NCBI GenBank assembly: GCA_012837335.1
Contig: DURM01000014.1
Coordinates: forward strand, 1-37,825
Direction: 5' to 3'
Source of the DNA: Bacillota bacterium
Lineage (GTDB): Bacteria; Bacillota; Limnochordia; Darwinibacteriales; DTU012
Length of the DNA stretch: 37,825 bases
In this document: positions 1-37,825 of the stretch, piece by piece
Layout of the letters: each line of letters begins with the position of its first letter
Position numbering within the stretch: the first letter of the stretch is position 1
Position numbers and translations under genes: made by a program
The notes under the pieces: model-generated
Told to the model about the DNA's origin: nothing
The model's input: only the letters and a program-made list of their open reading frames with translations
Database searches by the model: none

Positions 1-748
1 AGCTCATTACTACCCGAACATCCGCTTCTTTAACAGCAGCTTCATACGGAAACAGCCACACTTCCCGCAGTTCGCGAGGGGAAACATGAACCGGCGCATG
101 GTTGCGGCCTCCTTCGGAGAAACTGTGACCAACAAAATGCTTTAAGGTCGCTAAAACACCTCGCCGCAGTTCCGGTTTCTGAAGTCCTTCAGCATAAGCT
201 GCAGCCACAGCAGCAGCGAGATAGGGATCCTCGCCAAATGTTTCTTCTACCCGCCCCCACCGCAGATCGCGAGCCAAATCTAGAACGGGAGACAGGCCCA
301 GCCGAGCGCCGATAGCCAGCATCTGTTTTTGAATCTCCCCAGTCATTTTCCTGATTAGATCCGGATTCCAGGTGCACGCTAAACCGATGGCCTGGGGAAA
401 AGCTGTGGCTTCCTTAGCCATCAGTCCGCTTAAGCACTCTTCGTGCAAAAGAGCCGGTATTTTTAGCCTTGTATGCTGCTCTAAAAACTGCTGAATAGCA
501 TTGGCAGCTTTAGCTGCTTTATCAGGAGCTAAATCGCTGGCACCGGCCATCCGGGTAATTTGTCCGATCCCGTGAGGAATTGCTGCCTGAGCTTTGTCAA
601 AACAGATTTCCCCCTGATCGTTCAGGAGCACTTCGGGACCTACCGAACCCAGCTGCGCCACCTTTTCTTCCAGTGTCATCCGCTGCAGCAGATCCTCCAC
701 TCTGGCATCTACAGGAGCACTGCTGTCCTCATATAGTCTTACTTCCAC
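1..748 (-). CDS. GH3 family glycosidase, N-terminal part (partial)
   Basis: This is the first 249 codons of a glycoside hydrolase family 3 protein (beta-glucosidase or beta-xylosidase type), which hydrolyses terminal beta-linked sugars from oligosaccharides. The gene leaves the window at position 1. It starts at GTG 746-748, seven bases after an AAAGGTGG ribosome binding site. The N-terminus has the usual LLQRMTLEEKVAQL opening. Further GH3 (alpha/beta)8-barrel marks are LARDLRWGRVEETFGEDP and KHFVGHSFSEGGRNHAP. The catalytic nucleophile Asp (SDW region) lies beyond the window edge. No signal peptide is visible, so the enzyme is probably cytoplasmic and acts on imported oligosaccharides. Family assignment is firm; substrate cannot be told from this part. 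Confidence 0.9.
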   Translation of the reverse strand, partial: MEVRLYEDSSAPVDARVEDLLQRMTLEEKVAQLGSVGPEVLLNDQGEICFDKAQAAIPHGIGQITRMAGASDLAPDKAAKAANAIQQFLEQHTRLKIPALLHEECLSGLMAKEATAFPQAIGLACTWNPDLIRKMTGEIQKQMLAIGARLGLSPVLDLARDLRWGRVEETFGEDPYLAAAVAAAYAEGLQKPELRRGVLATLKHFVGHSFSEGGRNHAPVHVSPRELREVWLFPYEAAVKEADVRVVMS

Positions 749-879
749 CGTTTACCACCTTTCCCTCTCCTAGATTCTTAATCGATCGGGCGTCCCGCAG
801 CACCCGTTCTGTCGAAAACTTAAAAACTTTTACTCTTTCATTTTATTCTTCCTTAATATTTAGGAACTGTCAAGGGATT

Positions 880-905
880 AAAAAAGAGTGCTCTTTACAG
901 CACTC
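880..905 (-). terminator. Intrinsic terminator of the speD-speE-ybaK operon
   Basis: On the minus strand a perfect 7-bp stem (GAGTGCT/AGCACTC, 6-nt loop, 886-905) is followed at once by six T. It lies 29 nt past the ybaK-like stop codon. Confidence 0.85.
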
Positions 906-933
906 CAGCAGGACTATATATAAAGCTCAAACA

Positions 934-1401
934 CTATACCACCAAACAGACATCAACCCATCCTCTGCTGTTTGAGTACTTCTCCAGCTCGGGAATGGAC
1001 AGCTCGATTAAGGAATTCGAACTGCCGCAGGCAGGAAATACAGATTCATAGCGCTGCAGGGCGCGGTCAAGATAGACCTCCACTCCTTCATTAACAGCAA
1101 AAGGACAAACACCGCCAACAGCATGTCCGATTAAAGGTTCTGCTTCGTCAAAGGACAGCATGCGCGGTCTGCGGCCAAACTCTGCTTTATACTTCGCATT
1201 ATCGACTCTAGTGTCGCCAGCAGCTACCACTAATACAACTCGCTTTCCCAAGTGAAAGGAGAGTGTTTTAGCAACTCGGCCTTTCTCACAACCCAGTGCT
1301 TCCGCAGCTTCTTCCACAGTCGCGCAGGAAACATCAAATTCAAGAATGCGATCTTCGATTCCAAAATTCCGGAAATACTCCTTAACTCTTTCTATCGACA
1401 T
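934..1401 (-). CDS. YbaK/EbsC-family aminoacyl-tRNA deacylase-like protein
   Basis: A 155-residue single-domain protein of the YbaK/ProX/EbsC fold. Members hydrolyse mischarged aminoacyl-tRNAs (for example Cys-tRNA(Pro)) in trans. Recognisable features are the early TVEEAAEALGCEKGRVAKTL segment, whose Lys is the conserved catalytic or substrate-contacting residue of the family, and the GHAVGGVCPF motif. The reading frame is open 7 codons further upstream. ATG 1399-1401 is preferred because AGGAGTG sits 6 nt before it. It lies downstream of speE on the same strand, with a hairpin between them. The exact tRNA substrate cannot be read from sequence. Confidence 0.85.
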   Translation of the reverse strand: MSIERVKEYFRNFGIEDRILEFDVSCATVEEAAEALGCEKGRVAKTLSFHLGKRVVLVVAAGDTRVDNAKYKAEFGRRPRMLSFDEAEPLIGHAVGGVCPFAVNEGVEVYLDRALQRYESVFPACGSSNSLIELSIPELEKYSNSRGWVDVCLVV

Positions 1402-1449
1402 CAAAACACTCCTGTTCAGCATCTGACAGTTCTGCTCAGATTAGATTTA

Positions 1450-1470
1450 AGCCATGCAGACTGCATGGCT
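1450..1470 (-). terminator. Perfect hairpin between speE and the ybaK-like gene
   Basis: AGCCATGC, AGACT loop, GCATGGCT form a perfect inverted repeat directly after the speE stop. On the minus strand only a weak T stretch (TTAAATCT) follows. This may be a leaky terminator or an mRNA-stabilising hairpin that sets the relative expression of the two genes. Confidence 0.45.
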
Positions 1471-1471
1471 A

Positions 1472-2317
1472 TCAGCTGTTGAGAATATTAAGCACATAAT
1501 TCGGCAGAGCAAAACTGCCCTTGTGCAGTTCTGTGTTATAATAGTTAGTTTCTAACCCTAATGTATTCCACTGGTCTGCTTTTAGGTTCTTAATGGGATC
1601 AGGTTCTTTCGAAGCAAAGCCAAACAGCCAATGTCCCGAAGGATAAGTGGGGATATGAGCCTGATAGGCTTTAACTAACGGGAAAACATCCTTAAGCTTC
1701 TGATAAGAACTCTTCGCCGCTAAAGCATCATCCGGGTAATACGGACTTTCCATTTGATTCACTAAAATGCCGCCGGACTTTAAAGCGCGATGGCAGTCCG
1801 CATAAAACTTGCGGGTAAATAAGCCTTCTCCCGGTCCAAAGGGGTCAGTAGAATCAACGATGATTAAATCATACTCAACTGCTTTATCAGTTACAAACTC
1901 CACACCATCGGTAAAAAAGAGATTTACCCGCTCATCATCAAGCATACCAGCAGTCTGAGGCAGATATTTGCGGCAGACCTCAACCACTTTCTCATCGATT
2001 TCAACCATATCGATGCGTTTAATGGAATTATACCGCGTCAACTCACGCACAGTGCCTCCATCGCCGGCTCCGATTACCAGCACGTCCTGAGCGTAGGGAT
2101 TGACCGCCATCGGCACGTGGGTAATCATCTCATGGTAGATAAACTCGTCTTTTTCTGTCAGCATTAAATAGCCATCAATGACTAAAATTCTGCCGAAATC
2201 TCGCGATTCATAGACCTCGATTGTTTGGAACTGACTGGCAACATTTGCCAATCGGTTTGTTACCCGAATTGAAAAGGTAGTATCCTTTGTATGATGCTCA
2301 GTAAACCAAAGTTCCAT
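1472..2317 (-). CDS. speE: Spermidine (polyamine) synthase
   Basis: A 281-residue aminopropyltransferase that moves the aminopropyl group of decarboxylated S-adenosylmethionine onto putrescine (or a related diamine), giving spermidine and methylthioadenosine. The protein opens with the beta-strand N-terminal domain (WFTEHHTKDTTFSIRV). The Rossmann-type nucleotide loop GAGDGG is at about 83-88, the acidic strand VEIDEKVVEVC follows, and the active-site DSTDP motif is at about 155-159. Length is normal for the family. It lies 31 nt downstream of speD, the enzyme that makes its co-substrate, so the two are evidently one operon. Acceptor specificity (putrescine, cadaverine or agmatine) is not decided by these motifs. 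Confidence 0.95.
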   Translation of the reverse strand: MELWFTEHHTKDTTFSIRVTNRLANVASQFQTIEVYESRDFGRILVIDGYLMLTEKDEFIYHEMITHVPMAVNPYAQDVLVIGAGDGGTVRELTRYNSIKRIDMVEIDEKVVEVCRKYLPQTAGMLDDERVNLFFTDGVEFVTDKAVEYDLIIVDSTDPFGPGEGLFTRKFYADCHRALKSGGILVNQMESPYYPDDALAAKSSYQKLKDVFPLVKAYQAHIPTYPSGHWLFGFASKEPDPIKNLKADQWNTLGLETNYYNTELHKGSFALPNYVLNILNS

Positions 2318-2348
2318 GTCTCCCCTCCAGAACAGGTTATAGTCTCAT

Positions 2349-3167
2349 TTAGTAGATATTCATCCCCTGATAGATCTCCATCATTTCTTTTCGCAGTTTT
2401 CTAGTGATCTTCTCCTGCTCCTCCGCCGAAAGGTCAGCCGCACTGCGGTTGAACAGATAGTTTTCCAGATCAATATCTTTGATCATCATCTTAGTATGAA
2501 AGGTATAGTTAGAATGAAAGTTGACATCATAGCTCTCGTAAACTCTGCGAATATCAGCATCAATAAAGTCCTGAATTGACTTGATTTTATGATCAATAAA
2601 ATGCTTTTTCCCTTCCACACTGCGGGTAAACCCCCGCACTTTATAATCGATGGTGATGATATCTGAATCAAAGCTGCTGATTAAAAAATTCAAAGCATTC
2701 AGCGGAGAAATTTTGCCGCAGGTTGCCACATCGATATCTACGCGAAATGTTGAGATGAAGTGATCAGGATGATACTCTGGATAAGTATGAACTGTGATAT
2801 GACTCTTATCAAGATGGGCATGGATTGTATCCCTTCGGAAATGACATGTGCATGAATCACTTAAAATGCCCTGGTTGCAGCTGTCATCAATTTGTTCAGG
2901 CAGCAGTGGTTCTTCAGCAACCAGCAGATTGACAGAAGCACCCTGCGGCTGATAATCCTGCTTGGAAATGTTTAAAACATGAGCACCGATAATATCGGTA
3001 ACTCTGCATAAAATCTCAGTCAGCCGCACAGCATTGTACTGTTCGTTAATATACTCGATATAATCTCTCTGCTCCTGTTCAGTTTCTGCGTAGCATACAT
3101 CGTAGATATTAAAACTGAGGGACTTGGTGAGGTTATTAAATCCATACAAGGTCAGCTTTTCTTCCAA
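2349..3167 (-). CDS. speD: S-adenosylmethionine decarboxylase proenzyme, class 1A type
   Basis: A 272-residue proenzyme that self-cleaves to create a pyruvoyl cofactor and decarboxylates S-adenosylmethionine for spermidine synthesis. The processing site is [13 protein letters not shown], with cleavage expected between Lys121 and Ser122, Ser122 becoming the pyruvoyl group. Downstream, the [21 protein letters not shown] and [19 protein letters not shown] segments match the long Escherichia coli type (class 1A, about 264 residues). They do not resemble the short class 1B (about 120-130 residues) found in Bacillus and many other Gram-positives. It heads the speD-speE operon, behind a good sigma-70-type promoter at 3224-3253. 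Confidence 0.95.
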
Positions 3168-3223
3168 TAAAATCGCCTGCCTTTCCCTGCTAGATTTAAT
3201 ACAGAGCCAACGAAAGCTTATTC

Positions 3224-3253
3224 ATTTTACCATATCAATCAAGTATATGTCTA
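3224..3253 (-). promoter_or_regulatory. Predicted sigma-A promoter of speD
   Basis: On the minus strand TAGACA (3248-3253) and TAAAAT (3224-3229) are separated by 18 nt. Each box has one mismatch to consensus. It lies 57 nt upstream of the speD start. Confidence 0.6.
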
Positions 3254-3333
3254 TAAATCAGCTCTAGTGATTAAATCCTTATTTCACCACATCAACAGCA
3301 ATTCCTTCCCCTAATCCCCCCTGCAGCAAGGCT

Positions 3334-3339
3334 TATAAT
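3334..3339 (+). promoter_or_regulatory. Possible -10 box upstream of the ABC exporter gene
   Basis: A perfect TATAAT lies 54 nt before the GTG start, but no convincing -35 box is seen 16-18 nt upstream. A short hairpin (GTGTT/AACAC) follows at 3347-3360. Weak prediction. Confidence 0.3.
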
Positions 3340-3392
3340 CCTGCTGTGTTAGGCAACACTAACCGGGTAGCAGATAGGATAGGAGTGATTGT

Positions 3393-5747
3393 GTGCTGCA
3401 GCTTAAGGAGATCACCAAAAACTATACAACTGGAGAATTTACCCAAACTGCTCTAGATCGGATCAGCATTAGTTTTAGGAAAACCGAATTCGTTGCTGTT
3501 TTAGGTGAAAGTGGTTCAGGCAAAACGACACTGCTGAATATAATTGGCGGATTGGATTCATATGACAGTGGCGAAATGATGATCAGTGGAGTATCAACCG
3601 CAGATTTTGATGAGATTGATTGGGACGCATATCGCAACAACAGCATTGGATTTATCTTTCAAAACTATAATCTTATTCCCCATCTCAATCTAGTCGATAA
3701 TGTAATCATCGGTATGAGCCTAAGCGGAATGCCTTCTGACGTAAAACATAAAAAAGCTCTGCAGCTCTTGGCAAAAGTGGGACTCGAAGAGCATGTGCAT
3801 AAAACTCCGAATCAGCTGTCGGGAGGGCAAATGCAGAGAGTTGCCATTGCCCGAGCGCTGGCAAACGACCCCAACATTATTCTAGCAGATGAACCAACAG
3901 GAGCTTTGGATACGGAAACCAGCCGCCAGATCCTGGATCTGATCAAGGAGATTGCTCAGGATAAACTGGTTATTATGGTTACGCATAATCAAGCATTGGC
4001 AGAAGTCTATGCTGATCGCATTATTCGCCTCTCCGATGGCAAAGTGGTGGACGACAGCAATCCTGCGGACAGTACTGATCAAGGCGAGTTCGAACTTAAC
4101 AAGACCAGTATGAGTTTTTTTGCCGCTTTACGACTGTCAGGCAAGAATATTGCCACTAAAAAATGGCGCACTACCCTTACAGCCCTTGCCTCTTCGCTGG
4201 GCATCATCGGTATTGCACTAATTTTGGGTTTATCCTCAGGTTTTAGGGTCCATATAGACCAATTTCAAGAAGATGCGCTGACAGAGTTTCCCATTATCAT
4301 TGCCCAGACCGCATCCGTTCTCGAACACGAACCTAATTCATTCCAAAACCAGGAACAGGACCACGATGATCCAGAGCGGATCTATCCCTTCGACACGGGA
4401 AAAAGACGAATTTCCCACACCAACACTTTTACGCCGGAATACCTCGAATATATCGCAAAAATAGATCCGGACATCTGCAGCAGCATTGGCTATGTGCGGA
4501 TGGTTAATCTTAACTTACTCCGCCGCAGAGATGATAAAACCTTTCCGGTAACTGTTTCCGCTGGAATCAATCTGGGCGGTATGGGAAGCATGGGCACCGC
4601 CGGCTCAATGAGTTCGGGAATCACCAGCATGCGCGGAGCAGGACTGGCTTCATATCCGGAAACCCTAGATCAATCAGCTCCGAGTTATCTTGAAAGAAAC
4701 TACGATCTGTTGGCAGGGTCCTATCCGAATTCTGAAACTGATTTAGTATTAGTTATCGACCGCCGCAATAGGGTTGATCATACCGTTTTGACTAATCTAG
4801 GCTTTTCCACAGATGAACTTGCTGACTTAAGATTTGATGATATTGTCGGGACTGAATTGAAACTTATTCATAACGACGATTACTATATCCGCACAGATAT
4901 GGGTAACTTTATTCCAAATAACAATTATGACGCAATGTATGACTCACCCAGAAGCATAACACTGACTATCACCGGAGTGGTTAAAGCCAAACCCCATCTC
5001 GAAATTGAGATTTTGGGCACTGGGATTGTCTACAGCGATCGGTTAGTTCAGCGCATCACAGCCGCTGCGTCTGAGTCAGAAATTGTTAAAGCCCAGAAAG
5101 AATGCGATGTTAATATTCTCAATCTGAGCAACTTAAATGCTGCCATGAAACAAGCCCTCATCACCAGTTTCGGCGGAGATGACCTCCCGCAGATGATCTT
5201 TCTTTTTCCAACTAACTTCAGCGCAAAGGATGCTGTTACAAGCTATCTCGATGCTTACAACGTGAACAAATCATCATCTGATCGAATTCTCTACACGGAC
5301 CTTGCCAGCACAATAACAGAAATGACCGGAGGGATAATGAATGCAATTACTTTAGTTTTAATTGGATTTTCTGCAATATCGTTAGTCGTATCGCTGATCA
5401 TGATTGGGATCATTACTTACATCTCCGTACTTGAGCGTACAAAAGAAATCGGAATTCTGCGCGCACTTGGAGCTCGCAAGAAAGACATCACCCGTGTTTT
5501 TAACGCGGAAACATTTATTATTGGAGCCTTAGCCGGTTTTCTTGGGATCACCATTGCTTATCTGCTGACTATCCCGATTAACAACTATATTTATAATCTG
5601 ACCAACCTGCGCAGTGTTGCCCAACTGCGGATCCTGCATGCTGTTCTTCTGGTTATGCTCAGTATCAGCTTAACTCAAATTGGTGGCGCAATTCCTGCAG
5701 TTATGGCTGCCAAAAAAGATCCTGTTGAAGCACTGCGTACGGAATAG
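3393..5747 (+). CDS. ABC exporter, fused ATPase and FtsX/MacB-type permease
   Basis: A 784-residue fusion of an ABC ATPase and a permease. Residues 1-220 carry Walker A GESGSGKTT (38-46), the Q-loop Gln90, the signature LSGGQ (142-146), Walker B ILADEP (163-168) and the switch His198. A first membrane helix lies at about 262-283. A large extracytoplasmic domain (about 290-640) follows, then three helices that form the FtsX-like core and end in AAKKDPVEALRTE. This is the MacB/LolCDE mechanotransmission architecture, which moves substrates at or outside the membrane. The extracytoplasmic part holds a Gly/Met/Ser-rich stretch (about 390-420, GGMGSMGTAGSMSSG). Start is GTG 3393 after AGGAGTG. No partner membrane-fusion gene is adjacent. 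Substrate unknown (peptide, antibiotic or lipid). Confidence 0.9.
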   Translation: MLQLKEITKNYTTGEFTQTALDRISISFRKTEFVAVLGESGSGKTTLLNIIGGLDSYDSGEMMISGVSTADFDEIDWDAYRNNSIGFIFQNYNLIPHLNLVDNVIIGMSLSGMPSDVKHKKALQLLAKVGLEEHVHKTPNQLSGGQMQRVAIARALANDPNIILADEPTGALDTETSRQILDLIKEIAQDKLVIMVTHNQALAEVYADRIIRLSDGKVVDDSNPADSTDQGEFELNKTSMSFFAALRLSGKNIATKKWRTTLTALASSLGIIGIALILGLSSGFRVHIDQFQEDALTEFPIIIAQTASVLEHEPNSFQNQEQDHDDPERIYPFDTGKRRISHTNTFTPEYLEYIAKIDPDICSSIGYVRMVNLNLLRRRDDKTFPVTVSAGINLGGMGSMGTAGSMSSGITSMRGAGLASYPETLDQSAPSYLERNYDLLAGSYPNSETDLVLVIDRRNRVDHTVLTNLGFSTDELADLRFDDIVGTELKLIHNDDYYIRTDMGNFIPNNNYDAMYDSPRSITLTITGVVKAKPHLEIEILGTGIVYSDRLVQRITAAASESEIVKAQKECDVNILNLSNLNAAMKQALITSFGGDDLPQMIFLFPTNFSAKDAVTSYLDAYNVNKSSSDRILYTDLASTITEMTGGIMNAITLVLIGFSAISLVVSLIMIGIITYISVLERTKEIGILRALGARKKDITRVFNAETFIIGALAGFLGITIAYLLTIPINNYIYNLTNLRSVAQLRILHAVLLVMLSISLTQIGGAIPAVMAAKKDPVEALRTE

Positions 5748-5757
5748 GGCAAAAACT

Positions 5758-5786
5758 AGACCCTTTAGCTTCACGCTAAAGGGTCT
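5758..5786 (-). terminator. Intrinsic terminator between the ABC exporter and GH2 genes
   Basis: AGACCCTTTAGC and GCTAAAGGGTCT form a perfect 12-bp stem with a TTCAC loop. On the minus strand the stem is followed by TAGTTTTTG, so it terminates the GH2 gene. It may also stop the convergent exporter transcript, though no T run follows on the plus strand. Confidence 0.85.
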
Positions 5787-5792
5787 GTGAAC

Positions 5793-8129
5793 TTAGTCGA
5801 TCTCGAGCGTATCTGATTTTAGATATGGACTTTCAGCTGTAACTTTTAAAACTCCGGAACCAGTTTTGCGCACATAGATCATCATTCGGCCATCATAAGC
5901 GTGGCGATAGGGGGCGGTAAAATCAGTTACATCCGCCAGATCGCCATTGTCTAAGGCAAGCAGTTCGCCTTCGCCTTCCAGCCTTACCCTGATCAGCGAG
6001 CGATCAGATACGGCCCGGCGGTTCTGATCATCAAGAACGTAGAGCTCAATCTGGAGAATATCATCTCCGACTTGATAATCCGGAACCAGTTTGATCTGTA
6101 CAGGAGCATTCACTGTTTCCAGTTTATACCCAATTTCTCCGGCCTCAGCTTCTAAAACACCGGGCTGGAAGGGTACAATCCAGGTTAAATAGCCCAACTC
6201 AGCGGTATCAACCTGGTTTTCGCAGAGTTCACCATTGAGATACAGTTTTACATTCTCCTGATTGGTGTAGCAGCGCACCTCGATTTCTTCACCGGGTACG
6301 TAATTCCAGCTTTCATACATAGGTTTAAACTCTCTGGGTTCGAATTCTCCTGGCCCTTTCCGCGCAGTAACCAGGCGGATCACCGGCTCATCAGCCCACC
6401 AGCTCTGCCGTCTGTAGTAATCAGGTTTTTCGAAACCGGCAGTAGTCAACAGGCCGAAATAAGCACCATGGTGAGGCCATCCCCTGCATTCGCCAAGATA
6501 GTCGATTCCAGTCCACAAAAACTGTCCCGAAATAAACTGATTGTCAACTACGGCTCTCCAGGCAGCATATTCATGGCGGTTCTCACTGCCTAAAAGCGGT
6601 TTATCGGGGAAGCGCTGATGGTCTTCCGCATACAGATGTTCTTTGTAGTTATAGCCGAGAACATCCAGGAGCTCACCAAAGCCGATCCGAGTCGATAATT
6701 CCGGAAACGCCAGCCCCTGAGTTACCGGTCTGGTGTGGTCATGCTGCTTAACAATCTCCACGAGTTCCTTGGCAATAGGTACCAACCGCTCCGAGTTGGG
6801 GCGGTTCGGGTTGTATCTCCGCTGCGACATAGGCTTATTATGATCATTGTTGCCCGTCATCATATCAAAGGAGGGGTGGTTGTACGGATCGTTCGGATAG
6901 TCGATTTCGTTGCCGATACTCCACATCACTATGGACGGATGGTTGCGCCCTCTTTTCACCATTGCACTCAAATCCTGCTCATACCAATGAGGAAAATCTT
7001 CTGCATAGCCATAGTGCTTGGGTGGATAGACATTGTGGCCGATATGCCACTTGTTTTTTGGCGCTTCCCATTCATCAAATGCTTCATCCATCACCAAAAA
7101 GCCCATTTCATCGCACAGCTCATAGAGCTCCGGCATATGGGGATTGTGGCTCATTCTGATGGCGTTGCAGCCCATTTTTTTCAGTTTAATCAGCCGCCGC
7201 CGCCAAATCTCTTTGGTAACAGCCGCGCCAAGTGTTCCTGCATCATGATGCAGGCATACACCTTTGAAGACCTCACGCTTGCCGTTGAGGAAAAATCCTT
7301 GTTCCGGATCGAACTCAAAGGTTCTGATCCCCACTTTCTGGCGATCAATCAGGTACTCTTTTTTTGTTTCAGTGTCCACTACAGCTGTTTCCAGGGTGTA
7401 TAAGTTCGGTTCATCAGGAGACCACAGTTTGGGATTATTAAGAATGCCTTTGGTTTCGATTTTACTGGCTTCTTCACCGAGGCTTGCCTTACCGGTCAGT
7501 TCGAGCACCAAATTGTTATCCGCATCATATAAGCGGTTGTGGACAGTTACATCCATGGGTTTAACCGCAAACAACTCGTTAGTTACAGTCAGCTCGGCTT
7601 CCTCCTCAGTAACCCGGTTGTTATAGAAGAAAATGCCGTATTCAGCAGGATAGACCTGGTTATAAATCAGCAGACTTACTTTACGGGTAATTCCGGAACC
7701 GGTAAACCAGCGGGAATCCGCCAAGTCTTCGCGGCTTACTCGCACTGATATCACATTCTCTGTTTCGCCGCAGCAGAGAAAGTCGGAGATATCATATTGG
7801 AAGGTTGTATATCCGTAAGGGCGTTTACCGAGATAATAGCTATTAATCCACACCTGGCTGTTTTTATAAATGCCGTCAAAGCGTAGAAAAACTCGGCTGT
7901 CTTCTAACTCTTTAGGCAGGTAAAAATGCTTGCGGTACCAAGCGGTGCCGCCCCGCACATAACCGGTTCCGCTGGAATACTCCCGCGAAAGGGGATAATG
8001 CACCGACCAGTCGTGGGGCAGTCTCACCTGCTGCCAATCATTATCAGGAAAGTCCTTCTGAAAAGCCTCCGCTTCATCTTTCAGAATGAATTTCCAATCT
8101 TCATTGATCACTTTAACGCAGTAATCCAT
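5793..8129 (-). CDS. GH2 family glycosidase (beta-galactosidase-like)
   Basis: A 778-residue glycoside hydrolase family 2 enzyme. It shows the jelly-roll sugar-binding domain (about 1-160), an immunoglobulin-like domain (about 165-270) and a TIM barrel. In the barrel the acid/base is Glu408 (WSIGNEID) and the predicted nucleophile is Glu516 (LLGSENRHE). A C-terminal DUF4982-like part (about 600-690, CYTNQENVKLYLNGE) and a further beta domain follow. The GSE nucleophile motif and DUF4982 typify the clade usually annotated as beta-galactosidase, though beta-glucuronidase and other activities occur in GH2. No signal peptide, so probably cytoplasmic. ATG 8127-8129 follows a strong AAGGAGG site. 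Divergent from the MATE gene. Confidence 0.92.
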   Translation of the reverse strand: MDYCVKVINEDWKFILKDEAEAFQKDFPDNDWQQVRLPHDWSVHYPLSREYSSGTGYVRGGTAWYRKHFYLPKELEDSRVFLRFDGIYKNSQVWINSYYLGKRPYGYTTFQYDISDFLCCGETENVISVRVSREDLADSRWFTGSGITRKVSLLIYNQVYPAEYGIFFYNNRVTEEEAELTVTNELFAVKPMDVTVHNRLYDADNNLVLELTGKASLGEEASKIETKGILNNPKLWSPDEPNLYTLETAVVDTETKKEYLIDRQKVGIRTFEFDPEQGFFLNGKREVFKGVCLHHDAGTLGAAVTKEIWRRRLIKLKKMGCNAIRMSHNPHMPELYELCDEMGFLVMDEAFDEWEAPKNKWHIGHNVYPPKHYGYAEDFPHWYEQDLSAMVKRGRNHPSIVMWSIGNEIDYPNDPYNHPSFDMMTGNNDHNKPMSQRRYNPNRPNSERLVPIAKELVEIVKQHDHTRPVTQGLAFPELSTRIGFGELLDVLGYNYKEHLYAEDHQRFPDKPLLGSENRHEYAAWRAVVDNQFISGQFLWTGIDYLGECRGWPHHGAYFGLLTTAGFEKPDYYRRQSWWADEPVIRLVTARKGPGEFEPREFKPMYESWNYVPGEEIEVRCYTNQENVKLYLNGELCENQVDTAELGYLTWIVPFQPGVLEAEAGEIGYKLETVNAPVQIKLVPDYQVGDDILQIELYVLDDQNRRAVSDRSLIRVRLEGEGELLALDNGDLADVTDFTAPYRHAYDGRMMIYVRKTGSGVLKVTAESPYLKSDTLEID

Positions 8130-8179
8130 TTTTTCGCCTCCTTAGTTGTAGTTTTTAATCAGCTCAAACATGAGCAGTG

Positions 8180-8208
8180 TTGACCAAAAAAACTGGTTGT
8201 GGTAGGAT
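8180..8208 (+). promoter_or_regulatory. Promoter-like boxes before the MATE gene
   Basis: TTGACC (8180-8185) and TAGGAT (8203-8208) are exactly 17 nt apart. If used, transcription would begin near 8215, only a few bases before the terminator-like hairpin at 8219. This conflicts with the riboswitch reading of the same leader, so only one of the two can be the main signal. Confidence 0.4.
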
Positions 8209-8218
8209 TTTACCTGGT

Positions 8219-8252
8219 GAGGCCAAAGCTGCGCAGCCTGGGGCCTCTTTTT
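8219..8252 (+). terminator. Terminator-like hairpin in the leader of the MATE gene
   Basis: GAGGCC (8219-8224) pairs with GGCCTC (8242-8247). Inside lies GCTGCGCAGC, itself self-complementary, and five T follow. The hairpin ends just before the SD sequence GGAAGGA and the likely start codon. A terminator directly upstream of a start suggests attenuation or riboswitch control. A second small hairpin, GGTA/TACC, lies at 8201-8214. Confidence 0.6.
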
Positions 8253-8272
8253 ATTTGGAAGGACTGGTGCTG

Positions 8273-9613
8273 TTGTATCCTAAAAATAAAGCTGAGATTT
8301 TTAGAAAATATGCTGTTCCTCAAATGATTGGTTTGGTAGTAAACTCGGCGTATTTTATCGTAGATGGAATTTTTATCGGCAATCGGCTGGGACGAGATGC
8401 CATGGCTGCAGCTGCTGTTTCGGTTCCCCTGCTTGAAATCCTAATCGCTATTTCCCTGGCTGTATCATCGGGAGCTGGGGTAATTATCTCCAGCGGGTTA
8501 GGCAGGAAACAGTTCGCCCATGCGCGGCGGACATTTACCAGAGCATCAGCTTTGATGCTGGCTATTGGAGTTCTCATCACAGTATTGGGAAATGTTTTTA
8601 TCCATCAGCTCGCAGAGCTTTTAGGTTCAACTCCTGATATTCACAGCCAAGCAGTCAAATACATGTGGTATATCGTAACGTTTTCGCCCTTTCTCCTGTT
8701 CAGCTTTCTTTTGAGCAGTTTCCTGAGGAATGACAACCAGCCTAAGCTGGCAATGTTTGCTTTAACGTTCGGTTCTATTTCCAATATTGTCCTGGACTAT
8801 GTGTTTATGTATCCATTAAACATGGGCATTGCCGGAGCAGCTCTTGCTACTGCGCTGGGTCCGATCTTCAGTGTCATCATCATGCTGCCCCATTTTCTTA
8901 AGAGAAAGGGATATTTGTATCTAGTGCCATATCGAGTTGAAACACCACGTACTTTTACCATATTAAAACTCGGTTTTCCTGCTTTTATTATGGAATTCTC
9001 CATCGGTCTAATTACATTCCTTTATAATACCGCTGTGATCAGAAACGGCTATGGGGAAATCGGCTTAGCTGCATACCTGATTATCGGCTATATCATGCTG
9101 CTGTACCTCACTGTATTTCTCGGACTTGCCCAGGGACTGCAGCCTATCTTCAGCTATTACTGCGGAACCGGAGAGCAGGAACAAGGACGAAAGCTGCTGA
9201 TCTACTCCATTAAACTGTTCGCGCTCATTGGAGTCGTCTGCTATGTGGTAATCCTGATTGGCGGAAAAAGCTTTATCGGTTTCTTCACACCGCAGGATCC
9301 GGAACTCGCATCGTTTACCCTTGCCAAAACCCGCGTTTATTTTATCGGGTTTGTCTTTGCAGGTTTAAATATCCTCCTGATTACCTATTGGCAGGCGGTT
9401 CAGCGAACTTCCCGCTCGCTGTTGATTTCGTTAATGCGGAGCACTCTGGCGCCACTTCCTCTGCTGATCATCCTCCCAGTTATTTTTGGACGTGAGAGCA
9501 TCTGGACCTGCCATTCCCTGGGAGAACTGGTTACTTTTGGAACAGCGCTTCTCCTCATCTATTCTACTAAAAGCAGATTAAAATCACAAACACCAATAAA
9601 ACAAAACACCTAA
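8273..9613 (+). CDS. MATE family multidrug/cation exporter (MepA-like)
   Basis: A membrane protein of 446 residues with about twelve hydrophobic helices. Its N-terminus (AEIFRKYAVPQMIGLVVNSAYFIVDGIFIG) is typical of MepA-type MATE exporters, which use Na+ or H+ gradients to expel cationic drugs and metabolites. The frame is open back to ATG 8177, but that stretch crosses a terminator-like hairpin, encodes no membrane-protein-like sequence and lacks a ribosome binding site. TTG 8273 lies 9 nt after GGAAGGA and gives the normal MATE length; GTG 8267 is an alternative. Convergent with the solute-binding protein gene. Some MATE genes in Clostridia are under guanidine riboswitches, which makes the leader worth testing. 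Confidence 0.88.
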   Translation: MYPKNKAEIFRKYAVPQMIGLVVNSAYFIVDGIFIGNRLGRDAMAAAAVSVPLLEILIAISLAVSSGAGVIISSGLGRKQFAHARRTFTRASALMLAIGVLITVLGNVFIHQLAELLGSTPDIHSQAVKYMWYIVTFSPFLLFSFLLSSFLRNDNQPKLAMFALTFGSISNIVLDYVFMYPLNMGIAGAALATALGPIFSVIIMLPHFLKRKGYLYLVPYRVETPRTFTILKLGFPAFIMEFSIGLITFLYNTAVIRNGYGEIGLAAYLIIGYIMLLYLTVFLGLAQGLQPIFSYYCGTGEQEQGRKLLIYSIKLFALIGVVCYVVILIGGKSFIGFFTPQDPELASFTLAKTRVYFIGFVFAGLNILLITYWQAVQRTSRSLLISLMRSTLAPLPLLIILPVIFGRESIWTCHSLGELVTFGTALLLIYSTKSRLKSQTPIKQNT

Positions 9614-9639
9614 TGAGAATTTCTTCCCATTAGGTGTTT
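9604..9639. terminator. Bidirectional intrinsic terminator
   Basis: AAACACCTAATG (9604-9615) and CATTAGGTGTTT (9628-9639) form a perfect 12-bp stem. T-rich tracts lie on both sides (TTTCTCCTT on plus, TTTTGTTTT on minus). It overlaps the MATE stop codon and serves both convergent genes. Confidence 0.85.
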
Positions 9640-9654
9640 CTCCTTAGTTCAGGA

Positions 9655-10938
9655 TTATTGGCCGAACAAATCATCCAGATACGCTTGAGCTTGCGGCCTG
9701 GTTTCATCCATGGCAGCAGCCGCGCCCTTAACACCATTAATTACGTCTGATACTCCCGGAGTAGCTATCGACCACAAATCGGTGTTTTGGAACATATCAC
9801 CCTCACCACGCCATGATTCAATCGCGGCAATATATAAATCGGCATGTTCTCTGGTGGTCATGTATTCATTGATTCGAAAATCGAGATCATCGTAGGTATC
9901 TTCTTCCCTGTAGAGGAAGCAGCCTAATGCCATCAGCTCTTCCGGCATCTCAGCGTTAACCGGCAGCATCATCATCCAAAACTCAAACACCGGATAATAG
10001 TAGCGATCAGCGTGCGGACCTCTCGGATAAGAAACTAAGCCATAATCAAGTCCCGCAGCCTTAGCGTGGCGGATTCCTGCCAAGTGAGTGGTCGTAAAGG
10101 CTGCAGTGCCTTGGTCAAAGTTACCGCCAGTAAACTGGAGTTCGTTTCTCCATTTATTCACTCTGTTCAGCATTTCCAAAGCAGCTTCGCTGTCATAGTC
10201 AAAGACATATCTGCCATCATCTTCAACCCGTACAAGCTCAACACCGTTAGCGGGCGCAATCCGGTAAAACGCAGTTGCGTTGCCAACATCGGTAAAACCA
10301 AACTGATCGATTACCCCGTCACCGTCGGTGTCCCGAGTTACCGCAGCGGCAATTTGCTCAAATGCATCTAATGTCCACTCACCAGCCTGCCATAGTTCAT
10401 AAGGATCAGGCTGATTATACTGCTCTAAGATTGTTTTGTTATAAGCCATCAGCATCATGGAACCATTGTGGAGGCCGTGGTGCGTTCCGAATCCATAATA
10501 CTCACCGTTATACTTCAGTTTATCAATTGTATAGCGATCAGTTACAGATAGGGCTTCATAGTGCTCCGGCGGCAGCAGCTCTCCTACCGGCATTAAGTAA
10601 CCGGAAGAAACCAACTTGAAATAACCTTGGCGGTGCGGCATCCGAATAATATCCAGGGTGGAGTCTCCGGCCATGATTCTGCTGATGTACAGATCAATAT
10701 TTCCATCATAGTTGAAGCGATCGATTTTAACATTGAATAAGGCTTCTGCTTCTGCGATTCTATCCTCATCCGGCAGACCACCTCTGACAATAGTGACCGT
10801 TCGACCACCAAAATCCACATCTTCTGGACCCAAAATGCCCGGCAGCGGTGTGTAATCACTGGCAGATGCACATGATCCGAGCACAGCTGCGGCTAGGACA
10901 ACTACGAGTGCGATTAATCTCAAATTTTTCTTCACCAA
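9655..10938 (-). CDS. ABC transporter extracellular solute-binding lipoprotein
   Basis: A 427-residue family 1 (carbohydrate-type) binding protein. A basic N-terminus (MVKKNLRLIALVVV) and a hydrophobic run lead to the lipobox L-G-S-C, so it is a lipid-anchored extracytoplasmic protein. The mature part starts with a short linker and the usual alternating strand/helix order (IVRGGLPDEDRIAEAEALFNV, then YNKTILEQYNQPDPYELWQAGEWTLDAFEQIA). A DTDGDGVIDQ calcium-type loop occurs at about 195-204, as is common in these proteins. No permease or ATPase gene lies beside it. It is divergent from an AraC regulator, a typical sugar-responsive pairing. The start is TTG 10936-10938 or GTG 10933-10935, both after AAGGGGG. 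Ligand unknown; oligosaccharide likely. Confidence 0.9.
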   Translation of the reverse strand: MVKKNLRLIALVVVLAAAVLGSCASASDYTPLPGILGPEDVDFGGRTVTIVRGGLPDEDRIAEAEALFNVKIDRFNYDGNIDLYISRIMAGDSTLDIIRMPHRQGYFKLVSSGYLMPVGELLPPEHYEALSVTDRYTIDKLKYNGEYYGFGTHHGLHNGSMMLMAYNKTILEQYNQPDPYELWQAGEWTLDAFEQIAAAVTRDTDGDGVIDQFGFTDVGNATAFYRIAPANGVELVRVEDDGRYVFDYDSEAALEMLNRVNKWRNELQFTGGNFDQGTAAFTTTHLAGIRHAKAAGLDYGLVSYPRGPHADRYYYPVFEFWMMMLPVNAEMPEELMALGCFLYREEDTYDDLDFRINEYMTTREHADLYIAAIESWRGEGDMFQNTDLWSIATPGVSDVINGVKGAAAAMDETRPQAQAYLDDLFGQ

Positions 10939-10967
10939 AATTACCCCCTTGGTAAATTTTCAGCTCC

Positions 10968-10976
10968 AGTATAACA
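10968..10976 (-). promoter_or_regulatory. Extended -10 promoter of the solute-binding protein gene
   Basis: On the minus strand TGTTATACT matches an extended -10 element (TGnTATAAT, one mismatch). No good -35 is visible, which is acceptable for an extended -10 promoter and for an activator-dependent gene. It lies 30 nt upstream of the start. Confidence 0.5.
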
Positions 10977-11112
10977 CTTAACTAAGTTTTTTACTTTGTA
11001 AACTTTGGGCAATATATTGCAATTCTTGCTGTGTAGAATGCTGGATGCAGCCGGCTTGATACCTTGCAGTTCTTGTGGTATGGTTAGGTCAAAGAATTGG
11101 GGAGAGGTGCGC

Positions 11113-11973
11113 ATGAATCCCGATCGTTTTTACTACGAGATTAACCGGTTATTCTCGTTCTACCACTCTGTTACCGCTAATCCGATAGGGTGGGACATCC
11201 ATATGCACAGCTCATATGAAATGCTGTATTTTGTCTCCGGCGATGCAACCTACCACGTTGAAGGGCAGAGTTACCAAATGGAACCGGGAGATTTGATCTT
11301 TACCAACACCCGTGAGCTGCATAAGATTATCTTCCATTCGGAAATCCCATATGAGCGTAAGTTTATTCAGTTTAAACCGGATTTTATTCTCGGCCTGCAG
11401 GTAGATGGCTTTAATCCCCTGACTGTGTTTGAAAACCGCAAACCCGGACACCACAATCAGATTAAAGCGGAGGATGTCCAGGCATATGGTATCGATCAAT
11501 ACATCGAGTCAATGCACAACTTTTCCAAAGCAGCCACGCCAATGGCGAATGCTATGATTAAAACCACCTTGATCCAGATGCTGGTTGCCATTAACCGCAT
11601 CTTCTCAGATAAGAATCTCGAAGAAAACTACAGCCCTCCCAACTCCAAAGTTAACTCAGTACTGGATTATATCAACAATAATCTTGATCAAAAAATTACC
11701 CTAGATCAGCTGGAAAACGAGTTTTACCTCAACAAGTTTCATCTCTGCCATATCTTTAAACAGAGCACTGGATTCTCAATCCTCGAATACATTACCCACA
11801 AACGCATCATGAAGGCAAAGGAATTGCTGGCATCCGAAAAACCGGCCTCGGAAGTTGCCGCCCAGGTAGGATACAGCGATTACTCCACCTTCTACCGCGC
11901 CTTTAAAAACATTGTCGGGTTATCGCCAAGCAGATATAAAAGAAGAACAAGGGAGCGCAATCAGAAGAGCTGA
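11113..11973 (+). CDS. AraC-family transcriptional regulator with cupin sensor domain
   Basis: A 286-residue regulator. The N-terminal cupin-like ligand domain is at about 1-150 (HMHSSYEMLYFVSGDATYHVEGQ, then MEPGDLIFTNTRELHKI). The C-terminal AraC DNA-binding domain has two helix-turn-helix units at about 185-280, ending in VAAQVGYSDYSTFYRAFKNIVGLSPSRYK. The frame is open back to 11005, but ATG 11113 follows GGAGAGGTG and begins the conserved domain, so it is the better start. It is transcribed away from the solute-binding protein gene and probably activates that gene in response to a sugar. Ligand not determined. Confidence 0.9.
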   Translation: MNPDRFYYEINRLFSFYHSVTANPIGWDIHMHSSYEMLYFVSGDATYHVEGQSYQMEPGDLIFTNTRELHKIIFHSEIPYERKFIQFKPDFILGLQVDGFNPLTVFENRKPGHHNQIKAEDVQAYGIDQYIESMHNFSKAATPMANAMIKTTLIQMLVAINRIFSDKNLEENYSPPNSKVNSVLDYINNNLDQKITLDQLENEFYLNKFHLCHIFKQSTGFSILEYITHKRIMKAKELLASEKPASEVAAQVGYSDYSTFYRAFKNIVGLSPSRYKRRTRERNQKS

Positions 11974-11985
11974 CTGCGGCTCCCT
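11950..11985. terminator. Imperfect hairpin terminator after the AraC gene
   Basis: AGGGAGC (11950-11956) pairs with GCTCCCT (11979-11985), with further broken pairing inside (GCA/TGC, CAG/CTG). Short T tracts lie on both sides. It overlaps the regulator stop and may serve the convergent LysM gene as well. Confidence 0.55.
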
Positions 11986-11993
11986 TTCACTCA

Positions 11994-12521
11994 TTACTGA
12001 GGCCGGCATTGAGTAAAGTTTCCGATCAAGGCGATCCGGTTAAGATTTGGATTGGTAACCGGGAAGCTGATTTCCGCCGTTACAACGATATCCTGGAATG
12101 GGGCAAACTGCTCACCCGGTCCAAAGGTGATGGCTCCAACCCAGACTCCCGGCTGAATCACTACCGGGCCGGTCTGCAGCATTTGAAATGGTATGGGAGA
12201 AGCTCCCTGCCGCCTAATCCAGGCCACATAAATATTTCCACCTAACGCTGAAGGCGGTGGTAATCCAATCGCTGCCACCAAAACGCTGCCGTTTCTATTA
12301 GGCGCTTGAAACACTCTTGCCACACCGCCTGCTTCCGCCTCCGGCTGAACCGGAACATTCGCAGTCCTAAACAGCAGCATACAGCACTCAATAGTGGGAA
12401 TCTGGGCTCCCGGAATGCAGATCACCTGTCCCGGAAAGATTAAATTCGGATTAGTAATCTGGGGATTAGCTGCGATCAGTGCGGGAAGCGAAACTCCAAA
12501 GCGGTTAGCAATTGTAAACAA
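11994..12521 (-). CDS. LysM domain protein with missing or cryptic 5' end
   Basis: The frame encodes one LysM domain, which binds peptidoglycan or chitin-type glycans (FTIANRFGVSLPALIAANPQ, then NLIFPGQVICIPG). About 125 residues of a beta-rich, Pro/Gly-rich domain follow; I do not recognise it. The first canonical start is TTG 12519-12521, but this cuts the LysM domain. The same frame continues upstream through PPPPPFCTGFYYTVVPGDSL, the expected first LysM strand, to a TAG at 12633-12635, with no ATG, GTG or TTG. Transcription from upstream is blocked by a terminator (12594-12632). It is either a 5'-truncated remnant, a gene using a non-standard start, or a short version starting at TTG 12519, 5 nt after GGAG. 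Proteins of this type are often spore- or cell-wall-associated. Confidence 0.6.
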   Translation of the reverse strand: MFTIANRFGVSLPALIAANPQITNPNLIFPGQVICIPGAQIPTIECCMLLFRTANVPVQPEAEAGGVARVFQAPNRNGSVLVAAIGLPPPSALGGNIYVAWIRRQGASPIPFQMLQTGPVVIQPGVWVGAITFGPGEQFAPFQDIVVTAEISFPVTNPNLNRIALIGNFTQCRPQ

Positions 12522-12593
12522 GGAGTCTCCAGGGACTACGGTGTAATAGAAGCCTGTGCAAAAAGGTGGAGGCGGCGGAGGAACCCTGCATAC

Positions 12594-12632
12594 AAAAACG
12601 GAGCCGAAATACGCACAGTATCTCAGCTCCGT
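12594..12632 (-). terminator. Intrinsic terminator of the polyol cassette
   Basis: On the minus strand ACGGAGC and GCTCCGT pair, with continued pairing inside (GAGATAC/GTATTTC) and five T after. It lies 22 nt past the stop of the aldo/keto reductase and overlaps the upstream open frame of the LysM gene. Confidence 0.8.
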
Positions 12633-12654
12633 CTAATGCTGTTATCTTATTATT

Positions 12655-13644
12655 CTATTTCCAGAGATCTTCCCAGCTTTCCGCGCCTTCCCACAAGAAG
12701 ACCTGACCTTTAATTAAACGGCAGTTCCTGTCGATGCTGTTAATTGCCGCCATTTCTTCATCTGTGAGCGGATCTTCCGTTACCGCTTTCAAATTCGCAG
12801 TGTAGTTTCTTGGAGTGGTCGAGAAAGGAATTGGCACCTGACCCCGCTGCACAGCCCACTTAATGCAGACTACAGCCGGATGCACATTGTGCCGCTCCGC
12901 AATTTCCAGAATTACCGGATCCTCTGTCGGAGAGGTATCGTCAGGTGTGCGATCGCGGTCCGGACGGTTTGGAGAACCGATCGGGCAGAAGCCAATCGGT
13001 ACAATGTTATTATCCAGACAGTACTGGAACAGCTCCGGCTGCTGGAAATGGGGATGCAGTTCCATTTCGTTAACCGCCGGCTTAATCCGGGCATCTTTCA
13101 GTACCCCTTCCAGCTTAGATATGGTCATATTCGATGTGCCGATATGCTTAACCAGTCCCGAATCCACTAAACGCTCCATCTGGCGCCATGTCCGCATGTA
13201 GTTTTCATGAATGTAGGGAACGGCATGAGGATCGCGGGAATCAACATCTGCCCCCGGAGGATGGTAGTTAGGAAACGGCCAGTGGATCAAATACAGATCG
13301 AGATAGTCCAAGCGGAGATCCTTTAAGGTTTTGGCTAGGGCAATTAATACATCGCCATCTCCATGCATGTCGTTCCAGACTTTTGAAACAATAAACAGCT
13401 CTTCCCGCTTAACAATTCCCTCATTGATCGCTTCCTCAATTTTGGGGCCGATCAAATGCTCGTTCCCGTATACAGCAGCGCAGTCGATCATCCGATAACC
13501 AACCCTGATAGCTCCGGCCACTGCTTCGGCAATGTCCTCTCCGGAATAGCGATCGGAACCAAATGTACCGAGACCTATTGCTGGCATTTTCGCACCGGTA
13601 TAAAGTGTTTTTTGGGGTACTAATTCAGGATTAACGCGTTCCAT
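12655..13644 (-). CDS. Aldo/keto reductase
   Basis: A 329-residue (beta/alpha)8 NAD(P)H oxidoreductase that interconverts carbonyls and alcohols. The full catalytic tetrad is present: Asp54 and Tyr59 (DCAAVYGNE), Lys88 (IVSKVWN) and His121 (LIHWP). The C-terminal part (PIPFSTTPRNYTANLKA) matches the cofactor phosphate-binding region, though the usual Lys-Ser there reads differently, which may alter NADPH/NADH preference. The frame extends to 13698, but ATG 13642-13644 follows GGAGGG and matches the fold start. It overlaps the GatZ/KbaZ gene end by 14 nt and is the last gene of the polyol cassette. Probably a sugar/polyol reductase; substrate unknown. Confidence 0.88.
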   Translation of the reverse strand: MERVNPELVPQKTLYTGAKMPAIGLGTFGSDRYSGEDIAEAVAGAIRVGYRMIDCAAVYGNEHLIGPKIEEAINEGIVKREELFIVSKVWNDMHGDGDVLIALAKTLKDLRLDYLDLYLIHWPFPNYHPPGADVDSRDPHAVPYIHENYMRTWRQMERLVDSGLVKHIGTSNMTISKLEGVLKDARIKPAVNEMELHPHFQQPELFQYCLDNNIVPIGFCPIGSPNRPDRDRTPDDTSPTEDPVILEIAERHNVHPAVVCIKWAVQRGQVPIPFSTTPRNYTANLKAVTEDPLTDEEMAAINSIDRNCRLIKGQVFLWEGAESWEDLWK

Positions 13645-14986
13645 TTTCTCCCTCCTGCTCAAAAGGTAATATTCCTGTGGCATATAGATACTCGTCAATA
13701 CAGTTTACTACCCGATCTTTAACTAATTCCCGCGGATCAGCAGTCAGCTCGCCGCGGCGAACTTTAGTATACTGGATCGGCATGTATTGACTTAACAGGC
13801 TTAATGGAATCTCTACCGCGCCAAGATTTTTAAACAGCAGCTCGATTGCTTGATTTACATCATCGTAAGGAAGGTAGTAGCGGCTGCGGTCGGAAAAACT
13901 GTACTTCCGCGCCAGGCGCAGCTTGTGCTCATCGCCATGGTAGTGCTTTTCCCAGTATTTCGGATTTTCGAGCATTACTTGCTCAAGCACAGCCGGAAGG
14001 TTCGACAGCGGCTGCCCTGTATGCCCCAGCAGTTCAGATTCGATCATGCTGAGAGCAAACAAACCTTCTCTGAGGGCAAATGTCAGCGCTGGACCAACTT
14101 TGAGGAAGATGACTCCGTCCTCTACCATCTGGCGCAGCAGTTCCGGGGTCTGGTAATCAGTAGAATGGCCTTCAAATACTAAATTCGGATACTCCTTGAG
14201 CGCTTGGCTAAGCTCCTTTGCGTCGTCGCGGTTGTATGGGTGGATCGATTCATCACCAAACTCCACTCCCGGCTGAACCACGACAGCGATTACCCGATTC
14301 CAAGCATCGGTCAAATCCAGGTTTTTAAATGCTTCTTCAAACAAAGCTACAGTTTCTTTAAAATCAGCTACATTGGTTACCTGAACGAGATCCTCTTCTT
14401 CCTGGCTGCCGCCGGGGATGGGCACTTCGCTGCCCACTACATACACAGGCAGTGATGCATCGGGATTCTCAGCTTGATGCGCTTGAAAGGCAGATTCTGC
14501 AGCCTGAGCAAGACGCGCTCCCCGCTCTGCGATTAACTTTGAGTCTAGTTTTTGATTTGGATCATCATCACCTAAACGCATGCTGGTATCAATATGAATC
14601 TTAGCAAACCCGGCTGAGACAAACTGACGAATCAGCTCCTCTGCTTCCTGCATCGCCTCTTTAGCCGGCAGATGACTGAAAGTCAGGGGACCTAAATGGT
14701 CTCCGCCTAAGATAATGCATTCTTTGGGATAATTAACTCTGGCAGCGATTTGGTATACATAGTCCCTGAACTGAACCGGTGTCATCCCAGTATAACCGCC
14801 GTACTGATTGACCTGATTAGCCGTGGCTTCAATCAAAACATAGCTGTTATCCCGCTTAGCTCGATCTAAACACGCTTCGATTACCAATTCGTTGGCAGTA
14901 CAGGCTGAGTACATTCCAATTCTCTGTCCCTGCTTGTGCTGAGCAACCAGCTGTTTTAATGGATTCACATTCAACACCTCATTCAT
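13631..14986 (-). CDS. GatZ/KbaZ-family protein (tagatose-bisphosphate aldolase non-catalytic subunit or tagatose-6-phosphate epimerase)
   Basis: A 451-residue protein of the COG4573 family. Conserved segments include GMYSACTANELVIEACL, YGGYTGMTPVQFRDYVY, ILGGDHLGPLTF, and VFEGHSTDYQTP, on a class II aldolase-like TIM barrel. In enterobacteria GatZ/KbaZ stabilises the catalytic aldolase GatY/KbaY. Some family members outside enterobacteria instead epimerise D-tagatose 6-phosphate to D-fructose 6-phosphate. No gatY or kbaY gene is in this cassette, so the epimerase role is attractive here. It overlaps gatD-like upstream by 8 nt and the aldo/keto reductase downstream by 14 nt, so it is tightly co-expressed. 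Family certain, reaction inferred. Confidence 0.9.
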   Translation of the reverse strand: MNEVLNVNPLKQLVAQHKQGQRIGMYSACTANELVIEACLDRAKRDNSYVLIEATANQVNQYGGYTGMTPVQFRDYVYQIAARVNYPKECIILGGDHLGPLTFSHLPAKEAMQEAEELIRQFVSAGFAKIHIDTSMRLGDDDPNQKLDSKLIAERGARLAQAAESAFQAHQAENPDASLPVYVVGSEVPIPGGSQEEEDLVQVTNVADFKETVALFEEAFKNLDLTDAWNRVIAVVVQPGVEFGDESIHPYNRDDAKELSQALKEYPNLVFEGHSTDYQTPELLRQMVEDGVIFLKVGPALTFALREGLFALSMIESELLGHTGQPLSNLPAVLEQVMLENPKYWEKHYHGDEHKLRLARKYSFSDRSRYYLPYDDVNQAIELLFKNLGAVEIPLSLLSQYMPIQYTKVRRGELTADPRELVKDRVVNCIDEYLYATGILPFEQEGENGTR

Positions 14987-16025
14987 TTACTAGCAGTATT
15001 TTGCCTTTTACAGCTCCAGGTATTTTATACAGGTCAAAAGCTGTTTTAGCCTCACTTAACGGATACTTCTTAAAGATCAAAGCTTCATCATATTTTAACT
15101 GGCCGGTACTGAAGAAGTGAGCTGTCAGTTCCCACTCGCTGCCGGGGAAGGGAGCGCTGTAGGACATCCACGATCCCGTCAGGATAAACTCTTTGCGGTT
15201 CATCTGCTCCCAGAGCTTAGGACTAAAGGTTAAGTCCTTAGTCGGGGTACCGATCATGCAGACCTTACTCTTATTGCCTGCCAGCTCAAATGCAAGTTTC
15301 ATAGTAGCATCGGCGCCAGCTGTTTCAAACACATACCCAAAGCCTCTTCCGCCCACAGCTTCCATCACTTCGGCCTTAAAATCCGGTTTGAGGGTATTTA
15401 CCACCTGATCCACTCCGAGTTTTTTCGCAAGTTCAAGCCGATCATCATCAAGATCAAAGACAAAAACTCGTTTCGCACCATAAATTTTCGCCCACTGCGC
15501 TGTAAAAAGTCCGATTGTTCCGCCTCCTAAAACTGCGACGTCCTCACCGCCTCTAAACTGGACGCAGTCGAGGCCGTGGAGCGCTACCGTCGATGGCTCA
15601 AACAGCGCTCCCTGCTCGAACGAAACACTGTCCTCAAATGGAACAACATTGCTCTCAGGCAGCGCTATATACTCAGCAAAAGCTCCGGCAATTCGGGACC
15701 CAATAAAAGTATAATGCTTGCACTGGGAAAAACTGCCCCGGGCACAGTCAGCGCAGGTGAAGCAGGGTATAAGGGGAACTCCTGCCACTCTATCGCCAAC
15801 CTTAACTCTTGTAACCTCAGCTCCTACTTCCACAACTTCTCCAGAAAACTCATGTCCGAGGACAATAGGATAGTAATGAGCTTCGTCTCCCAGCACGCGG
15901 GGAACATCTGAGCCGCAGATACCGACAGCCTTTACCTTTACTAAAACTTCGCCTGCCTTTGGCTCCGGTGTCGGCCATTCTTGGTAACGCAGATCGTCTC
16001 TGCCGTGCAGTACTGCTGCTTTCAT
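14979..16025 (-). CDS. gatD: Galactitol-1-phosphate 5-dehydrogenase-like zinc alcohol dehydrogenase
   Basis: A 348-residue medium-chain, zinc-dependent dehydrogenase closely resembling GatD. The catalytic zinc region is GICGSDVPRVLGDEAHYYPIVLGHEFSGE. The structural zinc cysteines lie in CFTCADCARGSFSQC, the NAD(H) loop is GGGTIGLF, and the C-terminal GSWMSYSAPFPGSEWE matches GatD-type enzymes. GatD oxidises galactitol 1-phosphate to D-tagatose 6-phosphate. In this cassette, which has a kinase and no phosphotransferase system genes, it could instead oxidise the free polyol. An Asp (VFDLDDDRLELAK) after the nucleotide fold suggests NAD+ preference. It starts at ATG 16023-16025 and sits 19 nt after the FGGY kinase stop. 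Confidence 0.85.
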   Translation of the reverse strand: MKAAVLHGRDDLRYQEWPTPEPKAGEVLVKVKAVGICGSDVPRVLGDEAHYYPIVLGHEFSGEVVEVGAEVTRVKVGDRVAGVPLIPCFTCADCARGSFSQCKHYTFIGSRIAGAFAEYIALPESNVVPFEDSVSFEQGALFEPSTVALHGLDCVQFRGGEDVAVLGGGTIGLFTAQWAKIYGAKRVFVFDLDDDRLELAKKLGVDQVVNTLKPDFKAEVMEAVGGRGFGYVFETAGADATMKLAFELAGNKSKVCMIGTPTKDLTFSPKLWEQMNRKEFILTGSWMSYSAPFPGSEWELTAHFFSTGQLKYDEALIFKKYPLSEAKTAFDLYKIPGAVKGKILLVNE

Positions 16026-16044
16026 GTCTCCACTCCTGTTCCTG

Positions 16045-17556
16045 TTAGTATTTGGCCATCAGGTCTTTTAACCGCTCGTACAGCTCACGGTAGAGCCGAT
16101 AGCCAATCTGATATGTATGGTAATTATCTTGATTCGGATAGTGAATTCGCTTAATTTGAATAGTCTGCTCCACTGCCTGCTGAAAGTCAGAATACACCCC
16201 AATACCCACTCCCGCTAGGATTGCTGCTCCTAAAGCGGTAGCAGTATCGGAAGCAGGTACCTGAATCGGCTTTCCGGTGACATCGGCCTTAATCTGTGTC
16301 CAGACTTCACTGTTGGCAGCACCTCCCATGGAGTTGAGCACGCTGACGCTGACGCCCGCTTCCTCAGCTGTCTCCAGATTGTGATGGAGCGCATAAGCGC
16401 AGCCTTCCATAATTGAGCGGATAAGGTGCCCTTTGGTTTTCGCATAGCTTAACCCGTAGAAAACACCCTTCGCATTCACATCCCAAATCGGTGAACGCTC
16501 GCCCGCCATATAAGGCAGAAAGACTAAGCCATCAGAACCGGGAGCGATTTGTGCTGCCATTTCGCTGAACATCTCAAAAGCACTCCTGCCGGATGCTTCC
16601 TCCATTTCTTCCTCATATGTTCCCAGCTGCTCTTTAAACCACTTTAGAGTGCCGCCGCCTCCGACAGTACCGCCCTGCAGCAGGTACATTCCCGGCACTA
16701 CATGATTACTTAAGATCAGCTGGGGATGGGCACGAGCATGATCTACGCAGATACTCATGCCTCCGGCCTGCCCTCCCTGCTCCTGAGTTTCACCGGGAAG
16801 AGTCACACCGGCGCCGAGAGTGCCGCAGGCAGCATCCAGTCCTCCGGCCACTACGGGTGTATCGGCCCTAAGCCCTGTTTCCTGCGCAGCCTGGGCGGTA
16901 ACCGTCCCAACAATTTGGTGGCAGGGATAAAGAGGGGGCAGCATTTCCAGCGGTATGCCTAAATCTTTACACAGATCAGAATCGTATTCTCCTCTGCTAA
17001 TATTAAACACATGCAGACCATAACCCTGCGATAAGTCCTGGGTAATTTTTCCGGTCATTTTGTAGACAATATAGCTGTTGCTCTGCAGAAATGCCGCTGT
17101 CCGCTGGAAAATATCGGGTCTTTCCTCTTTAAACCACAAAATTTTTGGAGTGGTATAGGTCGGCTCAAAGCGGTTGCCGCTAACGGCAAAAATTCGTTCT
17201 GCGCCCACTTCTGCTTTTACCCGCTCAGTAATGGCATTAGATCGATTGTCCATCCAATTTGGTGTGTTGTGGAGGACTCGGCCATTTTTATCGATTGGAA
17301 TTGCCGACCAGCTCTGGCCATCGACTCCCACAGCGGCAATTTGAGCTGCTGAGACCCCATCAGCATTCAAAACAGCCTGGACTGCTTCGCAGACTTTAAC
17401 CCACCATTCCTGCGGATCCTGCTCTACCCAGCCGGATGCCGGGTAGTAGATTCCATAAGCTTTAGATGCTTGGGCAATCACTTCACCCTCAACAGTAAAA
17501 ACAGCAGCTTTACACGCTGAGGTTCCAATATCAATTCCCAACAATAACTTCGCCAT
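16045..17556 (-). CDS. FGGY-family sugar kinase
   Basis: A 503-residue two-domain sugar kinase of the xylulokinase-type FGGY family. The N-terminal ATPase loop is LLLGIDIGTSACKAAVFT. The substrate-side VGVDGQSWSAIPIDKNG motif and the WMDNRSN segment follow. The C-terminal FGGY part has GGTVGGGGTLKWF, LPYMAGERSPIWD and MGGAANSEVW. It phosphorylates a ketose or polyol with ATP in the cytoplasm. Beside the GatD-like dehydrogenase and GatZ, D-tagatose is the natural guess, but D-xylulose or L-ketoses cannot be excluded. ATG 17554-17556 is favoured over GTG 17568 because GAGAGTGAG lies in front of it. It follows the HAD gene after a gap of about 20 nt. Confidence 0.88.
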   Translation of the reverse strand: MAKLLLGIDIGTSACKAAVFTVEGEVIAQASKAYGIYYPASGWVEQDPQEWWVKVCEAVQAVLNADGVSAAQIAAVGVDGQSWSAIPIDKNGRVLHNTPNWMDNRSNAITERVKAEVGAERIFAVSGNRFEPTYTTPKILWFKEERPDIFQRTAAFLQSNSYIVYKMTGKITQDLSQGYGLHVFNISRGEYDSDLCKDLGIPLEMLPPLYPCHQIVGTVTAQAAQETGLRADTPVVAGGLDAACGTLGAGVTLPGETQEQGGQAGGMSICVDHARAHPQLILSNHVVPGMYLLQGGTVGGGGTLKWFKEQLGTYEEEMEEASGRSAFEMFSEMAAQIAPGSDGLVFLPYMAGERSPIWDVNAKGVFYGLSYAKTKGHLIRSIMEGCAYALHHNLETAEEAGVSVSVLNSMGGAANSEVWTQIKADVTGKPIQVPASDTATALGAAILAGVGIGVYSDFQQAVEQTIQIKRIHYPNQDNYHTYQIGYRLYRELYERLKDLMAKY

Positions 17557-17577
17557 TATTTCACTCACTCTCTTTAG

Positions 17578-18294
17578 TTAGTCCATAATGGTCTTTGCCT
17601 TCACGTAAATGTCCAGTACACCGCGGACCATCGGGTACTCGGATACATAGTCCACTGAGCTGCGCACTAATTCTGAGCAGTTCGCCGGAGCAGCCGAACG
17701 GGCAGCGGCACTAAACATGGGTAGATCGTTGTCAGTGTCGCCAATTGCCAGTACCCTGTCCGGGTCGGTATTGGTAATTTCACACCAGAACTGCACACCC
17801 TCAGCCTTGTTGATGCCCCGGGGTACAATTTCAATCGACCGGGACGATTTGGAAATATCGATGGGCGCTTCAGCAAGCCGCTCTTCAATAACCGGTTCAA
17901 TTTCCGGCAGCAGCTCCGGGTTGATAGTATTAACGCTGAAAGTATAGGATTTGCCTACTTCAACCACGATCTCTTTGCCGCCGATTATTTCTTCCAAAAT
18001 GCGGTGGATATTCTCCTGCTCCTTAAAAAAATCCTGAGGAATTATGGGATTGAGAATTGCCTCTTTAGTAAGGGGATGGTATAGCAGAGCACCATTTTCG
18101 CAGATGCAGTAATCTGAGATTAACAGCTGCCGTGCCACCGCCTCTAAAAACGGTGCCGGACGCGATGAACACAGGGCAAAAGTGAATTCGCGGCTGTGAT
18201 TTCGCTCTGCCAGCTCACTCAACCCGGCAAAATCCCACATCTCACCGCGTCCCGGCACTAAGCATCCATCAACGTCGCAGAGTATACTGACCAT
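17578..18294 (-). CDS. HAD-superfamily (type IIB, Cof-like) sugar phosphatase
   Basis: A 238-residue HAD hydrolase. Motif I is SILCDVDGCLV (nucleophile Asp followed by DG), the cap is the mixed alpha/beta IIB type (about 80-180), and motif IV is GDTDNDLPMF. Members dephosphorylate sugar phosphates such as sucrose 6-phosphate or mannosyl-3-phosphoglycerate, or are general metabolite phosphatases. It is the first gene of the polyol cassette, so it may release a misdirected or dead-end sugar phosphate. The frame extends to TTG 18303, but ATG 18294 is closer to normal spacing from AAGGAAG. No convincing promoter on the minus strand was found in the 94-bp divergent gap. Confidence 0.82.
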   Translation of the reverse strand: MVSILCDVDGCLVPGRGEMWDFAGLSELAERNHSREFTFALCSSRPAPFLEAVARQLLISDYCICENGALLYHPLTKEAILNPIIPQDFFKEQENIHRILEEIIGGKEIVVEVGKSYTFSVNTINPELLPEIEPVIEERLAEAPIDISKSSRSIEIVPRGINKAEGVQFWCEITNTDPDRVLAIGDTDNDLPMFSAAARSAAPANCSELVRSSVDYVSEYPMVRGVLDIYVKAKTIMD

Positions 18295-18324
18295 AATTAT
18301 CAACTTCCTTCTTCAAATGATGAA

Positions 18325-18353
18325 TTGTTTCCATGCGCTGCTATTGTTATAAT
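18325..18353 (+). promoter_or_regulatory. Predicted sigma-A promoter of the acyltransferase-like gene
   Basis: TTGTTT (18325-18330), a 17-nt spacer and a perfect TATAAT (18348-18353) lie 35 nt before the start. Confidence 0.75.
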
Positions 18354-18388
18354 AATGGCAGGTTAGATAGTTTTGAGGGAGGAGAACA

Positions 18389-19141
18389 ATGCATAACAGA
18401 CCGCACTCACGATTTCCGGAATTAGATTTGCTGCGAGGATTGAGCATTATTGCCATGGTGCTGTACCATGCCTTTTGGGACTTATACTACTTCGATCTGG
18501 CTTCGTGGGATATTTTTCCATTTTCTCCCCAAATCATGGCTCAAATCATTGGATCATCATTTTTACTAATCATTGGCATGTGCTTGTCCATCAGCTACGC
18601 CCGGACAATTCGGGCCATAGGGTTTAAAGGAATCTGGAAAAAATTCATCATCCGCGGCTGCAAACTGTTGAGCTGGGGAGCAGTTATTACCCTTGTAGTC
18701 TATTTTGCCTTGGATGAATACATCCTGTTCGGCATCCTGCACCTGATCGGTGTATGCATATTATTATCACCGCTGTTCCTGCCTCGTCCGAATGCTGCCT
18801 TAGCGGTAGGGGTTGCGGTAATTACTGCTGATTATTTGCTTACCAATCTGTCGGTGCGCTCGCTGTTCCTGCTTCCGTTTGGGCTCGGCCGCATAACCAT
18901 TCCCATGGTTGATTATTACCCGCTTTTCCCCTGGTTCGGCGTCGTGTTGATTGGGATATGGTTGGGATCGGTATGCTACCCTCATGGCGAAAGGCGTTTT
19001 CCTGTTTTAGCGTTAGAATCAATCAATAAGCTGCCTGGAACTCAGTTTGTGAGATTTCTAGGCCGCCACTCCCTTATTGTTTATCTAATCCATCAGCCGA
19101 TCGTTTTTGGCCTGGTTTATTTAATCCACACCCTGGTTTAG
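18389..19141 (+). CDS. DUF1624/HGSNAT-type membrane protein (putative acyltransferase)
   Basis: A 250-residue integral membrane protein with about seven hydrophobic helices. The N-terminal motif PELDLLRGLSIIAMVLYHAFWDL (Arg and His on the first helix) is the mark of the DUF1624 family, related to the heparan-alpha-glucosaminide N-acetyltransferase catalytic domain. These proteins are thought to move acyl groups across the membrane onto exported glycans. The last helix carries LGRHSLIVYLIHQPIV, also typical. ATG 18389 follows GGGAGGAG, and the promoter is strong. It stands alone, with its own terminator. Acceptor unknown. Confidence 0.85.
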   Translation: MHNRPHSRFPELDLLRGLSIIAMVLYHAFWDLYYFDLASWDIFPFSPQIMAQIIGSSFLLIIGMCLSISYARTIRAIGFKGIWKKFIIRGCKLLSWGAVITLVVYFALDEYILFGILHLIGVCILLSPLFLPRPNAALAVGVAVITADYLLTNLSVRSLFLLPFGLGRITIPMVDYYPLFPWFGVVLIGIWLGSVCYPHGERRFPVLALESINKLPGTQFVRFLGRHSLIVYLIHQPIVFGLVYLIHTLV

Positions 19142-19151
19142 CTCGACAGGC

Positions 19152-19186
19152 GAAGAGACAGCCGACCTGCCTAAGGCTGTCTCTTC
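19152..19186 (+). terminator. Intrinsic terminator after the DUF1624 gene
   Basis: GAAGAGACAGCC (19152-19163) and GGCTGTCTCTTC (19175-19186) make a 12-bp stem with an 11-nt loop, followed by a pyrimidine-rich tail (CTCTG). The tail has few T, so it is moderate. It could also act on the minus strand for the small peptide gene. Confidence 0.6.
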
Positions 19187-19193
19187 CTCTGAA

Positions 19194-19268
19194 CTAATCT
19201 TTCTTGAAGATCATATAGGCGATTATTGCCACTACAGCAATAATTACGACCCACCAATACCAGGTCAT
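19194..19268 (-). CDS. 24-residue single-helix membrane peptide
   Basis: A very short reading frame: ATG 19266-19268 lies six bases after a strong GGAGGG ribosome binding site, and stops at TAG 19194-19196. It encodes a 24-residue peptide starting MTWYWWVV and ending MIFKKD. The middle is an uninterrupted hydrophobic helix rich in Ile, Val and Ala, and three Trp near the N-terminus and two Lys near the C-terminus would anchor it in the membrane. This architecture fits known bacterial small membrane proteins. I do not recognise a family and no conservation data are available. Confidence rests on the ribosome binding site and the membrane-spanning composition. Confidence 0.6.
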   Translation of the reverse strand: MTWYWWVVIIAVVAIIAYMIFKKD

Positions 19269-19411
19269 TCCGTACCCTCCTTTATGATTTAATTTTCCGA
19301 CTATTACCAATAAGATGCTCTGATCCTGCTTTTTGACTGTTTATTTACTTCTCCTTTCCCCGGGTCATACCCTTTTTTAAATTATATTGGTCGAGCGGCT
19401 ATTATTATGCC

Positions 19412-19443
19412 AAAAAAAAGAGACGCTAGATTTGGCGCGTCTC
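19412..19443 (-). terminator. Intrinsic terminator of the XRE-MFS operon
   Basis: GAGACGC and GCGTCTC (19420-19443) form a 7-bp stem on the minus strand, with eight T following. It overlaps the MFS stop codon. Confidence 0.85.
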
Positions 19444-20706
19444 CGCAGCTGCCGGTAGATACAGCTCTGCAATCGATCGGGAACAAGCGAGACCAACAGC
19501 AAAAATGCACATCGCAGAGCCGGAAATAAAAAACAGCCAGTAGATCGGCACCGCATCGACCAAAACTCCAACTACTGCCGTGGATAGGGGAACAAGCATG
19601 TTGACAGTGCTGTCGACCAAGCCGAAAACCCGCCCGCGATAATGATCGGGAACCAATTCCTGCATCATGGTTTTAAAAGGGACATTAACCTGAACCAAGA
19701 ACAAACCTGTTAAGAAGTTTGGCAGGACCATAAAAATCAGGATTCCCACCCTTGATAACCGAGAGTATACTGCTGGCATACCCAGCAGTCCTAAAACTGC
19801 AGCTAAAATCCCCACCACTAGAACCCCGGACGACAACAGCTTGTCTTTAGCAAACCTGCGCGTCAGAAAACCGATTAAAAGTGTGCCTAACAGCAGCCCC
19901 GCTGGATAGCTTGAGTGGGCAAATCCGTAGAGTTTCGGATCCATCAGCAGAACTTCTTTGCCCAAATAAGGGTAAGCCACAGCATAAATCGGATTGAGCG
20001 CGAAATTCATTCCCAACGCAAACAGGATTAAGGTGCGGAGTCCAACATGGCCCCATAAATAAGTAAATCCGGATTTAAGCTTTGAGAAAAACTGAACTTC
20101 TATTTCGCTTTTTACACGCTTAGGAAAGCGAATAAACATCTCCGAAACTGCTGAAAGCAAAAACGAGATGCCGGTAATCAGAAATACACCGCCATATCCC
20201 GCGGTACCCAACAGAAAGGCGCCAGCAATCGGACCAAGGATACCTGTGGCACTCTGGCTGAAGCTGTCGCGGGCATTAGCCTGTACAAGCTCGTCTTTGC
20301 TCACTAAATTCGGTAGCGAGGCGCTGATTGCTGGGTTAAACAGCACAGCGCAGAGCGATTGCACCACCGAGGCCGCAAACAGCACCGGCAATGTGAGCAT
20401 TCCGTTCAGGTAAATCGCTGCCAGAGCCAGCATCAGCAGACCGCGAACCACGTCCATGGAAACGATCAGTATTTTGCGGTCGATTGTATCGGCAATTACA
20501 CCGCTGAACGGGAGCAGAATTATCATGGGAAGAGAGGAAATCAGGAGCAGCGTACCTAACACCGCTCCAGAACCGGTTAAATCAAGGACGAGCCAGGTAA
20601 GGGCAAAATAGTGGATCCCGTCTCCCAGCTGAGAAACTAATTTCCCCATAAAAAGCAATCCGTAATCACGGTTAATAAAAACTCTTTGTAAGAAATGTTT
20701 CAGCAT
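19426..20706 (-). CDS. MFS transporter (macrolide-efflux-like)
   Basis: A 426-residue major facilitator protein with twelve predicted helices in two halves. The start (FINRDYGLLFMGKLVSQLGDGIHYFALTWLVLDLTGSG) and the loop GVIADTIDRKILIVSMDVVRG (the conserved loop 2-3 motif) match the MefA/EntS-type multidrug branch (PF05977/PF07690). It probably exports a drug or metabolite by H+ antiport. It lies 19 nt downstream of the XRE/beta-solenoid gene and is probably co-transcribed and regulated with it. Substrate unknown. Confidence 0.87.
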   Translation of the reverse strand: MLKHFLQRVFINRDYGLLFMGKLVSQLGDGIHYFALTWLVLDLTGSGAVLGTLLLISSLPMIILLPFSGVIADTIDRKILIVSMDVVRGLLMLALAAIYLNGMLTLPVLFAASVVQSLCAVLFNPAISASLPNLVSKDELVQANARDSFSQSATGILGPIAGAFLLGTAGYGGVFLITGISFLLSAVSEMFIRFPKRVKSEIEVQFFSKLKSGFTYLWGHVGLRTLILFALGMNFALNPIYAVAYPYLGKEVLLMDPKLYGFAHSSYPAGLLLGTLLIGFLTRRFAKDKLLSSGVLVVGILAAVLGLLGMPAVYSRLSRVGILIFMVLPNFLTGLFLVQVNVPFKTMMQELVPDHYRGRVFGLVDSTVNMLVPLSTAVVGVLVDAVPIYWLFFISGSAMCIFAVGLACSRSIAELYLPAAAETRQI

Positions 20707-20725
20707 CCGCTTAAGCAGTCCTTTC

Positions 20726-21877
20726 CTAGCCTCTCTGCAGGATCTTGATTGAAGAGTGCTGACTGTGTTTTTCTTTAGACCCCTCGATCACTCTGCCTAA
20801 CACTACATCGCTGGCACCATGGCAGGTAATATCAGCGGTTCGCGCTGTTAAACCTTGAGCCTTTATATCCCCCGCACCGGAAATCTCAGCCTTGAACTCA
20901 TCAATATTGCCGCCGCTGACACTGATATCTCCGGCTCCGCTGACATGAGCTTCGAACCTTATTGTAACCTCATTCAGTTCAACATTCCCTGCACCGCTGA
21001 TAGCCAGCTCTGCTTCGCCAATCTTGTCAGCTTTTAAATCGCCGCTGCCGCTGATTCGACACTTTAAGACATCGAAATCAGTGAGTATGACATCACCTGA
21101 GCCGCCGATCTGCACTAATCCATTCTTAAAAGGTACCTGCACCTCACCACTGCCGGATCCGCCAATCCTCAGCTCTAAATCAGAACCGCTGTCTTGGCCA
21201 ATCATGATCTCAATTCGGTTTCTCTCACCGCGGTGATAGTTTTGCTGTTTTTGGACTGCAGCAAGCAGCGAACCGCTCTGAGAAACCTGCAGACCGCCAA
21301 TGAAAGGTGCTGAACCTACCGCTTTTAGCCTTGTATAGGTATCAGGCGAGCGCAGAACCTGGAAAGTGGCATTGGAGATTTCCAGGCGCAGCGAGGCGAT
21401 CCCGCTGAATACTTCGCTGAGCTCAGTCTGCCCTTGATCATTCTCGTCGTACTCATCGGCGAAATCAAAGCAGATCTCACCTGAACCTTTATTGATGATT
21501 TCCTGCCGCCGCAGATCTGCGCTGCTGCCATCTTTAAAAACAACCGTATCCTCGTTTGTTACAGCCACTTCCTTATCCGAGTAACACAGCAGACCTTGAT
21601 AGGTATGGATCAGTTTTAACCGGCCTTTCTGTTTAGGAATAGCTGATGCTTCCGCTTTTGTTGGATCGATACCGCCTCCGAACAGCTTTTCAATCGTGGT
21701 ATTCAGTTCCTGCGCCAGCCGGGGAAGCATGGTTATTTCCGGAAAGCAGATTTCATTTTCCCATTTGGAAACAGCCTGAGCGGTAATATTCAGGCGTTCA
21801 GCCAGCTCCTCCTGGGTTAAGCCCGCCAGTTTCCGAAATGAAGCAATCCGCCTGCCAAAACCATAAATGTTATACAT
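20726..21877 (-). CDS. XRE-type HTH regulator fused to a GIN/DUF2807-like beta-solenoid
   Basis: A 383-residue protein with two unrelated parts. Residues 8-65 form an XRE/Cro helix-turn-helix (FRKLAGLTQEELAERLNITAQAVSKWENE). After a linker and a short beta region (about 85-215), residues 235-360 hold seven rungs of a repeat with SG(S/A)G(D/E/N)(V/I/L) every 17-20 residues, beginning at about 241, 258, 276, 294, 313, 333 and 353. Such repeats form the right-handed beta-helix of the GIN/DUF2807 family, which elsewhere sits outside the membrane. No signal peptide or membrane helix is present, so this one should be cytoplasmic. ATG 21875-21877 follows GGGAGTGG. It heads an operon with the MFS exporter, so it probably controls that exporter. 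What the solenoid senses is unknown. Confidence 0.85.
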   Translation of the reverse strand: MYNIYGFGRRIASFRKLAGLTQEELAERLNITAQAVSKWENEICFPEITMLPRLAQELNTTIEKLFGGGIDPTKAEASAIPKQKGRLKLIHTYQGLLCYSDKEVAVTNEDTVVFKDGSSADLRRQEIINKGSGEICFDFADEYDENDQGQTELSEVFSGIASLRLEISNATFQVLRSPDTYTRLKAVGSAPFIGGLQVSQSGSLLAAVQKQQNYHRGERNRIEIMIGQDSGSDLELRIGGSGSGEVQVPFKNGLVQIGGSGDVILTDFDVLKCRISGSGDLKADKIGEAELAISGAGNVELNEVTIRFEAHVSGAGDISVSGGNIDEFKAEISGAGDIKAQGLTARTADITCHGASDVVLGRVIEGSKEKHSQHSSIKILQRG

Positions 21878-21909
21878 GTGACCACTCCCTGCACGTATTT
21901 GCTAGTCTA

Positions 21910-21938
21910 ATTATCCTGTGAAGTGCAGTCGTTATCCA
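21910..21938 (-). promoter_or_regulatory. Predicted promoter of the XRE-MFS operon
   Basis: On the minus strand TGGATA (21933-21938), a 17-nt spacer and GATAAT (21910-21915) lie 32 nt upstream of the start. Two and one mismatches to the consensus boxes. Confidence 0.6.
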
Positions 21939-21980
21939 GATATTGCTGGTTTAAGTAAAAGCCTTTTGCCGGCATAAAAC

Positions 21981-22011
21981 TCAACCACTGGTTGAATAAA
22001 CCTGTGGTTGA
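21981..22011. promoter_or_regulatory. Operator-like palindrome plus third half-site
   Basis: TCAACCA-C-TGGTTGA (21981-21995) is a perfect 7-1-7 palindrome. A further TGGTTGA lies at 22005-22011, 16 nt from the matching half-site. The group sits in the divergent gap between the XRE operon and the diguanylate cyclase, about 43 nt upstream of the XRE -35 box, and is a candidate binding site for the XRE protein. Confidence 0.5.
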
Positions 22012-22142
22012 ATTAATCTCAATTTGTTCCGAAAATATTAATTAAAACATTACCTGGGTTATAAAGGATACTTAAGCGCCGACAAAGAATATAACCTAGT
22101 TTCTAAGTATTATAGATTCCAAGATTTTTAGAGGTGTGGCAT

Positions 22143-23159
22143 ATGTTTAAAATTAGAAGACTTGATTCCAAAACCATGTTTATCATAACAACCCTGCTGA
22201 TCATATTGATCGGTGCCGGCGACTTCCATTCCGGGCAGCTAACTTACTCATTGAACCGAGACGCAGATATTATCAACAATTTAGGGCTTATCCGCGGATC
22301 GATTCAGCGCTTAATTAAACTCGAATTAGCAGATGCGCCCAATGATGAGCTGGTTCAAAGCATCGATCAACTAATCAACGAACACCTAGATGATTACCCC
22401 GAATTTATGACTGAATTGGCAGCCCAGTGGGAGCAGATTAAACTGCAGATACTGCTCTACCGGAACAACCCTGCCGATAGCAGCCCTAGTACACTATTAT
22501 TGGTAAGCGAACAGATCTGGACTACTGCCGATGATGCGGTTATCCATGTGCAGAGATTATCAAAACAGCATTTAAATGAGTTTCGGCTTATATTTGCCTT
22601 AAACTTCTTTACCCTAGTGCTGGCAGTGATTATTCTGATTTGGCTGCGGCGCTATGTCCAGAATCAGTTAGAGTATATGGTGCGCTATGATGCGTTAACC
22701 AGCGCCATAACCAAAGCCTACTTCAAGCGCATCCTCCCCAGAGAAATGGATCTGGCGAGCAAAACCGAGACTCCCCTTTCCCTGATTGTTGTGGATGTAG
22801 ATAAGTTCAAGCAGATCAACGATACCCGCGGCCATATCACCGGTGACTTTGCTCTGCAGCAGATCTCGGAAATGCTCATAGAAAACTTGAGAGGCACAGA
22901 CTTTTTGGCCCGCATCGGCGGTGATGAATTTGTGATTATCGCACCCAACACAACCTTATGCGAAGCGAAAAAGCTGGCTGATCGGCTCCAGAGCGTAGTT
23001 AACGCCGCGGACTTTCCGGGTATCGGTCCACTCTCCATCAGCTTAGGCATCGCCGAATATGATTACAAAGAAAGCATGGATCAGCTGTTTGAGCGAGCTG
23101 ATCGAGCTCTCTATCAAGCCAAAGCCGATGGCCGCAATCAAGCAGCTGTATGCAGTTAA
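22143..23159 (+). CDS. Membrane-bound GGDEF diguanylate cyclase with PilJ-like sensor
   Basis: A 338-residue diguanylate cyclase making cyclic di-GMP from two GTP. The first membrane helix is at about 12-27 (FIITTLLIILIGAG). The extracytoplasmic part (about 28-148) resembles the type IV pili/nitrate-nitrite sensor domain PF13675 (NLGLIRGSIQRLIKLEL). A second helix lies at about 150-168 (FALNFFTLVLAVIILIW). The GGDEF domain is about 178-336 with the active-site GGDEF at 259-263 and an I-site RGTD at 250-253 (RGTDFLARIGGDEF), so product inhibition is expected. Substrate loops DVDKFKQINDTRGH are present. ATG 22143 follows AGGTG; the frame also opens at GTG 22134. It ends three bases before the convergent rhamnosidase stop. 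Confidence 0.92.
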   Translation: MFKIRRLDSKTMFIITTLLIILIGAGDFHSGQLTYSLNRDADIINNLGLIRGSIQRLIKLELADAPNDELVQSIDQLINEHLDDYPEFMTELAAQWEQIKLQILLYRNNPADSSPSTLLLVSEQIWTTADDAVIHVQRLSKQHLNEFRLIFALNFFTLVLAVIILIWLRRYVQNQLEYMVRYDALTSAITKAYFKRILPREMDLASKTETPLSLIVVDVDKFKQINDTRGHITGDFALQQISEMLIENLRGTDFLARIGGDEFVIIAPNTTLCEAKKLADRLQSVVNAADFPGIGPLSISLGIAEYDYKESMDQLFERADRALYQAKADGRNQAAVCS

Positions 23160-23161
23160 AA

Positions 23162-25354
23162 TCAGCTGCTTAGTTCGAAGTCAAAAGTATTCACTCCGGG
23201 TTTGACTGGGAAGGTTTTATCTTTAAACCTAAACTCTGCCCGGATATCACTGCCAATTTCGAGTGTAAACTCAACTCTGCCATCCTCAATCCCATATCCA
23301 ACTGCAATTTTTCCTGCAGCAGCGGTGATTGCACCGCTGACCTTCTCAAGCCCTTTGACTAAAACAGGAGCAATAATCACATCTTTAAAACCGGTGCTGT
23401 TTGGCTTCTGTTTAATTCCTAAAAGTCCATAGAAAAGATACTTTGTGCAGGCTCCAAACATCGGGTGATTGTGGGATTTACGACCATCCCAATATTCCCA
23501 CAAAGTTGTGGCGCCCTGATTTTTGATATGCCCGAATGATGGATATTTCTCTGATGTTAAAAGATCAAATGCTGTCTGGGCATAACCGTTTTCAAACAGC
23601 ACCTTGATCAAAACATCGGTGCCGAAAATACCGGTATCAAAGCATTCAGCCTCGGAGTATTTTTGAGCCACTTTCTCTAATAACTCCTGATTCCCTAAAC
23701 CTAGATCAAGAGCAAATACATCCGCTCCCTGAATAGATCCGCAGAAACTATTTTCATCTGGATCATAATAGTGATCGATTAATGCCTGTTTTACCATCTC
23801 CAGCCGTTTTTCGAACGGGAATGGTTTGTCCAGCACTTCGCTGATATATCTGATTTGCTCCATGGATTTGACATAAAAATAAGTGTTGATAAAAGGTTCA
23901 GGTATGGCAATCGGGTCAGGAGTACACCAGTCCCCCAAGCACCATCCACCCGGTTCTTCCGCCACCACCAGACCATTCTCACTGCGCAGCTCCAGATAAT
24001 CAATATACTTAAGCATATTGGGATAATACTTTTCTAAAATACTCTTGTCACCATAATGGCGGTAGTATTGATAAGGCACCTCAACAATCGCACAGCCCCA
24101 TCCCCCCGGACCGCCACCTCCTCCGGCAAATGGAGCAGTGTGCTGCACATGCCCAGTATCCGGATCCTGACCGTCAGCAATATCCTGAATCCACTTTTCA
24201 TATAACAAACGGCTATCGGCAAGCAGCATCCCAGTATCGCAGAACAGCTGACCGTCACCAGTGTAGCCCAAACGTTCCCGATGCGGACAGTCGGAAGGAA
24301 CTCCCAAGTGAACATTGCACAAAAATGTGTTCACGGTTGCTTGATAGAGCCAGTTCAGCACATCGCTGTCGGATGAAAAGGTAGAGGTTACCGGAAGATC
24401 GGTGTGAACAATAACGCATTCCTCCGGCTCCGCCTCGCCGTACACCTGGAAATAGCGGTAACCATGCCAGGTAAATTCAGGCTCGCAGATACTTCCAGCA
24501 GGCACATTGATAAACTGATCCTGCTGGATCTGCTCTTCTCCGCCGGTGGTTGCAAAGGACAGAGAACCATCAGATTCCAGTTCTTCAGCGTAGACAACTT
24601 TCACCCTGCCGCCGTCCGGTCCCGTATATTTCAGTTTTGCCCAGCCGACAGTATTTTCGCCGCAGTCATAGATCTTGGAATCAGAACGAGTTTGGAGCAA
24701 AACCGGCTTGAGCGAGCGAATTCTTTTATCTGTAGGACAGCGCTGCTCATTAAACTCTCCATTAGGTGTTTCCGCCAAATCTACCCTCTCCCAGCCGGTG
24801 TCATCAAACCCGGGGAGGCTGAAATCAAGAAGCTTTTGGGTAAAATCATGGACCTCGCCGATGTAGATATTGTTTTCAATAATATGGCTCTGCCTCCATT
24901 TGATACTTTGGTCAGAAGTTATGTATTCTGTATCCGCACCAGAACCTACAGCAATTGCAAACATCAACTTCGGATAGTTATACCACAAGTCACCTTCCAG
25001 AGTCTTCACTCTTTGATTGTACATGCCATTACCTAGAACGATCCCAATAGCATTTTTTCCCTCAGCTAGGTATGAAGTGATATCATACCGGACGTAGTAA
25101 ATTCGGTGGGTAAAGGTGTCGTTAATAGGCCATAAAAGCCGGGGTCTGCCCCGATCCTCATAATCGGACCAGGCCGGGACCAATACATCATCAGATACGC
25201 GCTTTCCATTGATAAACAGCTGAAAGAGCCCCAAGCCGCAGATCGCTATCTCGGCTTTCTGAAACTGTTTGACCGTGAACTCTTTCCGCATATATGGAGC
25301 CTCGCATTTTCCGCCCCGCACCCATTGGATTTGCTTAAAATCAATTCTTTCCAT
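23162..25354 (-). CDS. GH78 alpha-L-rhamnosidase
   Basis: A 730-residue enzyme that cleaves terminal alpha-L-rhamnose from plant glycans and glycosides. It has the beta-sandwich domains (about 1-340) and the six-hairpin (alpha/alpha)6 catalytic domain. Key motifs are DCPHRERLGYTGDGQ (about 355-369, carrying the general acid Glu360) and GATTLWEYWDG (about 614-624, Glu620). A C-terminal beta domain follows. The frame is open to 25480 but ATG 25352-25354 follows GGAG (spacing 8) and matches the conserved start, whereas the longer version would overlap the TPR gene. It lies 29 nt after the TPR gene, so co-transcription is likely. No signal peptide: cytoplasmic use of imported glycosides is likely. 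Confidence 0.92.
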   Translation of the reverse strand: MERIDFKQIQWVRGGKCEAPYMRKEFTVKQFQKAEIAICGLGLFQLFINGKRVSDDVLVPAWSDYEDRGRPRLLWPINDTFTHRIYYVRYDITSYLAEGKNAIGIVLGNGMYNQRVKTLEGDLWYNYPKLMFAIAVGSGADTEYITSDQSIKWRQSHIIENNIYIGEVHDFTQKLLDFSLPGFDDTGWERVDLAETPNGEFNEQRCPTDKRIRSLKPVLLQTRSDSKIYDCGENTVGWAKLKYTGPDGGRVKVVYAEELESDGSLSFATTGGEEQIQQDQFINVPAGSICEPEFTWHGYRYFQVYGEAEPEECVIVHTDLPVTSTFSSDSDVLNWLYQATVNTFLCNVHLGVPSDCPHRERLGYTGDGQLFCDTGMLLADSRLLYEKWIQDIADGQDPDTGHVQHTAPFAGGGGGPGGWGCAIVEVPYQYYRHYGDKSILEKYYPNMLKYIDYLELRSENGLVVAEEPGGWCLGDWCTPDPIAIPEPFINTYFYVKSMEQIRYISEVLDKPFPFEKRLEMVKQALIDHYYDPDENSFCGSIQGADVFALDLGLGNQELLEKVAQKYSEAECFDTGIFGTDVLIKVLFENGYAQTAFDLLTSEKYPSFGHIKNQGATTLWEYWDGRKSHNHPMFGACTKYLFYGLLGIKQKPNSTGFKDVIIAPVLVKGLEKVSGAITAAAGKIAVGYGIEDGRVEFTLEIGSDIRAEFRFKDKTFPVKPGVNTFDFELSS

Positions 25355-25383
25355 AACGTCGCTCCTTACCTTCATGACAATAT

Positions 25384-26199
25384 CTATTCTCGCAGCGAGC
25401 TGTTTTCCAACCTGTACTGCTGCTCCGCTTTTTTCGCATACCATCTTGTCAGGTCTGGGTTCCCCAGTTTCTGGTAGCATCTAACTAAAATCAGATAGAC
25501 ATCACTGCAGCAGTCAGAATAAACAGTGATCAGCTTCTCTATAGTTAGAATACAGCGTTCATAGTGGCCTAAATGCATCAGCGCAGCGGCAAGCTTAAAA
25601 TAGCAGTTCCTTCTCATCTCAATCCAGCAATCATCTTCCATCAGTTCAAGCGCATGCTCATAACTGTGCGCAGCCAGCTCAAAGAGTCCCCGTTCCGCTG
25701 CGATATCACCTTTGAGCATGTGGGTCAGCGCGCGGGTTGGATTGGCTAACACCGCTTTGTTCATCACGGAATCAGCTTTCCGGTAAGCACCGATACTGGC
25801 GTACAAACTTGCCAGATTAAAACAGAGATATTCATCGTCGGGGTTGACAGCCAACCCCTCTAAATAGGCATTTATCGCCCGATCGATCAATCCTTCGTTC
25901 AGAAAAAATGCGCCGAGATTAATAAACGGCTCACTGGAATCAGGGATAAGTTCAGCCAGCACCCGCAAGCAGCGCTCAGCCCTGCCGATGTGATGCAGAT
26001 TATAGTAAGCGAAGGCCAGCTCCTCCCAGAGGTAGGTATTTTCACCTTGAAACAAATCCGGATGATGCCTCTTGATCTCTTCAAGCAGCTCTAGAACAAG
26101 ATTGAGTTCTTGCATTGTCAATTCCCGCTCTGCGCTCAAGCTGAGAATTTTCTCCGCTTGTTCTAGTTTTCGCCTCGCCCAAACATATGAGTTCCTCAT
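25384..26199 (-). CDS. Tetratricopeptide-repeat protein
   Basis: A 271-residue helical protein made mostly of TPR units (about six), for example YNLHHIGRAERCLRVLAELIPDSSEPFINLG, LIDRAINAYLEGLAVNPDDEYLCFNLASLY and AYRKADSVMNKAVLANPTRALTHML. TPR arrays bind protein partners. No signal peptide or membrane helix, so it is cytoplasmic. It precedes the rhamnosidase by 29 nt, which may be only operon neighbourhood. ATG 26197-26199 follows GGGGAGAAG. The client protein cannot be predicted. Confidence 0.85.
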   Translation of the reverse strand: MRNSYVWARRKLEQAEKILSLSAERELTMQELNLVLELLEEIKRHHPDLFQGENTYLWEELAFAYYNLHHIGRAERCLRVLAELIPDSSEPFINLGAFFLNEGLIDRAINAYLEGLAVNPDDEYLCFNLASLYASIGAYRKADSVMNKAVLANPTRALTHMLKGDIAAERGLFELAAHSYEHALELMEDDCWIEMRRNCYFKLAAALMHLGHYERCILTIEKLITVYSDCCSDVYLILVRCYQKLGNPDLTRWYAKKAEQQYRLENSSLRE

Positions 26200-26253
26200 T
26201 GAAACTTCTCCCCTCTCGGGATGGATACTAATAATTTATATAATAAACGCAAG

Positions 26254-26284
26254 AAACCTCCCCCAGTTTACCCGCGGGAGGTTT
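26254..26284. terminator. Terminator-like hairpin downstream of the RING protein gene
   Basis: AAACCTCCC (26254-26262) and GGGAGGTTT (26276-26284) pair perfectly over 9 bp. On the minus strand the tail after the stem is short in T. It separates the RING membrane protein gene from the TPR gene. Confidence 0.6.
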
Positions 26285-26310
26285 TCAGCACACTGCTCAG
26301 CACTGACACC

Positions 26311-27303
26311 TTACTTATTTATGTTTTGATGAAGCATTTTACGATAGCAGTAGATTATAAAGAAAGAGCTGATTGGTCCGGTAATTAGAACGCCCAAGCC
26401 AAAGAACAAGGCTCCCAGCATATTAAGGACCATAACCACTAACAGCATACCCAGCGTCAGAAAAATGTTGTCTCGAACAATCCTCATGCTGATGCTGAGC
26501 GCCTCAACAGCTCCTACCGGCCGGTCTACTACAGCTACAGGTGCAAGCCAAACAAAGAAAGCGAAGATAAAACCGGGAAGCACCAGAAGAAAAGCTCCAA
26601 GCATGGTTCCAAGCGCCGCTAAAAAGCCAACGCCGATGAAAGGCAGCACCCGATCAGTGGCTGAAAAAATATCTGACAAATCAACTTGCTGACGATCAAA
26701 TAGTTTAAAAAAGATTTTCTGTACACCTACAGCCACAATCATCGACAGCACAATACCCGCAAGACCAAATACTACACTCAGAGGCGGAATGATCATAGAA
26801 ACCAATCCAGCAATCACTGCTGTTGCAAAAGGCGCGATTAAAAGAACCAGCTCTAATAGAAGCAGAAATCCCAAATTTTCTCCCAACAGGTTCCATCCGG
26901 TTTTCAGACCATCAACTATGGTATCAATTACAGCAAGCCTACCATTAGAATCAAGCTTAGGATCTTGAAGCATTGTTTTACAGTGCACGCAGAATACAGC
27001 TGCCTGCGGAATTGTTTCGCCGCAGTGTGGGCATGATTTCGTATCCCCTGATAAAGAAGGACCGCTGGGTTCATCGCTGTGGAAAACTGTTTCCTGCGGG
27101 CTCTTATGGAAATCCGGGTCATAACTCTCAGCATCGACAAAACTTCCATCACAGCCAACAACTGCGCATCCCTGGTTTTCTACCCAGCATTGGTGGTGAT
27201 GGGGAGTATTACATTTACTGCAGATTAATGCTGTATCTTCAGCTGTAAAGGCTTTCTGGCAGTAAGGGCAGTACTTCCCGGCAATAGAATTCAAGATACT
27301 CAC
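26311..27303 (-). CDS. Prokaryotic RING-finger/zinc-ribbon membrane protein
   Basis: A 330-residue protein. Residues 1-50 hold a RING-type zinc cluster (YCPYCQKAF, ICSKCNTPHHHQCW, GCAVVGC), matching the prokaryotic RING family (PF14446). A second zinc ribbon is at about 88-112 (CPHCGETIPQAAVFCVHC). From about 130 there are about six hydrophobic segments resembling membrane domains of the DUF975/glycerophosphodiester-phosphodiesterase-associated type. The RING region of such proteins faces the cytoplasm and probably mediates protein contacts. The start is uncertain: GTG 27301-27303 has little ribosome binding site, while TTG 27292-27294 follows GAGGTGAG. Function unknown. Confidence 0.8.
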   Translation of the reverse strand: MSILNSIAGKYCPYCQKAFTAEDTALICSKCNTPHHHQCWVENQGCAVVGCDGSFVDAESYDPDFHKSPQETVFHSDEPSGPSLSGDTKSCPHCGETIPQAAVFCVHCKTMLQDPKLDSNGRLAVIDTIVDGLKTGWNLLGENLGFLLLLELVLLIAPFATAVIAGLVSMIIPPLSVVFGLAGIVLSMIVAVGVQKIFFKLFDRQQVDLSDIFSATDRVLPFIGVGFLAALGTMLGAFLLVLPGFIFAFFVWLAPVAVVDRPVGAVEALSISMRIVRDNIFLTLGMLLVVMVLNMLGALFFGLGVLITGPISSFFIIYCYRKMLHQNINK

Positions 27304-27373
27304 CTCATATTTAATGGATTACAGCTGTAAAATTCGAGGTAATAATAAAAATACCTGCAGATATCTAATCAAC

Positions 27374-27402
27374 TTGACACTTTTGGACCATTAGCCCACA
27401 AT
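27374..27402 (+). promoter_or_regulatory. Predicted promoter of hslO
   Basis: A perfect TTGACA (27374-27379) and CACAAT (27397-27402) are 17 nt apart. The -10 box matches four of six positions. It lies about 44 nt upstream of the GTG start. Confidence 0.55.
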
Positions 27403-27445
27403 AAAAGTATTGGATACTGCAATATATGCGAAGGAGTGTAAGAAA

Positions 27446-28321
27446 GTGAGTGACCAACTAATCCGCTGCTTAGCTTTTGATAAGCAAGTGCGTGTGATTT
27501 TTGTAGATAATACAATGCTGGTGCAGGAGCGCTGCAATCCCTTAGAGACATCTAAGCTGACTAAAACTGCTTTGGCTAAAACCCTGACTATTGCTTCCCT
27601 GATTTCCGGTACGCTGAAAGATACCCAGCGCATCAGCCTGAGAGTAGCTGCAACTGACCAGGAGTATCAGGTTTTGGCAGAAGCGGATGCGGAAGGCAGC
27701 GTCAGAGGCTTTGTCAGCCAGCCGTTCCTCAACCTTGAACCTGGCAGGGTCGAAGGTATGACTTTACCTGAGTTCTTTGGTGATCGCGGCGGGCTTCAGG
27801 TTATTAAGGATCTGGGCCGCTATGGCAAGATGTTTACGGGTGTGACCAAGATGCCTTACGGCAATATTGTCGATGACTTTTCCTACTACTTTGAGCAGAG
27901 CGAACAGACCACATCTATGTTTTATCTGAGCCTCATCTTTGATGATCAGGACCAGATTACTCTCTCCCGCGGAATGTTCGCCCAGCTGATGCCCGGGGGC
28001 AGCGAGGAGCAGATGCAGAAGCTGACCGATGCGGTAAAAGTCTCTTCCTTGTTCCAACCGCAAACTAATTTTGGTGAAGTATTTCAAGAAGAGCCAGAAT
28101 CAATCAGCGCAGTATTCCAAGCTGACCTGGAGGTTCTCAGCATCGAGCCAATTCAATTCCGCTGCAGCTGTTCTAAGGAATTGCTGCTGAGCATTTTGTC
28201 GTCCCTCACCGAAGAGGAAATCCAGTCCTACATCGAAAGCGGGGAAGATATTGAAGTGATCTGCAATATGTGCGGGGAAAAACACTATATCGATCCCCAC
28301 GAAGTTGTTCCCAAGTCCTGA
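27446..28321 (+). CDS. hslO: Redox-regulated chaperone Hsp33
   Basis: A 291-residue holding chaperone activated by oxidation. The N-terminal domain starts SDQLIRCLAFDKQVRVIFVDNT. The C-terminal redox switch has CSC (Cys240 and Cys242) and CNMC (Cys273 and Cys276), which bind zinc when reduced. All four cysteines are present, so the switch should work. The frame is open to 27410, but GTG 27446 follows AAGGAGTG and gives the normal Hsp33 length. It protects unfolded proteins during oxidative and heat stress, useful for an anaerobe exposed to oxygen. It has its own promoter and terminator. Confidence 0.96.
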   Translation: MSDQLIRCLAFDKQVRVIFVDNTMLVQERCNPLETSKLTKTALAKTLTIASLISGTLKDTQRISLRVAATDQEYQVLAEADAEGSVRGFVSQPFLNLEPGRVEGMTLPEFFGDRGGLQVIKDLGRYGKMFTGVTKMPYGNIVDDFSYYFEQSEQTTSMFYLSLIFDDQDQITLSRGMFAQLMPGGSEEQMQKLTDAVKVSSLFQPQTNFGEVFQEEPESISAVFQADLEVLSIEPIQFRCSCSKELLLSILSSLTEEEIQSYIESGEDIEVICNMCGEKHYIDPHEVVPKS

Positions 28322-28348
28322 CCCTAGTTGGGGGTCAGGACCCCTTTT
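28315..28348 (+). terminator. Intrinsic terminator of hslO
   Basis: GTCCTGACCC (28315-28324) and GGGTCAGGAC (28332-28341) form a 10-bp stem with a 7-nt loop, then CCC and TTTT. It covers the stop codons of both convergent genes. Confidence 0.75.
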
Positions 28349-29084
28349 GGACTTCGATTAAGGGCTGCACTGCCTCGTAAAGCTGCGCAGTCGCTTTTAG
28401 ATCGCTTAAACTGTACCGGACCAACCGCTCAAAATCCCCCGAACGCCAAACCTCTCCTACCATCGATCCGTCCATATCCTGCTTGGGCGATTCAATTCCA
28501 AACTGGCTGCACCAAAAATCTAAGCTGTAGCGATGCTGCCAGGAAAGAGTTCCCATGAATGTAAGCACTTCTAAAAGATCGCAGTTTTCACTAAGAGTAT
28601 AGCGGCTGCCCACAAGATTGCGAGTGGGCTGTATCCCATTAACTGCTGAACGGAGCATTAGGAATGGACCATCGAAATACCTGCCGTTAAACGTTATCAC
28701 AGGATATGCCGCATATCTGCCGCCGGGACCAGCTTTTTCCAGAAGCTTTGCCCAGAACAATCTCAAGATTTGCGCTTCCGAACCATAATAAACTACTGTC
28801 TCCGGATCAAGCTCCACGTGCCCGGTGGGAAAAGCTTCCTCATTTTCCTCGTTATTAATCAGCACTAATGACCGCTGATCGTTGATCAAGTACAGTCCAA
28901 TCGCTGCTATGGTTCCAGCAGCAGGGTTTAAAGGCAGCGACTCCACCACATTAGCCCTGGCATCCCCTGTTTCACCACTGGCTGCTAACCGTTTTTCTTC
29001 CCTCTCGATCAAGTATTCCTGCACCGAAGTGCCGAGACTATCAAAGCGTCCAACTGTTTCTATATCTACCACTACCGGTCCCAT
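28335..29084 (-). CDS. Predicted 3'-5' exonuclease of the PolB exonuclease type
   Basis: A 249-residue RNase H-fold nuclease related to the DnaQ-like exonuclease domain of family B DNA polymerases (PF10108 type). Motif Exo I is VVVDIETVG, Exo II is TFNGRYFDGPFL and Exo III is YSLSDLKAT, so all catalytic acidic residues are present. It is likely to trim single-stranded DNA or RNA 3' ends. No polymerase domain is attached. ATG 29082-29084 follows GGTGAG. It lies 47 nt downstream of the nitroreductase, possibly in one transcript. The biological substrate is not known for the family. Confidence 0.85.
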   Translation of the reverse strand: MGPVVVDIETVGRFDSLGTSVQEYLIEREEKRLAASGETGDARANVVESLPLNPAAGTIAAIGLYLINDQRSLVLINNEENEEAFPTGHVELDPETVVYYGSEAQILRLFWAKLLEKAGPGGRYAAYPVITFNGRYFDGPFLMLRSAVNGIQPTRNLVGSRYTLSENCDLLEVLTFMGTLSWQHRYSLDFWCSQFGIESPKQDMDGSMVGEVWRSGDFERLVRYSLSDLKATAQLYEAVQPLIEVQKGS

Positions 29085-29131
29085 TGTCTCACCTCATATC
29101 ATACTGTTTCATTCTTCGTTACTGCCAGAAT

Positions 29132-29665
29132 TCAAAACTTTGATTCCTGCTTGTTGATCCATGTTACCATCTCATCCAACTCCCGCCGCTTCTTTTTTGG
29201 AGCAGAATCTGCTGCGGGATATCCCACCGGAAGCATCGCAATCGGTTCCAAGTGTTCAGGTAGGTCCAAGACTTCCCGAACCATGTTTACATCAAAAGCA
29301 CCGATCCAGCAGGTGCCGAGACCCAAATCTGCGGCAGCCAGCGTCATATGATCGACAGCAATTGCCACATCCACATCGCAGTAATCTCTGCCATCACCCC
29401 GTTTCCAAGAGCGAGAATGATCGCCGCAGGCAACAATAACTAATGGTGCCTGTGCAAACCAATTGCGAGGATAAGCCTGCTGCAGCCGGCCCAGCAGATC
29501 TTGATCAGACACCACAAATAGATGCCACGGCTGATAATTGACAGCAGATGGAGCTAAGCGCGCTGCTTCCAGCACCTGCAAAAGCTTTTCCTTCTCCACC
29601 GGTTTTGATTGATAACCTCGCACAGAATACCTTTTTTCTGCCAGCTTAAGAAATGTCATACTCAT
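29132..29665 (-). CDS. Nitroreductase-family FMN oxidoreductase
   Basis: A 177-residue FMN-dependent NAD(P)H oxidoreductase of the nitroreductase family. RYSVRGYQSKPVEKEKLLQVLEAARLAPSAVNYQPW holds the FMN phosphate contacts, and the mid-region LGTCWIGAFDVNMVREVLDLPEHLEPIAMLPVGYPA is typical. Members reduce nitro compounds, quinones or flavins. A Cys is present in LGTCWIG, as in many anaerobe enzymes. Start ATG 29663-29665 or ATG 29657-29659, after a run of G. Its true substrate is unknown. Confidence 0.9.
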   Translation of the reverse strand: MSMTFLKLAEKRYSVRGYQSKPVEKEKLLQVLEAARLAPSAVNYQPWHLFVVSDQDLLGRLQQAYPRNWFAQAPLVIVACGDHSRSWKRGDGRDYCDVDVAIAVDHMTLAAADLGLGTCWIGAFDVNMVREVLDLPEHLEPIAMLPVGYPAADSAPKKKRRELDEMVTWINKQESKF

Positions 29666-29764
29666 TCCCCCTTAGAATGGATTTTTTTCCCAACAGTTTG
29701 CCCAACAGGCCATGCTTAATTCGGATCAATCTAGTAAAAGATAAAAGTTGAGGAGGTTGTTAAC

Positions 29765-30238
29765 ATGTCGAATCAACAGCAAAATGTCCTTACCGAAAAA
29801 GAGTACCAGCAGCTTGTTCAGGCCAAAGAGCCTAAGCGGCCGGTGTTTCGCAACTGTGTGCGGGCGTTTTTGGTTGGCGGCTTTATCTGTGTTCTCGGCC
29901 AAGCTATTACCGACTTCTACATATATGTTTTTAACTTTACGGAAAAAAGCGCCGGAAACCCTACCTCTGCTACACTAATATTCATTTCTGTGCTGCTGAC
30001 CAGCCTCGGAGTTTATGACCATATTGCCCAGTGGGCAGGCGCGGGTACTGCGATCCCGGTAACCGGCTTTGCCAATTCCATGGCATCTGCCGCTTTGGAG
30101 CACCGCACCGAAGGCTATGTATTGGGTGTCGGCAGCAATATGTTTAAACTGGCCGGCTCTGTTATCGTGTTCGGAGTATTCTCTGCTTTTATTATAGCAT
30201 TGATCCGCACCCTTGCAGTAATGATCGGAGGTGCATAG
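29765..30238 (+). CDS. spoVAC: Stage V sporulation protein AC
   Basis: A 157-residue forespore inner-membrane protein of the SpoVA channel that moves dipicolinic acid into and out of the spore. It shows several hydrophobic helices and the family signatures RAFLVGGFICVLGQ near the start and GAGTAIPVTGFANSMASAALEH. ATG 29765 follows GAGGAGG. It begins a close run with spoVAD and spoVAE. A sigma-G promoter was sought in 29666-29764 but no good match was found. Confidence 0.96.
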   Translation: MSNQQQNVLTEKEYQQLVQAKEPKRPVFRNCVRAFLVGGFICVLGQAITDFYIYVFNFTEKSAGNPTSATLIFISVLLTSLGVYDHIAQWAGAGTAIPVTGFANSMASAALEHRTEGYVLGVGSNMFKLAGSVIVFGVFSAFIIALIRTLAVMIGGA

Positions 30239-30240
30239 CT

Positions 30241-31257
30241 GTGAAAGTCGGAAAGCAGACTTGGTTGTTTGATAATCGGCCTACCATCCTTGCTTCCGCT
30301 GCTGTCGGCGGACCCCGGGAAGCCCGCGGACCTTTAGCGGAAGATTTTGATCTGCTCCATGACGATCTGCTCTTCGGCGAAAAAAGCTTCGAAAAAGCAG
30401 AGCGGAAGCTCCTGGAAGAAGCCTGTGAGCTGGCAATTAAGAAAGCAAACTTAAGACAGGAAGATATTGAATTTATGCTGGCAGGCGATCTATCCAACCA
30501 GATTATCAGCTCCACTTTTACCAGCCGCGGGCTGGCCATTCCTTATCTGGGATTATTCGGAGCCTGCTCAACATCGATGGAGAGCTTAGCCCTAGGAGCT
30601 CTTATTGTCGACACCAGATTTGGCAGTAATGTGCTCTGCGGCACCGCCAGCCACTACGCCGCTGTCGAAAAGCAGTACCGCTATCCAACTGAATACGGGT
30701 CACAAAAGCCTGATACCGCCCAGTGGACAGTTACCGGCGCTGGAGCTGCCATCCTTGGGCAGACAGCAGCTGGACCGCAGATTGTCGCTGCTACTATCGG
30801 CAAAGTGATCGACATGGGGCTAAAGGATCCTTTCAATATGGGCGCGGCTATGGCTCCTGCCGCTGTCGATACAATCAGCGCCCATTGCCAAGATCTCAAC
30901 ATCTCTCCGGATGAATATGATCTGATTGCCACCGGTGACTTAGGCCGCTACGGCCACGAACTAACGCTGGAACTGTTTCCGAAGTATCATATCGACATGC
31001 CTAAAGAAAAATATGCTGACTGCGGCATGATGATTTATCACGAACACCAGCCCATGCTGTTTGCCGGGGCAAGCGGCACAGCCTGCTCCGCAGCAGTAAC
31101 CTATGGCCATATTCTCAACCGCATGCGCAAAGGGGAACTTAAAAAAGTGCTGATTGTTGCTACTGGGGCGCTGCTTTCCCCCATGTCCTATCAGCAAAAA
31201 GAAAGTATTCCCTGCATAGCTCATGCCGTTGCCATTGAATACACAGAACAGGAGTGA
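30241..31257 (+). CDS. spoVAD: Stage V sporulation protein AD
   Basis: A 338-residue SpoVAD protein, a cytosolic/peripheral member of the SpoVA complex with a thiolase-like fold that binds dipicolinic acid. Marks are the GLFGACSTSMESLALGALIVD segment, CGTASHYAAVEKQYRYPTEYG, and the C-terminal GASGTACSAAVTYGH. GTG 30241 follows GGAGGTG at the end of spoVAC, two bases after its stop, so translation is coupled. Confidence 0.96.
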   Translation: MKVGKQTWLFDNRPTILASAAVGGPREARGPLAEDFDLLHDDLLFGEKSFEKAERKLLEEACELAIKKANLRQEDIEFMLAGDLSNQIISSTFTSRGLAIPYLGLFGACSTSMESLALGALIVDTRFGSNVLCGTASHYAAVEKQYRYPTEYGSQKPDTAQWTVTGAGAAILGQTAAGPQIVAATIGKVIDMGLKDPFNMGAAMAPAAVDTISAHCQDLNISPDEYDLIATGDLGRYGHELTLELFPKYHIDMPKEKYADCGMMIYHEHQPMLFAGASGTACSAAVTYGHILNRMRKGELKKVLIVATGALLSPMSYQQKESIPCIAHAVAIEYTEQE

Positions 31258-31265
31258 TTCTGGTT

Positions 31266-31619
31266 ATGGAGATTTATTTTTGGGCTTTTGTAGTAGGCGG
31301 ACTGATATGTGTCATCGGCCAGCTGCTCCTTGATGTCGGCAGATTCACCCCTGCCCATACTGTAACCATCCTAGTTGTTGCCGGCGCAATTCTTTCCGGC
31401 TTAGAACTGTATCAGCCTTTAATAGACTTTGCAGGAGCCGGTGCTTCCGTTCCCATAACCAGCTTCGGCAATTCGCTGGTTCAAGGTGCGTTAAGTGAAG
31501 CCAAGCAATCGGGATTGGTTGGAATTGTGACCGGAATCTTTGAAGTAACCAGCGCCGGTATTTCCTCGGCAATTGTATTTGCCTTTTTAGCATCGCTTAT
31601 ACTCAGACCGAAAGGATAA
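31266..31619 (+). CDS. spoVAE: Stage V sporulation protein AE (C-terminal type)
   Basis: A 117-residue membrane protein of the SpoVA channel, homologous to SpoVAC (GGLICVIGQLLLDVG, then GAGASVPITSFGNSLVQGAL). The frame is open to GTG 31254, but ATG 31266 is 11 nt after AGGAG and matches the usual SpoVAE start. It sits at the end of spoVAD. SpoVAA, SpoVAB and SpoVAF genes are not beside it, as in many Clostridia, where the C-D-E core is enough. Confidence 0.94.
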   Translation: MEIYFWAFVVGGLICVIGQLLLDVGRFTPAHTVTILVVAGAILSGLELYQPLIDFAGAGASVPITSFGNSLVQGALSEAKQSGLVGIVTGIFEVTSAGISSAIVFAFLASLILRPKG

Positions 31620-31635
31620 GGAGGTATTATCTGCT

Positions 31636-32091
31636 GTGAAATTTGGATGGACAAGATCTGCCTGCAGAATCGCACTTCTGTTCGTGATTGCACTGCTGCT
31701 TGCAGCCTGCGCATCAGGTTCAAAGCAGTCAGGCCCAGCAGCTGACAAGCCCCCGCTGGCAGCAGATCTAGAGCTGGGAGCAGCGGTAGAGCAGCTTGTA
31801 AAGGAGCATCAGGCAGTGGACGAGGCGGTCGCTGTGGCGCTGGACAAGCACATTTCAGTAGCCTTAAAAGTGTCCGGTTTTCAAAGACTGAGGCTTAAGC
31901 AGATCCGCCGTGAGGTTAATGAAATGATCCAATCAGAAATCCCCTCTGAATATACAGTGCATATTACTACCGATAAACGCCTGATTCGCGATTTGAAAAA
32001 TATCGCGAAAAATATCAAAGAGAACAACGGCATAGCCCAGCCAAAAATCCGGGATGAATTTGAGAAAATCAACAAAGATATGCACGGATAA
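31636..32091 (+). CDS. YhcN/YlaJ-family sporulation lipoprotein
   Basis: A 151-residue lipoprotein. The signal peptide ends in the lipobox LLLAACASG (Cys at about 25), followed by a linker and a conserved YhcN/YlaJ domain (about 45-150: LEQLVKEHQAVDEAVAVALDKH-like start, then VNEMIQSEIPSEYTVHITTDKRLIRDL). Family members coat the forespore inner membrane and aid spore outgrowth or germination. GTG 31636 follows GGAGG. It follows spoVAE by 16 nt, so it is in the spoVA operon. Confidence 0.88.
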   Translation: MKFGWTRSACRIALLFVIALLLAACASGSKQSGPAADKPPLAADLELGAAVEQLVKEHQAVDEAVAVALDKHISVALKVSGFQRLRLKQIRREVNEMIQSEIPSEYTVHITTDKRLIRDLKNIAKNIKENNGIAQPKIRDEFEKINKDMHG

Positions 32092-32097
32092 TCACTG

Positions 32098-32123
32098 CAG
32101 CCCACCATTTACATGATGGGCTG
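32098..32123. terminator. Hairpin between the YhcN and HEAT-GH16 genes
   Basis: CAGCCCA and TGGGCTG (7 bp), plus CAT/ATG across one mismatch and a TTAC loop. No T run directly after on either strand, so it is a weak or partial terminator at the convergence. Confidence 0.45.
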
Positions 32124-32141
32124 CTGAAAGTCGTTTTAAAA

Positions 32142-33869
32142 CTATTTGCGCTGCCAAACTCTCACCCAGTCAACTTCCATCAAACCAGGCCAAACTGTGG
32201 ATTCATTAGGATCGCCGCCCCACCCTCCAACAGCAAGATTGAGGATAATATACAAATTGCGCGACTGAGCGATCCACTCCTGATTGGTAAAGGCAGTGCC
32301 GATCTGTTCGCCATTAAGGTACCACCGCATATAAGTGGGAGTCCACTCAAATCCATACACGAAAAAGTCTTGGGATAAATCGTCCACTGTAAACTTCTGA
32401 TAATGAGACCACTTGTTATTCCAGGATGGCCCGTAATGATAATTGATGTGAAGTTCCCGCGGATTGCGGGTCAGAATTTCCATAATATCGACTTCCGGAG
32501 GCCAACCATCGCCCAACAGCCAAAACGCTGGCCAAAATCCTGGAGTACCGGGGACTTTGATCGCCGCTTCGATATAGCCATAAGTAAAATGAAACTTGCC
32601 GTGAGATGTAATAACTCCTGATGTGTAGTCCAGATATTGGACACCATCATGTTCCACAAATAGAGGCGCATCGGGATGCCGCTCATTCTCGGCCTTAATG
32701 GTCAGAATACCATCACTGACAATCACATTCTCCGGCAGCATATAGGCTCTGTGATTATGAGTATGCCCCGTTCCCCACGGATAATTGTAGCTCCACTTAG
32801 TCATATCAAGACGATCGCCATCGAAATCATCGAAAAACACCAGCTCCCATTCGCCGGGATGCTCCAAAGTCGGCAGGCCCTGACTTTCGATTCGTTCCTT
32901 AATAAGCTGTTTCGCAGCATCCTTAAATACCATGAGATTTTGCTCCTCGGAAGATATTTGAGTTTGAAGCCATTGGAACAACGCTTCTGCATCAGAGTCA
33001 CTGTTAAGCTGGTTAAGATTTGGAGCCTGGGAAGCGGTAACAGCTAATGCCGCCCAGCGCGCCTTCATACCATTCTCTGGATTCACCACAATCGCAACCA
33101 AATCAGGCAGGGCTTCCGGTATCTGCTGCGGAACCCGCCCGATTAAAACCGCCGCGGCCCACTGGTATTCAGGATGATCTGACTTCAGCATGGTTTGAGC
33201 CAGTTCCATTATCGCGGCCTGGTTTCTCCTTAAAGCGCGGTTTGCGGCAAGAGTTACTTCTAGCTGCAGGTCATCAAAGGCCACTGCCAGCGCTGATAAA
33301 ACATCCTCGGACAAGATTCCGATCTCGTTTAATAGATCAACCGCAGCTTTTCTTACACCGCTGTTGAAATCCTCAGCTACAACCTGGCAGAGTACGGGTA
33401 TTATCTCAGCTGCATTTTCCTCATCCACAAGCCGTCCTAAAGAACCTAAAGCCTGGATCCTCACCTCAGCTGCCCCATCATCAATTGCGGCAATCAGCGC
33501 AGCAATCTGCTCACTTGAGCCAAGTCTGCCGATCAGCCGCGCTGCCGCCTGCCTAGCCCTTACGGTTCCTGTGCCTTCAACTAACAACGCCTCCAAATAG
33601 GGCAGAACACCTGACCCAATTTTTTCCAAGGCATTGCTGGCAGCATAGCTTACCTCATAAACCTCATCACTCAAAGCCTGCACGATCAGCTCTGCTCCCG
33701 GCAATGCATCCGGACCCAGCTCGCCTAACTGAACTAAACTGGTACGGCGCAGTTCAGGATCGGCACTTTTCAAATCCAGAATTAGGCTCTCAACATTCTC
33801 TGTCCCACTAAAAGCTGAACTTGACAAAACCAACAGCAAAATGAGACTAAAGAAGGCTATCCTCCTCAC
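32142..33869 (-). CDS. Secreted HEAT-repeat/GH16 fusion (beta-glucanase-like)
   Basis: A 575-residue exported enzyme in two parts. A Sec signal peptide covers about 1-22 (IAFFSLILLLVLSSSAFS). Residues 25-330 are a HEAT/PBS-lyase-type repeat solenoid (for example DEVYEVSYAASNALEKIGSGVLPYLEALL and AAEVRIQALGSLGRLVDEENAAEIIPVL). Residues 340-575 are a complete glycoside hydrolase family 16 domain. The catalytic motif is E459-V-D461-I-M-E464, with Glu459 the nucleophile and Glu464 the acid/base, and a Trp-rich cleft surrounds it (GFWPAFWLL). GH16 enzymes cut beta-1,3 or beta-1,3/1,4-glucans, agar or similar polymers; laminarinase/lichenase is the likely class. A HEAT array in place of a carbohydrate-binding module is unusual. 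GTG 33867-33869 follows AAGGAGGGG. Confidence 0.9.
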   Translation of the reverse strand: MRRIAFFSLILLLVLSSSAFSGTENVESLILDLKSADPELRRTSLVQLGELGPDALPGAELIVQALSDEVYEVSYAASNALEKIGSGVLPYLEALLVEGTGTVRARQAAARLIGRLGSSEQIAALIAAIDDGAAEVRIQALGSLGRLVDEENAAEIIPVLCQVVAEDFNSGVRKAAVDLLNEIGILSEDVLSALAVAFDDLQLEVTLAANRALRRNQAAIMELAQTMLKSDHPEYQWAAAVLIGRVPQQIPEALPDLVAIVVNPENGMKARWAALAVTASQAPNLNQLNSDSDAEALFQWLQTQISSEEQNLMVFKDAAKQLIKERIESQGLPTLEHPGEWELVFFDDFDGDRLDMTKWSYNYPWGTGHTHNHRAYMLPENVIVSDGILTIKAENERHPDAPLFVEHDGVQYLDYTSGVITSHGKFHFTYGYIEAAIKVPGTPGFWPAFWLLGDGWPPEVDIMEILTRNPRELHINYHYGPSWNNKWSHYQKFTVDDLSQDFFVYGFEWTPTYMRWYLNGEQIGTAFTNQEWIAQSRNLYIILNLAVGGWGGDPNESTVWPGLMEVDWVRVWQRK

Positions 33870-33960
33870 AGCAACCCCTCCTTGGTATTATTACTAACAT
33901 GTAAACATTTCTTAACCTGCAGTTAAATTCCTGCCTTCACTTTGTTTTCACTTGCTTGTT

Positions 33961-33994
33961 TAAGTTTGCTGAACTTAGGGACACTATATATTAA
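33961..33994 (+). promoter_or_regulatory. Predicted promoter of the small-gene/korAB operon with overlapping inverted repeat
   Basis: TTGCTG (33966-33971), a 17-nt spacer and TATTAA (33989-33994). The -35 box is inside an inverted repeat TAAGTT-TGCTG-AACTTA (33961-33977), an operator-like arrangement that could let a repressor block the -35. The start codon of the next gene is about 30 nt downstream of the -10. Confidence 0.55.
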
Positions 33995-34023
33995 CGGTCA
34001 ATGTAGAAATGGGAGGTCTTAAC

Positions 34024-34323
34024 ATGGATCAAAACCCGAGAAAGGACAAAGTAAAGAAACTTCAGCAGAAAGCGAGCGCTTTTGCTAACCAAAAGCAGCT
34101 GCGCGCAGGCTCTGACCCTAATTATCCAGTTGAGGAGTTAGCCGGTGATGAATCCACCGATAACCGCATTGACATCAATGATGCGGAAAATAATGCCGAG
34201 TACAGAATGACCACACCGGCCGGAGGACCGTTTATGCATCCCATGCACGATGCTACGGCTGATCCCCAGCTTGATCACCCTCAACCAGAAAATAAAACCA
34301 AGAAAGAACAGTCCCGGAGGTGA
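34024..34323 (+). CDS. Small hydrophilic protein of unknown function upstream of korAB
   Basis: A 99-residue, strongly charged and polar protein. The first 30 residues are basic (NPRKDKVKKLQQKASAFANQKQ). The middle is acidic with many Asp, Glu and Asn, and the C-terminus contains GGPFMHPMHDATADPQLDHP with clustered His and Met. There is no hydrophobic core, signal peptide or membrane helix, and I recognise no family. ATG 34024 follows GGGAGG; an in-frame ATG at 34009 overlaps that site and is unlikely. The korA SD lies over its stop codon, so it is translated with korAB. Roles such as a small regulator, assembly factor or disordered spore protein are open. Confidence 0.75.
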   Translation: MDQNPRKDKVKKLQQKASAFANQKQLRAGSDPNYPVEELAGDESTDNRIDINDAENNAEYRMTTPAGGPFMHPMHDATADPQLDHPQPENKTKKEQSRR

Positions 34324-34328
34324 CATTC

Positions 34329-36059
34329 GTGCAGGAGTTGACCTGGAAAGTCGGCGGAGCGCAGGGCGAGGGAATTGACAGTACCGGTGAAATTCTAGGT
34401 ACTGTTCTTAATCAGGAGGGTTACTACACCTTTGCTTACCGCCACTTTATGTCATTAATCAAAGGTGGACATACCAACTATAAAATTCGCGTTGCAGACC
34501 AGCCTGTCCACTATCACGGTGACCAAACCGATATCCTCATCGCCTTTGATCAGCGCACTATTGATGAAAACAAAGATGAGCTGCACCAAAACTCTCTGGT
34601 CGTTTATGATTCGAAGTTCGAGCCCGAAGGTTTGGATCAGGTTGCAAGCTGTGGTATCCCTATGAGCAAGATTGCCCAGGACCTGGGTAATGTTATTATC
34701 AAGAACATGGCTGCAATCGGGGTGACAGCAGCAGTCCTTAAGCTGGATCCCCAGGTATTCTACAATTTGGTGGAAACACGCTTCGGCAGCAAAGGCGAAA
34801 AAGTGGTCAGCATGAATAAATCGGCGATTCAGCAGGGCTACGATTATTATCTCAGCCAGTGTGCTAACCGCCATTTTCAGCTGCCTGATAAGCGGGCATC
34901 AGATCCACCGATGCTGATTTCCGGCAACGAAGCCGCCGGCTTTGGTGCACTCGCAGGTGGATGCCGATTCCTGGCTGCTTATCCCATCACACCTGCCACT
35001 GAAATCATGTACTGGCTCATCAACCATCTGCCAGATTACGGAGGCAAAGCGGTTCAAGCTGAAGATGAGATTGCAGCCTGTCTGATGGCGATCGGTGCCA
35101 ACTACGCCGGAGTGAGGGCTATGACTTCCACATCTGGACCAGGATTTTCCCTGATGCAGGAAGCCATCGGCCTAGCCGGGCTTGCTGAGATTCCCTTAGT
35201 AATTGTGGATGTGCAGCGCGCCGGACCGGCCACCGGCATGCCTACAAAAACCGAGCAGTCTGACTACAATGAGATCCTCTATGGATCACATGGTGAAATT
35301 CCCAGAATAGTACTGGTACCTGCCACGATCAGCGATTGCTTTTACCATCTGGTCGAAGCTTTTAATCTTGCTGAGAAGTATCAATGTGTGGTTCTAGTTG
35401 CTAGTGATCTGTTTTTGGGCATGTCCAAGCAGTCTGTTCCTGAATTTGATTTCAGCAAAATCAAGGTTGAGCGGACTGGTTTCATCAGCAGCCAAGAGCT
35501 GACCAAACTTGAACCCGGCGGATATAAGCGCTATGTTCTTACTGATTCAGGCATTTCGCCTCGCTCAATCCCCGGCCAACCGAACGGACTTTACACAGCC
35601 CTTTCTAATGAGCATGACGAGCAGGGCAAAGAAGAGGCCGAGGATCCCTATAACCGGGTTACTCAAATGCAGAAGCGATTTCGCAAACTCTCCAGTTTCT
35701 CACCTGATACGTGGGGGGCCGAGTACTGTGGTCCCGACAATCCCGAACTGCTTATAGTCGGATGCGGTTCAACTTACGCCCAGATCTCTGAAGCAAAAAA
35801 TAAGCTGGAACAATCCGGAGTGAGTACAGCCCATCTCCATCTGCGGATTCTCAAGCCGTTTCCGATCCAAGCGGTGCGGCAGCGAATTGAACAAGCCAAG
35901 CAAGTTATCGTAATTGACAACAACTATACCGGACAGCTGAGAGCCCTGCTGCAGCAGGAGGTAGGCTTCCACGACAAATATGTGCCCCACACACGTTACG
36001 ACGGCAATCCCATCACTGTCAGTGAACTTGTTGCCAAAGCAAATGAGGTGTTGCAATGA
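34329..36059 (+). CDS. korA: 2-oxoacid:ferredoxin oxidoreductase, fused gamma-alpha subunit
   Basis: A 576-residue subunit of a thiamine-diphosphate, ferredoxin-linked 2-oxoacid oxidoreductase, which interconverts a 2-oxoacid and its acyl-CoA with reduced ferredoxin. The N-terminal gamma domain is at about 1-180 (WKVGGAQGEGIDSTGEIL, FMSLIKGGHTNYKIRV). The alpha domain follows (GCRFLAAYPITPATEIMYWL at about 210-230), with the C-terminal domain to the end. The gamma-alpha fusion and no delta (4Fe-4S) gene are typical of the KorAB two-subunit type (2-oxoglutarate preferred). GTG 34329 lies 8 nt after GGAGG; the open frame from 34320 is less likely. Its TGA overlaps the korB ATG by 4 nt (ATGA). 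Confidence 0.95.
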   Translation: MQELTWKVGGAQGEGIDSTGEILGTVLNQEGYYTFAYRHFMSLIKGGHTNYKIRVADQPVHYHGDQTDILIAFDQRTIDENKDELHQNSLVVYDSKFEPEGLDQVASCGIPMSKIAQDLGNVIIKNMAAIGVTAAVLKLDPQVFYNLVETRFGSKGEKVVSMNKSAIQQGYDYYLSQCANRHFQLPDKRASDPPMLISGNEAAGFGALAGGCRFLAAYPITPATEIMYWLINHLPDYGGKAVQAEDEIAACLMAIGANYAGVRAMTSTSGPGFSLMQEAIGLAGLAEIPLVIVDVQRAGPATGMPTKTEQSDYNEILYGSHGEIPRIVLVPATISDCFYHLVEAFNLAEKYQCVVLVASDLFLGMSKQSVPEFDFSKIKVERTGFISSQELTKLEPGGYKRYVLTDSGISPRSIPGQPNGLYTALSNEHDEQGKEEAEDPYNRVTQMQKRFRKLSSFSPDTWGAEYCGPDNPELLIVGCGSTYAQISEAKNKLEQSGVSTAHLHLRILKPFPIQAVRQRIEQAKQVIVIDNNYTGQLRALLQQEVGFHDKYVPHTRYDGNPITVSELVAKANEVLQ

Positions 36060-36916
36060 GCTACAAATTAACAGATTATCGAGGTCCAAGACCAACTTGG
36101 TGTCCGGGCTGCGGCCACTTTGCAGTGCTGGGCTGTCTGCAGCAGGCTGCGCATCAGCTGGGGCTGCCCCCGGAATCAATTGTTGTGGTATCGGGAATCG
36201 GGTGTTCGGGAAAAATCAGCCAGCACTTTAACAGCTATGGGTTCCATTCGCTCCATGGACGCTCCATACCGGTAGCTGCTGGAATCCAAATCTCCAATCC
36301 CAATTTAACCGTAATAGCCGCCGGAGGCGATGGGGATGGCTACGGCATCGGCCTCAATCATTTTATCCATGCCGCCCGCCGCAATATCAACATCACCTAC
36401 CTGGTAATGGATAACCACATCTACAGCTTGACAACGGGACAGTATTCACCAACCAGCCGCAAAGGATTCGTTTCCAAGACCACTCCCAAAGGCTCGGCTG
36501 AAATGCATCTGCGGCCTTTGGAAATATCCTTAACCGCCGGGGCGTCCTTTGTCGCCCAAGGTTTTTCCGGTGATGTCAAACAGCTGACTGAGATCATCAA
36601 AGCCGCGATTCAGCACCAAGGTTTCAGCCATGTAAATATTTTCAGCCCCTGTGTCACTTTCAATAAAATCAACACCTTCGACTGGTTCCGTGAGCGGATT
36701 ATCAACCTAGACGAGCAGGATTACCAGCCCACCGATCGACTTCAGGCGCTGGCCAAAGTCATGGAAGCGGATGGTGTCCTGACGGGAATTATCTACCGGG
36801 AAGCAAGGCAGCTTTTCCACAATGAGATTGCCGGTGTTCAGGATCAGCCGCTGACTGAAACCCCGCCAGCTCTCACTAAAGAACAGTTTGACCAACTGAT
36901 AGCAAAATACCGCTGA
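36056..36916 (+). CDS. korB: 2-oxoacid:ferredoxin oxidoreductase, beta subunit
   Basis: A 286-residue thiamine-diphosphate-binding partner of KorA. CPGCGHF near the N-terminus (about 13-19) supplies cysteines for the iron-sulfur cluster. The ThDP/Mg motif is GGDGDGYGIGLNHF with the downstream NHIYSLTTGQYSPTS. The ATGA overlap with korA indicates translational coupling. Together they would supply succinyl-CoA from 2-oxoglutarate, or the reverse in anaerobic biosynthesis. The exact 2-oxoacid is inferred from the family. Confidence 0.96.
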   Translation: MSYKLTDYRGPRPTWCPGCGHFAVLGCLQQAAHQLGLPPESIVVVSGIGCSGKISQHFNSYGFHSLHGRSIPVAAGIQISNPNLTVIAAGGDGDGYGIGLNHFIHAARRNINITYLVMDNHIYSLTTGQYSPTSRKGFVSKTTPKGSAEMHLRPLEISLTAGASFVAQGFSGDVKQLTEIIKAAIQHQGFSHVNIFSPCVTFNKINTFDWFRERIINLDEQDYQPTDRLQALAKVMEADGVLTGIIYREARQLFHNEIAGVQDQPLTETPPALTKEQFDQLIAKYR

Positions 36917-36931
36917 ACAGCTGGATGTAAA

Positions 36932-36958
36932 AAAGGGTGGCTGTTTCTGCCACCCTTT
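36932..36958. terminator. Terminator between korB and hsp20
   Basis: AAAGGGTGGC (36932-36941) and GCCACCCTTT (36949-36958) form a 10-bp stem. On the minus strand six T follow, ending the hsp20 transcript; the plus-strand tail is short. Confidence 0.8.
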
Positions 36959-37376
36959 ACTGAATATCAATAATCCGCCTGCTGCTGTCAGTCTGGTCGG
37001 TTTTCGGGATTTTTACTTCAAGCACTCCATTGCGGTATTGGGCTTGAATATCTTCCGGTTTAACATCCCCGACGAAAAACTGCCGCTCGCAGCTGACCAT
37101 CCGCCGCTCGCGCCGGATGTATCTGTTTTCCTCTTCTTGACTAAAACTCTCATCGCTTTTAACGCCAATAGTTAAGTAATCTCCATCGAGTTCTAAACTG
37201 ATGTTGTCCTTGTTCATACCCGGAAGTTCAGCTTGAAGCAGATAGTGATCCTGATCTTCCTTGATATCTACCTTAAATCCATAGCTGCTCATCGGCCAGT
37301 TCCAAAAATCACGGAAAAAGTCATCAGCAAATCTTGGCCGCATTCTTCCCCTGCGCAGTGGTCTGAGATAATACAT
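36957..37376 (-). CDS. Hsp20/alpha-crystallin small heat-shock protein
   Basis: A 139-residue small heat-shock protein. After a short, Arg-rich N-terminal arm (MYYLRPLRRGRMRPRFADDFF, Phe/Trp-rich), the alpha-crystallin domain is at about 33-135: YGFKVDIKEDQDHYLLQAELPGMNKDNISLELDGDYLTI, then RRERRMVSCERQFFVGDVKPEDIQAQYRNGVLEVKIPKT. It forms oligomers that hold unfolded proteins. Start ATG 37374-37376 follows AATTGGAGGTGG. The upstream region carries three CtsR-like sites, so heat induction by CtsR is the likely control. Confidence 0.94.
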   Translation of the reverse strand: MYYLRPLRRGRMRPRFADDFFRDFWNWPMSSYGFKVDIKEDQDHYLLQAELPGMNKDNISLELDGDYLTIGVKSDESFSQEEENRYIRRERRMVSCERQFFVGDVKPEDIQAQYRNGVLEVKIPKTDQTDSSRRIIDIQ

Positions 37377-37409
37377 TAATTTCCACCTCCAATTATTTTG
37401 CTCACTTAT

Positions 37410-37438
37410 AATTTAAATTAAACGTCAGGGAAAGTCAA
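37410..37438 (-). promoter_or_regulatory. Predicted promoter of hsp20
   Basis: On the minus strand TTGACT (37433-37438), a 17-nt spacer and TAAATT (37410-37415). The -35 box is inside CtsR-like site A. Confidence 0.5.
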
Positions 37439-37439
37439 A
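37423..37439 (+). promoter_or_regulatory. CtsR-like tandem-heptad site A
   Basis: CGTCAGG-GAA-AGTCAAA. The second heptad matches the CtsR consensus (A/GGTCAAA); the first has three mismatches. It overlaps the hsp20 -35 box, so binding would repress. Its sequence is nearly repeated by site C. Confidence 0.5.
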
Positions 37440-37456
37440 GACACATTTCGGCTGAA

Positions 37457-37473
37457 TTTGACCTTTATTGACC
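37457..37473 (-). promoter_or_regulatory. CtsR-like tandem-heptad site B
   Basis: On the minus strand GGTCAAT-AAA-GGTCAAA: two heptads separated by three bases, with one mismatch in the first and none in the second compared with the CtsR consensus A/GGTCAAA-NNN-A/GGTCAAA. This is the best match in the window. It lies about 20 nt upstream of the -35 box. Confidence 0.7.
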
Positions 37474-37521
37474 TTTGGTGTAAGCTGCCTTTAAATTTCG
37501 CGGCACTGCTCATTTTTTCAA

Positions 37522-37538
37522 AGTCAGGGAATGTCAAA
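37522..37538 (+). promoter_or_regulatory. CtsR-like tandem-heptad site C
   Basis: AGTCAGG-GAA-TGTCAAA, a near copy of site A with the same 7-3-7 layout but more degenerate. It is far (about 145 nt) upstream of the hsp20 start. It may be a third operator or a chance repeat. Confidence 0.35.
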
Positions 37539-37615
37539 CAACTTCCCGGTTCTGCTACCAGCACTGTTTCCAACTCATATCTTTCCCCTTAACCATCAAG
37601 TTTATCCGCCGGCAC

Positions 37616-37651
37616 AAAAAATCGTCTGCCCGCATCTGCAGACAGACGATT
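37616..37651 (-). terminator. Intrinsic terminator of folA
   Basis: AATCGTCTG and CAGACGATT form a 9-bp stem, followed on the minus strand by six T. It lies 12 nt past the folA stop. Confidence 0.85.
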
Positions 37652-37663
37652 AATTGACTATGG

Positions 37664-37825
37664 TTATTTTCGCCGTTTGTAAGTCACAAAACGATGAGCG
37701 AGAAGATTGCGCTCATCGATAATCCCAAGCTCTTCATCAACTGCTTCCCATTCCTGCTCATTAAATTCAGGGAAATATGTATCTGCTTCTACTTCTGCGT
37801 CAATTAATGTAAGATACATTTTGTC
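37664..37825 (-). CDS. folA: Dihydrofolate reductase, C-terminal part (partial)
   Basis: The last 53 codons of a gene that runs in from beyond the right edge. The encoded end contains MYLTLIDAEVEADTYFPEF and finishes NLLAHRFVTYKRRK, which is the C-terminal strand pair of dihydrofolate reductase (the consensus being LTxIxAxxxxDxxFPxxD, then FxxYxR). The enzyme reduces dihydrofolate to tetrahydrofolate for thymidylate and one-carbon metabolism. Only the end is seen, so substrate-site residues cannot be checked. Confidence 0.85.
   Translation of the reverse strand, partial: DKMYLTLIDAEVEADTYFPEFNEQEWEAVDEELGIIDERNLLAHRFVTYKRRK

Follow-up and report, generated by a model that had tools for sequence, protein, structure and literature searches.

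Gene, predicted domains and fold

The window analysed here, a stretch of 37,825 nucleotides, carries on its minus strand a gene (20726-21877) for a 383-residue protein, in agreement with the frame, strand and length given in an earlier note on this DNA. The product is composed of an XRE helix-turn-helix (HTH) domain (residues 8-66, positions 21680-21856), a low-confidence linker (residues 67-82, 21632-21679), an uncharacterised all-beta domain (residues 83-141, 21455-21631) and a Toastrack (DUF2807) beta-solenoid region (residues 151-383, 20729-21427), all encoded on the minus strand. The Pfam profile HTH_3 matched residues 11-65 (E=5e-11, 42.9 bits against a cut-off of 23), with the recognition helix at residues 33-40 (the AQAVSKWE region), and DUF2807 matched at E=1.8e-14 (54.3 bits against a curated cut-off of 24.2); a DUF4097 match fell below its cut-off. 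The solenoid region was also recovered by a PDB sequence-profile search (E=1.5e-18). Seven rung repeats found by motif scan (residues 241-358, 20804-21157, minus strand) begin at residues 241, 258, 276, 294, 313, 333 and 353, a spacing of 17-20 residues, and the last of them is degenerate (HGASDV). The rung motif, which was fitted to these same rungs, occurs seven times in the protein and at most twice in any of 10,000 residue shuffles; together with the two Pfam matches, these counts bear out the earlier description of an HTH domain followed by seven regularly spaced rungs.

An AlphaFold2 model built from the window protein and seven orthologs gave a mean pLDDT of 84.7 and a pTM of 0.59, which leaves the relative placement of the domains uncertain. 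Confidence was about 82-92 over most of the HTH domain, whose predicted helices match the ImmR structure 7t8i in Foldseek (TMt 0.90), and dropped below 50 at residues 68-78 in the linker. The continuous beta-solenoid for which the earlier note had looked to structure prediction was modelled at residues 221-383 with pLDDT of about 90-97; Foldseek aligned it to 3lyc (TMt 0.72) and 3jx8 (E=7.7e-7), and all 18 PDB fold matches at E<=0.001 were of the DUF2807 or "putative adhesin" kind. Taken together, the rung confidence of 90-97 and the match to 3lyc point to a single-stranded beta-helix, the fold of Toastrack domains. We detected no membrane helix, the 19-residue hydropathy peaking at 1.07, and no signal peptide was apparent by eye, as had been noted before. 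A cytoplasmic solenoid is less unusual than the earlier note supposed, since Toastrack domains (DUF4097/DUF2154/DUF2807) have already been proposed to be intracellular and to pass on the effect of docking via HTH domains that are fused to or associated with them (PMC11237479).

The middle beta domain had escaped the earlier note, as had the tandem palindromes described below. In an alignment of the eight orthologs, conservation outside the HTH domain was among the highest in residues 83-141 (pattern CYSDKEV...FKDGS) and at the C-terminal end (LGRVIEES...RG). The segment from C98 to V104 (CYSDKEV) is invariant in all eight HTH-bearing proteins, whereas the rungs vary and are degenerate in one ortholog (L056). 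Folded alone by AlphaFold2, the middle domain is predicted with confidence to be all-beta (core pLDDT 96-98), and searches of Pfam, PDB profiles and Foldseek returned no significant relative for it. A JMJD2-Tudor candidate was insignificant (E=0.076), and all Foldseek matches were likewise dismissed (best E 0.24).

Tandem palindromes upstream of the regulator

The gap upstream of the regulator (21878-22133) contains two tandem AACCNNNGGTT palindromes, or paired AACC-GGTT sites, at 21983-22009. Both the first, AACCACTGGTT (21983-21993), and the second, AACCTGTGGTT (21999-22009), which lies 16 nt from it, were identified as operator-like sites by motif scanning and congener alignment, and the palindrome block is among the best conserved upstream parts in an alignment of three congeners. 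A third, degenerate site may lie at 21941-21951 (reading AACCAGCAATA on the minus strand); the congener alignment supports it weakly, its AACC half being kept in two congeners. The sole promoter-like match, TGGATA-17-GATAAT (21910-21938, minus strand), is a consensus match no commoner than in shuffled sequence, with a -10 region conserved in two congeners. With some 45 nt between its -35 hexamer and the tandem sites upstream, simple steric repression does not fit unless another promoter is used, and either repression or activation would be compatible with this position. On the far side of the gap, a divergent GGDEF gene with an N-terminal hydrophobic segment occupies 22134-23159; it shares the operator-bearing gap with the regulator in two genomes (G000 and G001) but not in a third (G003).

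Beyond the window, four of the six further orthologs that could be tested (L050, L051, L054 and L055) have a perfect AACCNNNGGTT upstream, with shuffle p values of 0.002-0.024 that are post hoc, the motif having been derived from these same upstream regions; a single genus contributes three of the supporting regions. In each of the four, another copy, perfect or nearly so, lies at a distance of 16-25 nt; L053 carries a weak form of the site, and L056 lacks it. The tandem arrangement occurs once in the regulator's own genome, where a scan allowing one mismatch or none counted the palindrome ten times, versus two for a reversed-pattern control. Of the other nine sites, three precede paralogous XRE genes (on C84, C74 and C63) by about 60-120 nt.

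We then compared 85 XRE loci (L002-L006, L015-L017, L019-L035 and L143-L202), none of which had been used to derive the motif. A perfect site was present within 280 nt upstream of 11 of the 36 loci with a QA(V/I)S helix versus 1 of the 49 with other helices (Fisher p=2e-4, in a test that ignores relatedness and uses helix classes chosen once 25 of the loci had been inspected), against a random-window background of about 3%. This association, read from sequence, suggests a simple operator code linking recognition helix and AACCNNNGGTT. Perfect sites sit roughly 90-140 nt upstream of QA(V/I)S-helix HTH domains and almost never accompany KASVS or QTVS helices. The few notations of the operator that we searched in an incomplete literature collection gave no match. 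If confirmed, the link would allow likely operators to be assigned to many uncharacterised XRE regulators.

Relatives, the exporter neighbour and alternative readings

The order HTH, beta domain, solenoid is common to eight proteins, that of the window and seven orthologs, scattered sporadically in Bacillota. The HTH-bearing form turned up in five of about 470 Bacillota genomes searched (G000, G001, G003, G036 and G125), and a GTDB genome scan with the alignment as query added three Clostridia-type MAGs (L054-L056) to what appear to be the same four relatives; a single-protein query of contigs gave no match. The G036 ortholog is cut inside its HTH domain by a contig end, and G002 retains only a C-terminal remnant of the regulator. 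At positions 3-20 of the L052 contig (Firmicutes bacterium UBA3910), the frame reads MCIRDS joined to the HTH domain, a start that may be a sequencing-adapter artefact at the contig end. Three further relatives (L040, L041 and L043) have the middle domain and solenoid without an HTH domain, which makes the HTH an add-on module; in these, the CYSDKEV positions read LLSDKEV, VLSQKEV and AAYSDKDY. In a 249-genome sample, DUF2807 was present in nine genomes, four of which carry the HTH-beta-solenoid architecture, and no XRE HTH joined to DUF4097 was seen among the loci examined. The plasmids searched gave only Bacteroidota DUF2807-type matches and the viral contigs matches only in or just beyond the HTH domain, so a plasmid or phage origin of the regulator is not supported.

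Downstream of the regulator, after a 19-nt gap in which a consensus scan found no terminator-like site, a gene for an MFS protein of an exporter-like family (TIGR00900-related, below cut-off) lies on the same strand (19426-20706, minus) and is possibly co-transcribed, an arrangement that the earlier note had described correctly. Its GC and GC3 resemble those of its neighbours, and the idea of a foreign insert of unusual composition was dropped for this reason. Elsewhere in the window, one protein combines a glycoside hydrolase family 16 domain with HEAT repeats (32142-33869), and another has a Prok-RING_1 match (26311-27303).

From the MFS gene the earlier note had concluded that a sensor controls an efflux pump; in such a dedicated one-component drug regulator, the solenoid would bind the compound exported by the adjacent pump and release the operator. 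Exporters do occur at two of the seven orthologous loci, both of ABC type, a kind other than MFS, and just downstream (G125/L053, and G036/L052 after a GNAT gene), but none adjoins the regulator in L054-L056. The architecture, present in all seven orthologs, therefore does not always stand beside an exporter, a point that the earlier note had wanted checked. In two congeners (G001 and G003), a full-length ortholog is present without the MFS gene: in G001 the regulator keeps its flanks, with a GGDEF gene to one side and sugar kinase, HAD and DUF1624-like genes to the other, and in G003 a convergent DUF1624-like gene directly follows the regulator. Orthologs of the MFS protein (51-58% identity) are common across the order and the class but absent from the four other congeners searched; none was found adjoining such a regulator or with the operator at its start, and in G036 the two genes lie on different contigs. 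Given this comparison across congeners, MFS orthologs and other orthologs, the exporter link is incidental or at best loose, and we consider a drug regulator of this kind distinctly improbable. Most homologues lack a linked transporter, an outcome that the earlier note had itself taken to count against its reading, as would separate domains, which occur only in the three HTH-less relatives, or a missing solenoid, which is instead predicted. What stands of its reading is a predicted cytoplasmic DNA-binding protein with a continuous solenoid, probably a one-component regulator; that it serves to control an efflux pump is not supported, and the MFS gene is probably on the regulator's transcript in the window species only.

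Two other readings place the function within the protein itself. The middle domain could be the sensor, for instance of a thiol signal or a small ligand through Cys98, with the solenoid only holding subunits together; the invariance of C98-V104 above that of the rungs and the compact predicted fold speak for this, but Cys98 is not kept in the HTH-less relatives and no fold match points to a ligand site, and we regard it as unlikely. Alternatively, the protein might be architectural and not a switch, its solenoids joining by their ends to build filaments on DNA or along bactofilin-like polymers. A beta-helical fold is common to Toastrack and bactofilin, a relative without the HTH domain (L040) gave a weak, sub-cut-off Bactofilin match, and a bactofilin-like gene lies upstream of the G125 ortholog; that neighbour was seen once, however, and the own genome has just one tandem site, so such filaments seem very improbable to us. 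Immediately upstream of the G125 ortholog stand a DUF4004 regulator gene and two genes with bactofilin-like repeats (L053:4730-7361), one of these two with a weak, sub-cut-off Bactofilin match.

Proposed mechanism and comparison with known systems

Domain composition, fold, conservation, operator footprint and the lack of a conserved exporter are supported by computation. The reading that we favour, and think somewhat more probable than its negation, is that of a cytoplasmic one-component XRE autoregulator acting on tandem AACCNNNGGTT sites, with its C-terminal half as a docking or oligomerisation platform. The HTH domain would bind the palindromes, a tandem pair of which precedes its gene, and would thereby control that gene in one direction or the other. 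A flexible linker would join it to the small conserved beta domain and the Toastrack solenoid, which most likely offer a surface for docking or for self-association. Binding of a partner or signal there may alter the pairing of HTH domains on the tandem sites, and the downstream MFS gene would be carried along on the same transcript.

A larger claim can be put forward with considerable doubt: these proteins may form a new class of one-chain soluble stress regulators, in which Toastrack and the undescribed CYSDKEV domain directly control an XRE HTH domain on tandem AACCNNNGGTT, doing the job of a Lia-type membrane Toastrack protein and two-component pair. No XRE-beta-Toastrack protein, middle domain or operator of this kind was found in the literature searched. 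Pfam searches of the window neighbours and inspection of the ortholog flanks revealed no PspA, PspC, LiaF or two-component gene adjoining the regulator or its orthologs; a response-regulator/kinase pair in L054 is about 4.5-7 kb away, not adjacent, and PspC is present elsewhere in the regulator's own genome (C26).

Among known systems, the LiaF/LiaG/VraT-type proteins of the Toastrack superfamily in PSP/Lia systems share with the regulator a DUF2807-type solenoid that is predicted to be intracellular and tied to transcription control (PMC11237479); by comparison, the regulator is without a transmembrane, PspC or SHOCT part and has an XRE HTH and an extra beta domain in the same soluble chain. 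The Bacteroidota DUF2807 "putative adhesins" (3lyc, 3jx8, 3ljy and 4opw) have the same solenoid fold and a significant profile match, yet they bear lipoprotein, adhesin or pectinase annotations, whereas the regulator carries an HTH domain and no export signal. With XRE one-component repressors bearing QA(V/I)SKWE-type helices (the ImmR and SinR fold) it shares the HTH fold and an apparent upstream autoregulatory site, but its C-terminal module is a Toastrack solenoid with a beta domain in place of the usual modules. Toastrack is widespread with a role only conjectured, and the regulator, a soluble protein with this domain directly on its DNA-binding part and with a predicted operator, offers a simple setting for reading out the proposed docking as transcription.
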